A stretch of 44,631 nucleotides of DNA, from contig JABWBO010000025.1 of NCBI GenBank assembly GCA_013360465.1, forward strand, positions 1 to 44,631. The letters run 5' to 3'. This document shows positions 1 to 44,631 of the stretch, piece after piece; the first letter of the stretch is position 1, and the number at the start of each line of letters is the position of its first letter. This DNA is from Anaerolineae bacterium. Its GTDB lineage: Bacteria; Chloroflexota; Anaerolineae; Aggregatilineales; Phototrophicaceae. Made by a program: the position numbers and the translations under genes. A model generated the notes under the pieces. That model searched no databases. It was given only the letters and a program-made list of their open reading frames with translations, and was not told where the DNA came from.

Positions 1-1
1 C

Positions 2-211
2 GTCGATCTGGGCTTGGCGGCGCTGGAGGCGCGCGGGGCGCTGGTGCGCGTCTCCGATTCCGCCGAGGGCTTCGTCATCGCGCCGGGCACGGGCGAGGTC
101 GCCCCGGATGCGCCGGAACAGCGCGCCCGCCTGAACGCCGCTCTGGAAGAGATGCGGGCATTTCGCGCGCACCTGCGGCAGACCTCGGCGCTGGAAGCCC
201 TGTTCCGGTGA
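2..211 (+). CDS. C-terminal end of a truncated unknown protein
   Basis: The frame is open from the first bases of the window and ends with TGA at 209-211, so this is the last ~69 codons of a gene that starts outside. The visible part reads like a small winged-helix-type tail (an ALEARGALVRV strand-turn, then a GFVIAPG strand) followed by an amphipathic helix with many Glu, Arg and Ala. I do not recognise the family. A DNA-metabolism protein tail (for example a RecJ-like C terminus) is a weak possibility only. The codon use is like that of the neighbours. Confidence 0.6.
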   Translation, partial: VDLGLAALEARGALVRVSDSAEGFVIAPGTGEVAPDAPEQRARLNAALEEMRAFRAHLRQTSALEALFR

Positions 212-264
212 TGAAGGGAAGGCGCATGATCCTGCGGGTCGCCCCTACGGCACGGATGGTGTAG

Positions 265-285
265 GGGAGAGCCGGCGGCTCTCCC
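265..285. terminator. hairpin between convergent genes
   Basis: A perfect 9-bp inverted repeat, GGGAGAGCC / GGCTCTCCC with a 3-nt loop, sits between the stop at 211 and the stop of the convergent citrate synthase at 309. A second arm pair, CCCCTAC (242-248) and GTAGGGG (261-267), could compete with it. No T-tract follows, so a terminator role is inferred from the position and the stem. Confidence 0.5.
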
Positions 286-308
286 GGTGTTGGCTTTCCC
301 GCCGCCGA

Positions 309-1550
309 TCAATCGTCTGCGGGCATCTCGCCGACGTAGCGGGCGCGCGGGCGAATCAGCATGCCGCCGGCGTACTGCTCGATGGCGTGGGCGATCCACC
401 CCACCGAGCGCCCGACCGCGAACATCCCCAGCGACGCGCCGGGCGGGAGATCGAGCAACCGCGCCAGCGCCGCCAGCGCCAGATCGATATTCGGGGCGAT
501 CTCTTTCACCTCCCTCATGACCGCCGTCAGCGCATCCAGGCGCGCCAGGACCGGCGCACCCGGCGCTGCTTCGCGCATCATGGCGATCAGGGCGACGGCG
601 CGCGGATCGCCTGCCGGGTACAGTCGATGACCGAAGCCGGGGATGCGCTCGCCGCGCCGCAGCCGGTCCGCCGCCGCCCGCGCCAGATCGCCCGGCGTAT
701 TCAGAAATGCCTCGGTCAGCTCGGTGTTGCCGCCGTGTTTGAAACCGGTCAGCGCCGCCAAGCCCGCCGCCACGATGGCGTAGGGGTTGGCGTCCGTGCT
801 GGCGGCAACTCGCGCGGCAAACGACGAGGCGTTGAGTTCGTGATCGGCGCACAGGATGAGCGCGGCGTTGATCAGCGGCGCGGCGTCCGGGCGGTCCCAG
901 CCCGCTGCGATCTGCCCGGCGATCCCGGCTTCTGCTGGTCCTCTTCCTTCACCGCCGGTCAGCGCCGCCGCCAGCAGGCGCACGATTCGTCCCCCGGTCC
1001 GCGCCACCGCCGGCGCGCTCAGGTCATATGCCGCCAGATCATCCGCGCCGGCGAACGCCAGCGCCACCGCCATGCGCGCCGGCGTCGGCAAATGTGCTGT
1101 TGGCAAATGGGGTGCCGGTAGATCGCGCGCGGCGGACAGTCCCTCCAGCCGCTCAGGCGAACGCGCCGCGTCGAACAGCGCGCCCGCCTGCGCCCGGTCG
1201 CCGGTCCAGAGCAGCGCCGCCGTCTGTTCAAACGACGCCTCGCGCGCCAGGGCTGCCGCATCCCATCCGCAATAATACAGACGGTGATCGCGGATCAGCG
1301 TCAGGGCCGAGTCCAGCATCGGCGATCCCCAGTGCAGGGCATCCTGCGCCGCCTTCGCCGGGTCACGGCGATACGTCTTGCGCGCCGCCAGCGCCTCCAC
1401 ATCCTCAGCATGATAGCGCCGTTCGCGCGTCGATTCGTCGCCCACTTCCGAGCGAATCTGCCCCCGGCTCACATAGGCATAGAGCGTTGCCCGGCTGACG
1501 CCCAGACGTTCCGCCGCCTCTCCCGCCGTCAGGTATTGTCGTCGCGCCAT
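309..1550 (-). CDS. citrate synthase family protein with N-terminal helix-turn-helix
   Basis: Condenses acetyl-CoA (or another acyl-CoA) with oxaloacetate. Residues 1-58 form a MerR/excisionase-type DNA-binding domain (LTAGEAAERLGVSRATLYAYVSRG region), which canonical citrate synthases lack. The rest is a citrate synthase fold. The three catalytic residues of the family are present: His237 in ADHELNASSF, His308 in GFGHRLYP and Asp356 in NIDLALAAL. A short in-frame duplication (PHLPTAHLPTP, residues 148-157) lies in a variable region. The 413-aa length fits the HTH-bearing subfamily. The start at 1550 begins directly at the HTH. The gene is divergent from a DRE-TIM condensing enzyme, with only 88 bp between them. 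Inference: the HTH may let the enzyme bind its own promoter region. Whether the substrate is citrate or 2-methylcitrate cannot be told. Confidence 0.88.
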   Translation of the reverse strand: MARRQYLTAGEAAERLGVSRATLYAYVSRGQIRSEVGDESTRERRYHAEDVEALAARKTYRRDPAKAAQDALHWGSPMLDSALTLIRDHRLYYCGWDAAALAREASFEQTAALLWTGDRAQAGALFDAARSPERLEGLSAARDLPAPHLPTAHLPTPARMAVALAFAGADDLAAYDLSAPAVARTGGRIVRLLAAALTGGEGRGPAEAGIAGQIAAGWDRPDAAPLINAALILCADHELNASSFAARVAASTDANPYAIVAAGLAALTGFKHGGNTELTEAFLNTPGDLARAAADRLRRGERIPGFGHRLYPAGDPRAVALIAMMREAAPGAPVLARLDALTAVMREVKEIAPNIDLALAALARLLDLPPGASLGMFAVGRSVGWIAHAIEQYAGGMLIRPRARYVGEMPADD

Positions 1551-1556
1551 GATCTA

Positions 1557-1588
1557 TTGATTTCTCCATCAAGATTGACAGTATTGAT
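1557..1588. promoter_or_regulatory. candidate operator: TTGAT/ATCAA inverted repeats
   Basis: TTGAT (1557-1561) and ATCAA (1568-1572) form an inverted repeat with a 6-bp spacer, and a further TTGAT lies at 1584-1588 (TATTGAT occurs at 1555 and at 1582). The cluster covers the predicted transcription start and the leader of the HTH-citrate synthase gene. Binding by the HTH domain of that same enzyme is an inference from position only. Confidence 0.35.
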
Positions 1589-1593
1589 CACCT

Positions 1594-1622
1594 ATTTTAC
1601 GCTGATGTCAGATCGGGGTCAA
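1594..1622 (-). promoter_or_regulatory. sigma70-type promoter of the HTH-citrate synthase gene
   Basis: Reading the minus strand, TTGACC (1622-1617) is followed after exactly 17 bp by TAAAAT (1599-1594), so transcription would start near 1587, ~35 bp before the ATG. It lies within the coding-free gap between the two divergent genes. Confidence 0.6.
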
Positions 1623-1638
1623 CATTTCGAGGCTGCAC

Positions 1639-2964
1639 ATGTCCATCATGCCTGAGCCGGCACAGCCGGAGTACTTTGAGGATCACTTCCCGCGCGACTC
1701 GTTTCCGCGCTACGTCTGGGCGGAAAACCGCCCGGAGGACCTGCCCGCCGACGCCTGGACGACCGAGACGACGCACCGCGACGGTCAGCAGGGCGGGCTG
1801 CCGCTGACCACCGAGCAGAGTCTCACCATCTACGACATCCTGTGCCGCTTCACCGGCGGCTCGCGCGCCATCCGCCAGGCGGAATTCTTCGTCTACCGCC
1901 CTTCCGACCGCGCAGCGCTGGACGGCGCGCTGGACCGCTGGCGATCCGGCGCGCCTATCGAACCCACCACCTGGATTCGCGCCTCCGCCAAAGATGTGGC
2001 GCTGATCCGTTCGCTTGGCGTGCGCGAGACGGGGATGCTGGCATCGGCTTCCGACTATCATACCTTCCACAAGTTCAAGCCGGGCGGGCGCAATCAGGCT
2101 GCCGAGACCTACCTCGAAGCCGTCCGCCTGACGCTGGAAGCGGGCATCCGTCCGCGCCTGCACCTGGAAGATGCCACCCGCGCCCCGCTCGACTTCATGC
2201 TGCCCTTCGTCGAAGCGGTGATGCAGATCGCCCAGCCCTACGGCGAGGCACAGCGCCCGAAGTTCCGCATCTGCGACACGATGGGTTTGGGGCTGCCCTA
2301 CGACGACGTGGCGCTGCCGCGCAGCATCCCGCGCATGGTCCAGGCGGTGCGGGCGCTGGGCGTCGCGCCGGAAGCCCTGGAATTCCACCCGCACAACGAC
2401 ACCGCGCTGGTGGTCGCCAACTGCCTGGCGGCGGTGCGCGCAGGCTGCGCGGCGATCAACGGCACGATGCTCGGCAAGGGGGAACGCACCGGCAACGCCC
2501 CGCTGGAAGCGGTGCTGCTGCATCTGATCGGCATGGGCTGCTTCGAGGCGGAACCACCGGATTTCCGGGCGCTCAACGATCTGGTCAATCTGTACGCCGC
2601 GATGAATGAGTCGATTCCGCCCAAGTACCCGCTGTATGGGCGCGACGCGCACCGCACACGCGCCGGCGTCCATGCCGACGGCTTGAACAAGTTCTGGTGG
2701 ATGTACGCGCCGTTTGACGTGCCTCGGCTGCTGGGACGCCCGCTGGAAGTTTCGCTGACCAAAGACTCCGGCGTCGCCGGGCTGATCTTCATCATCCGCC
2801 AGCGCACCGGTCTCGCCCTGACGAAGGATGATCCTGCCGTGCAGGCGGTTCACGAGTGGATGCTGGCGGAGTTCGACGGCGGGCGGATCACGAGCATCGA
2901 ATGGGAAGAGATCGCGCCGCGTCTGCCCGCGATCCAGTATTCGCATGTCAAAAGGAGTCGCTAA
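1639..2964 (+). CDS. DRE-TIM condensing enzyme (2-isopropylmalate/homocitrate synthase-like)
   Basis: A metal-dependent TIM-barrel enzyme of the HMGL-like family, which makes a C-C bond between acetyl-CoA and a 2-keto acid. The family's DTTLRDGxQ signature appears as ETTHRDGQQGG with Arg47 and Asp48. The metal-binding HxHND motif is at 250-254 (FHPHNDTAL), and the glycine-rich GKGERTGNA motif is at 279-287. The length of 441 aa matches the barrel plus a short accessory region, without the LeuA regulatory C-terminal domain. The start ATG at 1639 is supported by GAGG at 1629-1632. It is divergent from the HTH-citrate synthase. Possible activities are homocitrate, citramalate, isopropylmalate or Re-citrate synthase. 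The sequence alone does not decide, and the His in place of Leu before RDG marks a distinct subfamily. Confidence 0.8.
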   Translation: MSIMPEPAQPEYFEDHFPRDSFPRYVWAENRPEDLPADAWTTETTHRDGQQGGLPLTTEQSLTIYDILCRFTGGSRAIRQAEFFVYRPSDRAALDGALDRWRSGAPIEPTTWIRASAKDVALIRSLGVRETGMLASASDYHTFHKFKPGGRNQAAETYLEAVRLTLEAGIRPRLHLEDATRAPLDFMLPFVEAVMQIAQPYGEAQRPKFRICDTMGLGLPYDDVALPRSIPRMVQAVRALGVAPEALEFHPHNDTALVVANCLAAVRAGCAAINGTMLGKGERTGNAPLEAVLLHLIGMGCFEAEPPDFRALNDLVNLYAAMNESIPPKYPLYGRDAHRTRAGVHADGLNKFWWMYAPFDVPRLLGRPLEVSLTKDSGVAGLIFIIRQRTGLALTKDDPAVQAVHEWMLAEFDGGRITSIEWEEIAPRLPAIQYSHVKRSR

Positions 2965-4040
2965 CGCCCCGACTCAGTCCATCTATTTGCATCGGGATCG
3001 TAAATCCAGGTTTCTGAGTCGAATTGCTGGCGGCTGGCTCCGCCACCGAACAGGACAATTCGATCCGCTGAGGGAACATACGCCATCCGATGCCAACCAC
3101 GTTCGCTGGGAGATGCGGCGGGATGCAGCTCGCTCCAGGTATTGGCAGCGAAGTCATACGCCCAGGTATCGCCGAGAGGGTCCTCCCTGCCTCTGGACTC
3201 GTATATCCCGCCGAACAGGACGACCTGTCTCAGGTTGTCGTTGTAGACCATATCCGCGTATCCACGCGGCGAAGGGGCTTCAACGGGTTCCATCGCCGTC
3301 CAGGAGTCGGTATTGTAATCATAAGCCCAGGTGTCGTTAACCACCACGAACCCATCAGGGTTATCTGCTGCAATAACGCTGCCAAACAGGATAACGCGAT
3401 CCGCCTGGACATCATAAGCCACTGCCGCATAGTTCCGTCCCGGCGGGCTGACTGCCGGGTTCATTTGCGTCCAGGTGTTGCTGTCAAAATCATATGCCCA
3501 GGTCTCGTTGGGAAATAGCCAATGATTAGGCGGACGGGAATTGACGACATCTAACCCGCTGAAGAGAATCATACGGTCAGACTCCGAATCATAAGCCAGC
3601 GCACTGCCTAAGAGCGCCGGGGGTTCCGTTTCCGGTTCCATATTGGTCCAGGCATCGGTGTTGTAATCATAAGCCCAGGTCTCTCTGAAGAGGATGGCGG
3701 GCCAATCCCCGCCCAGGAACATGATCACGCGATCCGACTGGGCATCATAAGCCAGCAGCCCGTGATTCGAAGGCGCTTGAGCGGGACTCATCAGTGTCCA
3801 GGTGTTCGTATGGATGTCGTAGGACCAGGTGTCCGTGTGGGTGTCAAAACTCCTGTCCGATGTCATTGTGAGACCGCCAGAGACGATGACCCGATCTGAT
3901 TCAAGATCGTAGGTCATATGATGGTATCCACGCGGAGAGGGTGTGGGTGCGGGCAGCGTATTCTGCCGTGATCGCACCGTCGAAAGTGGCACTAAAACAA
4001 GCGCTGCGTTCAGGAAGACAAGAAACATACGTCTTAACAT
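2961..4040 (-). CDS. secreted kelch-repeat beta-propeller protein
   Basis: The 359-aa product begins with a signal peptide (MLRRMFLVFLNAALVLVPLS) and then consists of about six kelch motifs. Each has the pattern AYD..SDRVILFGG followed by ETWAYDYNTNTWT.M.P, which predicts a single six-bladed propeller outside the cytoplasm. The repeats are regular and cover the whole mature protein. No enzymatic residues or membrane anchor are seen. Its stop codon overlaps the stop of the convergent gene at 2964 by four bases. The start ATG at 4040 has AGAGG about nine bases upstream. A binding or scaffold role is usual for this fold; the partner is unknown. Confidence 0.85.
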   Translation of the reverse strand: MLRRMFLVFLNAALVLVPLSTVRSRQNTLPAPTPSPRGYHHMTYDLESDRVIVSGGLTMTSDRSFDTHTDTWSYDIHTNTWTLMSPAQAPSNHGLLAYDAQSDRVIMFLGGDWPAILFRETWAYDYNTDAWTNMEPETEPPALLGSALAYDSESDRMILFSGLDVVNSRPPNHWLFPNETWAYDFDSNTWTQMNPAVSPPGRNYAAVAYDVQADRVILFGSVIAADNPDGFVVVNDTWAYDYNTDSWTAMEPVEAPSPRGYADMVYNDNLRQVVLFGGIYESRGREDPLGDTWAYDFAANTWSELHPAASPSERGWHRMAYVPSADRIVLFGGGASRQQFDSETWIYDPDANRWTESGR

Positions 4041-4198
4041 GCGGTTTTGCCTCTTTCACAAACGCAAAAACCGAACAACCTTACCTTTGCGGATCAGCCT
4101 TCAGCTGCGCGAATAGAAGCAGTCCTAATATATATATCACGATTTTAACCACATCTGCTTGACGAGCGAGCGCCTGCCGAGCGAATACCTTGGCTCGC

Positions 4199-4420
4199 TC
4201 ACACGGATGACGCCGTCTCTATTTCAGTCCTTGATGTGCCGTTCAAGGCGAGGCGAAGCAGGTCCAGGGCTTGCAGGGTGAGCAGGTTGCGCAGCGTGCC
4301 GCCATAGCGCCGCTCGCCGCCGTCGAAGTCGCAGAAGCGCCCCGGCTGCGTGTGCAGATGTGACCCGTCGCTGGCGATTCCGCTGTCCGGCAGAGGACGC
4401 GCCGCCCGCAGGTGGATCAG
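4199..4420 (-). pseudogene. remnant of an SGNH hydrolase C-terminus
   Basis: About 165 bp (roughly 4250-4412) are nearly identical to 7690-7851, the 3' end of the SGNH lipoprotein gene. Translated, this gives the same block: LIHL.AARPLPDSG, the DGSH catalytic Asp/His block, RYGGTLRNLLTLQALDLL. Upstream of 4420 the similarity stops abruptly and there is no GDS block or signal peptide, so only the last ~60 codons survive, followed by an unrelated tail to a stop at 4199. Near-identity at DNA level points to recent duplication or gene conversion. A 7-bp inverted repeat (4164-4170 / 4194-4200) lies just beyond its 3' end. Confidence 0.75.
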
Positions 4421-4534
4421 CCCGTTGCCGTCCAGCGGCTCGCCCGTGTAGCCGAATTCCGTCTGCGGGCTGCCGCGATTGGTCGGCACGGTACCGGTTC
4501 CGCTTGCGAGAGCGCCGAAGCGCCCCCGAATTTG

Positions 4535-4564
4535 TGGACACGCTCCAATTCTATTGACTATAAT
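4535..4564 (+). promoter_or_regulatory. sigma70-type promoter of the sensor kinase gene
   Basis: TGGACA (4535-4540) and a perfect TATAAT (4559-4564) are separated by 18 bp, placing transcription start near 4571 and giving a ~34-nt leader to the ATG at 4605. The 4041-4604 stretch otherwise holds only the SGNH remnant and an AT-rich segment (4120-4150). Confidence 0.65.
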
Positions 4565-4604
4565 CGTCAGCCACAAAACACCCTACAACAATGTCGAGGA
4601 CTGC

Positions 4605-6677
4605 ATGAGCGATAATGCGTCTTCATCGAACAGATCCGCTTCGTTGAACGATGCCGCGACCGTCGAAATCGCATCACCGACCTGGCTCTGGCTCGGACGG
4701 GCGCTTTATGGCGCACTCCTGATAGCTTCGGTGATCTTCATTGGCCAGATGACATTTGCCGCCCTCACGTACCACCAGGCGCTCGCCGCAGAGGAACTTG
4801 CCGACAGCGGATGGGCGGACCTCTACGTCTGGGGGCAGGTCCTGGTGCGTCTGGTGGTTCATGTCTTCTTCCTGTTCATCGGCGTCTTGATCTTCTGGCG
4901 CAGATCGCATGACCGCTTCGCTCTGTTGGTATCCCTGGCGCTGATCACGTTTGGCGCCGGGGGCCCGGCGTTCTACCTCGCCATCCCCAATCTGACGACA
5001 TTTCTCGCTGAGAATGGACTCACCTGGGGCTACTATCTGCTCTCTCCGCTGGGCTGGTCGCTGTTCGCCTTCACAGCGATCACCTTTCCCGATGGACGCA
5101 TCGTTCCGCGCTGGATGCGCTACGTCAGCGTGATTGTGCTGCTGGAAGTTCTCGCGTGGGCAATGCCGTCGGATTCGCCGCTTTACCCCTTCAGTTGGTC
5201 GCCTTGGGTTATCGCAGTCGTCACCGTCCCGGTCTGGTTGGTGCTTTCCTACGGCTATTATTATCGCTTTCGCTACATTTCGACCCCCACGCAGCGCCAG
5301 CAGATCAAGTGGTTCATGGTTCTGTTCGTCGCCTACATGGTGATGTACATGAGCGCGTTCATCATTCGCGCGCTTTTCCCCGAAACTTTTCCGCTCGGCG
5401 GCGTGTATTATCACGCAGTTTTTCTGATCGGCAGCGCCAGCGCAGTGGTAATACCCATTGGTCTGCTCATCTCCATCATGCGCTACCGCCTGTGGGACAT
5501 CGATCTGGTCATCAACCGGTCGCTGGTCTACGGTACTGCGGGTACGGTCGCGCTGCTTGCCTTCGCCATCCTGCTCGTCGGTCTGCAGTCGCTGACTGGG
5601 CAGTCGCAGCCCGTCCTCGTGGTGCTGATTTCGGCACTGATCTCAGTCGCCCTGTTCATGCCGCTGCGCAACCGGTCTCAGCATCTGATTGATCGCAATC
5701 TCTACCGGCTGCGCTACGATTTGAACGAGTTGGATCGCATCCGGCGCGGCGTGGTCATCAAGAATCCCGGCACCCTGTCCGGTCGCAAGCTCGGGACTTA
5801 CGTCGTGCAGGACCTGATTGGCAAGGGCGGCATGGGAGAGGTGTATCGCGCGGAGGGCAACGGAGAAATCGTCGCAATCAAAACGCTGCTGAGCGAAGCC
5901 ACCCCCAACGATGAGATGCTGCAGCGCTTCCAGCGCGAAGCCCAGACCGGCATGTCTCTCCACCATTCCAACATCGCTCGCGTGCGAGCCATCGACAGCC
6001 AGGACGGATTGATCTACATGGTCATGGATTACCTCGACGGACAGGATCTGGGTCACTTCCTCAAGTCGAAGGGCAGTTTGTCAGCCGACAAGGTCGTCGA
6101 GATCGTCACCAAACTGGGCGAGGCGCTGACCGCCGTGCATGACGCGGGTCTGGTTCATCGGGACATCAAGCCCTCGAATGTCATGCTGGTCTCCGAAGGC
6201 GAGCACGAGACCGGACGGGTGGTCCTCATGGATTTTGGCGTCACCAAGATCCAGGGCGCGAAGACACTGACCAGAGCCGAGACCGTCGGCACGATTGAGT
6301 ACATGGCGCCGGAGCAGATCGTCAACGCCCGCGAAGTCGACCACCGCGCCGACATCTATTCGGTGGGCATCATGATGTACGAAATGGTCATCGGCGAGCG
6401 TCCCTTCACCGGAAACGTTGGGCAGGTGGTCTTCGCGCAGATTCAGCAGCCCTCCCCTGATCCGCGGAAGGCGAACAAGGACGTGCCGCGTCCATTGGCA
6501 AAGGCGATCATGAAGGCGTTGGAAAAGAACCCGGATGATCGCTTCCGGTCGATGGCTGAACTGGTTCACGCCCTGCGAAACGAGCCTGAAAAGGACGTAC
6601 TGGAGGGAATGGCGGATCTCCTGATTATGCGTACCCCCAGCAACCTTCGCCCGGCGGGCGGGACCAGCGCCATCTAG
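4605..6677 (+). CDS. membrane sensor-Ser/Thr protein kinase fusion
   Basis: Residues ~25-370 carry about eight membrane helices, ending in the segment MRYRLWDIDLVINRSLVYG. That segment is typical of the N-terminal sensor of many histidine kinases. Residues ~397-680 are instead a Hanks-type Ser/Thr kinase: glycine loop IGKGGMGEVY (~404), the AIK lysine, HRDIKPSN (~515), DFG (~543) and APE (~567). All catalytic residues are present, so it should phosphorylate protein substrates in response to a membrane signal. The kinase domain is C-terminal and no PASTA repeats are visible. The start at 4605 (GAGGA at 4596-4600, promoter just upstream) is preferred over an in-frame ATG-like codon at 4479, which lies in the remnant. 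The gene is 690 codons and appears monocistronic. Confidence 0.85.
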   Translation: MSDNASSSNRSASLNDAATVEIASPTWLWLGRALYGALLIASVIFIGQMTFAALTYHQALAAEELADSGWADLYVWGQVLVRLVVHVFFLFIGVLIFWRRSHDRFALLVSLALITFGAGGPAFYLAIPNLTTFLAENGLTWGYYLLSPLGWSLFAFTAITFPDGRIVPRWMRYVSVIVLLEVLAWAMPSDSPLYPFSWSPWVIAVVTVPVWLVLSYGYYYRFRYISTPTQRQQIKWFMVLFVAYMVMYMSAFIIRALFPETFPLGGVYYHAVFLIGSASAVVIPIGLLISIMRYRLWDIDLVINRSLVYGTAGTVALLAFAILLVGLQSLTGQSQPVLVVLISALISVALFMPLRNRSQHLIDRNLYRLRYDLNELDRIRRGVVIKNPGTLSGRKLGTYVVQDLIGKGGMGEVYRAEGNGEIVAIKTLLSEATPNDEMLQRFQREAQTGMSLHHSNIARVRAIDSQDGLIYMVMDYLDGQDLGHFLKSKGSLSADKVVEIVTKLGEALTAVHDAGLVHRDIKPSNVMLVSEGEHETGRVVLMDFGVTKIQGAKTLTRAETVGTIEYMAPEQIVNAREVDHRADIYSVGIMMYEMVIGERPFTGNVGQVVFAQIQQPSPDPRKANKDVPRPLAKAIMKALEKNPDDRFRSMAELVHALRNEPEKDVLEGMADLLIMRTPSNLRPAGGTSAI

Positions 6678-6679
6678 AG

Positions 6680-6790
6680 CGTGCCTGCAAACCCGGTTTT
6701 CACACAACCTCACCCCCTGCCCCTCTCCAATTGGAGAGGGGCGGTTGAGCGCAGCGAAACGGGGTGAGGTGAGCAGTTTGCAGACAGACC
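6680..6790. repeat. MITE-like palindromic dispersed repeat, copy 1
   Basis: Nested inverted repeats: CTGCAAAC (6685-6692) with GTTTGCAG (6776-6783), CCTCACCCC (6708-6716) with GGGGTGAGG (6761-6769), and in the centre a perfect 22-bp palindrome at 6720-6741 built from CCCCTCTCCAA and its complement. The left half is repeated almost identically at 44341-44425. It contains no ORF and lies between the convergent kinase and GNAT genes. Confidence 0.8.
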
Positions 6791-6830
6791 CTAGCATCCA
6801 CTGAAGTGCGCCGATAACTTGAGCCACGCG

Positions 6831-7658
6831 CTAGCCGACCAGCTTCTCCATCTGAAACTGGTTGACGGCGGACCGGGTCATGCCGCTGCGCTCGAAGATC
6901 GGACCGTACTCCTCCGGGCAGATCGCCGGGACGCGCCACGCCTTGCCGGGATGCGCGGTGATCAGCGCACCGACCAACCGGGTCGCTGTGCCCTGGCGCT
7001 GACTTTCCGGCGGGACCGCCAGACCGCTGATCGTGATCGTCTCCGCCGACGGGCTGCTGATCACCGCATAGGCGCTGCCCAGGCGGTAGGCGGCGGACGG
7101 CGGACCGGCGGTGATCACCGTCTCGCCGCTGCACTGCCAGGGCAAATTGGGCGATCCCCAGGCGGTGATCTTGCGGGCGGCTTCGGCGACATCGACGCTG
7201 ACAAGCGCCGCCGGTTCGCCGGTCAGGCTGCTGCCAGTCCACCCCAGCAGGCGGCGCATCCGGCGGTATCCGTAAGACTCGTAGAGGTGTACGGCGCGCG
7301 GGTTCTGCTCGATCACCTCCAGCGTCATCGTCCGGTCGCCGCTGTCGCGCGCCTCCCGCTCGATCTCGCCAAGCAGCCAGCGCCCCACCCCTTGACTCTG
7401 CGCCGCCTGGGTGATCCCCATCAGCCCCACGCGGATCGACGCCCCGCGCCGCGCCAGCAGCGCAATTCCCGCAGGCTCGTCGTCGCGCAGGACGACCAGG
7501 CTGCGAACGAGGCCGATCCCGTTCTGGGTCAGGAAGCCCGCCAGCAAGCGCGGGGCGAAATTCACCTCGCCGCCGACGTAGCCTACGAAGGATCGGTTGA
7601 TCACGCCGCACAGGACCTCAAGCGGATATTCGACGGCGCTCTTCACGGTCAGAGTCAC
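6831..7658 (-). CDS. tandem-domain GNAT acetyltransferase
   Basis: A 275-aa protein with two GNAT-like halves. The first (to ~165) has the acetyl-CoA-binding block SQGVGRWLLGEI and the terminal NPRAVHLYESYGYRR motif. The second (~170-275) repeats the fold with SQRQGTATRLVGALI and ends EYGPIFERSGM. GNAT enzymes move an acetyl group from acetyl-CoA to an amine; the substrate here is unknown. The start is GTG at 7658 with AGGA about eight bases upstream. It begins 11 nt after the SGNH lipoprotein gene and is the last gene of the era-ACP-ligase-SGNH run, so a link to envelope acylation is possible but not shown. Confidence 0.75.
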   Translation of the reverse strand: MTLTVKSAVEYPLEVLCGVINRSFVGYVGGEVNFAPRLLAGFLTQNGIGLVRSLVVLRDDEPAGIALLARRGASIRVGLMGITQAAQSQGVGRWLLGEIEREARDSGDRTMTLEVIEQNPRAVHLYESYGYRRMRRLLGWTGSSLTGEPAALVSVDVAEAARKITAWGSPNLPWQCSGETVITAGPPSAAYRLGSAYAVISSPSAETITISGLAVPPESQRQGTATRLVGALITAHPGKAWRVPAICPEEYGPIFERSGMTRSAVNQFQMEKLVG

Positions 7659-7669
7659 GATGTTTTTCC

Positions 7670-8926
7670 TTAGCTCGATAGGGCAAGGCGCAGCAGGTCC
7701 AGGGCTTGCAGGGTGAGCAGGTTGCGCAGCGTGCCGCCATAGCGCCGCTCGCCGCCGTCGAAGTCGCAGAAGCGCCCCGGCTGCGTGCGCAGATGTGACC
7801 CGTCACTGGCGATTCCGCTGTCCGGCAGGGGGCGCGCCGCCGCCCACAGATGGATCAGCGGCGTGCCCCGTTCGCCCGCCAGATCGACCAGCGTCTCGTT
7901 GAACGCCAGCGAGGAGTCGTAGGCGTCGCGCCCTGGCAGCACGACGAATGTGGTCAGCACCGGGATGACGCCGCGCGCCAGCGTCTCATCGAGAATTCGG
8001 TTGATGTTCTCGCGATACGCCGTCTGCGACATGGCGATCACATCCCTGCCGCCCAGCATCAGGATGACGGCGGCGGGGCGCGTCGTGCGCAGCTCGCAGG
8101 TCAGCGGCGTCTCGCCCGATTCGCAGCGGGCGTCCGTCGCCCAAAGCGGGTCGAGCGCGGCGGCGCTGTTGAACCCCATCTGCACGGCGGCGCTCTGATG
8201 CGTGAACGCCGACTCGCCGCCGCTCAGGGGAGGGGTATTGAAGTAATCGACGGTCTGCTGCAAATAGCCGTAGCTGCCCCAGGCGCAGTAGTTCTCCAGG
8301 ATCAGCGGGCGCAGAAAATCGCCGCTCAGGCTGTTGCTGTCGCCGACCGTCGTGAAGCCGCGCGGGTTGTTGCCCAGCGCCCGCCCCCGCTCGATGATCG
8401 CCCGGACCTGCGGCGTGTCGAACTGCCACAGCAGCGGCACGCCGAACAGCGCCAGTTCCGCCGCGTCCAGCGGCGGCAGGGCTGCCGCCTCGACCGGCTG
8501 GGCGGTCGGCGCGGCGGCGACGATGAAAGGCGTAGGCGACGGGAAGACGAAGGGCAGCGGCGCGAGCGTTGGCGAGAGCGCGGTCGCGGAGATCGGGCGC
8601 AGGGCGCGGGTCGGAAGCGCGGCGACCACAGCATCCGGCATCAGCGGCGGCGCGCCTTCCAGTCCGCGCGAAAGCGTCGTTAGGGGTGTGGGTTCCGGCG
8701 ATGACGGCTCAGCGCTCGCCGGCACAATCGACGGATTAGCGCCATATGGAGTGGGCAGCAGGATCGGCTGGATCGGCGTTGAAGCGGAGGGTGAAGGGTA
8801 TGCCGGGAGCGGCATCGTCGTGAAGGGTGCGGCGGTCGGCAGATGCGCCGGCGTGGGCAGCGGCGCAACCCCCGCCGCTGCGCACCCGCTCAGGATCAGC
8901 AGCGCCAGGAGCCAGAACCGGTTCAT
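7670..8926 (-). CDS. SGNH-fold lipoprotein with Pro-rich linker
   Basis: A lipoprotein signal (MNRFWLLALLILSGC, Cys15 as the acylated residue) is followed by ~130 residues rich in Pro, Ser, Thr and Ala, which look like a spacer away from the membrane. An SGNH hydrolase/transferase domain covers ~165-415. Block I is GDS (Ser197) and block V is DGSH (Asp375, His378). In block III the usual Asn of GxND is Arg294 (LGGRD). The start at 8926 is chosen because its ATG overlaps the stop of the upstream SGNH gene (ATGA). Its 3' end is duplicated as the remnant at 4199-4420. By analogy with DltD and PatB-type proteins it would act on acyl esters of surface glycans. The missing oxyanion Asn makes simple esterase activity uncertain. 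Confidence 0.8.
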   Translation of the reverse strand: MNRFWLLALLILSGCAAAGVAPLPTPAHLPTAAPFTTMPLPAYPSPSASTPIQPILLPTPYGANPSIVPASAEPSSPEPTPLTTLSRGLEGAPPLMPDAVVAALPTRALRPISATALSPTLAPLPFVFPSPTPFIVAAAPTAQPVEAAALPPLDAAELALFGVPLLWQFDTPQVRAIIERGRALGNNPRGFTTVGDSNSLSGDFLRPLILENYCAWGSYGYLQQTVDYFNTPPLSGGESAFTHQSAAVQMGFNSAAALDPLWATDARCESGETPLTCELRTTRPAAVILMLGGRDVIAMSQTAYRENINRILDETLARGVIPVLTTFVVLPGRDAYDSSLAFNETLVDLAGERGTPLIHLWAAARPLPDSGIASDGSHLRTQPGRFCDFDGGERRYGGTLRNLLTLQALDLLRLALSS

Positions 8927-9975
8927 GCGTCGTCCATGAGTTCCCACAGGGCAGCCAGCATTTGCAGCGTCGTCAGGTTGCGCGCCACATGCCCATAATA
9001 CAGGTTGCCGGCGCGAAAATCGACCGATCCGGCGAAGCCTCTAGGCGGCGCGTTGGGATGCACCCCGTCCTCATCCAGACCATACCCCGGCAGCAGCCAC
9101 AGCGCGGCATAGGTCTCCATCAGGGGCAGGTGATATTCCGCCGCCAGCCCACGCACGATCTGGTTGAAGGCGTCCACCCGCTCTTCGAAGCCGACGCGCA
9201 GCGGGATGGTACTGAGTACCGGCACGATGCCGCGCGCCGTCGTCAGGTCGATGATCCGGCGCATGTTGTGGGCATATTCGCCGGGGTCCAGCACACCGAC
9301 ATCGTTGGAGCCGAGCAGGATCAGCGCCAGCGCCGGCTGCATGAGGCGGTACTCGCACAGCAGCGGCGGCTCGTCTTCCCGGCAGGTTTCGGAGTCGGCA
9401 TAGGACGCGGTCAGCACCGAGTACGAAGTCCAGCCGACGCCCGCTGCCAGCGAGCGCCGGGCGAACGAGTCGCCGCTGAAGCCGGCGAGGGCGCTTTCCA
9501 GGTAGCCGTAATCGGCGAGGCGGGCGAATCCTTCGGCGACCGGTTTCAGGTAGTGATCGGCGACGGTCAGGCTGTCACCCACCTTGGCGAAGGCGTCGCT
9601 GCGCCGTCCGAGCGTCCGACCGAGCGCCAGCAGCGCCTCGACCCGCTCGATCACCGTCGGTTCCAGGCGCACCCGTCCATCGAGCAGGACTGCGGCATCT
9701 TCGCGGATGAAGGTCGTCAGTTCGCGGTAGACCCACCCTACAGCACCGCGATCCGTCATGACGTACAGCCAGCCGCCGCCGGGCGACAGGCGCATCACCG
9801 TGAGCGAAGTTCCGCCCGGCAGCGTTTCGAGGATGCTCGCCTCCAGAGATGGCGCGGCGCGCAGGTTGACGCGCCCGACTTCAGGGTTGATCATGGCGTC
9901 CTGTGCGCGCAAGAGTCGTCCTCCAGGTGCGGTCAGGAGAAACGCCGTCAGCAGCAGCCAGCGGAGAAATCGCAC
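8923..9975 (-). CDS. secreted SH3-SGNH hydrolase/acyltransferase
   Basis: After a signal peptide (ends near LLRAQ, residue ~25) comes a bacterial SH3 domain (~34-85, VNLRAAPSLEA to GWVYREL), a module that binds cell-wall glycans or peptides. An SGNH domain follows with a full set of catalytic blocks: Ser135 in GDSL, Asn224 in GSND, Asp303 and His306 in DGVH. The start is taken as GTG at 9975, preceded by AAGGA and 14 nt after the ligase stop. An upstream in-frame start at 10026 would overlap the ligase and add an Arg-rich extension before the signal peptide. It is translationally coupled to the next SGNH gene. It is closely similar in layout to the SH3-SGNH protein at 18038-19183. Confidence 0.82.
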   Translation of the reverse strand: MRFLRWLLLTAFLLTAPGGRLLRAQDAMINPEVGRVNLRAAPSLEASILETLPGGTSLTVMRLSPGGGWLYVMTDRGAVGWVYRELTTFIREDAAVLLDGRVRLEPTVIERVEALLALGRTLGRRSDAFAKVGDSLTVADHYLKPVAEGFARLADYGYLESALAGFSGDSFARRSLAAGVGWTSYSVLTASYADSETCREDEPPLLCEYRLMQPALALILLGSNDVGVLDPGEYAHNMRRIIDLTTARGIVPVLSTIPLRVGFEERVDAFNQIVRGLAAEYHLPLMETYAALWLLPGYGLDEDGVHPNAPPRGFAGSVDFRAGNLYYGHVARNLTTLQMLAALWELMDDA

Positions 9976-9989
9976 GCCCCGTCCTTGCG

Positions 9990-11684
9990 CTAGTCCGCCC
10001 CTTCGGCGTCGCGTTCTTGCAGCCACTTCGCCCGGTTCGCCGAACGGGCGATCTTGCCGCTGGAAGTCTTGATCAGCCAGCGATCATCGACCAGTTTGAC
10101 GTAGCTGACGGTCACGCCGGCGCGCGCTGCCACTGTCCGGCGGATGTCGGCATTGATGGCGCGCAGCCCTTCGTCATCGGGCGCGCCGATCACCTCGGCG
10201 ATGACGACGACCAGCTCGGTCCCTTCACGCTCGTCGAACACCCCGAACGCCACCGCCCGACCGGGGTAGACGCCGCCCACCTGATTGACGATGGCTTCCA
10301 GGTCGGCAGGGAAGATGTTCTTGCCGCCGTTGATGATCAGGTCTTTCTTGCGCCCGCTGACGTAGACCTCGCCGTCCGCCAGATAGCCCAGGTCGCCGGA
10401 CAGGAACCAGCCGTCAGCGCCCAGGGGGTGAAGGTCCGGGCGCTTGTAATATTCGCTCAGCAGACAGTCGCTGCGCACGGCGAACTCGCCGACCTCCCGG
10501 TCGCCCAGCACGCGCCCCGACGCCGGATCGACGACGCGGATTTCGGTGTGGCGGATCACACTTCCGCACGACACCTTGGTGACGGCGCGCGGGTGGTCCG
10601 GCGGCACGACGACCGCCCGACCCTGCACTTCCAGCAATGCCCGATCCAGCATCTCGACTCGTGGGATCGTCCCCACCGGCGTCTGCGAGACGGCGAAGAC
10701 GTTCTCCGCCATGCCATAGCCGACGGTCAGCATCTCGCGGCGGCAGCCGATTCCTGCGAAGCGCTCGAAGAACAGGCGGTGACTCTCGTCGGCGACCGGT
10801 TCCGACTCGTTGATGAACAGCCGCATCGAGGCGAGCGACAGCCCTTCCAGGTCGCGCTCGCGAATGCGCCGGGCACAGTGGTTGTAGGCGAAGTTCGGCA
10901 GCCAGCAGAGCGTCCCCTGGTATTCGGTGATGGCGCGCAGCAGCATCGCCGGGGCTTTGACCCATTCGAACGGCGACATCAGGATCAGCGGGATGCCCTG
11001 GATCAGCGGCATGAGGAAGCCGGCGATCAAGCCCATGTCGTGATACAGCGGCAGCCAGCTCACAATCACGTCGGACTCGCTCAGGGCGATGGCTTCGTGG
11101 TAGCTCGCCAGGTGGTTGAGTACCGCCCGATGCGACAGCGCCACCCCTTTTTGCAGCCCGGTCGTCCCGCTGGAATGCTGTAAGAAGGCGATGTCATCCG
11201 GGGCGGCAGGCACGCCGTCCGACTCCGCCGGCGCTGCCGACTCAACCTGTGCCGTGCTGTAGACGGCGCAGGACACCACTTCGCGCAGCAGCGACGCGAA
11301 ATCGTCGGTCGTGAAGACGGCTTTGACGCCCTCCCGCGCCGCCAGGTCGCCGACGCTCTGCCGGTAGATCAGCGGATCGAGCTTCTCGGTCAGCGTGGGA
11401 AACATCGACGGGATCGCGCCGATCCACAGCGCACCCCAGAAGGCGGCGATGCTCTCCAGCCCGTGCGTGTGGGCGATGACGATCAGGTCGCCGGGTCCGA
11501 CGCCCTGTGCCCGCAGCGCGGCGGCAGCGCGCTGCATCAGCCGTCGAAACTCGCCGCGCGTGATGACCAGCGGCGGAGACGCCTGACTGATCATGACCAG
11601 GGCGACGGCGGCGGAATCGGCAGAGGTCAGGACGGCGGAGTCCAGCAGCATATGATAGCGGTCCCGGGTTTCCAGGCTGAGCAT
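9990..11684 (-). CDS. fatty-acyl-AMP ligase-like adenylating enzyme
   Basis: An ANL-superfamily enzyme that activates a carboxylic acid as acyl-AMP and usually passes it to a carrier protein. Seen: the P-loop SSGTTGLQKG at 171-180, WLPLYHDMGL at 210-219 (a hallmark of FAAL-type ligases), GYGMAEN near 342, SGDLGYLADGEVYVSGRKKD and the C-terminal catalytic Lys544 in KTSSGKI. The 564-aa length fits FAALs. It lies 17 nt after an acyl carrier protein gene and just before two SGNH genes. I infer that it charges that ACP, as DltA charges DltC. The sequence looks more like a fatty/hydroxy-acid ligase than a D-alanine ligase. The start ATG at 11684 has no clear Shine-Dalgarno sequence. Confidence 0.85.
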   Translation of the reverse strand: MLSLETRDRYHMLLDSAVLTSADSAAVALVMISQASPPLVITRGEFRRLMQRAAAALRAQGVGPGDLIVIAHTHGLESIAAFWGALWIGAIPSMFPTLTEKLDPLIYRQSVGDLAAREGVKAVFTTDDFASLLREVVSCAVYSTAQVESAAPAESDGVPAAPDDIAFLQHSSGTTGLQKGVALSHRAVLNHLASYHEAIALSESDVIVSWLPLYHDMGLIAGFLMPLIQGIPLILMSPFEWVKAPAMLLRAITEYQGTLCWLPNFAYNHCARRIRERDLEGLSLASMRLFINESEPVADESHRLFFERFAGIGCRREMLTVGYGMAENVFAVSQTPVGTIPRVEMLDRALLEVQGRAVVVPPDHPRAVTKVSCGSVIRHTEIRVVDPASGRVLGDREVGEFAVRSDCLLSEYYKRPDLHPLGADGWFLSGDLGYLADGEVYVSGRKKDLIINGGKNIFPADLEAIVNQVGGVYPGRAVAFGVFDEREGTELVVVIAEVIGAPDDEGLRAINADIRRTVAARAGVTVSYVKLVDDRWLIKTSSGKIARSANRAKWLQERDAEGAD

Positions 11685-11701
11685 GTGACGGTTCGGCGCG
11701 G

Positions 11702-11950
11702 CTAGAGATCGCGCAGGACCCGCGCGACCATCAGGTCGAGCGTATCCATCTTGGCGACGGTCAGATCGGGATCAGGGATGTAGACGTTGAAGGTCTTCTC
11801 GACGTAGACGCCCAGTTCCGCCAGCGCAAACGAGTCCATCAAACCGCCGGAGATGATTCCTTCGTCGTCCTTCAGCGGATACTTGGCGTCGCGAATCAGT
11901 TCGCGGGTGATGTAGGCGCGCAGCTTCTCGCGAATATCATGTTCAGTCAT
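11702..11950 (-). CDS. acyl carrier protein
   Basis: An 82-aa four-helix carrier protein. Ser40 in the GGLMDSFALAEL segment is the expected 4'-phosphopantetheine attachment site (DS motif at the start of helix 2). The C-terminal region (FNVYIPDPDLTVAKMDTLD) matches PP-binding domains used with AMP ligases rather than the fatty-acid synthase ACP, whose site is usually DSLD. The start ATG at 11950 has GAGGAA eight bases upstream. The adjacent ligase gene is the obvious charging enzyme. It would be the DltC counterpart of the proposed envelope acylation system. Confidence 0.85.
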   Translation of the reverse strand: MTEHDIREKLRAYITRELIRDAKYPLKDDEGIISGGLMDSFALAELGVYVEKTFNVYIPDPDLTVAKMDTLDLMVARVLRDL

Positions 11951-11980
11951 GCGTCGAATTCCTCGCCGGGTGTGTGCGGA

Positions 11981-12934
11981 TCAGTCTCGCTCGTCCTTGG
12001 GCAGGCGGTAGCCAAGGCGGCGCAGCAGATTCTCGTCGCTGCGCCAGTCCTTCAGGACTTTCACATGCAGTTCCAGAAAGACCTTGACCTCAAGCAGCTG
12101 TTCCAGCTCTTCGCGCGCCGCCGCGCCGATCTCCTTGATTTTCGCGCCGTTCTTGCCGATCAGGATGCCCTTCTGCCCCTCCCGCTCGACATAGACGATG
12201 GCGCTGATGTAGTGCAGCGTTTCGCTGCGCTCTTTGTAGCTTTCGATTTCAACGGCGACCGAATACGGCAGTTCATCGTCGGTCGTACCGATGATCTTCT
12301 CGCGGATGACCTCCGATGCCATGAAGCGCAGGTTCAGATCGCTCACCTGATCCACCGGATAGTAGCGGGGACCGAGCGGCATCAGGCTGTACAGCAGCGT
12401 CATCAGGTCGGCGACGTTTTCGCCGGTCAGCGCGCTGACCAACAGGGCATGGTCTGGCTGCATCAGCGCGCGGTAGGCGGCGATTCGCTCCTCGCGCTGT
12501 TCCGGCTTGATCAGGTCCGCCTTGTTGATCAGCAGAACGACAGGCGTCGCGCCGCGCAGCCGCATCACCGTTTCAGCGAGATACTGGTCACGGCGCGACG
12601 GCGGTTCAGACCCGTCGATCAGCACCAGGATGGCATCTGCCTCGCGAAATGCCGTCTCTGCCACCTGGATCATGTATTCCCCCAGCCGGTGCTGCGGCGC
12701 GTGCAGCCCCGGCGTGTCGATCAGCAGAATCTGCCCGCGTTCGTCGGTCAGAATGCCGAGCTGCCGGCGGCGCGTGGTCTGCGGTTTGGGGCTGACGATG
12801 GCGATCTTCTGCGCCAGCAGCCGGTTGATCAGGGTCGATTTGCCCACGTTGGGCGCGCCCACCACCGCCACCACGCCGGAACGGTGATCGGGCGGAAGGT
12901 CGTCGGAGAAAATGTCGTCAAGCTGAGGATTCAT
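11981..12934 (-). CDS. era: GTPase Era
   Basis: Essential GTPase that binds the 3' end of 16S rRNA and helps 30S maturation. G1 is GAPNVGKS (26-33), the switch region contains PKPQTTR, G3 is DTPGLH, G4 is NKAD, and G5 is the SAL motif. The C-terminal third is a KH domain with GILIGKNGAKIKEIG. The length of 317 aa is normal. Its ATG overlaps the stop of the preceding unknown gene (ATGA), and the ACP gene follows 30 nt downstream, so housekeeping era is co-transcribed with the acylation genes. Confidence 0.97.
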   Translation of the reverse strand: MNPQLDDIFSDDLPPDHRSGVVAVVGAPNVGKSTLINRLLAQKIAIVSPKPQTTRRRQLGILTDERGQILLIDTPGLHAPQHRLGEYMIQVAETAFREADAILVLIDGSEPPSRRDQYLAETVMRLRGATPVVLLINKADLIKPEQREERIAAYRALMQPDHALLVSALTGENVADLMTLLYSLMPLGPRYYPVDQVSDLNLRFMASEVIREKIIGTTDDELPYSVAVEIESYKERSETLHYISAIVYVEREGQKGILIGKNGAKIKEIGAAAREELEQLLEVKVFLELHVKVLKDWRSDENLLRRLGYRLPKDERD

Positions 12935-13410
12935 CGGCTGTCCTGCATCAAATTCTGGCGTAAACGCGGCGTAATCGGCGCATCGTCAGGCGCGATCAAA
13001 CGAGTTGGAGCGGCAACCGGCGTGCGGCTGAGGGCATCGGCATAGACCAACACCTGCGGCGGCAGCGCCAGATCGAGCAGCTTGACGGTCAGCATGTCCT
13101 CGCGTCCATCCTCGCGCCAGCCGAACACTTCGGCGCGCGGATAGCGGTTGCTGCTCCGGATGATGAACTCCCAGGCGTCTTCGCCGGTCAGCATCGTGCC
13201 ATAATCGATGACAACCAGCCCAGGCACGATAGACAAGTGCGGTTTGCCCAGCAGGCGCAGCCCATAGCGGACGACGAACGCGCCGCTCGCCAGGATAGTG
13301 CAGTCCGGCGGCGGCGCAGCGGCAAGCGCCTGGGTTCCTTCGGTGATCACCACATAACCGGCGAAGCTGTCGCCGATCGGCTGGCGTTCAGGGATAGTCG
13401 GGCGCGCCAT
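12931..13410 (-). CDS. unknown protein upstream of era
   Basis: A 159-aa protein with no signal peptide or membrane segment. It alternates short beta-strand-like stretches (CTILASGAFVVRYGLRLLG, LSIVPGLVVIDYG) with a C-terminal Pro- and Arg-rich tail. I do not recognise the family. It is probably real because its stop overlaps the era start by four bases (ATGA) and codon use matches its neighbours. No strong ribosome binding site is seen before the ATG at 13410. Confidence 0.65.
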   Translation of the reverse strand: MARPTIPERQPIGDSFAGYVVITEGTQALAAAPPPDCTILASGAFVVRYGLRLLGKPHLSIVPGLVVIDYGTMLTGEDAWEFIIRSSNRYPRAEVFGWREDGREDMLTVKLLDLALPPQVLVYADALSRTPVAAPTRLIAPDDAPITPRLRQNLMQDSR

Positions 13411-13472
13411 AACGACTCATCAGCAGCCCATCCCGCTCCAAAGCGCGACAGGTCTGCTGGTTCGGGTTGTCC

Positions 13473-13847
13473 TCAGTGGGCGTGTCCGCCGGCGGCGGGC
13501 AGCGCGGCTTTTCCTTCGCCCGACGGCAGGCTTTGCTGCATCCCTTCGGGCAGCAGCAGGTCTTCACCGTGCGCCTCATGCGCACCGTGCCCATGCCCGC
13601 TGTCTTTCGGCTCATTGATGTCGTCGAAATGTTCGAACGGGCGCACGACGGCAGCCCAGGTCACGATGCCGACGATCAGCAGCAGCAGCCCGGCGACGAA
13701 CAGATAGCCGACCGCGCCCCCTTCGACAGCGGCGTTGTTGACCACGCCCAACGCCAGGGCGATGATGATCAGAACGAGTCCGCCGCCTGCCGTAAGGGCA
13801 AGCCCGAAGGCGACAGGCTGTCGGCTGGGGTGTCCATGACTATCCAC
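13473..13847 (-). CDS. two-helix membrane protein with His-rich tail
   Basis: A 124-aa protein starting with GTG at 13847, chosen because AGGAG lies eight bases upstream at 13856-13860. A longer reading from 13898 would begin inside the predicted promoter. The N terminus is short and His-containing (MDSHGHPSRQ). Two membrane helices follow (~15-37 and ~47-70), then a soluble tail with DSGHGHGAHEAHGE and a terminal GGHAH, which looks able to bind metal ions. The family is not recognised; a small accessory subunit of a respiratory or metal-handling complex is one possibility. It is the first gene of the era run. Confidence 0.65.
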   Translation of the reverse strand: MDSHGHPSRQPVAFGLALTAGGGLVLIIIALALGVVNNAAVEGGAVGYLFVAGLLLLIVGIVTWAAVVRPFEHFDDINEPKDSGHGHGAHEAHGEDLLLPEGMQQSLPSGEGKAALPAAGGHAH

Positions 13848-13897
13848 GAGTTGCGCTCCTCGACATACAGCATCGGCTCGACGTTCGAATTGGCTCA

Positions 13898-13926
13898 ATT
13901 GTGCCGCCGTACGGAGCTTACGTCAA
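13898..13926 (-). promoter_or_regulatory. promoter of the era-ACP-SGNH run
   Basis: On the minus strand TTGACG (13926-13921) is followed by a 17-bp spacer and CACAAT (13903-13898). Transcription would start near 13890 and read into the GTG at 13847. The genes from 13847 down to 6831 are separated by at most about 60 bp, so this may drive the whole run. Confidence 0.5.
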
Positions 13927-14014
13927 CCTCACGCCTGCGATTCTGGCAGCGCGGCGCTGGATCAGTCTATACTGTGACGCTCATTCAGGGTGATAGACAA
14001 GGTGGAGTGCAGGC

Positions 14015-14650
14015 GTGGGCATACGGATTCTGCTGATCCGGCACGGTCAGACCGACTGGAATATCGAAGGACGCTGGCAGGGGATGGAGGATGTGCCGCT
14101 CAACGACGTGGGACTCGCCCAGGCTCAGGCGCTCGCCGAGTACCTGGTGCAGAACCCCATCAGCGCTATCTTCAGCAGCGACCTGCAGCGCGCCGCCGAA
14201 ACCGCGCGGCTGATCGGCGAGCGGCTGGCGCTGCGCCCGCGCCTCGATCCGCGCCTGCGCGAGCTGAACATCGGCGCGCTTCAGGGTCTCACTTACGCGG
14301 AAATGTCCGAGCGCCATCCCGCCGCCGTCCGGCAGATGCGCGACGACTACATGGGGTTCATCTTCCCCGAAGGCGAATCGCGCCGCATGCTGCAAGACCG
14401 CGCCTATGACTTCTGGCAGGAGACGACGGCTGCTGAGCCAGGTCCTGAAGTCGCCATCATCACGCACGGTGGATGGATTCGCGTCCTGCTGCTCCATCTT
14501 TTCCCCGAAGAGATGAGCGCCGGCGGTCACGCCTTCGGAAACACGTCGATCACCTTCATCGAGCAGGAGGCGGATGGCTGGCGGCTCAGTCAGATCGGTT
14601 CCACCGCCCACCTGACCGAAGAAGGACAGATCAACAAAGATTCGCTCTAG
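14015..14650 (+). CDS. histidine phosphatase (phosphoglycerate mutase-like)
   Basis: The RHG motif LIRHGQTDWN (His9) supplies the phospho-accepting histidine. The second catalytic part is ITHGGWIRVLL (~150), and the downstream GALQGLTYAE segment is typical of the cofactor-dependent phosphoglycerate mutase/CobC/broad phosphatase group. At 211 aa it is shorter than glycolytic GpmA (~230-250), so a broad-specificity phosphatase is more likely. The start is GTG at 14015 with GGTGGAG at 14001-14007. A -10-like TATACT at 13968-13973 with a weak -35 lies upstream. Confidence 0.85.
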   Translation: MGIRILLIRHGQTDWNIEGRWQGMEDVPLNDVGLAQAQALAEYLVQNPISAIFSSDLQRAAETARLIGERLALRPRLDPRLRELNIGALQGLTYAEMSERHPAAVRQMRDDYMGFIFPEGESRRMLQDRAYDFWQETTAAEPGPEVAIITHGGWIRVLLLHLFPEEMSAGGHAFGNTSITFIEQEADGWRLSQIGSTAHLTEEGQINKDSL

Positions 14651-14658
14651 CAATTTCC

Positions 14659-14725
14659 TGTGATGAAATGCACAAATGAATAGGTGATCTGTCACGACAT
14701 CAATGTCACGACGACGTGCTATAGT
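14659..14725 (+). promoter_or_regulatory. pckG control region: CRP/FNR-like site, direct repeats and -10 box
   Basis: TGTGA-N6-GCACA (14659-14674) differs by one base from the CRP/FNR consensus TGTGA-N6-TCACA. Two direct repeats TGTCACGAC follow at 14690-14698 and 14704-14712 (14-bp period). TATAGT at 14720-14725 would serve as the -10, with no good -35, which fits a promoter that needs an activator. The CRP-like site is centred ~65 bp before the predicted start. Regulator identity is inference. Confidence 0.4.
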
Positions 14726-14775
14726 TGTCCATGTTCAACCCCATTTGGATAGAACCTAACTCATTGGAGGCAGGC

Positions 14776-16665
14776 ATGGCTATCCCGAACGACATCCGCC
14801 CGGTCAGTCCTGAGACGCTTGTTTTTCCTGATGCCGCCCGAAGCGAGCGCTTCAAGCAGTTCGTGCGCGACGCTGTGGCACTCTGCAAGCCAGACGCCGT
14901 CGTCTTCTGCGATGGCAGCGAAGAAGAATACCAGGGTCTTTGCGACCTGATGGTCGAAAGCGGCACCTTCATCCGCCTGAACCCGGACAAGCGCCCCAAC
15001 AGCTTCCTTTCGCGGTCCGACCCGTCGGACGTGGCGCGCGTGGAGAGCCGGACGTTTATTTGCAGCCTCAACAAGGATGACGCCGGTCCGACCAATAACT
15101 GGGTGAATCCGAAGGAAATGCACGAGACCCTCAACGGTCTCTTCGACGGCTGCATGCGCGGGCGCACCCTGTACGTCATCCCCTTCTCGATGGGTCCGCT
15201 GGGATCGCCCATCGCCTACATCGGCGTTGAAATCACCGACTCGCCCTACGTCGTCGTGAACATGAAGATCATGACCCGCATGGGCGCCAAAGTGCTGGAG
15301 GTCCTCGGCACGGGCGATGACTTCGTACCCTGTATGCACTCGGTCGGCATGCCGCTGGAACCCGGTCAGAAGGATGTCCCCTGGCCCTGCGAAAGCGATG
15401 TCAGCCGCAAGTACATCGTCCACTTCCCTGAAGAGCGGTCGATCTGGTCTTATGGCAGCGGTTACGGCGGCAATGCCCTGTTGGGCAAGAAGTGCCTGGC
15501 GCTGCGCATCGCCTCGGTACTCGGTCGCGATGAGGGCTGGTTGGCGGAACACATGCTGATCCTCGGCGTCGAAGAGCCATCGGGTCGCAAGACCTATGTC
15601 GGGGCGGCGTTTCCCAGCGCCTGCGGCAAGACCAATTTCGCCATGCTCATCCCGCCGCAGGAATATCAGGGCTGGAAGGTGACGACGGTCGGCGACGACA
15701 TCGCCTGGATCAAGCCGGGCAAGGATGGACGCCTTTACGCCATCAATCCTGAGGCGGGCTTCTTCGGCGTCGCGCCCGGCACGTCGTACAAGACCAACCC
15801 CAACGCGATGGACTCGCTGAAAGCCAACATCATTTTCACCAACGTCGCCCTGACCGACGATGGCGATGTCTGGTGGGAAGGCATGGACGGTCCTGCGCCG
15901 GCGCACGCCATCGACTGGCAGGGCAACGACTGGACTCCGGCGAGCGAAAGGAAGGCAGCGCATCCTAATTCGCGCTTCACCGCTCCCGCCAGCCAGTGCC
16001 CCAGCATCGACCCACAATGGGAAAACCCCGAAGGCGTTCCGATCAAAGCGTTCATCTTCGGCGGGCGGCGCGCCACGACGGTGCCGCTGGTCTATCAGGC
16101 ATTCAACTGGACATTCGGCGTCTACATCGGCGCAACGATGGGTTCGGAAGTCACAGCGGCGGCGCTCGATGCGGCGGCAGGCGTGCGGCGCGACCCGCTG
16201 GCGATGCTGCCGTTCATCGGCTATCACATGGCGAGCTACTTCAACCACTGGCTGAACATCGGCAGGCAGATCAGCAATCCGCCGCGCATCTTCAGCGTCA
16301 ACTGGTTCCGTAAGGATGCCGAGGGTAATTATTTGTGGCCCGGCTTCAGCGAGAACATGCGCGTGCTGCGCTGGATCGTCGAGCGCGCCAACGGGGCGGC
16401 GAACGCCGTCGAAGCGCCGATCGGGCGTATGCCCCGCTACAACGATCTGGACTGGAAGGGCATGGAGGACTTCACCGAAGCGCAATTCCAGGAACTCATG
16501 GCGGTGAATCGCGACGACTGGACCCGCGAGCTGCTGCTGCACGAGGAGCTGATCATGAAGCTGTACGACCGCATGCCGCACGAGCTGATCGCCATTCGGC
16601 GTCTGCTGCTCAGCACACTGTGGCGGTCGCCCTCGCACTGGGATATCGGTTCGCTGAACTCCTAG
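14776..16665 (+). CDS. pckG: phosphoenolpyruvate carboxykinase (GTP)
   Basis: Interconverts oxaloacetate and PEP with GTP/GDP, the entry to gluconeogenesis. The GTP-type P-loop FPSACGKTN is at 279-287, with the mobile Cys283 characteristic of the GTP family. Also visible are the [20 protein letters not shown] and [12 protein letters not shown] segments. The length of 629 aa is normal. The start at 14776 ([12 protein letters not shown]) is chosen because GGAGG lies at 14766-14770; an in-frame TTG at 14725 falls on the -10 box. mdh follows 185 bp downstream, and the two enzymes share oxaloacetate as an intermediate. Confidence 0.97.
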
Positions 16666-16704
16666 CCGCCGCGTGGTCACAGACAGTCGGCTTTGCGGCG
16701 CAAT

Positions 16705-16732
16705 CCCCTCTTGCAGTACGCTGTGAGAGGGG
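16705..16732 (+). terminator. hairpin after pckG
   Basis: CCCCTCT (16705-16711) pairs with AGAGGGG (16726-16732) over a 14-nt loop. Only a short TCTTC follows, so it may be a weak terminator or attenuator between pckG and mdh. Confidence 0.4.
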
Positions 16733-16850
16733 GTCTTCATGATCAAGGTCAAAACGCCGTCACTTGTCACTATCCAGGCGCAGTGGTTTGCGCTATGTTT
16801 TGACCGCAATTCGCTGTTGCATTTGTTTCTTGGTTTACGGAGTGAATATC

Positions 16851-17807
16851 ATGGCTCGAAGCAAAGTCACCATCGTGGGCGCCGGCAACGTCGGCGCGAC
16901 ATGCGCCCACTGGATCGCCAGCCGCGAGATCGCCGATGTCGTCCTGGTGGACATCGCCGGCGACCCGCCCGGCAATTTCGCCAAGGGTAAAGCGCTTGAT
17001 CTGTTCGAAGCCGCGCCGGTCATGAAGTTTGACCTGAACATCAGCGGCGGCAGCGACTACGCCATGACCGCTGGATCGGACGTCGTTGTGGTCACGGCGG
17101 GCGTCCCGCGCAAGAAGAAACCGGATGGCACGTTCCCCAGCCGCGACGAGCTGGTCGCGACGAATCAGGCGATTGTCGGCGCGGTGGTCCGCGAAGCCGC
17201 CCGGTATTCGCCGGATGCAGTGATGATCATCGTCTCCAACCCGCTCGACGCCATGTGCCATGTGGCGCTGCACGAGAGCGGATTCCCGGCAAACCGGGTC
17301 ATCGGGCAGGCGGGTTCGCTCGACACCGCGCGCTATAAGGCATTCCTGGCGATGGAACTGGGCGTCAGCGTCCGCGACATTCACGGCATCGTACTCGGCG
17401 GGCACGGTGACGAGATGGTCCCCCTGCCCCGCCATACCAGCGTCGCCGGCATCCCGGTGCGCGAACTGATCGCCGAAGACAAGCTCCAGCAGATCATCGC
17501 GCGCACCCGCAAGGGCGGCGGCGAAATCGTCGGACTGGTCGGCGTGAGCGCCTGGTATGCTCCGGCAGCCGGCACGGTCGAGATGGTCGAGGCGATTGTG
17601 CGCGATCAGAAACGGGTCATCCCCAGCGCCGTGCTGACCAGCGGCGAGTATGGCTACAGCGGGCTGTACCTCGGTCTGCCGGCGGTACTCGGAGCAGGCG
17701 GAGTCGAGCGCATCATCGAGATGCAGCTCAACGACGAAGAGAAGGACATGCTGGAGATCAGCGCCAACGCCGTGCGGTCGGTCGTCGGCGTACTGGGCTA
17801 CAACTAA
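16851..17807 (+). CDS. mdh: malate dehydrogenase (LDH-like, Chloroflexus type)
   Basis: NAD-dependent interconversion of malate and oxaloacetate. The Rossmann motif GAGNVGA is at 10-16, Asp34 ends beta-2 and selects NAD, and catalytic His185 lies in GGHGDEM. IGQAGSLDTARYK and the RKGGGEIV motif are typical of the LDH-like MDH group found in Chloroflexus. The active-site loop reads PRKKKPDGTFPSRDEL, where relatives have a shorter PRKPGMSREDL form, so about five residues are inserted between the substrate-binding arginines. The start at 16851 has GGAG at 16839-16842; an upstream in-frame start at 16764 adds non-homologous residues. The 318-aa length is normal. Confidence 0.94.
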   Translation: MARSKVTIVGAGNVGATCAHWIASREIADVVLVDIAGDPPGNFAKGKALDLFEAAPVMKFDLNISGGSDYAMTAGSDVVVVTAGVPRKKKPDGTFPSRDELVATNQAIVGAVVREAARYSPDAVMIIVSNPLDAMCHVALHESGFPANRVIGQAGSLDTARYKAFLAMELGVSVRDIHGIVLGGHGDEMVPLPRHTSVAGIPVRELIAEDKLQQIIARTRKGGGEIVGLVGVSAWYAPAAGTVEMVEAIVRDQKRVIPSAVLTSGEYGYSGLYLGLPAVLGAGGVERIIEMQLNDEEKDMLEISANAVRSVVGVLGYN

Positions 17808-17810
17808 GAC

Positions 17811-17936
17811 GAAGGGATGAAGGGTGAGGGATGAGTGAAGAGGAGGAGCTTCCTGCTCTTCTCATCCCTCATTCCCCATCCGTCATCCCCCATCCCTCAC
17901 CCCTCATCCCCCATTCTTCATCCCTCATTCCTCACT
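17811..17936. repeat. low-complexity TCATCCCTCA repeat with hairpin
   Basis: GAGGGATGAG (17826-17835) pairs perfectly with CTCATCCCTC (17861-17870), with a second inner stem AAGAG/CTCTT. Downstream of this, about ten imperfect tandem units of the CATCCCYCA type run to 17936. It follows the mdh stop and could end mdh transcription. The 17808-18037 gap contains no ORF. Confidence 0.7.
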
Positions 17937-17957
17937 GTGCAGGAACCGCGCGTCCTG

Positions 17958-17963
17958 TATAAT
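17958..17963 (+). promoter_or_regulatory. -10 box upstream of the SGNH-MBOAT operon
   Basis: A perfect TATAAT lies 75 bp before the ATG at 18038, just after the low-complexity repeat. No convincing -35 is visible at 17 bp, so it is only a candidate promoter. Confidence 0.4.
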
Positions 17964-18037
17964 GAACACGTTCCAGATCGCACGCCGACTCCGTGCCTTG
18001 ACCTTTCGAGTGCGCATACCATGTGGCAGTCCTCCCG

Positions 18038-19183
18038 ATGAAACGACTCTGTGCCGCTTTTGCCGTGACGCTGATCCTCCTGGCGTTTGCCGGCTCCGCC
18101 CTGATGCAGGACCCCGCTTCGCCGTCTCTGACCAGCGCCTTTCAGGACATCAATGTCCGCCAGGGTCCGGGAACCACCTACCCGACGCAAGCCCGCCTAC
18201 GCACCGGCGTCCCGGTGCAGATCATCGAACGTAACAGCGTTGGCACGTGGGTGCATGTGCAGCAGACGCTCGAAGATGGCACGATTTTCATGGACGGCTG
18301 GGTGGTGAGCGGCTTCCTCAACCTCAGCGTAGAACTGCGCTTCAGCCAGGTCCCGGTCAGCACACTTGCCGACGCCCTGCCAGAAAACGCCGAGTCGCCT
18401 GCGCTGCGAGCGCTCTACAGCGCGCCGATCATCTCGCCGGTCAGCGAGGCGATGCGCGTCGTCTACCAGCGCGGGCTGGAAATGCGCAACTACTCCCATG
18501 TCGTCACCAAGATCGGCGACAGCGTGAGCGCCGACCCGCTCTACCTGACGCTGATGAGCCGCCCAGGAGCAGCGCTTGGTCCCTATGACTACCTGCAGGA
18601 CTCGCTGGACTATTTCGGCGCATCCACCCAGGTCGAGAGCGTGGCGGCGCGCATCGGCTTGAACACCTACGCCCTTTTCGACGCCGGTTGGGCGAGTCCC
18701 GATACCTGCCAGCAAGGCGAGACCCCGCTGGAGTGCGAGCTGCGGCGCAAACAGCCCAGCGTGGCGCTGATCATGTTCGGCGGCAATGATGTGAAACACA
18801 TCAACGAGGTTGCCTACGATCAGCAGATGCGCCGCCTGGTCGAAGAGACGCTGGCGAAAGGCGTCATCCCGGTGCTGAGTACGTTCAGCGCCAACCCCAA
18901 CGATCCAAACTGGTGGAAAGCCGTCGAATTCAACAACAAGGTGATCCAGATCGCGGCAGATTACCAGCTCCCGCTGATCAACCTCTGGCTGGCGTCACGC
19001 CCGCTCGACGGGTTCGGTTTGGAGCAGGACGGCATCCACATGAACCATTGGGGGACCGACACGCTGCGCTTCGATAACGGTTTCCCGGCGTTTTCTGGCG
19101 CGAACCTGCGCAATCTGCTGGCGCTGCGCATGTTGGACGAAATCCGCCGGACGATCTTTCTTGACCCCACCGCGCAAGGATAA
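18038..19183 (+). CDS. secreted SH3-SGNH hydrolase/acyltransferase
   Basis: Signal peptide (MKRLCAAFAVTLILLAFAGS), bacterial SH3 domain (~37-95, INVRQGPGTTYPTQ to DGWVVSGFL), then an SGNH domain. Catalytic blocks are complete: Ser162 in GDSV, Asn250 in GGND, Asp331 and His334 in DGIH. The domain shares long segments with the minus-strand SGNH proteins, such as YDYLQDSLDYF, ETPLECELR and GVIPVLSTF, so the two loci carry paralogs. ATG at 18038 is chosen over GTG at 18023 because it begins the signal peptide. It is the first gene of a five-gene operon with an MBOAT acyltransferase. It probably adds, moves or removes acyl groups on a surface glycan. Confidence 0.85.
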   Translation: MKRLCAAFAVTLILLAFAGSALMQDPASPSLTSAFQDINVRQGPGTTYPTQARLRTGVPVQIIERNSVGTWVHVQQTLEDGTIFMDGWVVSGFLNLSVELRFSQVPVSTLADALPENAESPALRALYSAPIISPVSEAMRVVYQRGLEMRNYSHVVTKIGDSVSADPLYLTLMSRPGAALGPYDYLQDSLDYFGASTQVESVAARIGLNTYALFDAGWASPDTCQQGETPLECELRRKQPSVALIMFGGNDVKHINEVAYDQQMRRLVEETLAKGVIPVLSTFSANPNDPNWWKAVEFNNKVIQIAADYQLPLINLWLASRPLDGFGLEQDGIHMNHWGTDTLRFDNGFPAFSGANLRNLLALRMLDEIRRTIFLDPTAQG

Positions 19184-19193
19184 GGCACACGCC

Positions 19194-19598
19194 ATGCACA
19201 AACTCTCTCTGTTGATCTTCCGGCGGATGTGGACGTTCCGCCTCATCGCGGTATCCGCGCTCCTGCTGCTGGCGGCGTGCGGCGGCGGTGCGACCAGCGA
19301 CCCGGCGGATGTTGTGCTGCGCTTCATGGACGCCAAGGCAAAAGCCCATGCTGACACCATCCGCTCGCTGATTTGCAGCGAGATGGAGTCGGCATGGGAG
19401 CAGCAGGCGGCGTCCTTTGGCTCGGTCGAAGCGCGTTTGGAAGGCGCATCCTGTTCGCGCGGCGGCGAGTCGGACGTGGTCGCCTGCGCCGGCAGCATCG
19501 TCGCCGTCTACGGCACGGAGACGACCTCCTTCCCGCTGACCTCCTACCGCGTCGTGCAGGAAGACGGAGAGTGGAAGTGGTGCGGCGAAGCCCCCTGA
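19194..19598 (+). CDS. small lipoprotein, NTF2/DUF4878-like
   Basis: The 134-aa product has a lipoprotein signal with lipobox LLAAC and a Gly-rich spacer. A ~95-residue domain follows: a helix (DPADVVLRFMDAKAKAHADTI) and beta strands (DVVACAGSIVAVYG, TSYRVVQEDGEWKWCG). This pattern resembles NTF2-like lipoproteins. Four Cys in the mature domain could form disulfides. It begins 10 nt after the SGNH gene, and its stop overlaps the next start by one base (TGATG). A role as an outer-surface accessory of the acyl transfer complex is inferred from operon position. Confidence 0.7.
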   Translation: MHKLSLLIFRRMWTFRLIAVSALLLLAACGGGATSDPADVVLRFMDAKAKAHADTIRSLICSEMESAWEQQAASFGSVEARLEGASCSRGGESDVVACAGSIVAVYGTETTSFPLTSYRVVQEDGEWKWCGEAP

Positions 19599-19726
19599 TG
19601 CGTCGGCTGATCGCGGTCGTTTTCGCGCGCGAGAACCGCATCGCCTTTGGTCTGTGCCTGCTGATCATCGCCCTCCTGGTCCTGACGACGGACAGCGCCC
19701 CGACGTGGATCTATCAAGGCTTCTGA
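19598..19726 (+). CDS. DltX-like membrane microprotein
   Basis: A 42-aa protein with a basic N terminus (MRRLIAVVFARENR), one membrane helix (~15-31) and a C terminus ending exactly in TWIYQGF. DltX microproteins of Gram-positive Dlt operons have the same build: ~45-50 residues, one helix, and a terminal Phe-x-Tyr-x-x-Phe whose tyrosine takes part in acyl transfer through the MBOAT protein DltB. Here the motif is Trp-Ile-Tyr-Gln-Gly-Phe. The ATG overlaps the lipoprotein stop by one base, and its 3' end overlaps the proposed MBOAT start, so expression is tightly coupled. It is too short for most gene finders. Confidence 0.72.
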   Translation: MRRLIAVVFARENRIAFGLCLLIIALLVLTTDSAPTWIYQGF

Positions 19727-21105
19727 CTCAGCGCCTTTATGCCTGGCTGCTGCTGATCGCCGGCGGCGCGGCGGTCTTCCTGCTTCAGCCCCGCCTGCCG
19801 ATCCGTTTCAGCGATTTTCTGCTGCCCACCGCCTCCATCGGGCTGGTCATCGCCGCCTGGTGGTGGAGCCGCGCGCCGGAGCAGCGCCCGACCCGCCAGG
19901 ACGCCTTTGCCGCCGCCCTGCTGGTCGGCGTCGTGCTGCTGCTGGCGCTCAATCGCTACCTGCCGGAAACGTCCCGGATCACCCCTTCGCGCCCCCCGGA
20001 CCTGGGAGCGCTGATCGCCGGTATGGCAGCTGCCGCCGGCGCAGCGGTGGCGCTCTGGCGGGTGCTGCGCGAGGTCTCCGTCGGCGGGCGCACCGGCGTG
20101 CTGATCATCCTGATCATCGGGCTGTTCATCCTGCTGAAGACCGAGCTGCTGGCGGGAATCCTGAGCGCCGCCTGGCGAGGCGCGACCGGGCAGGATGTGC
20201 AGATCGCCAGCGCCCTCGACCTCAACTGGCTGGGCTTCAGCTACATCGCCTTCCGCCTGATCCATACGCTCCTCGACCGGCGAAGCGGTCTCCTGCCGGC
20301 GCTGGCGCTGCGCGACTACGCCGTCTACGCGCTATTTCCGCCGGCGCTGATCGCCGGACCTATCGACCGGGCGGATCGCTTCGCCGCCGAGCTGGCGTCC
20401 GAGCGGCGCTGGGATGCCGACCGCTGGGCAAGGGGCGGCGCGCGCATCGCTGTGGGCGTCTTCAAAAAATTCGTCCTCGCCGACACGCTGGCGCTCGGTC
20501 TGGCGCTGAACGCCGTCAACGTCGATCAGGCACAGGGGGCAGGCGCGCTATGGCTACTGCTCTACGGCTACGCGCTCCGGCTGTTCTTCGACTTCAGCGG
20601 CTACAGCGACATCGCCATCGGCGTCGGCATCTGGCTTGGGATTCAGCTGCCGGAAAACTTCGACCGCCCCTACTTCAAGACGACCCTCACCGCCTTCTGG
20701 CAGAGCTGGCATAAAACCCTGGGCGACTGGGCGCGCTTCTACGTCTTCAGCCCGCTCACCCGCGCCCTACTGCGCCGCGACCGCAAACCTTCGCCGGCGG
20801 TCATCGTCGGCATCGGGCATCTGGCGACCATGCTCTTGATCGGGCTGTGGCACGGCGTGACGATCAATTTCGCCGTCTGGGGTCTGTGGCAGGCGGCAGG
20901 GCTGTATGCACACAAACGCTGGAGCGACGCCACGCGCGGTTGGTATCGCGGGCTGAACCAGAAGCCGAGCCAGAAGCGGCTGTGGACCCTGCTGACCTGG
21001 TTCATCACCTTCCATTACATCGTGCTGGGCTGGGTGTGGTTCGCCCTGCCCCATTTCGACGACTCCCTGCGCGCCCTGGGCAGGCTGTTCGGCGTGGGCT
21101 GGTGA
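19705..21105 (+). CDS. MBOAT O-acyltransferase (DltB/AlgI/PatA type)
   Basis: A polytopic membrane enzyme with about ten or more helices that transfers an acyl group across the membrane to a glycan. The MBOAT core is clear: FFDFSGYSDIAIG, then FWQSWHKTLGDWARFYVFSPL (His336), and the nearly invariant His383 in GLWHGVTINFAVWG. Length is ~466 aa. The start is uncertain. GTG at 19705 gives a short cytoplasmic N terminus before the first helix and overlaps the microprotein gene by 22 bases; the farther in-frame start at 19654 adds hydrophilic residues with no relatives. It lies between the DltX-like microprotein and an anchored SGNH protein, as in dlt and alginate acetylation loci. Confidence 0.9.
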   Translation: MDLSRLLTQRLYAWLLLIAGGAAVFLLQPRLPIRFSDFLLPTASIGLVIAAWWWSRAPEQRPTRQDAFAAALLVGVVLLLALNRYLPETSRITPSRPPDLGALIAGMAAAAGAAVALWRVLREVSVGGRTGVLIILIIGLFILLKTELLAGILSAAWRGATGQDVQIASALDLNWLGFSYIAFRLIHTLLDRRSGLLPALALRDYAVYALFPPALIAGPIDRADRFAAELASERRWDADRWARGGARIAVGVFKKFVLADTLALGLALNAVNVDQAQGAGALWLLLYGYALRLFFDFSGYSDIAIGVGIWLGIQLPENFDRPYFKTTLTAFWQSWHKTLGDWARFYVFSPLTRALLRRDRKPSPAVIVGIGHLATMLLIGLWHGVTINFAVWGLWQAAGLYAHKRWSDATRGWYRGLNQKPSQKRLWTLLTWFITFHYIVLGWVWFALPHFDDSLRALGRLFGVGW

Positions 21106-21112
21106 GGCGCGT

Positions 21113-22228
21113 ATGACCTGGACCAAGCTCGCCCGCATCGCCATCAAGACGGCGCTGTTCTTTGCCCTCTGCAACGTCGTTTTCGCGGCGACCGGCGCGC
21201 TGGACTGGCTGAACAGCGTATCGCTGCACAACCTGATCCTGCCCGGTCGGGCGCGGCTGCCGTACGGCGAGAATCCGGGGCAGTCCTACAGCCTCAGCCC
21301 GGACAGTCTGACGGTGATGTTCGCCGCTCACCGCCTCCGCCAGCCAAAAGCGGCGGACGAATACCGCATCGTCTTGATCGGCGACTCCGGCGTGTGGGGG
21401 TGGCTGCTCTCGACCAACGAGACGCTCGACGCCGCGCTGAACGAACGCGATCTGCGCGCCGCCGACGGTCGCCGGATGCGGTTCTACAATCTCGCCTATC
21501 CCATCCAGGCGGCGCTCAAAGACCTGATGCTGCTGGACGAGGCGGCGCAGTACGCGCCCGACGCCGTCGTCTGGTTCACCACACTGGACGGCTTCCCGCG
21601 CGACAAGCAGGTCTACCCGCCGCTGGTGCAGCGCAACCCCGACCGCGCCCGCGAACTTATTCACCGCTACACGCTGGCGCTCGACCCGGCAGATGCTCGC
21701 TTCGTCGAAGGCGGCGGCTGGTGGGACCGGACGATCTTCGGCGCACGCCGGCAGATCGCCGACTGGCTGCGGCTGCAGGTTTTCGCGGTCGCCTGGGCGG
21801 CGACGGGCGTGGATCAGGCAATGACCGAGGTCCAGCCGGTGCGGGTCGATCAGGATGCGGACCTGACCTGGAACGGCAGCGCCGCCCCGCGCGATCTGAC
21901 GCGCCGGGACCTCGCCCTGGAAGTCCTGGCGGCGGGCGCGGCGCGAGCAGAGTCGGCAGGGACGGCGCTGTTGATCGTCAACGAGCCGATCTTCATCACG
22001 CCCGGCGCGAACGGCGATGTACGCTATAACAGCTGGTATCCCCGCTGGGCATACGACTCCTACCGGGCGCTGCTGGCGGCGGAGTGCGCCGATCGGGGCT
22101 GGGCGTGCCTCGATCTGTGGGACGCTGTGCCGTCAGATCACTTCACGGACTCGCCGGTGCATCTGACGGCGTCCGGCTGGCAGATCGTCGCCCAGGCGGT
22201 GGCGAATCAGATCGGCTCAATGCCCTAG
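21113..22228 (+). CDS. membrane-anchored SGNH protein (DltD/AlgX-like role)
   Basis: A 371-aa protein with one N-terminal membrane helix (~8-28) and an extracytoplasmic SGNH domain. Block I is IGDSGVWGW (Ser92), and the last block is TDSPVHLTASGWQ (Asp346, His350). The GxND block is replaced by WFTTLDGF, as in other acyltransferase-associated SGNH proteins that are not simple esterases. It begins 7 nt after the MBOAT stop. It is only distantly similar to the SH3-SGNH paralogs. By position and build it should receive the acyl group from the MBOAT complex and pass it to the glycan, as DltD does. Its 3' end overlaps the convergent reductase gene by 12 bases. Confidence 0.8.
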   Translation: MTWTKLARIAIKTALFFALCNVVFAATGALDWLNSVSLHNLILPGRARLPYGENPGQSYSLSPDSLTVMFAAHRLRQPKAADEYRIVLIGDSGVWGWLLSTNETLDAALNERDLRAADGRRMRFYNLAYPIQAALKDLMLLDEAAQYAPDAVVWFTTLDGFPRDKQVYPPLVQRNPDRARELIHRYTLALDPADARFVEGGGWWDRTIFGARRQIADWLRLQVFAVAWAATGVDQAMTEVQPVRVDQDADLTWNGSAAPRDLTRRDLALEVLAAGAARAESAGTALLIVNEPIFITPGANGDVRYNSWYPRWAYDSYRALLAAECADRGWACLDLWDAVPSDHFTDSPVHLTASGWQIVAQAVANQIGSMP

Positions 22229-23191
22229 GATCGGGTGCGGCTGGTAGGGCGCTTCCAGCACGGCGATCTCCTCTGCCGAAAGCCGGATTTCCAGCGCCGC
22301 CAGCAGCTCGTCGAACTGCGGCATCTTGCTCACCCCGATGATCGGCGCGGTGATCCCCGGTTTGTGCAGCACCCATGCCAGCGCGATCTGAATCGGCTTG
22401 ACTCCCCGCGCTTCCGCCAGCGTCACCACCGCGTCCACCACGTCGTAGTCGGCGGGGTGATAGTACATACGATGCGCGTAATCGTCCGTTCGGCTGCGCG
22501 CCGTCTCCGGGGCTTCACGGGTGCGCCTGCCCGCCAGGAAGCCGCGCGCCAGCGGACTCCAGGGGATCACGCCGACGCCCTGATCGCGGCAGAACGGGAT
22601 CATCTCCCGCTCTTCCTCGCGATATACCAGGTTGTAGTGATTCTGCATGGCGATGAATTTCGTCCAGCCGTGACGCTCGGCGGCGTGCTGCATCTGGGCG
22701 AACTGCCAGGCGTACATGCTGCTCGCACCGATGTAGCGCGCCTTGCCCGCCTTGACCACGTCATGCAGCGCCTCCATCGTCTCCTCAATCGGAGTCTCCG
22801 GGTCGAAGCGGTGTATCTGGTAGAGGTCCACGTAGTCCGTACCGAGCCGCCGCAGCGAATTGTCGATGGACTGCATGATCCACTTGCGCGACAGCCCGCG
22901 CTGATACAGCGACTCGCCCATCGTGCTGAAGACCTTGGTGGCGATCACCACCTGGTCGCGCTTCGTCAGGTCGCGCAGCGCCCGCCCGGTGATCTCCTCG
23001 CTGACGCCGAGCGAGTAGACATCGGCGGTATCGAAGAAGGTGATCCCCGCTTCCAGCGCCCGCACGAAGAACGGACGGCTGGCGGCTTCGTCCAGCACCC
23101 AGTCGCGCCATGCCGGCGTTCCGTAGGTCATACAGCCCAGGCACAGGCGCGACACCTTCAGTCCGGTCTTGCCAAGACTCACATAGTCCAT
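22217..23191 (-). CDS. aldo/keto reductase
   Basis: NADPH-dependent reductase with a TIM barrel. The catalytic tetrad is visible: Asp in FFDTADVYSLG, the following Tyr, Lys in VIATK and His in YQIHRFD. The length of 324 aa fits the YajO/potassium-channel-beta-like branch. The C-terminal cofactor-binding segment (APIIGVSKMPQFDELLAAL) is complete. It starts 3 nt after the thiolase stop, with GAGGAG formed by the thiolase's last codons. The substrate is not predictable. Confidence 0.9.
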   Translation of the reverse strand: MDYVSLGKTGLKVSRLCLGCMTYGTPAWRDWVLDEAASRPFFVRALEAGITFFDTADVYSLGVSEEITGRALRDLTKRDQVVIATKVFSTMGESLYQRGLSRKWIMQSIDNSLRRLGTDYVDLYQIHRFDPETPIEETMEALHDVVKAGKARYIGASSMYAWQFAQMQHAAERHGWTKFIAMQNHYNLVYREEEREMIPFCRDQGVGVIPWSPLARGFLAGRRTREAPETARSRTDDYAHRMYYHPADYDVVDAVVTLAEARGVKPIQIALAWVLHKPGITAPIIGVSKMPQFDELLAALEIRLSAEEIAVLEAPYQPHPILGH

Positions 23192-23194
23192 GTT

Positions 23195-24406
<1,212 letters not shown>

Positions 24407-24427
24407 TGCGTCCTGTTCCTTTCGCGA

Positions 24428-24919
24428 CTAGCCGTAGAGTTCCCGCCAGACCTGCCGCAGCTGTTCCGCCGTGTTTTCCAGTGAATCGGGAATCACCCGC
24501 GTCTCGCCGATGGTAGTCATGAAGCTGGCGTCGCCGAGCCAGCGCGGGACGATGTGAAAATGGTAGTGTTCGGCAATGCCCGCGCCGGCTGCCCTGCCCA
24601 GGTTGACGCCCAGGTTGAACGCCGGCGGGTTGTAAAGCCGGCGCAGCGCGCCCAGCGCGCGGTTGACCGTGACCATCACGTCGGTCAGCGCCTCCACCGG
24701 CAGCGATTCCTGCGAGGCGACGTGTTCGAACGGCACAATCATCAGGTGTCCGTTGCTGTAGGGATAGATGTTGAGCGTGATGAAGACGTGCTGCGAACGG
24801 GCGATGACCTGCGGGTTGTCCGGCTCGGCGGCGAGCCGACAGAAGACGCATCCGCCATCCTCAGGCTTGGTCTCGCCGCGAATGTACGCCATGCGCCAGG
24901 GGGTATACAGGTGATCCAT
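24428..24919 (-). CDS. HIT-family nucleotide hydrolase/phosphorylase
   Basis: The 163-aa protein opens with MDHLYTPWRMAYIRG and CVFCRL, as in the Ap4A phosphorylase-like HIT branch. It carries the catalytic histidine triad HYHFHIVPRW near residue 120. It would cleave dinucleoside polyphosphates or nucleotide conjugates. The start at 24919 is chosen because homology begins there. A longer reading to 25036 adds non-homologous residues and would run into the divergent gene. Confidence 0.9.
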   Translation of the reverse strand: MDHLYTPWRMAYIRGETKPEDGGCVFCRLAAEPDNPQVIARSQHVFITLNIYPYSNGHLMIVPFEHVASQESLPVEALTDVMVTVNRALGALRRLYNPPAFNLGVNLGRAAGAGIAEHYHFHIVPRWLGDASFMTTIGETRVIPDSLENTAEQLRQVWRELYG

Positions 24920-24981
24920 CGACGAAATCCATCTTCTTCCAGTATTCCTTTGCCTTCTGATCATACCCACGAAAGACGGGA

Positions 24982-24990
24982 TGATACAAT
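24982..24990 (+). promoter_or_regulatory. extended -10 promoter of the yhhN-birA operon
   Basis: TGA directly followed by TACAAT forms an extended -10 box 45 bp before the ATG at 25035. No -35 match is needed for this class. The same TGn-TACAAT form occurs at 27966-27974. Confidence 0.4.
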
Positions 24991-25034
24991 GTGGGCAAAC
25001 TCGGAATGGACTCCTGATTCGGAGATGATTATTC

Positions 25035-25790
25035 ATGATCGCCGTATCCCGCCTGCGCAGACATCTCAGCCCTCTTCATATTGCCCTGCTCGCCCTTTGG
25101 GCGATCCTGTTATTCGGCGGCTTCATCCTTGGAAAACCCGAGGGGGATGAGCAGCGCCGCATGCCGCTATGGACGCGCATGGGCGCGTCGATCACCCTGA
25201 CCGCCGCCGCCTGGGCATGGCTGGCACACGCCCGCAACGCCCCGACCGCCACGCGGCGTATGCTGCTCGGTCTGGCGGCGGGGATGTCGCTCAGCACGCT
25301 CGGCGACTTCTTCATGGCGCGGCTGATCATCCCCGGTGAAAATGCCGTCCTGGGAGGTATGGCGTCCTTCGGGCTGGGGCATGTCGCCTACAGCCTGGGG
25401 ATTCTGCACTTCGGCGCGGCGAACCGGCTGACTCGCCGCCGCCTGCCCGCGCTGGTGGGCTGGTGGCTGTTCGGCTTGGCGAGCTGGCTGGGGATCGTCT
25501 GGCTGCCGGCGGCTTCGCGGGGCGTCATGCACGCCGCCGCGCTCCCCTATGCGCTGCTGCTCGCCACAACCACCGGAGCCGCCACCGGTCTCGCCCTCAA
25601 TCGGCGGCGCTTTCAAGCGCTGGCGGGCGGCGCGGCGTTGTTCCTGTTCAGCGATCTGATCCTGGCGGGGTCGCTCTTCTCGAACTGGAGCTTTGTCGGC
25701 ATCAGCGATCTCATCTGGCTGCTCTACAGCCCCGGTCAGATGCTCATCGTCTACGCCGCCTCTGCGGTGCTGCACGGAGATGGCGAATGA
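25035..25790 (+). CDS. YhhN/TMEM86 family membrane protein
   Basis: A 251-aa protein with about eight membrane helices. It has family motifs: LSTLGDFFMA, FGLGHVAYSLG and LFSDLILAGS, whose Asp, His and Asp residues make the presumed active site. Animal TMEM86 members are lysoplasmalogenases, which hydrolyse the vinyl-ether bond of lysoplasmalogens. The bacterial substrate is not established here. Its stop overlaps the biotin ligase start (ATGA), so the two are coupled. Confidence 0.82.
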   Translation: MIAVSRLRRHLSPLHIALLALWAILLFGGFILGKPEGDEQRRMPLWTRMGASITLTAAAWAWLAHARNAPTATRRMLLGLAAGMSLSTLGDFFMARLIIPGENAVLGGMASFGLGHVAYSLGILHFGAANRLTRRRLPALVGWWLFGLASWLGIVWLPAASRGVMHAAALPYALLLATTTGAATGLALNRRRFQALAGGAALFLFSDLILAGSLFSNWSFVGISDLIWLLYSPGQMLIVYAASAVLHGDGE

Positions 25791-26554
25791 CCGATCTCAG
25801 CCCGAAACGGCGGGCATGGGCGATGGGCAGCCGCCCCTACGAGTTCTACCCGACTATAGGCAGCACCAACGACCGGGCGATGTCGCTGCTCCTGGCGGGC
25901 GCAGCGCCCGGCATCGTCGTCCTGGCGGATGAGCAGACCGCCGGGCGCGGGCGGCTGGGACGCGCCTGGCATTCGCCGCCCGGTTCCGCCCTGATGCTCT
26001 CCATCGTGCTGCGCCCACCGTCTGCCGCCCAGAGCGATGTCGGCATGTTGGGGGCGCTCATCGTCTGCGAAGCGGTTGAGGCTTTAGGCGCGCCCAGTGC
26101 GGAGATAAAATGGCCCAACGACGTGCAGGTGGACGGGCGCAAACTGTGCGGCGTCCTGCCGGAAGCGGCGTGGAAGGGCAGCATCCTGGCGGGCGTCGTC
26201 CTGGGCATGGGCGTGAACGTCTCGGTGGACTTCTCAGAGACCCCGTTTCAGGAGACGGCGATCAGCCTGGGCGACATCGGCGCATCGACTGACCGTGCGC
26301 GGTTGCTGCGGGCGCTGCTGGACCGTTTCGACCAGCGGTCGGCGCAGTTGGGGAGCGATCTGCTCTTCGAAGCGTGGCGGGCGCGGCTGAACATGCTCGG
26401 CAGGACGATCAGCGTGGTGAATACAAGCAGGGCGAACCCCGCCGACACGCTGCGCGGCACGGCTGAAGGGGTTGATCGCGATGGCGCGCTGCGGCTGCGC
26501 GGCGAAGACGGCGCAGTTCGGCGGGTGATCGCCGGGGATATCGCATTCGGATGA
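25787..26554 (+). CDS. birA: biotin-[acetyl-CoA carboxylase] ligase
   Basis: Attaches biotin to carboxylase carrier domains through biotinyl-AMP. It has the GRGRLGRAW biotin-AMP loop (~residues 48-56), the KWPNDV motif (~107) and the GVLGMGVNV segment. The length of 255 aa means there is no N-terminal DNA-binding domain, so this is a group I ligase without repressor function. The start at 25787 is fixed by the ATGA overlap with the gene before it. The C-terminal cap domain (TLRGTAEGVDRDGALRLR) is complete. Confidence 0.93.
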   Translation: MTDLSPKRRAWAMGSRPYEFYPTIGSTNDRAMSLLLAGAAPGIVVLADEQTAGRGRLGRAWHSPPGSALMLSIVLRPPSAAQSDVGMLGALIVCEAVEALGAPSAEIKWPNDVQVDGRKLCGVLPEAAWKGSILAGVVLGMGVNVSVDFSETPFQETAISLGDIGASTDRARLLRALLDRFDQRSAQLGSDLLFEAWRARLNMLGRTISVVNTSRANPADTLRGTAEGVDRDGALRLRGEDGAVRRVIAGDIAFG

Positions 26555-26567
26555 GCAGGCGTTAGGC

Positions 26568-27941
26568 ATGGGCATCAAACTCGATTGGGAGATCGACGCC
26601 AGACGAGGCAGCACCCTCAGCGTCGGTGAAGATCCACAGTCACGCCGTCGGCGGCGCGCTTCACAGTTCCGCTTTGTGCTGGCGCTGCTGGCGCTGCTGG
26701 CGCTGATCGCCGGCGTGGTCGGCGCGGTCGTGCTGCGGCTGCGCGAGGTTGACGGGGCGATAGAGCGGATGCTGCGCGAGACGGCGGCGGCGGAAGTGAC
26801 CGCGCTGCGCCTGGGCGATCAGACCGCATTCCTGGATGTGCAGTGGCAGGCGATGAATGACGCATCGGTGACGGCGCGCTGGATCGCCCAGCAGACCCAG
26901 CACTTCGACGCCTACCAGGCGCTCATGCAGGACCCGGACCGTGAAATCAACCTGACCGGTCGGGTGCTGGACACCGCCGTCGAAGGGCAGAATGGGCGGG
27001 TACACCTGGAAGAGATCATCGACGGCGTTCCTTACGGGCAGGTCTGGTTTTACTGGCGCTTCGACGAAGGCTGGCGGCATGTGCCGATGGCTTTCAGCTT
27101 CTGGGGCGACGCACGGACGATTCAGGGCGAAGGATTCAACATCGCTTACCGCGAGGTCGACTCGCTGGTCGCCGCAGGCATCGCCGCTGAACTGCCGCGC
27201 TGGCTGTCGCTGACCTGTGCGGTCTTCGACTGCGCCGGGCTGCCGGAAGTGACCATCGAAATCGTGCCTGACGAGGCGCTGGTCGCGGGTTGGAGCAGCG
27301 GCGGCTCCTGGCAGCTTCGCCTGCCTTCTCCTTACATTGAACGCGCCCGGCTGGATCAGCCGTTCGATCCATCGCTGCGGCTCAAGGCGGCGACTCTGTG
27401 GGTTGACCGCTGGCTGGCGGCGTTTGCGGCGCAGGCTCCAAGCGACGCGGCTTACCTGCGCGACGCCATCGGCGGCTATCTGATCCAGCAGTTCACCGGC
27501 ATCGATACCGGGTCGCATCTGGTCTCCAGCCTGGTGGACGCCTACGGCGCCGATGTGCTGCGGCGTCTGCGCCTGGTCTTCGCGCCTCAGACCTCGATTG
27601 GCGCGCTCAGACTGGCGGCGAATGAGCCGCTCGATGTCCTGCGCGTCGACTGGCGCGACTTCCTCGCCTACCGCCTGAATACCGAAGCCGAGTGGATCAG
27701 CCGGCGCGCCGAGTCGGCATTCTACGCCCTCTACGACACCGGCGATCCGGCAGCCTTAGCGGCGGCACAGACGCGCTTCGCCGGTGCGCCTCCGGCTGGG
27801 GCAGCGGAGGTCGCCTCGGCGGTTGTGGAACGCACTGCCGACGGCGCTGTCCTGCTGCGGGCGGTCGTCGGGGTAGGCGGCGGCGCGACAGAAGCGGTGA
27901 CATTCCGGCTGGTCGGCGGCGACTGGAAACGCGCCAGTTAA
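26568..27941 (+). CDS. single-pass membrane protein of unknown function
   Basis: A 457-aa protein with an Arg-rich cytoplasmic N terminus (~1-34), one membrane helix (~35-56) and a large outside domain. The outside part has an NTF2-like first third (HVPMAFSFWGDARTIQGEG) and a helical second half. It contains YLRDAIGGYLIQQFTG, a region laid out like secreted peptidase-MA-type proteins but without the HExxH zinc site. I do not recognise a family. It starts 13 nt after birA and is probably in the same operon. Confidence 0.7.
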   Translation: MGIKLDWEIDARRGSTLSVGEDPQSRRRRRASQFRFVLALLALLALIAGVVGAVVLRLREVDGAIERMLRETAAAEVTALRLGDQTAFLDVQWQAMNDASVTARWIAQQTQHFDAYQALMQDPDREINLTGRVLDTAVEGQNGRVHLEEIIDGVPYGQVWFYWRFDEGWRHVPMAFSFWGDARTIQGEGFNIAYREVDSLVAAGIAAELPRWLSLTCAVFDCAGLPEVTIEIVPDEALVAGWSSGGSWQLRLPSPYIERARLDQPFDPSLRLKAATLWVDRWLAAFAAQAPSDAAYLRDAIGGYLIQQFTGIDTGSHLVSSLVDAYGADVLRRLRLVFAPQTSIGALRLAANEPLDVLRVDWRDFLAYRLNTEAEWISRRAESAFYALYDTGDPAALAAAQTRFAGAPPAGAAEVASAVVERTADGAVLLRAVVGVGGGATEAVTFRLVGGDWKRAS

Positions 27942-27965
27942 CTGGCGTGCCTGTTGGTAAATGCG

Positions 27966-27974
27966 TGCTACAAT
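27966..27974 (+). promoter_or_regulatory. extended -10 promoter of the small membrane protein gene
   Basis: TGC directly followed by TACAAT lies 37 bp before the ATG at 28011, so this gene may have its own start within the operon. Confidence 0.4.
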
Positions 27975-28010
27975 CGGCATCAGGAGCAGAGAAACAGAGA
28001 GGGATAATCC

Positions 28011-28274
28011 ATGAGCGGCAGATCACAATCACGACGGGGTAAGAGCGAGGGGCAGGATTCCGGCTTCGATCTGGATTCGCTGCGCGGCGGGTCCCTGGAA
28101 CCGCAGATCGACTACGATCCCAGCGCTGATTTCGTCTTCGACGATATCCCGGAAGAAAAACGTTTCCTCGGTATGACGGCGGTCGAGCGGATGTTTCTAT
28201 CGATCTTCCTGTTCATGAACGTCCTGGTCATCGGCGTGGCGCTGCTCCTGGCGACGGGAAGGCTGGTACTCTAA
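28011..28274 (+). CDS. small single-helix membrane protein
   Basis: An 87-aa protein with a basic, Ser/Gly-rich N terminus, an acidic middle (DYDPSADFVFDDIPEEK) and one C-terminal membrane helix (ERMFLSIFLFMNVLVIGVAL). No family is recognised. It ends with almost no residues after the helix, which suggests a tail-anchored or N-in orientation. AGAGAGGG lies before the start. Codon use is normal, and it appears genuine. Confidence 0.65.
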   Translation: MSGRSQSRRGKSEGQDSGFDLDSLRGGSLEPQIDYDPSADFVFDDIPEEKRFLGMTAVERMFLSIFLFMNVLVIGVALLLATGRLVL

Positions 28275-28396
28275 GCCTCAACCCGCAAGAGGGTTCTAAA
28301 AAGATACGAGCGTCGTTCTGACAGTACCGCAAATTAGTGCCGTTCTTTGGCGTGCAGCGCTTTCGCTGTGCGTCCTTGCTCTTGGGGAGTTTTCTT

Positions 28397-31306
28397 ATGG
28401 TCGCTATTCCCTGGCGGACCGGCGTCAACATGCGCGAGTTCGCGTTTTACGGCACCCCCGCAGTCCCGCACGCTTCTTCTGCGCTTCAACAGCAGCAGCT
28501 CGCCACGCTGAACGAACTCGGCGTCAAGGTGGTCCGCCTGTTCACCAGCCACCGGGCGTTTTCCACACAGGAGTGCATCGACCGCCTGCGCGTGGCGCTG
28601 GCGCAGATCGACCAGTTCAACATGCAGGCGATCCTCTGCCTGGACGACGGGCTGACCGGCGCAGGATTCTTTATTCAGGGCACCGAACCGTTCCACAACC
28701 AGGTACACGGACACTATCACTCGGACTTCTGGATCAACGGCGAATGGCGGCGCTTCCACCTGCCAACGGCGCGGGCGTTGGCGACAGCCTTCAAGGATCA
28801 CCCGGCAATCCTGATGTGGGAGCTGGGCAATGAATTCGCCCTGCACCCCCGCGACGGCGGGCAGCGTCTCCCGCGTCGCGCCGCCAGCGCCGCTTTCATC
28901 GCCTTCGCGCGCGAGGTCAGCTGGGCGATACGCGACATTTCGCCCAGCCACCTGATCTCGACCGGCTTGGTCAACAGCCGCCATGTCTGCGCTATGGAGG
29001 ACGGCGAAGATGTCAATGCCTTCGGTCGGGCGCTTTACGGTCTGCCGGCGGTGGACGCGGTCTCAATCCACTACTACGCGCATGACGGCGAGAAAGCCTA
29101 TTCTAGCGCCGAAGTCGCCGTCGCTCGTGCGCTCGACAAACCGTTCTACATTGGCGAGGTCGGCGCGCACCACAGCGAAAGCGGCGACCGCGCCGCCTTT
29201 GTCCGAGCCGAACTGAACGGCTGGCGCAGCGCCGGGGCGTTCACGGCGCTGGTCTGGGCGTTCGACTCATCGGCGCGCGATGTCGGGGTCAGCGACCTTT
29301 ACGCCTTCGCCCGCATTCACGGCGACTATGATCGCCTGCGCGACGCCGTGCGCAGCGTCGCCGCCGACGTGGCGCGCTTCCTGCGGGTGATCACGCAGCC
29401 CAAACCCACGCCCGATCCGGTCGTGACACCCGACGCGGGGGAATCGTCCGGGGAAACAGTCACGCCGATCGGGGAGCGCGACAGCGTCCCGGCGACGGAC
29501 GGCGGGAGCGGCAAGATCACCACGCCGCCGGTCGATGTCGCGCCGACCGGGCTGATCCGCTTGCAGCTTCCGCTGCGCTGGAAGCACAGCATCCGCTCGC
29601 GCTTCGATGACCCGGCGCAGTATGATGCGCGTTATGTGCAGCGCCGCGAGGGGATGCTCTTTGTCCCCGACACCGCCGACCGCCCGCTAGAGGTCCTGGC
29701 GGCGCAGCGCGGCGTCGTCTCCAAGATCGCCAGCTACCCGCCCGGCTACGGCATCTACGTGCAGATTCGCCACAACTGGAATGGCGATAACTACGTCACC
29801 TGGTATGGACATCTGGAACGAGCGAACGTGACTGTCGGGCAGTTCGTCAACGCCGGTGAGGTGATCGGCACTGCCGGTCGGAGCGGCAGCGCCGAAGAAG
29901 TCTGCCTGTTTTTCACCGTACAGCATCTCGGCAAGGGCAAAGCCGGCTACGTCGTGCCCGATGTCATCGACCCGGCGCCATTATTCGACGCCGCCGTACC
30001 ACCGCGCGACGAAGCGCAGTATGGGGCGGATGTGAGCGTGCCGGATGGCACGAAATTCGCGCCGGGGGCGTTCTTTAAGAAGATCTGGCAGGTGCGCAAC
30101 ACCGGCACGACGACATGGGGCGACGGCTACGCCCTGGCATTCTTCGCCGATAATCCGATGGGCGCGGGAGCCGGCGCGCGCGTGCCAACCGCCAAGCCGG
30201 GCGAAAGTGTTCAGGTGGCGGTCGAACTGACTGCGCCGCTCATCCCCGGCAGCTACCAGACGACCTGGCGGCTGAAGAACCCGGCGGGGCAGTTCTTCGG
30301 CGAAATTCTCTACACGCAGATCAGCGTTGTCCCTCAGGATGAGGCGAAGGCAAAGGTCAGCGAGGCGCGCTTTGTGGACGATATCACCATCCCCGATGGC
30401 ACACCGCTGCGACCCGGCGCGCGTTTCACCAAGACCTGGCGGATACGCAACAGCGGCGAGACGACCTGGACCGATCAGTTCCAGCTGGTGTTCGCCGGAG
30501 ACGAGCGCATGGGTGGACCGGAGTTCGTCACCCTTCCGGCGACGCGCCGAGGCAGCACCGCCGACGTCTCGGTGACGCTGATCGCGCCGACGACGCCTGG
30601 CGTCTACCGTTCCACCTGGCGACCGCGCGACCCGCAGGGGGATTTCTTTGAACACGACATGTACGCCGAGATCCGCGTCATCGATCCGGCAAAGGTCCCG
30701 CCGACGCCGGAGCGCTACGGTTCGCCCGTCTCTACCGCCGACGGACGCGGCTACTACATCGGTCTGAAGTTCAAAGAACCGGTGTGGTATGGGGGCGGCG
30801 TGCATCAGGGGGTCGATTACGTGGCGCGCGACGGTGCGCCGGGCATGCTGATCAGCGCCGCCGCCGAGGGTAGAGTCTTCGGGGCTTACCGCTGTCTGCC
30901 CTGTACGTTGGACCGACCGAATTTCGACCTGAACGGGCTGTCGCCGGCGGAGCAGAATCAGGCGCTCGGCAAGCAGAACCCCTGGAACTACGGTTTCGGC
31001 AATCTGGTGGTGGTGGAGTACGGCTGGGATGCCCTCTCGCGCGGCGGACAGGGGGCGGTCCTGGCGGCGGGATTCCGCGAACGGCAGGCGCGCGTCTTCG
31101 TCTTCTACGCCCACCTGGCGGAGATCAGTATCGGCGAGGGTCGTCCGGTCGCCGCCGGCACGCCGCTGGGGACGATGGGCAATTCCGGTAACTCGCGCGG
31201 GGTGCATCTGCACCTGGAAGTACGGGTCTGCCAGCCAAGCGCCATCTTCCCGCTGTCGCTCACCCGAACGGTCCGCATCGATCCTCTGGCGATGTTCACC
31301 GAATGA
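28397..31306 (+). CDS. multidomain glycosidase-like / Ig-like / M23 peptidase protein
   Basis: A 969-aa protein. Residues ~5-335 form a GH5-type TIM barrel with the acid/base in WELGNE (Glu146) and a nucleophile candidate in YIGEVG (Glu254). A Pro/Thr-rich linker follows. Residues ~385-533 are an M23/LytM-like fold lacking the zinc ligands. Two Ig-like domains of the NBR1 type follow (~540-640 and ~656-755, each opening VPDGT or IPDGT). Residues ~789-969 are a complete M23 endopeptidase with His803/Asp807 (HQGVD) and HLH at 937-939. M23 enzymes cut peptidoglycan cross-bridges. The start at 28397 has GGGGAG at 28384-28389. No signal peptide is visible at this start, nor a good one from the upstream 28337 start, which is odd for a wall enzyme. 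Confidence 0.82.
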   Translation: MVAIPWRTGVNMREFAFYGTPAVPHASSALQQQQLATLNELGVKVVRLFTSHRAFSTQECIDRLRVALAQIDQFNMQAILCLDDGLTGAGFFIQGTEPFHNQVHGHYHSDFWINGEWRRFHLPTARALATAFKDHPAILMWELGNEFALHPRDGGQRLPRRAASAAFIAFAREVSWAIRDISPSHLISTGLVNSRHVCAMEDGEDVNAFGRALYGLPAVDAVSIHYYAHDGEKAYSSAEVAVARALDKPFYIGEVGAHHSESGDRAAFVRAELNGWRSAGAFTALVWAFDSSARDVGVSDLYAFARIHGDYDRLRDAVRSVAADVARFLRVITQPKPTPDPVVTPDAGESSGETVTPIGERDSVPATDGGSGKITTPPVDVAPTGLIRLQLPLRWKHSIRSRFDDPAQYDARYVQRREGMLFVPDTADRPLEVLAAQRGVVSKIASYPPGYGIYVQIRHNWNGDNYVTWYGHLERANVTVGQFVNAGEVIGTAGRSGSAEEVCLFFTVQHLGKGKAGYVVPDVIDPAPLFDAAVPPRDEAQYGADVSVPDGTKFAPGAFFKKIWQVRNTGTTTWGDGYALAFFADNPMGAGAGARVPTAKPGESVQVAVELTAPLIPGSYQTTWRLKNPAGQFFGEILYTQISVVPQDEAKAKVSEARFVDDITIPDGTPLRPGARFTKTWRIRNSGETTWTDQFQLVFAGDERMGGPEFVTLPATRRGSTADVSVTLIAPTTPGVYRSTWRPRDPQGDFFEHDMYAEIRVIDPAKVPPTPERYGSPVSTADGRGYYIGLKFKEPVWYGGGVHQGVDYVARDGAPGMLISAAAEGRVFGAYRCLPCTLDRPNFDLNGLSPAEQNQALGKQNPWNYGFGNLVVVEYGWDALSRGGQGAVLAAGFRERQARVFVFYAHLAEISIGEGRPVAAGTPLGTMGNSGNSRGVHLHLEVRVCQPSAIFPLSLTRTVRIDPLAMFTE

Positions 31307-31310
31307 GCCG

Positions 31311-31347
31311 CCTCAGCCCCGGACTGCTTGATGATCCGGGGCTGAGG
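31311..31347. terminator. bidirectional hairpin terminator
   Basis: A perfect 13-bp stem, CCTCAGCCCCGGA with TCCGGGGCTGAGG over an 11-nt loop, sits between two convergent genes. It can act in both directions. T-tracts are short. Confidence 0.75.
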
Positions 31348-31363
31348 CGTTCTCACGCCGACT

Positions 31364-33937
31364 TCAGCGCGGGCTGAGGATCAGCCGATCCTTGGTCGCT
31401 ATTTCGACCGCGGTTCGACCGAACCACAGGGGCAGATACCCGCCCGTGCGATACGTCTCGATCATGTCGTCGTAGTGCGGGCTGTAGGCATGACCGCTCT
31501 GCCCCGTCGGCAGGACGACCTGGCTGCTGTCGAAGTTCGACAGATCGACGATCAGCCGCTCCGATGGGATGCTGCGGGCGAAGAAGCTGTCACTCGAAGC
31601 ATCCCACGAGGCGGCGTTCACGATGTCGTTGCCGCCGCCGTAACCCAGCACGACGCGGTTGACCATATCCTCGATCAGGCTGACGCCGCTGGCTCCCAGC
31701 GGGGTGTTGACGAACTCGATGCCGTGTATCTCGCCCCAACTCCACTCCGCCGGATTGCTTCCCAGGTCGGCGGCGATCTCGCTCACCGCCTCGCTGAAGG
31801 AGCGCGCCAGGATATCGTCGCGCGTCTCTCTGGCGTCCGATGTCGAAGCGTGATCCCACCAGTCGTTTTCAGGGTCCTCCATGATCAGCCATGCCGACAT
31901 CAGTTCGCGGTTGCCGGCGCGAATATCTTCCGGCAGCTGATCGTTGAACACATTTGCCACCAGCCGACGTGAGAAATAGGCGAAGAGCGCGCCCTGTCCG
32001 CTTTCGGCATTCATCTGGAAGTCCCACGCCAGCAGGTAATCCCGCGCTTCGCTGACGGCTCCCGGCTCCAGCGCAAGCTGCGCGATGTAGGGCATGATGC
32101 GCTCCGCCATCAGGTCTTTGTTGTCGCGGTGAATGTCGCCGAAGGTCTGCGCGGTGTGCGGGGCGCGCTCCTTGAGCATCGCCTCGATGCGCGCGCCGCG
32201 CTGCCCGTACGCCCAGTCGAAGCTGAGCAGCGTGTTCGCTTCGATGCCGAGCGCCTCGTTCAGCTGATCGTAGTATTCCAGCGGGACGACCGCCTGGTTG
32301 GCGCTGGCGATGTAGCTGCGCGCCGGGTTGAGTACGCGCGGCAGGTTGTCGAAGGGGATGAAGCCCTGCCAGACATCCTCGTCACCGTCCGCCGGGTAAG
32401 GCGTCAGCCCGTCGTGATCGACCGGGCGTATCGGCATCAGACCGGGCGTCTGATAGCCAATGTTGCCGCGCACATCGGCGAAGACCATGTTCTGCGCCGG
32501 AAGGGCGAACATGCCGACGGCAGCGCGGAACGATTCCCAGTCGGTGGCGGTGTTAATTCCGATGATGGCGTCGAACAGCTGGTTCGGCTCGAAGCCGGTC
32601 CAGCGCAGGACGAGCGGATCGGTGGTGTTGAAGCCGCTCAGTTCGCCCGTCTCGCGGTTCAGATCATTATCATTGATGACTGGTCCCAGATGCGTCTCGC
32701 GCACCTGAATCGTCACCGGCGGTTCGCCGTCGCCGAAGCTGATCGTCTCTTCGATCACCGTCACATCGCGCCACTCGCCGTTCCAGCGATACTGAAGCGG
32801 GTTGTCGGGATTCCAGTCCAGCACGTAGAGGTCCTGCACGTCCGCCCCGACGTTGGTGAATCCCCAGGCGATGCTGTCGTTGTGCCCGACGACCACGCCG
32901 GGAGTCGGCGAAAGCGCGAAACCGATCAGGTCGATGGGACAGGCATCGGTCTTGGGCAGGCAGTGCAGCCCGACCAGATACCAGATGCTCGGCAGGCTGT
33001 GGCTCAGATGCATGTCGTCCGCCAGCATCGGCAGTCCGGACGCCGTCATCGTGCCGGTGGCGACCCAGTTATTGCTGCCGATACCAGTATCTATGCCGGC
33101 GCTGACCATGCCCGCCAGCGGGTCGCCGGCAGTATGACCACCCGCCATGCGCCGTCCAAAATTGCCCTGCACGCGCGTGACGCTGGCGGTGGGGTTGCTC
33201 AGCGTGCCTTCCGAAATGGGCAGGTCTTCAGGATGGACGATGGTTGGCGCGCCGTCCCCTTCCAGTCCGTACGGATATGCCGGCGCGTAGTTGAGCGTCA
33301 TGCCCTCGCCGACGGCGGCGTAAAGCGCCTGACGGACCAGCTCCTGACCGTAGGAATCGGTCAGATTCCAGCCCATGACCTTGCCCCACACCAGCGAGTC
33401 CACCACCGTCCAGGGCTGAATCGGAATGTTCACGCCGGTCAGACCTAGGATGCGATATTCCAGACTCAGGTCGTCCGCTGGACGGTTGAGGATATAGGCG
33501 TTGACACCCTCGGCAAACGCTTCGAGATAAGCCCTCGTCGCCTCGGAAAGCAGCTCAGCGTCGCGAGTCGCGGCGCGCCGCCAGCCGGCGGTGCGAATGA
33601 ACAAATCGTTCCCATAGGAAGCGCTGACCTTCCCCGTCAGCTCGCTGATCGAGCCGCTGCCGATGTGGCGGTACAGCTCCATCTGCCACCAGCGATCCTG
33701 AGCATGGACGAAGCCCTGCGCGAAGAACAGATCATGGGTGTTGCTGGCGTAGATGTGCGGAATCCCCGACTCGTCGCGCAGCACCTCGACCTGGGCTTGC
33801 AGCCCTTCAACATCCAGCGCGCCCGAAGTCTGCGGCAGTGGTCCGCGAGTCGTGTCCCAGAAAAACACAAAGCCGCCCACCCCGACGACCACAATCAGGA
33901 TCAGCAGCGCTAGCAGGATGAAACGCAATACTTTCAT
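31364..33937 (-). CDS. penicillin acylase family Ntn-hydrolase
   Basis: An 857-aa precursor with an N-terminal membrane helix or signal anchor (MKVLRFILLALLILIVVVGV). The alpha chain extends to ~287. Autocleavage would expose catalytic Ser288 in GIGSNNWVATG as the N terminus of the beta chain. DMHLSHSLPSIWY and the oxyanion-type GHNDSIAWGFTN segment are typical. The family hydrolyses amides, including beta-lactams and acyl-homoserine lactones; the natural substrate is unknown. The start at 33937 has GGAG six bases upstream and begins the helix; a longer reading to 34009 adds non-homologous residues. Confidence 0.92.
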   Translation of the reverse strand: MKVLRFILLALLILIVVVGVGGFVFFWDTTRGPLPQTSGALDVEGLQAQVEVLRDESGIPHIYASNTHDLFFAQGFVHAQDRWWQMELYRHIGSGSISELTGKVSASYGNDLFIRTAGWRRAATRDAELLSEATRAYLEAFAEGVNAYILNRPADDLSLEYRILGLTGVNIPIQPWTVVDSLVWGKVMGWNLTDSYGQELVRQALYAAVGEGMTLNYAPAYPYGLEGDGAPTIVHPEDLPISEGTLSNPTASVTRVQGNFGRRMAGGHTAGDPLAGMVSAGIDTGIGSNNWVATGTMTASGLPMLADDMHLSHSLPSIWYLVGLHCLPKTDACPIDLIGFALSPTPGVVVGHNDSIAWGFTNVGADVQDLYVLDWNPDNPLQYRWNGEWRDVTVIEETISFGDGEPPVTIQVRETHLGPVINDNDLNRETGELSGFNTTDPLVLRWTGFEPNQLFDAIIGINTATDWESFRAAVGMFALPAQNMVFADVRGNIGYQTPGLMPIRPVDHDGLTPYPADGDEDVWQGFIPFDNLPRVLNPARSYIASANQAVVPLEYYDQLNEALGIEANTLLSFDWAYGQRGARIEAMLKERAPHTAQTFGDIHRDNKDLMAERIMPYIAQLALEPGAVSEARDYLLAWDFQMNAESGQGALFAYFSRRLVANVFNDQLPEDIRAGNRELMSAWLIMEDPENDWWDHASTSDARETRDDILARSFSEAVSEIAADLGSNPAEWSWGEIHGIEFVNTPLGASGVSLIEDMVNRVVLGYGGGNDIVNAASWDASSDSFFARSIPSERLIVDLSNFDSSQVVLPTGQSGHAYSPHYDDMIETYRTGGYLPLWFGRTAVEIATKDRLILSPR

Positions 33938-34064
33938 GAAAGGCTCCAGTGTTCTTGATCCCAAAAAAGGTTTCATCACTGTTGTACCCCACCGCATCGT
34001 GCGGAGCAAGCCGATAATCGAACCAATAGCTATTAACCATGTGGGTAATGAACTCCAAACATGC

Positions 34065-34093
34065 TGGATTTCTGTGCTGATTCGTGATAAAAT
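34065..34093 (+). promoter_or_regulatory. extended -10 promoter of gyrA
   Basis: TGA followed by TAAAAT (34088-34093) makes an extended -10, with a weak TGGATT (34065-34070) at 17 bp. The start would be near 34100, ~50 bp before gyrA. The rest of 33938-34148 shows no gene. Confidence 0.45.
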
Positions 34094-34148
34094 TGTTCGA
34101 GTCTCAAGGCTAATCTAACGTTCCCTAACCCACGAGTCGCATTCGATT

Positions 34149-36722
34149 ATGGTCGAAAACATCGGGACTATTCGTCCGGTCAACATCAACGAGGAAATGC
34201 GCGGCAGCTTTCTCGACTACGCGATGAGCGTGATCGTCGCCCGCGCCCTGCCGGACGCCCGTGATGGTCTCAAACCGGTACACCGGCGCATCCTCTTCGC
34301 CATGTACGACATGGGTATCCGGGCGAATTCCGGCTACAAGAAGAGCGCCCGTATCGTCGGCGAGGTGCTGGGCAAGTATCATCCGCACGGCGACACCTCG
34401 GTCTACGATGCGATGGCGCGCATGGTGCAGGATTTCTCGCTGCGCTATCCGCTTGTCGATGGTCAGGGTAACTTCGGCAGCGTGGATGGCGATAGCCCGG
34501 CAGCCATGCGCTACACCGAAGCCCGCCTCGCCCAGATCGCCGAAGAGATGCTCGCCGACATCGACATGAACACGGTCGATTTCGGCGAGAACTTCGACGG
34601 CACGCTGCAAGAACCAAGCGTCCTGCCCTCGCGCCTGCCGAACATGCTGCTCAACGGCAGCAGCGGCATCGCCGTCGGCATGGCAACCAACATCCCACCG
34701 CATCATCTGGGCGAACTGGCAGGGGCGATCAGCTTCCTGATCGACGAATGGGATCGCCTGGACGACATCACCGTTGACGACCTGATGAATTTCGTGCGTG
34801 GACCGGATTTCCCCACCGGCGGCATGGTCATCGCCAGCGATGAGCTGAAAGAAGCTTATGCCACCGGCAAAGGACGGGTGGTAGTGCGCGCGAAGGCGGA
34901 GTTCGAAGACAGCCCCAGCGGACGCCCACGCATCGTGATCACCGAGATCCCCTATCAGGTCAGCAAGACGGCGATCATCGAGCGCATCGTGGCGCTGGTG
35001 CGCGACGACCGCCTCAAGCAGATCGCCGATCTGCGCGACGAATCTGACCGTCAGGGCATGCGGCTGGTGATCGAACTCAAGCCGGGTTCACAGCCTCTGA
35101 AGGTGCTGAACCAACTCTACAAATATACCCAGCTTCAGAACACCTACGGCATTCAGATGCTCGCGCTGGTGAACGGCGAACCGCGAACCCTCAGCCTGAA
35201 GCGTATGCTGGCGATCTATATTGAACACCGCTTCGATGTGATCGCCCGGCGTTCGCGGTTCGAGCTGGAAAAGCGCCGCGCCCGCGCCCACATCCTGGAA
35301 GGGCTGCTCAAGGCGCTGGACAGCATCGACGCCATCATCCAGACTATCCGCGCCGCCGACGACACCGAAAGCGCCCGCGCATCGCTGATCTATCGCTTCG
35401 GCATGAGCGAGGCGCAGGCGAACGCTATCCTTGACATGCAGCTGCGTCGTCTCGCCGCGCTGGAACATCAGAAGCTGACCGACGAATACAACGAAGTGTC
35501 GGCGCGTATCGCCTATCTGGAAGACCTCCTGGCTTCCCCGCATAAGATCATGGCGGTGATCCGCGACGACATCCGCGAGGCGGCAGAGCAGTACGGCGAC
35601 AAGCGTCGCACCAACGTAGTCTCTGGCGTACAGACGGAGTTCACCGAAGCCGACCTGGTGCGTGAGGAAGAAGTCGTCATCCTGCTGACGCGCCTGGGCT
35701 ACATCAAGCGTGTGCCGACCAGCGCCTACCGCGCGCAGCGACGCGGCGGCAAGGGCGTAATGGGCATGACTACAAAGGAAGAGGATGGCGTGGCGGATAT
35801 CGTCTCCGCCAACACGATGGATACCCTCCTGTTCTTCACCAATCGCGGCAGGGTCTACAGCGAGCGCTGCTATGTCGTGCCGGAAGCCGCCCGTGCCGCC
35901 AAGGGCACGCTGATCCACGCCTTCCTGGGCTTGGACTCCGACGAGTTCATCACCGCCATCGTCCCGGTCGCCGACTTCGACGGCGAGGGCTACTTCGTGC
36001 TGGCGACCCGCCTGGGGCGGATCAAGCGCGTGGCGATGTCGGAATTTGAGAGCGTCCATTCCGGCGGGAAGATCGCCATCGCCCTGGAAGAGGGCGACAC
36101 CCTCAACTGGGTGGCGCGTTCCAACGGCAGCCAGCACATCATCCTGGCGACCCAGGACGGGCAGAGCATTCGCTTCAATGAAGATCGGGTGCGGGTGCTG
36201 GGCAGGCAGGCGGCGGGCGTCAATTCGATGCGCCTTTCCGCGGGCGACGCCATCGCCGGCATGGATGTGCTGCGCGACGACGACACCCACGTCCTGGTCA
36301 TCACCCGCCGGGGCTATGGCAAACGGACGCCGGTCGAGGAGTACCGCCTGCAGGGGCGCTATGGGTCGGGCATTCGCACCATCGCTCGCAGCGAGAAGAC
36401 TGGTCCCATCGTCGCCATGCGCTGCGTGAATCCCAGGGACGACATCCTGATGATCACCGCCAACAACAGCGTGCTGCGCACCCGGTTGGAAGGTATCCGC
36501 GATGTTGGGCGGGCGACCATCGGCGTCCGGGTCGTGCGCCTGCACTCGAACGATGCCATCGTCAGCATGACCATCCTGGACGGCGCGCCGGAAGACGATC
36601 TAAGCGACAGCGCGGAGATCGATGAGAACGGGGTTGGCGGCGAGGCGGGCGACGACGTGCAGGAACAGGTGGCGGCGATGAACGGCGGCTATGACCCTGG
36701 TTCGGACGACGACGCAGAATAG
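34149..36722 (+). CDS. gyrA: DNA gyrase subunit A
   Basis: Cuts and rejoins DNA to introduce negative supercoils with GyrB. The catalytic Tyr122 is in [10 protein letters not shown], and the GyrA box QRRGGKG (~530) distinguishes gyrase from ParC. Six C-terminal pinwheel repeats are present, and the tail is acidic. The length of 857 aa is normal. In the quinolone-resistance region the residues are Thr83, Ser84 and Asp87 ([10 protein letters not shown]), using the same numbering as E. coli, where Ser83 is wild type. No clear Shine-Dalgarno precedes the ATG at 34149. gyrB is not in this window. Confidence 0.97.
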
Positions 36723-36745
36723 CCGGCGCTCAGCAGCAAAAAAAC

Positions 36746-36785
36746 AGCGGGGAGCCGGTCGATACCGGTTCCCCGCTTTGCTTTT
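36746..36785 (+). terminator. Rho-independent terminator after gyrA
   Basis: AGCGGGGAGCCGGT pairs with ACCGGTTCCCCGCT over a 4-nt loop (one G-T pair), followed by TTTGCTTTTT. An A-tract before the stem lets it act for the minus strand too, ending bL25 transcription. Confidence 0.9.
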
Positions 36786-36812
36786 TGCAGGAAGGCAAAC
36801 GCGCCAGCGGTT

Positions 36813-36873
36813 GCAGGGGCGAACCCACGTGTTCGCCCGTGAACGGCGGGCGGAGACACAGATCCGCCCCTAC
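36813..36873. repeat. REP-like double-hairpin element
   Basis: Two adjacent perfect hairpins, GGGCGAAC/GTTCGCCC (36817-36824 / 36831-36838) and GGGCGGA/TCCGCCC (36848-36854 / 36863-36869). They are framed by outer arms AGGGGCG and CGCCCCTA. Elements with GGGGCG...CGCCCCTAC ends are common intergenic repeats in such genomes. It lies between the convergent gyrA and bL25 genes. Confidence 0.65.
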
Positions 36874-36899
36874 TGCCCGATTATTTTCTTGGAACAGCC

Positions 36900-37547
36900 T
36901 TAGTCCTCGAAGTCTTCGCCGCGCTTACGCTCGACCAGTTCCGGTTCCGAAGCGCCTTCTTCCGAGGACGTCTCCTCGATGTCAGAGATGATGCGGAGCG
37001 GGACGATGCGTACCACGACGGCGTCGGCATCGGCGCGCGCCGTCACGCCGGAGGGCAGCACCAGTTCGCGCACATGGACGACCGAGCCGACTTCGGTCAG
37101 CCCACTGACATCGACATTCACGCCATCGATCAGGTCCATCGGCAGGGCTTCGATTTCGATGGTCTGCATATCCGACTGAACGACGCCCATACGCGCGGCG
37201 ACTGCCGGGCTTTCGCCGACGAAATGCAGCGGCACTTCCGTCGTGATCTTGGTCGATTTGTCAATCGCCAGGAAATCGACGTGGATGATCGTGCCCTTCA
37301 GCACGTCACGCTGAACGGAGCGCGCCAGGACGGTCTGCACCGCGCCATCGACATTCACATCGATCAGGTGCGTGCCGCCCGCCTTGAGCAGGGTCGTCTC
37401 CAGGTCGCGATAAGCGATCTGAAGGTGGGTCGGCTGGACCTTTGCGCCGTAGATGACGGCAGGGACAAGCCCCTGACGGCGAATCTGCCCGACCTTTTTA
37501 CCGGTCACGGTGCGCGGATTGGCAGCAAGCGTATAGGTTTTAGACAC
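36900..37547 (-). CDS. rplY: 50S ribosomal protein bL25 (Ctc form)
   Basis: Binds 5S rRNA. The N-terminal ~95 residues are the L25 beta-barrel (RTVTGKKVGQIRRQGLVPAVIYG and DVLKGTIIHVDFLAI). The long C-terminal domain (~95-185, EVPLHFVGESPAV) is the Ctc/TL5 extension, followed by an acidic tail. The start is ambiguous between TTG at 37553 and GTG at 37547. GGAG at 37558-37561 is 4 or 10 bases away respectively. I chose GTG because it gives MSKTYTLAANPR, the usual beginning. Confidence 0.93.
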   Translation of the reverse strand: MSKTYTLAANPRTVTGKKVGQIRRQGLVPAVIYGAKVQPTHLQIAYRDLETTLLKAGGTHLIDVNVDGAVQTVLARSVQRDVLKGTIIHVDFLAIDKSTKITTEVPLHFVGESPAVAARMGVVQSDMQTIEIEALPMDLIDGVNVDVSGLTEVGSVVHVRELVLPSGVTARADADAVVVRIVPLRIISDIEETSSEEGASEPELVERKRGEDFED

Positions 37548-37565
37548 GGTCAAAACACTCCTTTA

Positions 37566-37583
37566 CTCAGGGATTTGCCTGAG
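37566..37583 (-). other. hairpin in the bL25 leader
   Basis: CTCAGG and CCTGAG form a perfect 6-bp stem with a 6-nt loop directly upstream of the GGAG ribosome binding site of bL25, inside its ~95-nt leader. It could affect translation start; this is inference. Confidence 0.35.
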
Positions 37584-37648
37584 GATGATGTCTTGGGGTC
37601 GCAAAGAACAGGCTCTTCGGCGCACAGCTTGCGAACGAAAGTAGGGAG

Positions 37649-37677
37649 ATTTTAGGAGAAACGAGCAGTTGCGTCAA
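37649..37677 (-). promoter_or_regulatory. sigma70-type promoter of bL25
   Basis: On the minus strand TTGACG (37677-37672) is followed after 17 bp by TAAAAT (37654-37649). Start near 37642 gives a ~95-nt leader. Confidence 0.65.
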
Positions 37678-37736
37678 TCCTCTGTCATGGACAGAGGGCG
37701 AACCGACGGGGACAGACTCCCAATCCACACGGTATT

Positions 37737-37765
37737 TTGCGGGGCTAAGTAAACTGCTGTATGAT
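37737..37765 (+). promoter_or_regulatory. promoter of the radical SAM gene
   Basis: TTGCGG (37737-37742) and TATGAT (37760-37765) are 17 bp apart. The transcript would carry a leader of ~140 nt before the ATG at 37912. No other gene is seen in 37554-37911. Confidence 0.5.
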
Positions 37766-37911
37766 AGGGGCAGTGGTTGAACGGGAAGACTTCGACACGG
37801 CGATGAGTCGTGAGAACCCCCGATCCCCGAAGCGTCACGCTCCGTCGAACGGCTGTTCCCCCTCTCACTTCCTCGCCGAAGCCCCCCCGGTGCACATGAA
37901 AGGCACTCGGA

Positions 37912-39198
37912 ATGCAGTTGTCGAAACGCGCGCTGTATCGGTTCCCCTGGTCAGGCAACGACAACCCTATCGGCTGGTTGGAAGTAACTGACAAATGCAA
38001 CACCTACTGTCGAGGCTGCTACCGTATCAACGGGATGCAGGGTCACAAGTCACTGGATCAAATCAAGGAAGAAATCACCATCCTCAAGAAGTGGCGCAAC
38101 TGCGACAACATCTCCATCGCAGGCGGCGAGCCGCTGATCCACCCGGACATCCTGGAGATCGTCGCCTACATCCGTAGCCTGAAGATGAAGCCCCTCATCC
38201 TGACCAACGGCATTCGGATGGAGAATGACCGGGACTTCATGGTCAAGCTGAAGAAAGCCGGCGTGGTTGGTTTCACCTTCCACATCGACAGCGAACAGCA
38301 GCGCCCCCACTGGAAAGGCAAGACCGAGACCGAGCTGTTCGAGCTGCGCCAGCACTTCGCCGATATGGCGCACTCCGTCGGCGGGCTGTTCGTCAGCTTC
38401 GGCATGACGGTTTACCCCGGCAACCTCGACTTCGTGCCAGAGATGGTCGCCTGGGCGAACCGCAACATCGACCGGGTGCATGGGCTGGTCCTGATCGGCT
38501 TCCGTAACGCGGCGATGGAAGGCGGCTACAACTACTTTGCCGATGGCAAGCTGGTTGATCCCAAGACCAGCTATTTCGCAGAATCGACCGCGGAATCCTA
38601 CCTGACTTCCGCCGATGTCTATGCCAAGATCAAGGAGCATTTCCCGCATTACGAGGTCTCGGCGTACATGGGCGGCAGCCAGACTCAGGATAAGCTGACG
38701 TGGTTGGTCTCGGCGCAGTTGGGCACACGGCACAAAATGTACGGGTCGGTCGGCTCAAAAGTGATGGAGCTGTTCCAGATGGTCCATCATCTGCGGCACG
38801 GGACCTACGTCATCTATTCGCCGAGCAACACGATTCCCAAGATCGCCTTCGCGCTCGGCATACTGGATAAGCAGGTGCGGGAAACTTCCGGGAAATTCTG
38901 GCGCGAAATGCTGCGTCATCCCGCCGAGCTGTTCCGCCCGATGTACGTGCAGAGCATCGGAATCATCCAGGGACCCGATCTGCTGGCAGACGGCCGCGTG
39001 GATATGTGCGAAAGCTGCCCGGATATGACGGTGTGGAATGGTCAGTTGGTGCATTCCTGCCGCATGGATGAATGGCGGCTGTACGGCAACTACCTCATGG
39101 CTCAACCGAGGACGACGCCAGCCGAAAATGGCGGTCAGTTCGTCGCTGCCGAAACGATTCCCGTCGCCAGGAAGTCGGAAGAACTGGTCGCGAAATAG
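37912..39198 (+). CDS. radical SAM enzyme with C-terminal cysteine motif
   Basis: The CxxxCxxC motif that binds the radical SAM 4Fe-4S cluster is at Cys29, Cys33 and Cys36 (CNTYCRGCYR). ISIAGGEPLIHPD is the SAM-binding GGEP motif. A TIM-barrel core extends to ~230. The C-terminal part carries CxxC-x13-C (Cys366, Cys369, Cys383: CESCPDMTVWNGQLVHSC), which may hold an auxiliary cluster in the manner of SPASM-like domains but is shorter. I do not recognise the exact subfamily. No precursor peptide or partner gene lies next to it. AAAGG lies eight bases before the ATG. The product is 428 aa and appears complete. Confidence 0.82.
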   Translation: MQLSKRALYRFPWSGNDNPIGWLEVTDKCNTYCRGCYRINGMQGHKSLDQIKEEITILKKWRNCDNISIAGGEPLIHPDILEIVAYIRSLKMKPLILTNGIRMENDRDFMVKLKKAGVVGFTFHIDSEQQRPHWKGKTETELFELRQHFADMAHSVGGLFVSFGMTVYPGNLDFVPEMVAWANRNIDRVHGLVLIGFRNAAMEGGYNYFADGKLVDPKTSYFAESTAESYLTSADVYAKIKEHFPHYEVSAYMGGSQTQDKLTWLVSAQLGTRHKMYGSVGSKVMELFQMVHHLRHGTYVIYSPSNTIPKIAFALGILDKQVRETSGKFWREMLRHPAELFRPMYVQSIGIIQGPDLLADGRVDMCESCPDMTVWNGQLVHSCRMDEWRLYGNYLMAQPRTTPAENGGQFVAAETIPVARKSEELVAK

Positions 39199-39231
39199 GC
39201 AAGGATATCCTCGCCCCAAGAGGACTTGACT

Positions 39232-39264
39232 CCCCCTTCTCCCACAAAAACAGGGAGAAGGGGG
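39232..39264. terminator. bidirectional hairpin (dispersed-repeat type)
   Basis: CCCCCTTCTCCC pairs perfectly with GGGAGAAGGGGG (12 bp) over a 9-nt A-rich loop, between the convergent radical SAM and GH2 genes. The following CTGGGGGTTGAGG is typical of a widespread intergenic repeat that carries this hairpin. Confidence 0.7.
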
Positions 39265-39290
39265 CTGGGGGTTGAGGAGAGTAACAGGCG

Positions 39291-41597
39291 CTAACCGCCA
39301 AGGAGAGCGTCGGCGATCCAGGCAAGGCGGGTGACAACCCAGTTGGGAAGCCGCTGCCGGAGGACTCGTTCAGCGAATGCCTCGCGTACTTTCAGCGGAA
39401 CCAGGCGCACTGCCGGGCTGACGCCGGAATCGGCGAGGCTTGCAGCGCCGGCGCGGTCGAAGACCTTCGTGCCGAGATAAAGATCGAATTTCCAGGGATA
39501 GCCCGCCGGACGGCGGCGGCGGGCGAACGGCTGCCGGTAGACGTTCTCGCACAGCAGCTCGCCGTCCGCCGCGGTCAGCCGCAGGACGAACTGCTGACAG
39601 GCGCGGGGATCGAACGCCCAGCGCATCGGATACAGACGCTGCGAGACGTTCGGCGCGACATCAAAGACCTGCTCGCCTTCCAGCAGCACCAGACCATCGG
39701 CGTCGGTCGCCCGCCAGTCAAGGCGCGCCCCCGTATAGGCACGCGGGGTGTCGTTCAGCGCCCACAGCGCACGCGGACGGCGTCCATCATGTTCCAGCAT
39801 GATCAGGAGCGGCTGCGACGCTCGGCGCAGCGCGGCATAGCCCGCCTTAGGAAGGCGTCGGGAATCCAGCACTCCGCACCCGACCTGCGGGACCTGATCG
39901 ATCAGCCAGAAGTGAATGTATCCGGCGCAGCGCTCGCCGCGCAGGCGTCTGAAATGCTCCGTGTGGAACTGGATCAGGTCCGCCTGATATTCCCAAAGCG
40001 AGTCGATCTTCCCTTCCAGATGATTCAGCCGCTCCCACACCATCGGGTAGATTTGCAGCGTCTCCCGCGCGGCGGGGGCTTCGAAGCCGAACTCCGTGTT
40101 GAGCAGCGGACGATGTGCGTAAACATCGGTGAAGTGCGAAGTCCAGATCGCCCCGTAATAGGTATGCACATCGCCCGCCCGCCGCCAATCGTCCTCCATC
40201 TGCCCGGAACAAATGAAGACCGGGCGCGTGGGGTCCTGCGCCAGGGCGTCGGCATAGAGCGCGGGGTCGGGATGCTGTTCCAGGTTGCGGCGGCGGGCGA
40301 AGACCATTGTCGGCTCGTTGTGACATGCCCAGGTGATGACCGAAGGATGATTGCCGAGCAGATCGATCATCTCGCGCTGCATGGCGCGGGCGCGCGCCTC
40401 GAATTCCGGTGTGGCGTCGTGGATCCAGTTCAGCTCGAAATCCTGCCAGACCATCATGCCGGCGCGGTCGCACAGGTCATAGACCTCCGGCGGCGAAACG
40501 TGGACGTGTACCCGCAGCAGGTTCAGGTTCGCGTCGCCCGCCAGGGTGATGTCGCGCTTTAACCCCGCCTCTGAACATTCCGAAAGGTAGATCGACGGCA
40601 TGTAGGCGCTGCCGCGCAGGAATACCGGGCGGTCGTTCAGCCGGTACTCGAAGCGCTCTGGCGCACGCTGAAGCGCGATACAGCGCACGCCGAAGCATTC
40701 CGTCCAGATGCTCAGGCAGTCTCCGCGCGCATCAACCAGGGAAGCCTCCAGGCGGTACAGATCGGGCGATCCCTGATCCCACGACCACCACCAATGCGGA
40801 TCAGCAATCGTCAGCGTCTCTTCGAGGAAATGTTCGCCCGGCGGCAGGGTGATCATGCGCCGCGCGGTCGCGCCGCCGCCCTGGTGATTCTCCGCTGAGG
40901 CGGCGAGGTGCAGATGTCCCTGCCAGGTCTCCGTCCGGCTGTTGGCGATGCGCAGACGCAGCGAAACCCGTCCGTCCAGGGTGGTGCGAATCCCTATGTG
41001 GTCGATGCTCACCCCCTGATCCAGCAGCAGCCAGACCGGACGCCAGATGCCGATCGGGTTGACCGCCGGAGGGATCATCCCCTCGCCATGCTCATACAGT
41101 CCTTTGACCATCCCCCGCAGCACGTGGTCGCTGGGATACGTCCCGGCGCGGTTCGGCGGATCCCAGGGCGCGCTGACCCGCACCGCCAGTTCAACCGACG
41201 ACGCGGACAGCAAACGGGTCACGTCGAGATCAAACGGGGCAAAGTGCCCTTCATGACGCCCGGCGAACGTCCCGTTCGCCCAGACCTGGGCGTAATAATC
41301 AACCCCCTCAAAGCGCAGCCGCGCCCGCTCAAATGCGCCGTCGGGGCGCTGGAAGGTCCGGCGGTACAGCCAGGCATGATCGTTGACGGCGCGCACGGCG
41401 TCGCCCCAGTAGGGCTGCTCAGGGTAGAGGATCGTCTGCAAATGGGCGCATTCCGGGATTTCGCGCCATCCGGAAGCGCTGTCCAGATCAGGGAGTGCAT
41501 CTTCCCCGTCGAGCGGCACAGGCGTCGCCTGCCAGGGTCCCGTCAGGCGAAGTTTGGTGAGCCGGGCATTCGAAGAGAGGGAAGTTGGCTTGTCCAT
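39291..41597 (-). CDS. glycoside hydrolase family 2 protein
   Basis: A 768-aa enzyme with the GH2 order of domains: jelly-roll sugar-binding domain (~15-190), Ig-like domain (~195-310), and TIM barrel (~315-610). The acid/base is Glu428 in ACHNEPT and the nucleophile Glu502 in LNTEFGFEA. The C-terminal domain is beta-rich. The barrel most resembles beta-mannosidase/beta-glucuronidase-type members; the specificity is not certain. No signal peptide is visible, so it probably acts in the cytoplasm on imported sugars. The start at 41597 is chosen at the beginning of homology. A longer reading to 41714 would run up to the divergent gene. The ribosome binding site is weak. Confidence 0.9.
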   Translation of the reverse strand: MDKPTSLSSNARLTKLRLTGPWQATPVPLDGEDALPDLDSASGWREIPECAHLQTILYPEQPYWGDAVRAVNDHAWLYRRTFQRPDGAFERARLRFEGVDYYAQVWANGTFAGRHEGHFAPFDLDVTRLLSASSVELAVRVSAPWDPPNRAGTYPSDHVLRGMVKGLYEHGEGMIPPAVNPIGIWRPVWLLLDQGVSIDHIGIRTTLDGRVSLRLRIANSRTETWQGHLHLAASAENHQGGGATARRMITLPPGEHFLEETLTIADPHWWWSWDQGSPDLYRLEASLVDARGDCLSIWTECFGVRCIALQRAPERFEYRLNDRPVFLRGSAYMPSIYLSECSEAGLKRDITLAGDANLNLLRVHVHVSPPEVYDLCDRAGMMVWQDFELNWIHDATPEFEARARAMQREMIDLLGNHPSVITWACHNEPTMVFARRRNLEQHPDPALYADALAQDPTRPVFICSGQMEDDWRRAGDVHTYYGAIWTSHFTDVYAHRPLLNTEFGFEAPAARETLQIYPMVWERLNHLEGKIDSLWEYQADLIQFHTEHFRRLRGERCAGYIHFWLIDQVPQVGCGVLDSRRLPKAGYAALRRASQPLLIMLEHDGRRPRALWALNDTPRAYTGARLDWRATDADGLVLLEGEQVFDVAPNVSQRLYPMRWAFDPRACQQFVLRLTAADGELLCENVYRQPFARRRRPAGYPWKFDLYLGTKVFDRAGAASLADSGVSPAVRLVPLKVREAFAERVLRQRLPNWVVTRLAWIADALLGG

Positions 41598-41720
41598 CAG
41601 GCGATCACACACGCAATCATAAGGAGAAGAGCGCAGATCATCAGCCGCGCTGTCAGGCTCACTGTGCCGCCATGATACCCCAACCGCGCGGCGCTTCCCA
41701 CCGTTATCGCGCAAATTGGA

Positions 41721-41726
41721 TACAAT
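41721..41726 (+). promoter_or_regulatory. -10 box upstream of the mannosyltransferase gene
   Basis: TACAAT lies ~40 bp before the proposed start at 41761. If it is the promoter, the alternative TTG start at 41716 would not be transcribed. Confidence 0.35.
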
Positions 41727-41760
41727 CGGGGCGTTCAGGCTCGCATATCAGGGGCATCAC

Positions 41761-42933
41761 ATCACGAACGCCGCCCAATCCAGCATCGGGTCCACTCTGC
41801 GCCGCGGGCTGACCGCCGTCCTGCCCGTATGGCTGTCGCTGCTCGCCATCTCCCTCGCCTGGGGGGTGACGATGCAGATCCTTCCTGGATATATGGAGGG
41901 CGAGCAGTTCTACCCGACCAACTGGGCGGCGAACCTCGCCCACTTCGATCCTCATTCCTACCTCGTCGTCGCCGAACAGGGCTACGATGCGGGCGAAAGC
42001 AGCGTGCGCTTTCCCCTCTTTCCCTTCCTGCTGCGCCTGGTCATCACGGCGACCGGCGCAGATGGACACCTCGCGCTTTTCTGGCTGAGCAAGGTCTCGC
42101 TGCTGATCGGGCTGCTGGCGGTGTGGCTGGTGGTTCGCCACCAGATCGATGAAGACCTGGCGAGGCGTGCCGTCCTTTACATGGCGTTTCCGCTCCTCGG
42201 CAGCGGCTACACCTGGCTGATGTCCTACGCCGAGCCGCTCCACCTGGCGCTGTGGGTATTCGGCTTTCTGCTCTTCTTCCAGCGCCGCTACGCGCTGTGC
42301 GGGCTGATCACCATGCTCACCATGTGGACTCGTCCGCAGGCGGCATTTCAGATTCCCGCCTTCGCCGCCGCGCTCACCATCGATGCGCTGCGCGCAGGCG
42401 GCTGGCGCGCCCTGCTGGATCGCGACTACTGGCAGCGCGGGCTGCTGATCTGCGGGCTGCCGCTGCTCGCCTATTCCGCCTGGATGCTGCACATCAGCAG
42501 CCTGACACAGCTCCCGCTCAGCCCGGTCACGACGGTGCAGGCATACGGGCGGCTCGACTGGCTGGCGCCCTGGGTGCGCATCCTGGAGCGCGTCCGCTTT
42601 CTTGCCGCGCATCCACCGGTGGACGCGGGCTGGACGATGCTCTTCGAGGACTACCAGCTCTTTGTCGCGCTCGCCTCGCTGGTCGCGCTGTTCATAGCGG
42701 CGGCGCGCGGCAGGCTGCACTGGGGGCTGGTCCTCTTCTCCGCCCTGTCGATCCTGCCCGGTCTGAGTACCGCCGTGACAAGCATCGGGCGCTACGCCCT
42801 GCTCACCTGGATTCCCCTCGCGCCGCTGGCGATCATCCCCAGGCGCTGGGACTCAGCAGTACTGCCATTCAGCCTGGCGCTCTCCTTCCTGGCGCTGGTC
42901 GTCATCGGCTTGGTGAAAGGCTTGCAGCCATGA
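41761..42933 (+). CDS. PIG-V-like GT-C mannosyltransferase
   Basis: A polytopic membrane protein (about ten helices) that would move a mannose from a lipid-linked donor outside the membrane. Family signs are the first-loop HFDPHSYLVVAEQGY, the FPLFPFLLRL segment, MSYAEPLHLALW, and SIGRYALLTW near the C terminus. The start is uncertain. AGGGG (41750-41754) is placed six bases before ATC at 41761, where ATG would be expected. An in-frame TTG at 41716 is the nearest canonical-type start but lies upstream of the -10 box. Its stop overlaps the next ATG (ATGA), so the two genes are coupled. Confidence 0.75.
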   Translation: MTNAAQSSIGSTLRRGLTAVLPVWLSLLAISLAWGVTMQILPGYMEGEQFYPTNWAANLAHFDPHSYLVVAEQGYDAGESSVRFPLFPFLLRLVITATGADGHLALFWLSKVSLLIGLLAVWLVVRHQIDEDLARRAVLYMAFPLLGSGYTWLMSYAEPLHLALWVFGFLLFFQRRYALCGLITMLTMWTRPQAAFQIPAFAAALTIDALRAGGWRALLDRDYWQRGLLICGLPLLAYSAWMLHISSLTQLPLSPVTTVQAYGRLDWLAPWVRILERVRFLAAHPPVDAGWTMLFEDYQLFVALASLVALFIAAARGRLHWGLVLFSALSILPGLSTAVTSIGRYALLTWIPLAPLAIIPRRWDSAVLPFSLALSFLALVVIGLVKGLQP

Positions 42934-44156
42934 AGTTCGGACCTGACCGGGCGCTTGTGCTGGGCGCAGCCATCGTCGTGCTGCTGATCGGCGTCGCCAT
43001 GTTCGCCGCCGCCGACGAACAGCTCACCGACGAGGCACGTATCGCCAGGATGTGGAGCGACGCGCTCTGCGATGCGCGCTACGACACCCTGTACGAACTC
43101 TCCGCCGTCGAGGTGGATGCCGAGACTTTCACGTCATGGACGCGATCGTACCTGGAAAGTGGGCGGATTCCCCAGCCCTGCATCACCCGCGTGAACCTGA
43201 ACCTCGTCCGTCCGATGCCGGTCCCGGACAGCCTGCGCGCGAGCATCGACCTCATTCGCATGTTCTCCGAGGTCAACTTCATCGGTCCCGGCGGCGCAAC
43301 GCTGACCCTGCCCCTGTGGCTGTATCGTCAGAAGGACGGCGCGTGGCGCGTCTGGGCGGGCTACTTCGGGGCGACGCCGGAAAACGGAGCCGCCGTCGGC
43401 GAGACGGTAGCGCTGACCGACCGCAGCGGGCTGCTGATCGGGATGGCGCAGGTCCTCTCCCCGGTGCAGGTCTACCAGGGTGAAAACCGGGCGCTCTTCG
43501 GCGTCACGATGACCCTTCAGACGCTCACCCAGCCCTGGGAATGGCACATCCCCTTCCTGATGATCGACGGCGTGCGCGCCCGCCCGGTGGAACACCTCGA
43601 CCAGATGCCCGAAGAATGGCGCACAGAATTCGCGAGCGCAAACGGTGGGAGCTATCTACCGCAGAACCTTGAACAGACCATAAGGTTCTGGTTCGCCTTC
43701 GACGGAGACGCCGCCGGCGCGCGCGATCTGACCCTCGCCTTTACCGCCCAGGCTCCGCATACCGGAACGCTGAAGGCGACCTACTTCACTATCCCTGAAG
43801 ATGCCCTGGCGCCGATCACGCCGTTCAACCCCTTCAGGAATGTCCGCCCCATCGAAGCGGCAGGGCGCATCGCTTTTGCGGCGGAGGTCGATATGACCAG
43901 TTTTCCCGGCGACCGTCTGTATCTGGAATGCACGCGAATCATCGCTGTGACGGCTGCCGGGTCGTGGCGGCACGCGACAGACTGCGGTTTTCCGGCGGCG
44001 AATGGACAATTTTTTCTGCCGGGGGACCATCTAGCGACGACAATCTACTTCGACGGCTATGCCGACCTGAGTCAGGGGGACATCGTGCGGTTGGACTACC
44101 GCCGGAATGAGTTCGTCGCGGCGGTGCGTTACCTGCTGTGGTCCACCGCGCCGTAA
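42930..44156 (+). CDS. membrane-anchored extracytoplasmic protein, unknown
   Basis: A 408-aa protein with an N-terminal membrane helix (~8-26), an NTF2-like domain (~35-150, ARIARMWSDALCDARYDTLYEL) and two beta-sandwich-like halves with no recognised motif. The start at 42930 is fixed by the ATGA overlap with the mannosyltransferase gene. The pairing suggests that it works with that enzyme at the membrane surface, perhaps as a substrate or an accessory. The family is not recognised. Confidence 0.7.
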   Translation: MKFGPDRALVLGAAIVVLLIGVAMFAAADEQLTDEARIARMWSDALCDARYDTLYELSAVEVDAETFTSWTRSYLESGRIPQPCITRVNLNLVRPMPVPDSLRASIDLIRMFSEVNFIGPGGATLTLPLWLYRQKDGAWRVWAGYFGATPENGAAVGETVALTDRSGLLIGMAQVLSPVQVYQGENRALFGVTMTLQTLTQPWEWHIPFLMIDGVRARPVEHLDQMPEEWRTEFASANGGSYLPQNLEQTIRFWFAFDGDAAGARDLTLAFTAQAPHTGTLKATYFTIPEDALAPITPFNPFRNVRPIEAAGRIAFAAEVDMTSFPGDRLYLECTRIIAVTAAGSWRHATDCGFPAANGQFFLPGDHLATTIYFDGYADLSQGDIVRLDYRRNEFVAAVRYLLWSTAP

Positions 44157-44189
44157 AAAAAGACCGCCCTGGTGTACAGGACAGTCTTT
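44155..44189 (-). terminator. Rho-independent terminator of tRNA-Gly
   Basis: On the minus strand AAAGAC...GTCTTT and inner CCTG...CAGG form a stem followed by a run of seven T. It lies just after the tRNA 3' end, and its T-tract overlaps the stop codon of the convergent gene at 44154-44156. Confidence 0.75.
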
Positions 44190-44194
44190 CGTTG

Positions 44195-44267
44195 AGCGGG
44201 TGATGGGACTCGGACCCACGACATTCTGCTTGGGAAGCAGACACTCTACCAACTGAGTTACACCCGC
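44195..44267 (-). tRNA. tRNA-Gly (anticodon CCC)
   Basis: A 73-nt cloverleaf: acceptor GCGGGTG/CACCCGC (7 pairs), D stem ACTC/GAGT, anticodon stem TCTGC/GCAGA with loop TTCCCAA, T stem GTGGG/CCCAT, discriminator T. CCA is not encoded. The T loop reads TCCGAGT, so position 55 is C where U (pseudouridine) is almost invariant. All stems pair, so the gene is probably functional, but that base is unusual. Confidence 0.92.
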
Positions 44268-44340
44268 AGCATGGTGAAATCATAGCGCGCGCGGAGGCGT
44301 CTGTCAAGACGCCCGCGACCTGAAGACCTGAAAGTATAAG

Positions 44341-44460
44341 AGCGTGTCTGCAAAGCCGGTTTTCACACAACCTCACCCCGGAAACCTGACGGTTTCCTGC
44401 CCCTCTCCAATTGGCTATGCATTACCCACAAATCGGGGAGGGGTTGAAAGTGGGGTAGAA
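44341..44460. repeat. MITE-like dispersed repeat, copy 2 (altered)
   Basis: The left ~85 bp match the repeat at 6680, including CCGGTTTTCACACAACCTCA and CTGCCCCTCTCCAATTGG. An extra hairpin GGAAACC-TGAC-GGTTTCC (44379-44396) is inserted, and the right half is replaced. The rest of 44461-44631 shows no supported gene; a 71-codon minus-strand reading at 44363-44578 overlaps the repeat and is not convincing. Confidence 0.7.
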
Positions 44461-44631
44461 TAGGAGATGTTGAGGGAAGAATTATAAGCCAACCATCAAA
44501 CGCTCTCCTAAACAATGCCCCACCTAAAGCCTTTGCTCGCTTCCAAAAGCGGGCGATCACGGCTGTTTTCAACGGCATTTGCTGCGCCCTGCATGGTCAC
44601 TCCCCTCATCCTACGGGGTGTGTTCGCGCGA

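Follow-up and report, generated by a model that had tools for sequence, protein, structure and literature searches.

The acyl-shuttle model was reportedly founded by Schultz et al. in 2023. In the Dlt pathway, according to a 2025 paper, DltB moves D-alanine from DltC to the tyrosine of a C-terminal FXYXXF motif in DltX, from which it passes to the serine of DltD (PMC12148441). PatA, in the same source, acetylates the tyrosine of a C-terminal motif of its own, and the non-Dlt MBOAT/SGNH pathways are described as users of acyl-coenzyme A (acyl-CoA) that have neither a carrier protein nor a microprotein (PMC12148441). A second paper places the active residues of DltB on the extracellular side, with His289 and His336 at the active site, and has DltC dock on the cytoplasmic side of DltB (PMC11035591). 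As far as we found, a separate tyrosine microprotein has been described only in the Gram-positive D-alanine pathway.

The window analyzed here is a 44,631-nucleotide stretch from an Anaerolineae bacterium (contig JABWBO010000025.1). It holds a gene set for which literature searches limited to CC-licensed PMC articles showed no earlier report in Chloroflexota among the papers listed. The genes lie in two runs about 6 kb apart on opposite strands, and the genes between them look unrelated, a judgment made without a domain scan. The features are as follows.

7670..8947, minus strand: SGNH-like protein in the same gene run as the ligase; PF13472 at 26.0 of 32.9 bits
8923..10026, minus strand: SH3 and SGNH protein, directly after the ligase gene
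9990..11684, minus strand: fatty-acyl-AMP-ligase (FAAL)-like enzyme encoded immediately after the carrier; proposed DltA role
11702..11950, minus strand: acyl carrier protein (ACP), 82 aa, proposed DltC role; GGLMDSF, with Ser40 at the phosphopantetheine place
18038..19183, plus strand: SH3 and SGNH/GDSL protein; homologues often nearby in relatives
19194..19598, plus strand: small lipoprotein-like open reading frame (ORF); its stop overlaps the microprotein start; a homologue is nearby in many loci
19598..19726, plus strand: proposed acyl-shuttle microprotein, 42 aa, on the basis of ORF, motif, profile matches, and codon pattern
19705..21105, plus strand: DltB-like MBOAT; start GTG 19705 or 19654; ends LFGVGW, without the tyrosine motif
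21113..22228, plus strand: SGNH protein, proposed DltD role; residues 3-27 form an N-terminal helix in the model; GDS motif with Ser92, and His350

The locus resembles the DltX system in pairing a short one-helix protein, with aromatic-x-Tyr-x-x-Phe at its C terminus, with an MBOAT that lacks the motif, and it resembles dltXABCD in that an SGNH protein, a carrier protein, and an AMP-forming ligase also belong to the gene set. Unlike Dlt, the set is found in Chloroflexota rather than Bacillota, its gene order varies and sometimes places the microprotein with the ligase, the ligase is FAAL-like rather than DltA, and the carrier and MBOAT fall below the DltC and DltB cut-offs. With fused MBOATs (PatA/PatB and AlgI-type) it shares an MBOAT and SGNH pair and an FxYxxF-type C terminus, but in those systems the motif sits on the MBOAT itself, and they are described as fed by acyl-CoA without a carrier or microprotein (PMC12148441). 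The features of the MBOAT/SGNH acyl-shuttle class are met here by the catalytic histidines, the SGNH partner, and the tyrosine motif on the microprotein, with acylation of that tyrosine inferred; the fused-motif type is not met, as the window MBOAT ends LFGVGW. We file the gene set within the MBOAT/SGNH acyl-shuttle kind and not as a member of DltX, the acyl relay again being an inference.

The microprotein gene

The translation of the microprotein gene (19598-19726, plus strand) is MRRLIAVVFARENRIAFGLCLLIIALLVLTTDSAPTWIYQGF, 42 aa, followed by a stop. A basic N terminus leads into one hydrophobic helix and then the C-terminal WIYQGF; the family consensus for this end is (D/E)(S/T)APxWIYQGF, and Tyr39 is the proposed acyl carrier. 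The stop of the upstream lipoprotein-like ORF (TGA 19596-19598) lends its A to the ATG of the microprotein (TGATG, a one-base overlap), and the MBOAT frame comes immediately next, its candidate starts being GTG 19705, which lies within the microprotein gene, and GTG 19654. The first-pass annotation, which had described a 42-residue ORF with a one-base stop/start overlap, one membrane helix, and a WIYQGF end directly before the MBOAT gene, was confirmed on the sequence in all of these points. Under the positive-inside rule, basic residues ahead of a hydrophobic stretch leave the C-terminal tail outside; as basic residues precede the hydrophobic stretch here, we infer that the tail faces outside.

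In 69 loci with both microprotein and MBOAT, the microprotein stop is TAG in 29, TAA in 25, and TGA in 15, and an in-frame MBOAT ATG immediately follows the stop in at least 14. The two genes share a frame with a single stop between them in 35 of the 69 (about half, against one third expected), an excess that common ancestry may explain (junctions L037-L116). Stop readthrough from microprotein into MBOAT was considered and rejected, because all three stops are used and an ATG directly follows the stop in at least 14 loci. Since TAG, TAA, and TGA are all in use, the product is a peptide of its own whose C terminus is free, and not a recoded extension of the MBOAT.

No Pfam or NCBIfam family was found for the microprotein (no Pfam match at E ≤ 1), a PDB search with its profile returned one chance match (E = 3), and when 23 members were scanned against Pfam and NCBIfam, the handful of isolated weak matches, each in one or two members, did not include DltX. 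An annotated homologue is BCY19582.1, a hypothetical protein of Leptolinea sp. HRD-7 that ends WIYQGF. In that organism (L117), the microprotein-MBOAT pair is carried on a 212-kb plasmid, and both genes are annotated as hypothetical.

Conservation and distribution

A search with the MBOAT matched 101 of 151 related whole genomes (E ≤ 1e-20). Among 29 loci of relatives found via the MBOAT (L003-L031), 23 have a microprotein ORF upstream, all within about 0.4 kb, a count made with regular expressions that required the motif. The other six lack a nearby ORF: one MBOAT lies at a contig edge (L003), three have a copy on another contig (L015, L024, and L030), in L028 the microprotein is about 12 kb away, and for L010 none was found anywhere in the genome (G017). 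A profile search, in which the motif was not required as such, matched 91 of the 151 genomes, including a few weak rows and one genome (G134) whose sole row falls inside a fused MBOAT.

In an alignment of 23 sequences (22 relatives and the window), E12, N13, A16, A34, P35, I38, Y39, Q40, and F42 are invariant; the alignment of ORFs upstream of MBOAT genes, proposed with the first-pass annotation, thus finds its tyrosine and terminal phenylalanine kept. Loss of the ORF from relatives that keep the MBOAT would have refuted that annotation, and the opposite was observed, with the microprotein present in 79 of 80 genomes that have a strong window-type MBOAT. This count leaves out 21 of the 101 MBOAT genomes, whose matches are no stronger than about 1e-45 and are not of the window type.

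The pattern [DE][ST]APxWIYQ, run across 84,980 species genomes, hit 123 stretches, 117 of which are relatives by tblastn. The titles of the 80 relatives listed among these 117 are those of Chloroflexota taxa, except for two labeled "uncultured bacterium" (L047 and L048), and the cultured Levilinea saccharolytica (L046, with microprotein and MBOAT) and Longilinea arvoryzae (L099, with all five genes at the locus) are included. Because the pattern is narrow, divergent copies elsewhere would be missed. When 301 genomes were sampled evenly across the phylum, the matches listed place the microprotein in 26 of 38 members of the class (E < 1e-10) and include one weak match (2e-4, within a 215-aa frame) from the 263 genomes outside the class; class membership in this sample was inferred from listing order.

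Single-base codon differences among 81 copies are 37,437 synonymous to 10,885 nonsynonymous, where random change would give 25% synonymous, and the two shifted frames of the same gene show mostly nonsynonymous differences. Mismatch frequencies by codon position are 0.32, 0.15, and 0.56 in these copies. The tyrosine is present in 81 of 81 and the terminal residue is Phe in 80 and Tyr in 1; the set was picked by a pattern containing WIYQ, so that the invariance of W, I, Y, Q, A, and P is partly due to how the copies were chosen. The first residue of the motif is Trp in most copies and Phe in some. Distant short MBOATs (38 to 41% identity) have variant microproteins ending PEFIYQGF, PRFVYGGF, or PRFIYTGF, and a further variant, HNFIYAGF, lies on the other strand beside a distant short MBOAT.

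That the ORF is spurious might be argued from its very short length and the lack of a Pfam or NCBIfam family, but this is scarcely credible given in-frame purifying selection across the 81 copies, profile matches in 91 of 151 genomes, and the annotation of BCY19582.1 as a hypothetical protein in Leptolinea sp. HRD-7.

MBOAT and SGNH partners

For the window MBOAT, which lacks an ATG in frame around its beginning, the best start is GTG 19705, inside the microprotein gene; the near relative L038 has an in-frame GTG at the same offset. It scores 57.9 bits against PF03062 and 207 bits against the DltB model TIGR04091, below the 375-bit cut-off, and in a PDB sequence search DltB alone was matched at E ≤ 0.01. 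His336 and His383 (numbered from 19705) align with the two active-site histidines of DltB, and both are invariant in 27 MBOAT members. We also modeled the microprotein and MBOAT of L039 as one chain, with the stop read as Gly; the mean pLDDT was 89, the tail and the joint being of low confidence, and the best PDB fold match was DltB (8jem, E = 1.2e-14).

None of 69 partner MBOATs ends in the tyrosine motif, three of them running off a contig and two being interrupted. In the collected loci as a whole, 16 of 129 complete MBOAT ORFs (at least 330 aa) do carry the motif at the C terminus, none of them within L001-L116. In a tree built from 29 microprotein-type MBOATs, 16 fused ones, and 2 DltB (47 in all), every one of the 16 fused ones falls on one side (support 100/96), and the same split recurs (100/99) in a tree of 42 rows (24, 16, and 2, respectively) from which the C-terminal columns had been removed. 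The microprotein-type MBOATs and DltB form the opposite side in both trees. Only two DltB rows were available, on a long branch (2.63 in the 47-row tree), and the microprotein-type MBOATs alone are less firm as one group (93/71 and 87/51). In the window's own genome, a second MBOAT fragment near a contig start (L002, G000:C90) ends FIYFQF, a fused motif, and both kinds of shuttle may therefore coexist there.

The SGNH protein that follows the MBOAT (21113-22228) has a GDS serine, Ser92, and a histidine, His350, that do not vary across an alignment of 32 members. Its predicted structure has a mean pLDDT of 93.4, and the top-ranked PDB matches of the model are DltD chains (7dxm, E = 7.4e-6, TM 0.43, rmsd 11.8), a loose fit with other SGNH esterases close behind. 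PF13472 is matched at E ≤ 0.1 by 29 of the 32 members and the DltD model by none at that threshold; at the window locus, the DltD model PF04914 reaches 11.3 of 22.7 bits. The SH3 domains of the companion SGNH proteins suggest, by inference, work at the cell wall.

Ligase and carrier protein, and comparison with Dlt

The lead to the ligase came from loci without an MBOAT neighbor, which show an AMP-binding ligase directly before the microprotein. The window ligase (9990-11684, minus strand) has 51% identity to the ligase found beside the microprotein in relatives. Its best PDB match is 3pbk, named Fatty Acyl-Adenylate Ligase (E = 4.6e-64), and the 15 PDB chains matched at E ≤ 1e-40 include FadD32 and others under different names, none named DltA. 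Its first two NCBIfam matches are a CoA-ligase model (344 of 572 bits) and a FAAL model (323 of 600 bits), all 25 models listed being under their cut-offs, and against true DltA it scores 26.6 bits. In the adjoining carrier, Asp-Ser-Phe is invariant in 24 aligned members, 19 of which match PF00550 (PP-binding) at E ≤ 0.01; the window ACP itself stays below the cut-off (E = 0.032, 14.9 of 20.8 bits), and its best NCBIfam match, an ornithine-lipid ACP model, is far below its own (30.9 of 130 bits). Searched against the PDB, the carrier profile finds mostly carrier proteins, DltC chains among them, and it aligns with a DltC at an hhalign probability of 78.5 (E = 1.7e-5). A 647-aa ORF in L069 was considered as a ligase-microprotein fusion and rejected, as it has no Pfam match and the ligase there lies in another frame.

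In sequence, with a fatty acyl-adenylate ligase as the best PDB match, and in the adjoining ACP gene, the pair resembles FAALs with stand-alone ACPs. These usually accompany a polyketide or lipopeptide synthase, whereas here they are linked to MBOAT, SGNH, and microprotein genes. With a FAAL-like ligase, an acyl group other than D-alanine is the more likely case, and fatty, hydroxy, or other acids are possible.

The first-pass annotation had called the microprotein DltX-like, which stands for its anatomy and fails by family model, as 0 of 23 members match PF12459 (DltX, cut-off 25 bits), against which a true DltX used as a positive control (L118) scores 72.6 bits. Most members also differ from DltX in that their motif begins with Trp in place of Phe. 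NCBIfam gives no information on DltX, since the control matches nothing there either, and a tblastn search for more DltX in plasmids returned only the query's own record. The further claim that the gene lies outside the classic dlt operon is upheld, as the DltX, DltC, and DltA models find nothing above cut-off in the window's own genome: the best DltX score is 9.6 bits, at another place, and the best DltA and DltC scores are 77 of 559.85 and 16.8 of 52.35 bits, also at other places.

One could still suppose ordinary Dlt D-alanylation in divergent form, with a ligase that activates D-alanine and a DltX that the models miss. The 207 bits of the MBOAT against TIGR04091, DltD as the best PDB match of the SGNH protein, the carrier's alignment with DltC and the DltC chains among its PDB matches, and the tail of true DltX (GSPKFIYNEF), which lines up with DSAPTWIYQGF at an hhalign probability of only 12.5, can all be read that way. 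We think it quite unlikely, because no member matches PF12459, the DltB score is below its cut-off, the ligase is closest to a fatty acyl-adenylate ligase with no DltA among its 15 chains and only 26.6 bits against DltA, and the genome is without DltA or DltC above cut-off.

Gene linkage and co-occurrence

Near 80 named microprotein loci, we found a short MBOAT at 68, the ligase at 39, and the carrier at 37; all five genes, including the SGNH protein, are present at 30, and 6 show none of the partners. Flanks of up to 10 kb per side were searched, often shorter, with profiles partly built from the same loci. Over the 151 genomes, the microprotein was found in 91, the carrier in 93, the ligase in 88, and a strong window-type MBOAT in 80. 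The 91 microprotein genomes contain the ligase in 84 cases, the carrier in 83, and the MBOAT in 79 (not corrected for kinship), and all four core genes occur in 70 of the 151 genomes and none in 49, the Fisher tests ignoring shared ancestry. In one family, the microprotein gene lies directly behind the ligase gene and away from the MBOAT, and in L081, L088, and L113 the ACP gene is directly behind the SGNH gene.

Several other arrangements were seen in these loci. L116 (387-7460) holds a duplicated cassette, in which a single microprotein lies between two MBOAT/SGNH pairs and the carrier and ligase come after them. In seven loci (L063, L065, L069, L070, L078, L120, and L122), a ligase-microprotein pair directly precedes the same type of neighbor genes, which we take from their sequence to be hydrogenase-maturation-like (HypA, HypB, and HypF), an unusual setting that nevertheless recurs. 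A 402-aa bacterial ORF in L058 (8094-9302, minus strand) matches the Pfam family PHAX_RNA-bd at 60.9 bits, a domain familiar chiefly from a eukaryotic protein that takes part in RNA export.

The linkage bears on whether the donor might instead be acyl-CoA, as in PatA, with a microprotein that shuttles while ligase and ACP belong to an unrelated nearby pathway. The window ACP and ligase indeed lie some 8 kb off, on the opposite strand, two genomes (G007 and G008) have both ACP and ligase but lack an MBOAT match, the best NCBIfam match of the window ACP is an ornithine-lipid model far below its cut-off, and the 2025 paper describes the non-Dlt MBOAT/SGNH systems as acyl-CoA users (PMC12148441). 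However, the linkage recurs in varied orders, one family has the ligase adjoining the microprotein, the ACP directly follows the SGNH gene in three loci, the genes co-occur across genomes, and the MBOAT groups with the carrier-fed DltB in the tree. An acyl-CoA donor is therefore unlikely in our view, and we retain a carrier-fed relay as the preferred reading.

In two genomes (G114 and G134), ACP, ligase, and an MBOAT ending FIYQGF stand in one run with no separate microprotein, the single weak microprotein row of G134 being within its MBOAT. In a third (G131, 65% complete), which gave no microprotein match, the carrier is present together with an MBOAT whose end is FVYQGF. In two more (G099 and G110), an MBOAT ending FVYQGF or FVYGGF adjoins the carrier, and there is also a microprotein next to the ligase. 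The relatives hold five fused MBOATs that lie next to an ACP and have YQGF or YGGF as their last residues, on account of which a strict rule that a carrier protein means a microprotein was rejected; G099 and G110, which hold both, show that a carrier does not strictly imply a microprotein.

The microprotein might also be only a structural or regulatory subunit of the MBOAT that carries no acyl group. Single-helix microproteins often act as scaffolds, no covalent intermediate has been seen (there is no biochemistry), and G099 and G110, with both microprotein and fused motif, are exceptions to a swap between the two. Yet the C-terminal motif with its invariant tyrosine is the most conserved part of the protein, the corresponding tyrosine is acylated in DltX and PatA, and the microprotein is present where the MBOAT lacks the motif and absent from G114 and G134, where the MBOAT has it. 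We consider a subunit without an acyl group very unlikely and keep to a microprotein that carries one.

Partners are missing from some genomes. In five with both microprotein and ligase (G115, G138, G140, G141, and G142), a search for an MBOAT domain gives nothing at E ≤ 1e-5, and two same-genus genomes, G007 and G008 (L177 and L178), have ACP and ligase with neither a microprotein nor an MBOAT domain match. These genomes are 73 to 96% complete, so gaps may explain the absences, which has not been shown. The carrier and ligase of G007 and G008 may serve another acyltransferase, or the genomes may be incomplete.

A proposed acyl relay

We hold it probable that Anaerolineae acylate their envelope with a Dlt-like machine in which the microprotein is the mobile part that bears the acyl group; the chemistry, the topology, the formation of a complex, the acyl group, and the target are inferred. 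The proposed order of ligase, ACP, MBOAT, Tyr39, and SGNH protein follows from the published Dlt and PatA steps together with the two aligned histidines of the window MBOAT. The FAAL-like ligase would activate a carboxylic acid with ATP and load it onto the phosphopantetheine arm of the small ACP, and the DltB-like MBOAT would accept the thioester from the cytoplasmic side. Its conserved histidine pair may then hand this group on to Tyr39, within the WIYQGF tail that faces outward. The tail is envisaged to swing to the membrane-anchored SGNH protein, whose serine would take the acyl group and presumably esterify an envelope polymer.

The best reading of these data is a relay of the Dlt kind in which no DltA, DltC, or DltX exceeds its cut-off, although every chemical step in it is inferred. 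What it rests on by observation is the genes, their conservation and co-occurrence, the partner MBOAT without the motif, and predicted folds like those of DltB and DltD. Somewhat more guardedly, but still as the likely case, we propose that Anaerolineae own a second, non-D-alanine, carrier-fed transmembrane relay with a FAAL-like ligase, an ACP, and a detachable tyrosine microprotein that bears the acyl group outside; lineages would differ in whether the tyrosine sits on the microprotein or on the tail of the MBOAT, and in one family the microprotein is encoded together with the ligase.

Implications for envelope modification

The novelty lies in the pairing, outside Dlt, of a stand-alone microprotein with a carrier protein; the acyl relay is an inference. 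The first-pass annotation had expected the microprotein mechanism to be more general than the Gram-positive dlt operon; this new pairing supports the idea, and the generality of the tyrosine shuttle was already in print for fused-motif MBOATs (PMC12148441). That source states that the non-Dlt pathways lack carrier and microprotein, whereas the present gene set has both together, with a different activating enzyme (PMC12148441).

A small gene without a Pfam model thereby gains a proposed role, and split and fused versions of apparently one pathway, provided by nature, are open to comparison. If the relay is as proposed, the split architecture with a microprotein tends to accompany carrier-protein donors, and it may predate or run parallel to Dlt. 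To our knowledge, little is known of the envelope chemistry of the bacterial class Anaerolineae, and it becomes testable which acyl group is placed on which polymer. Even without data on the chemistry, this widely kept gene set points to a second envelope-modifying pathway that works in the same way with another acyl group.
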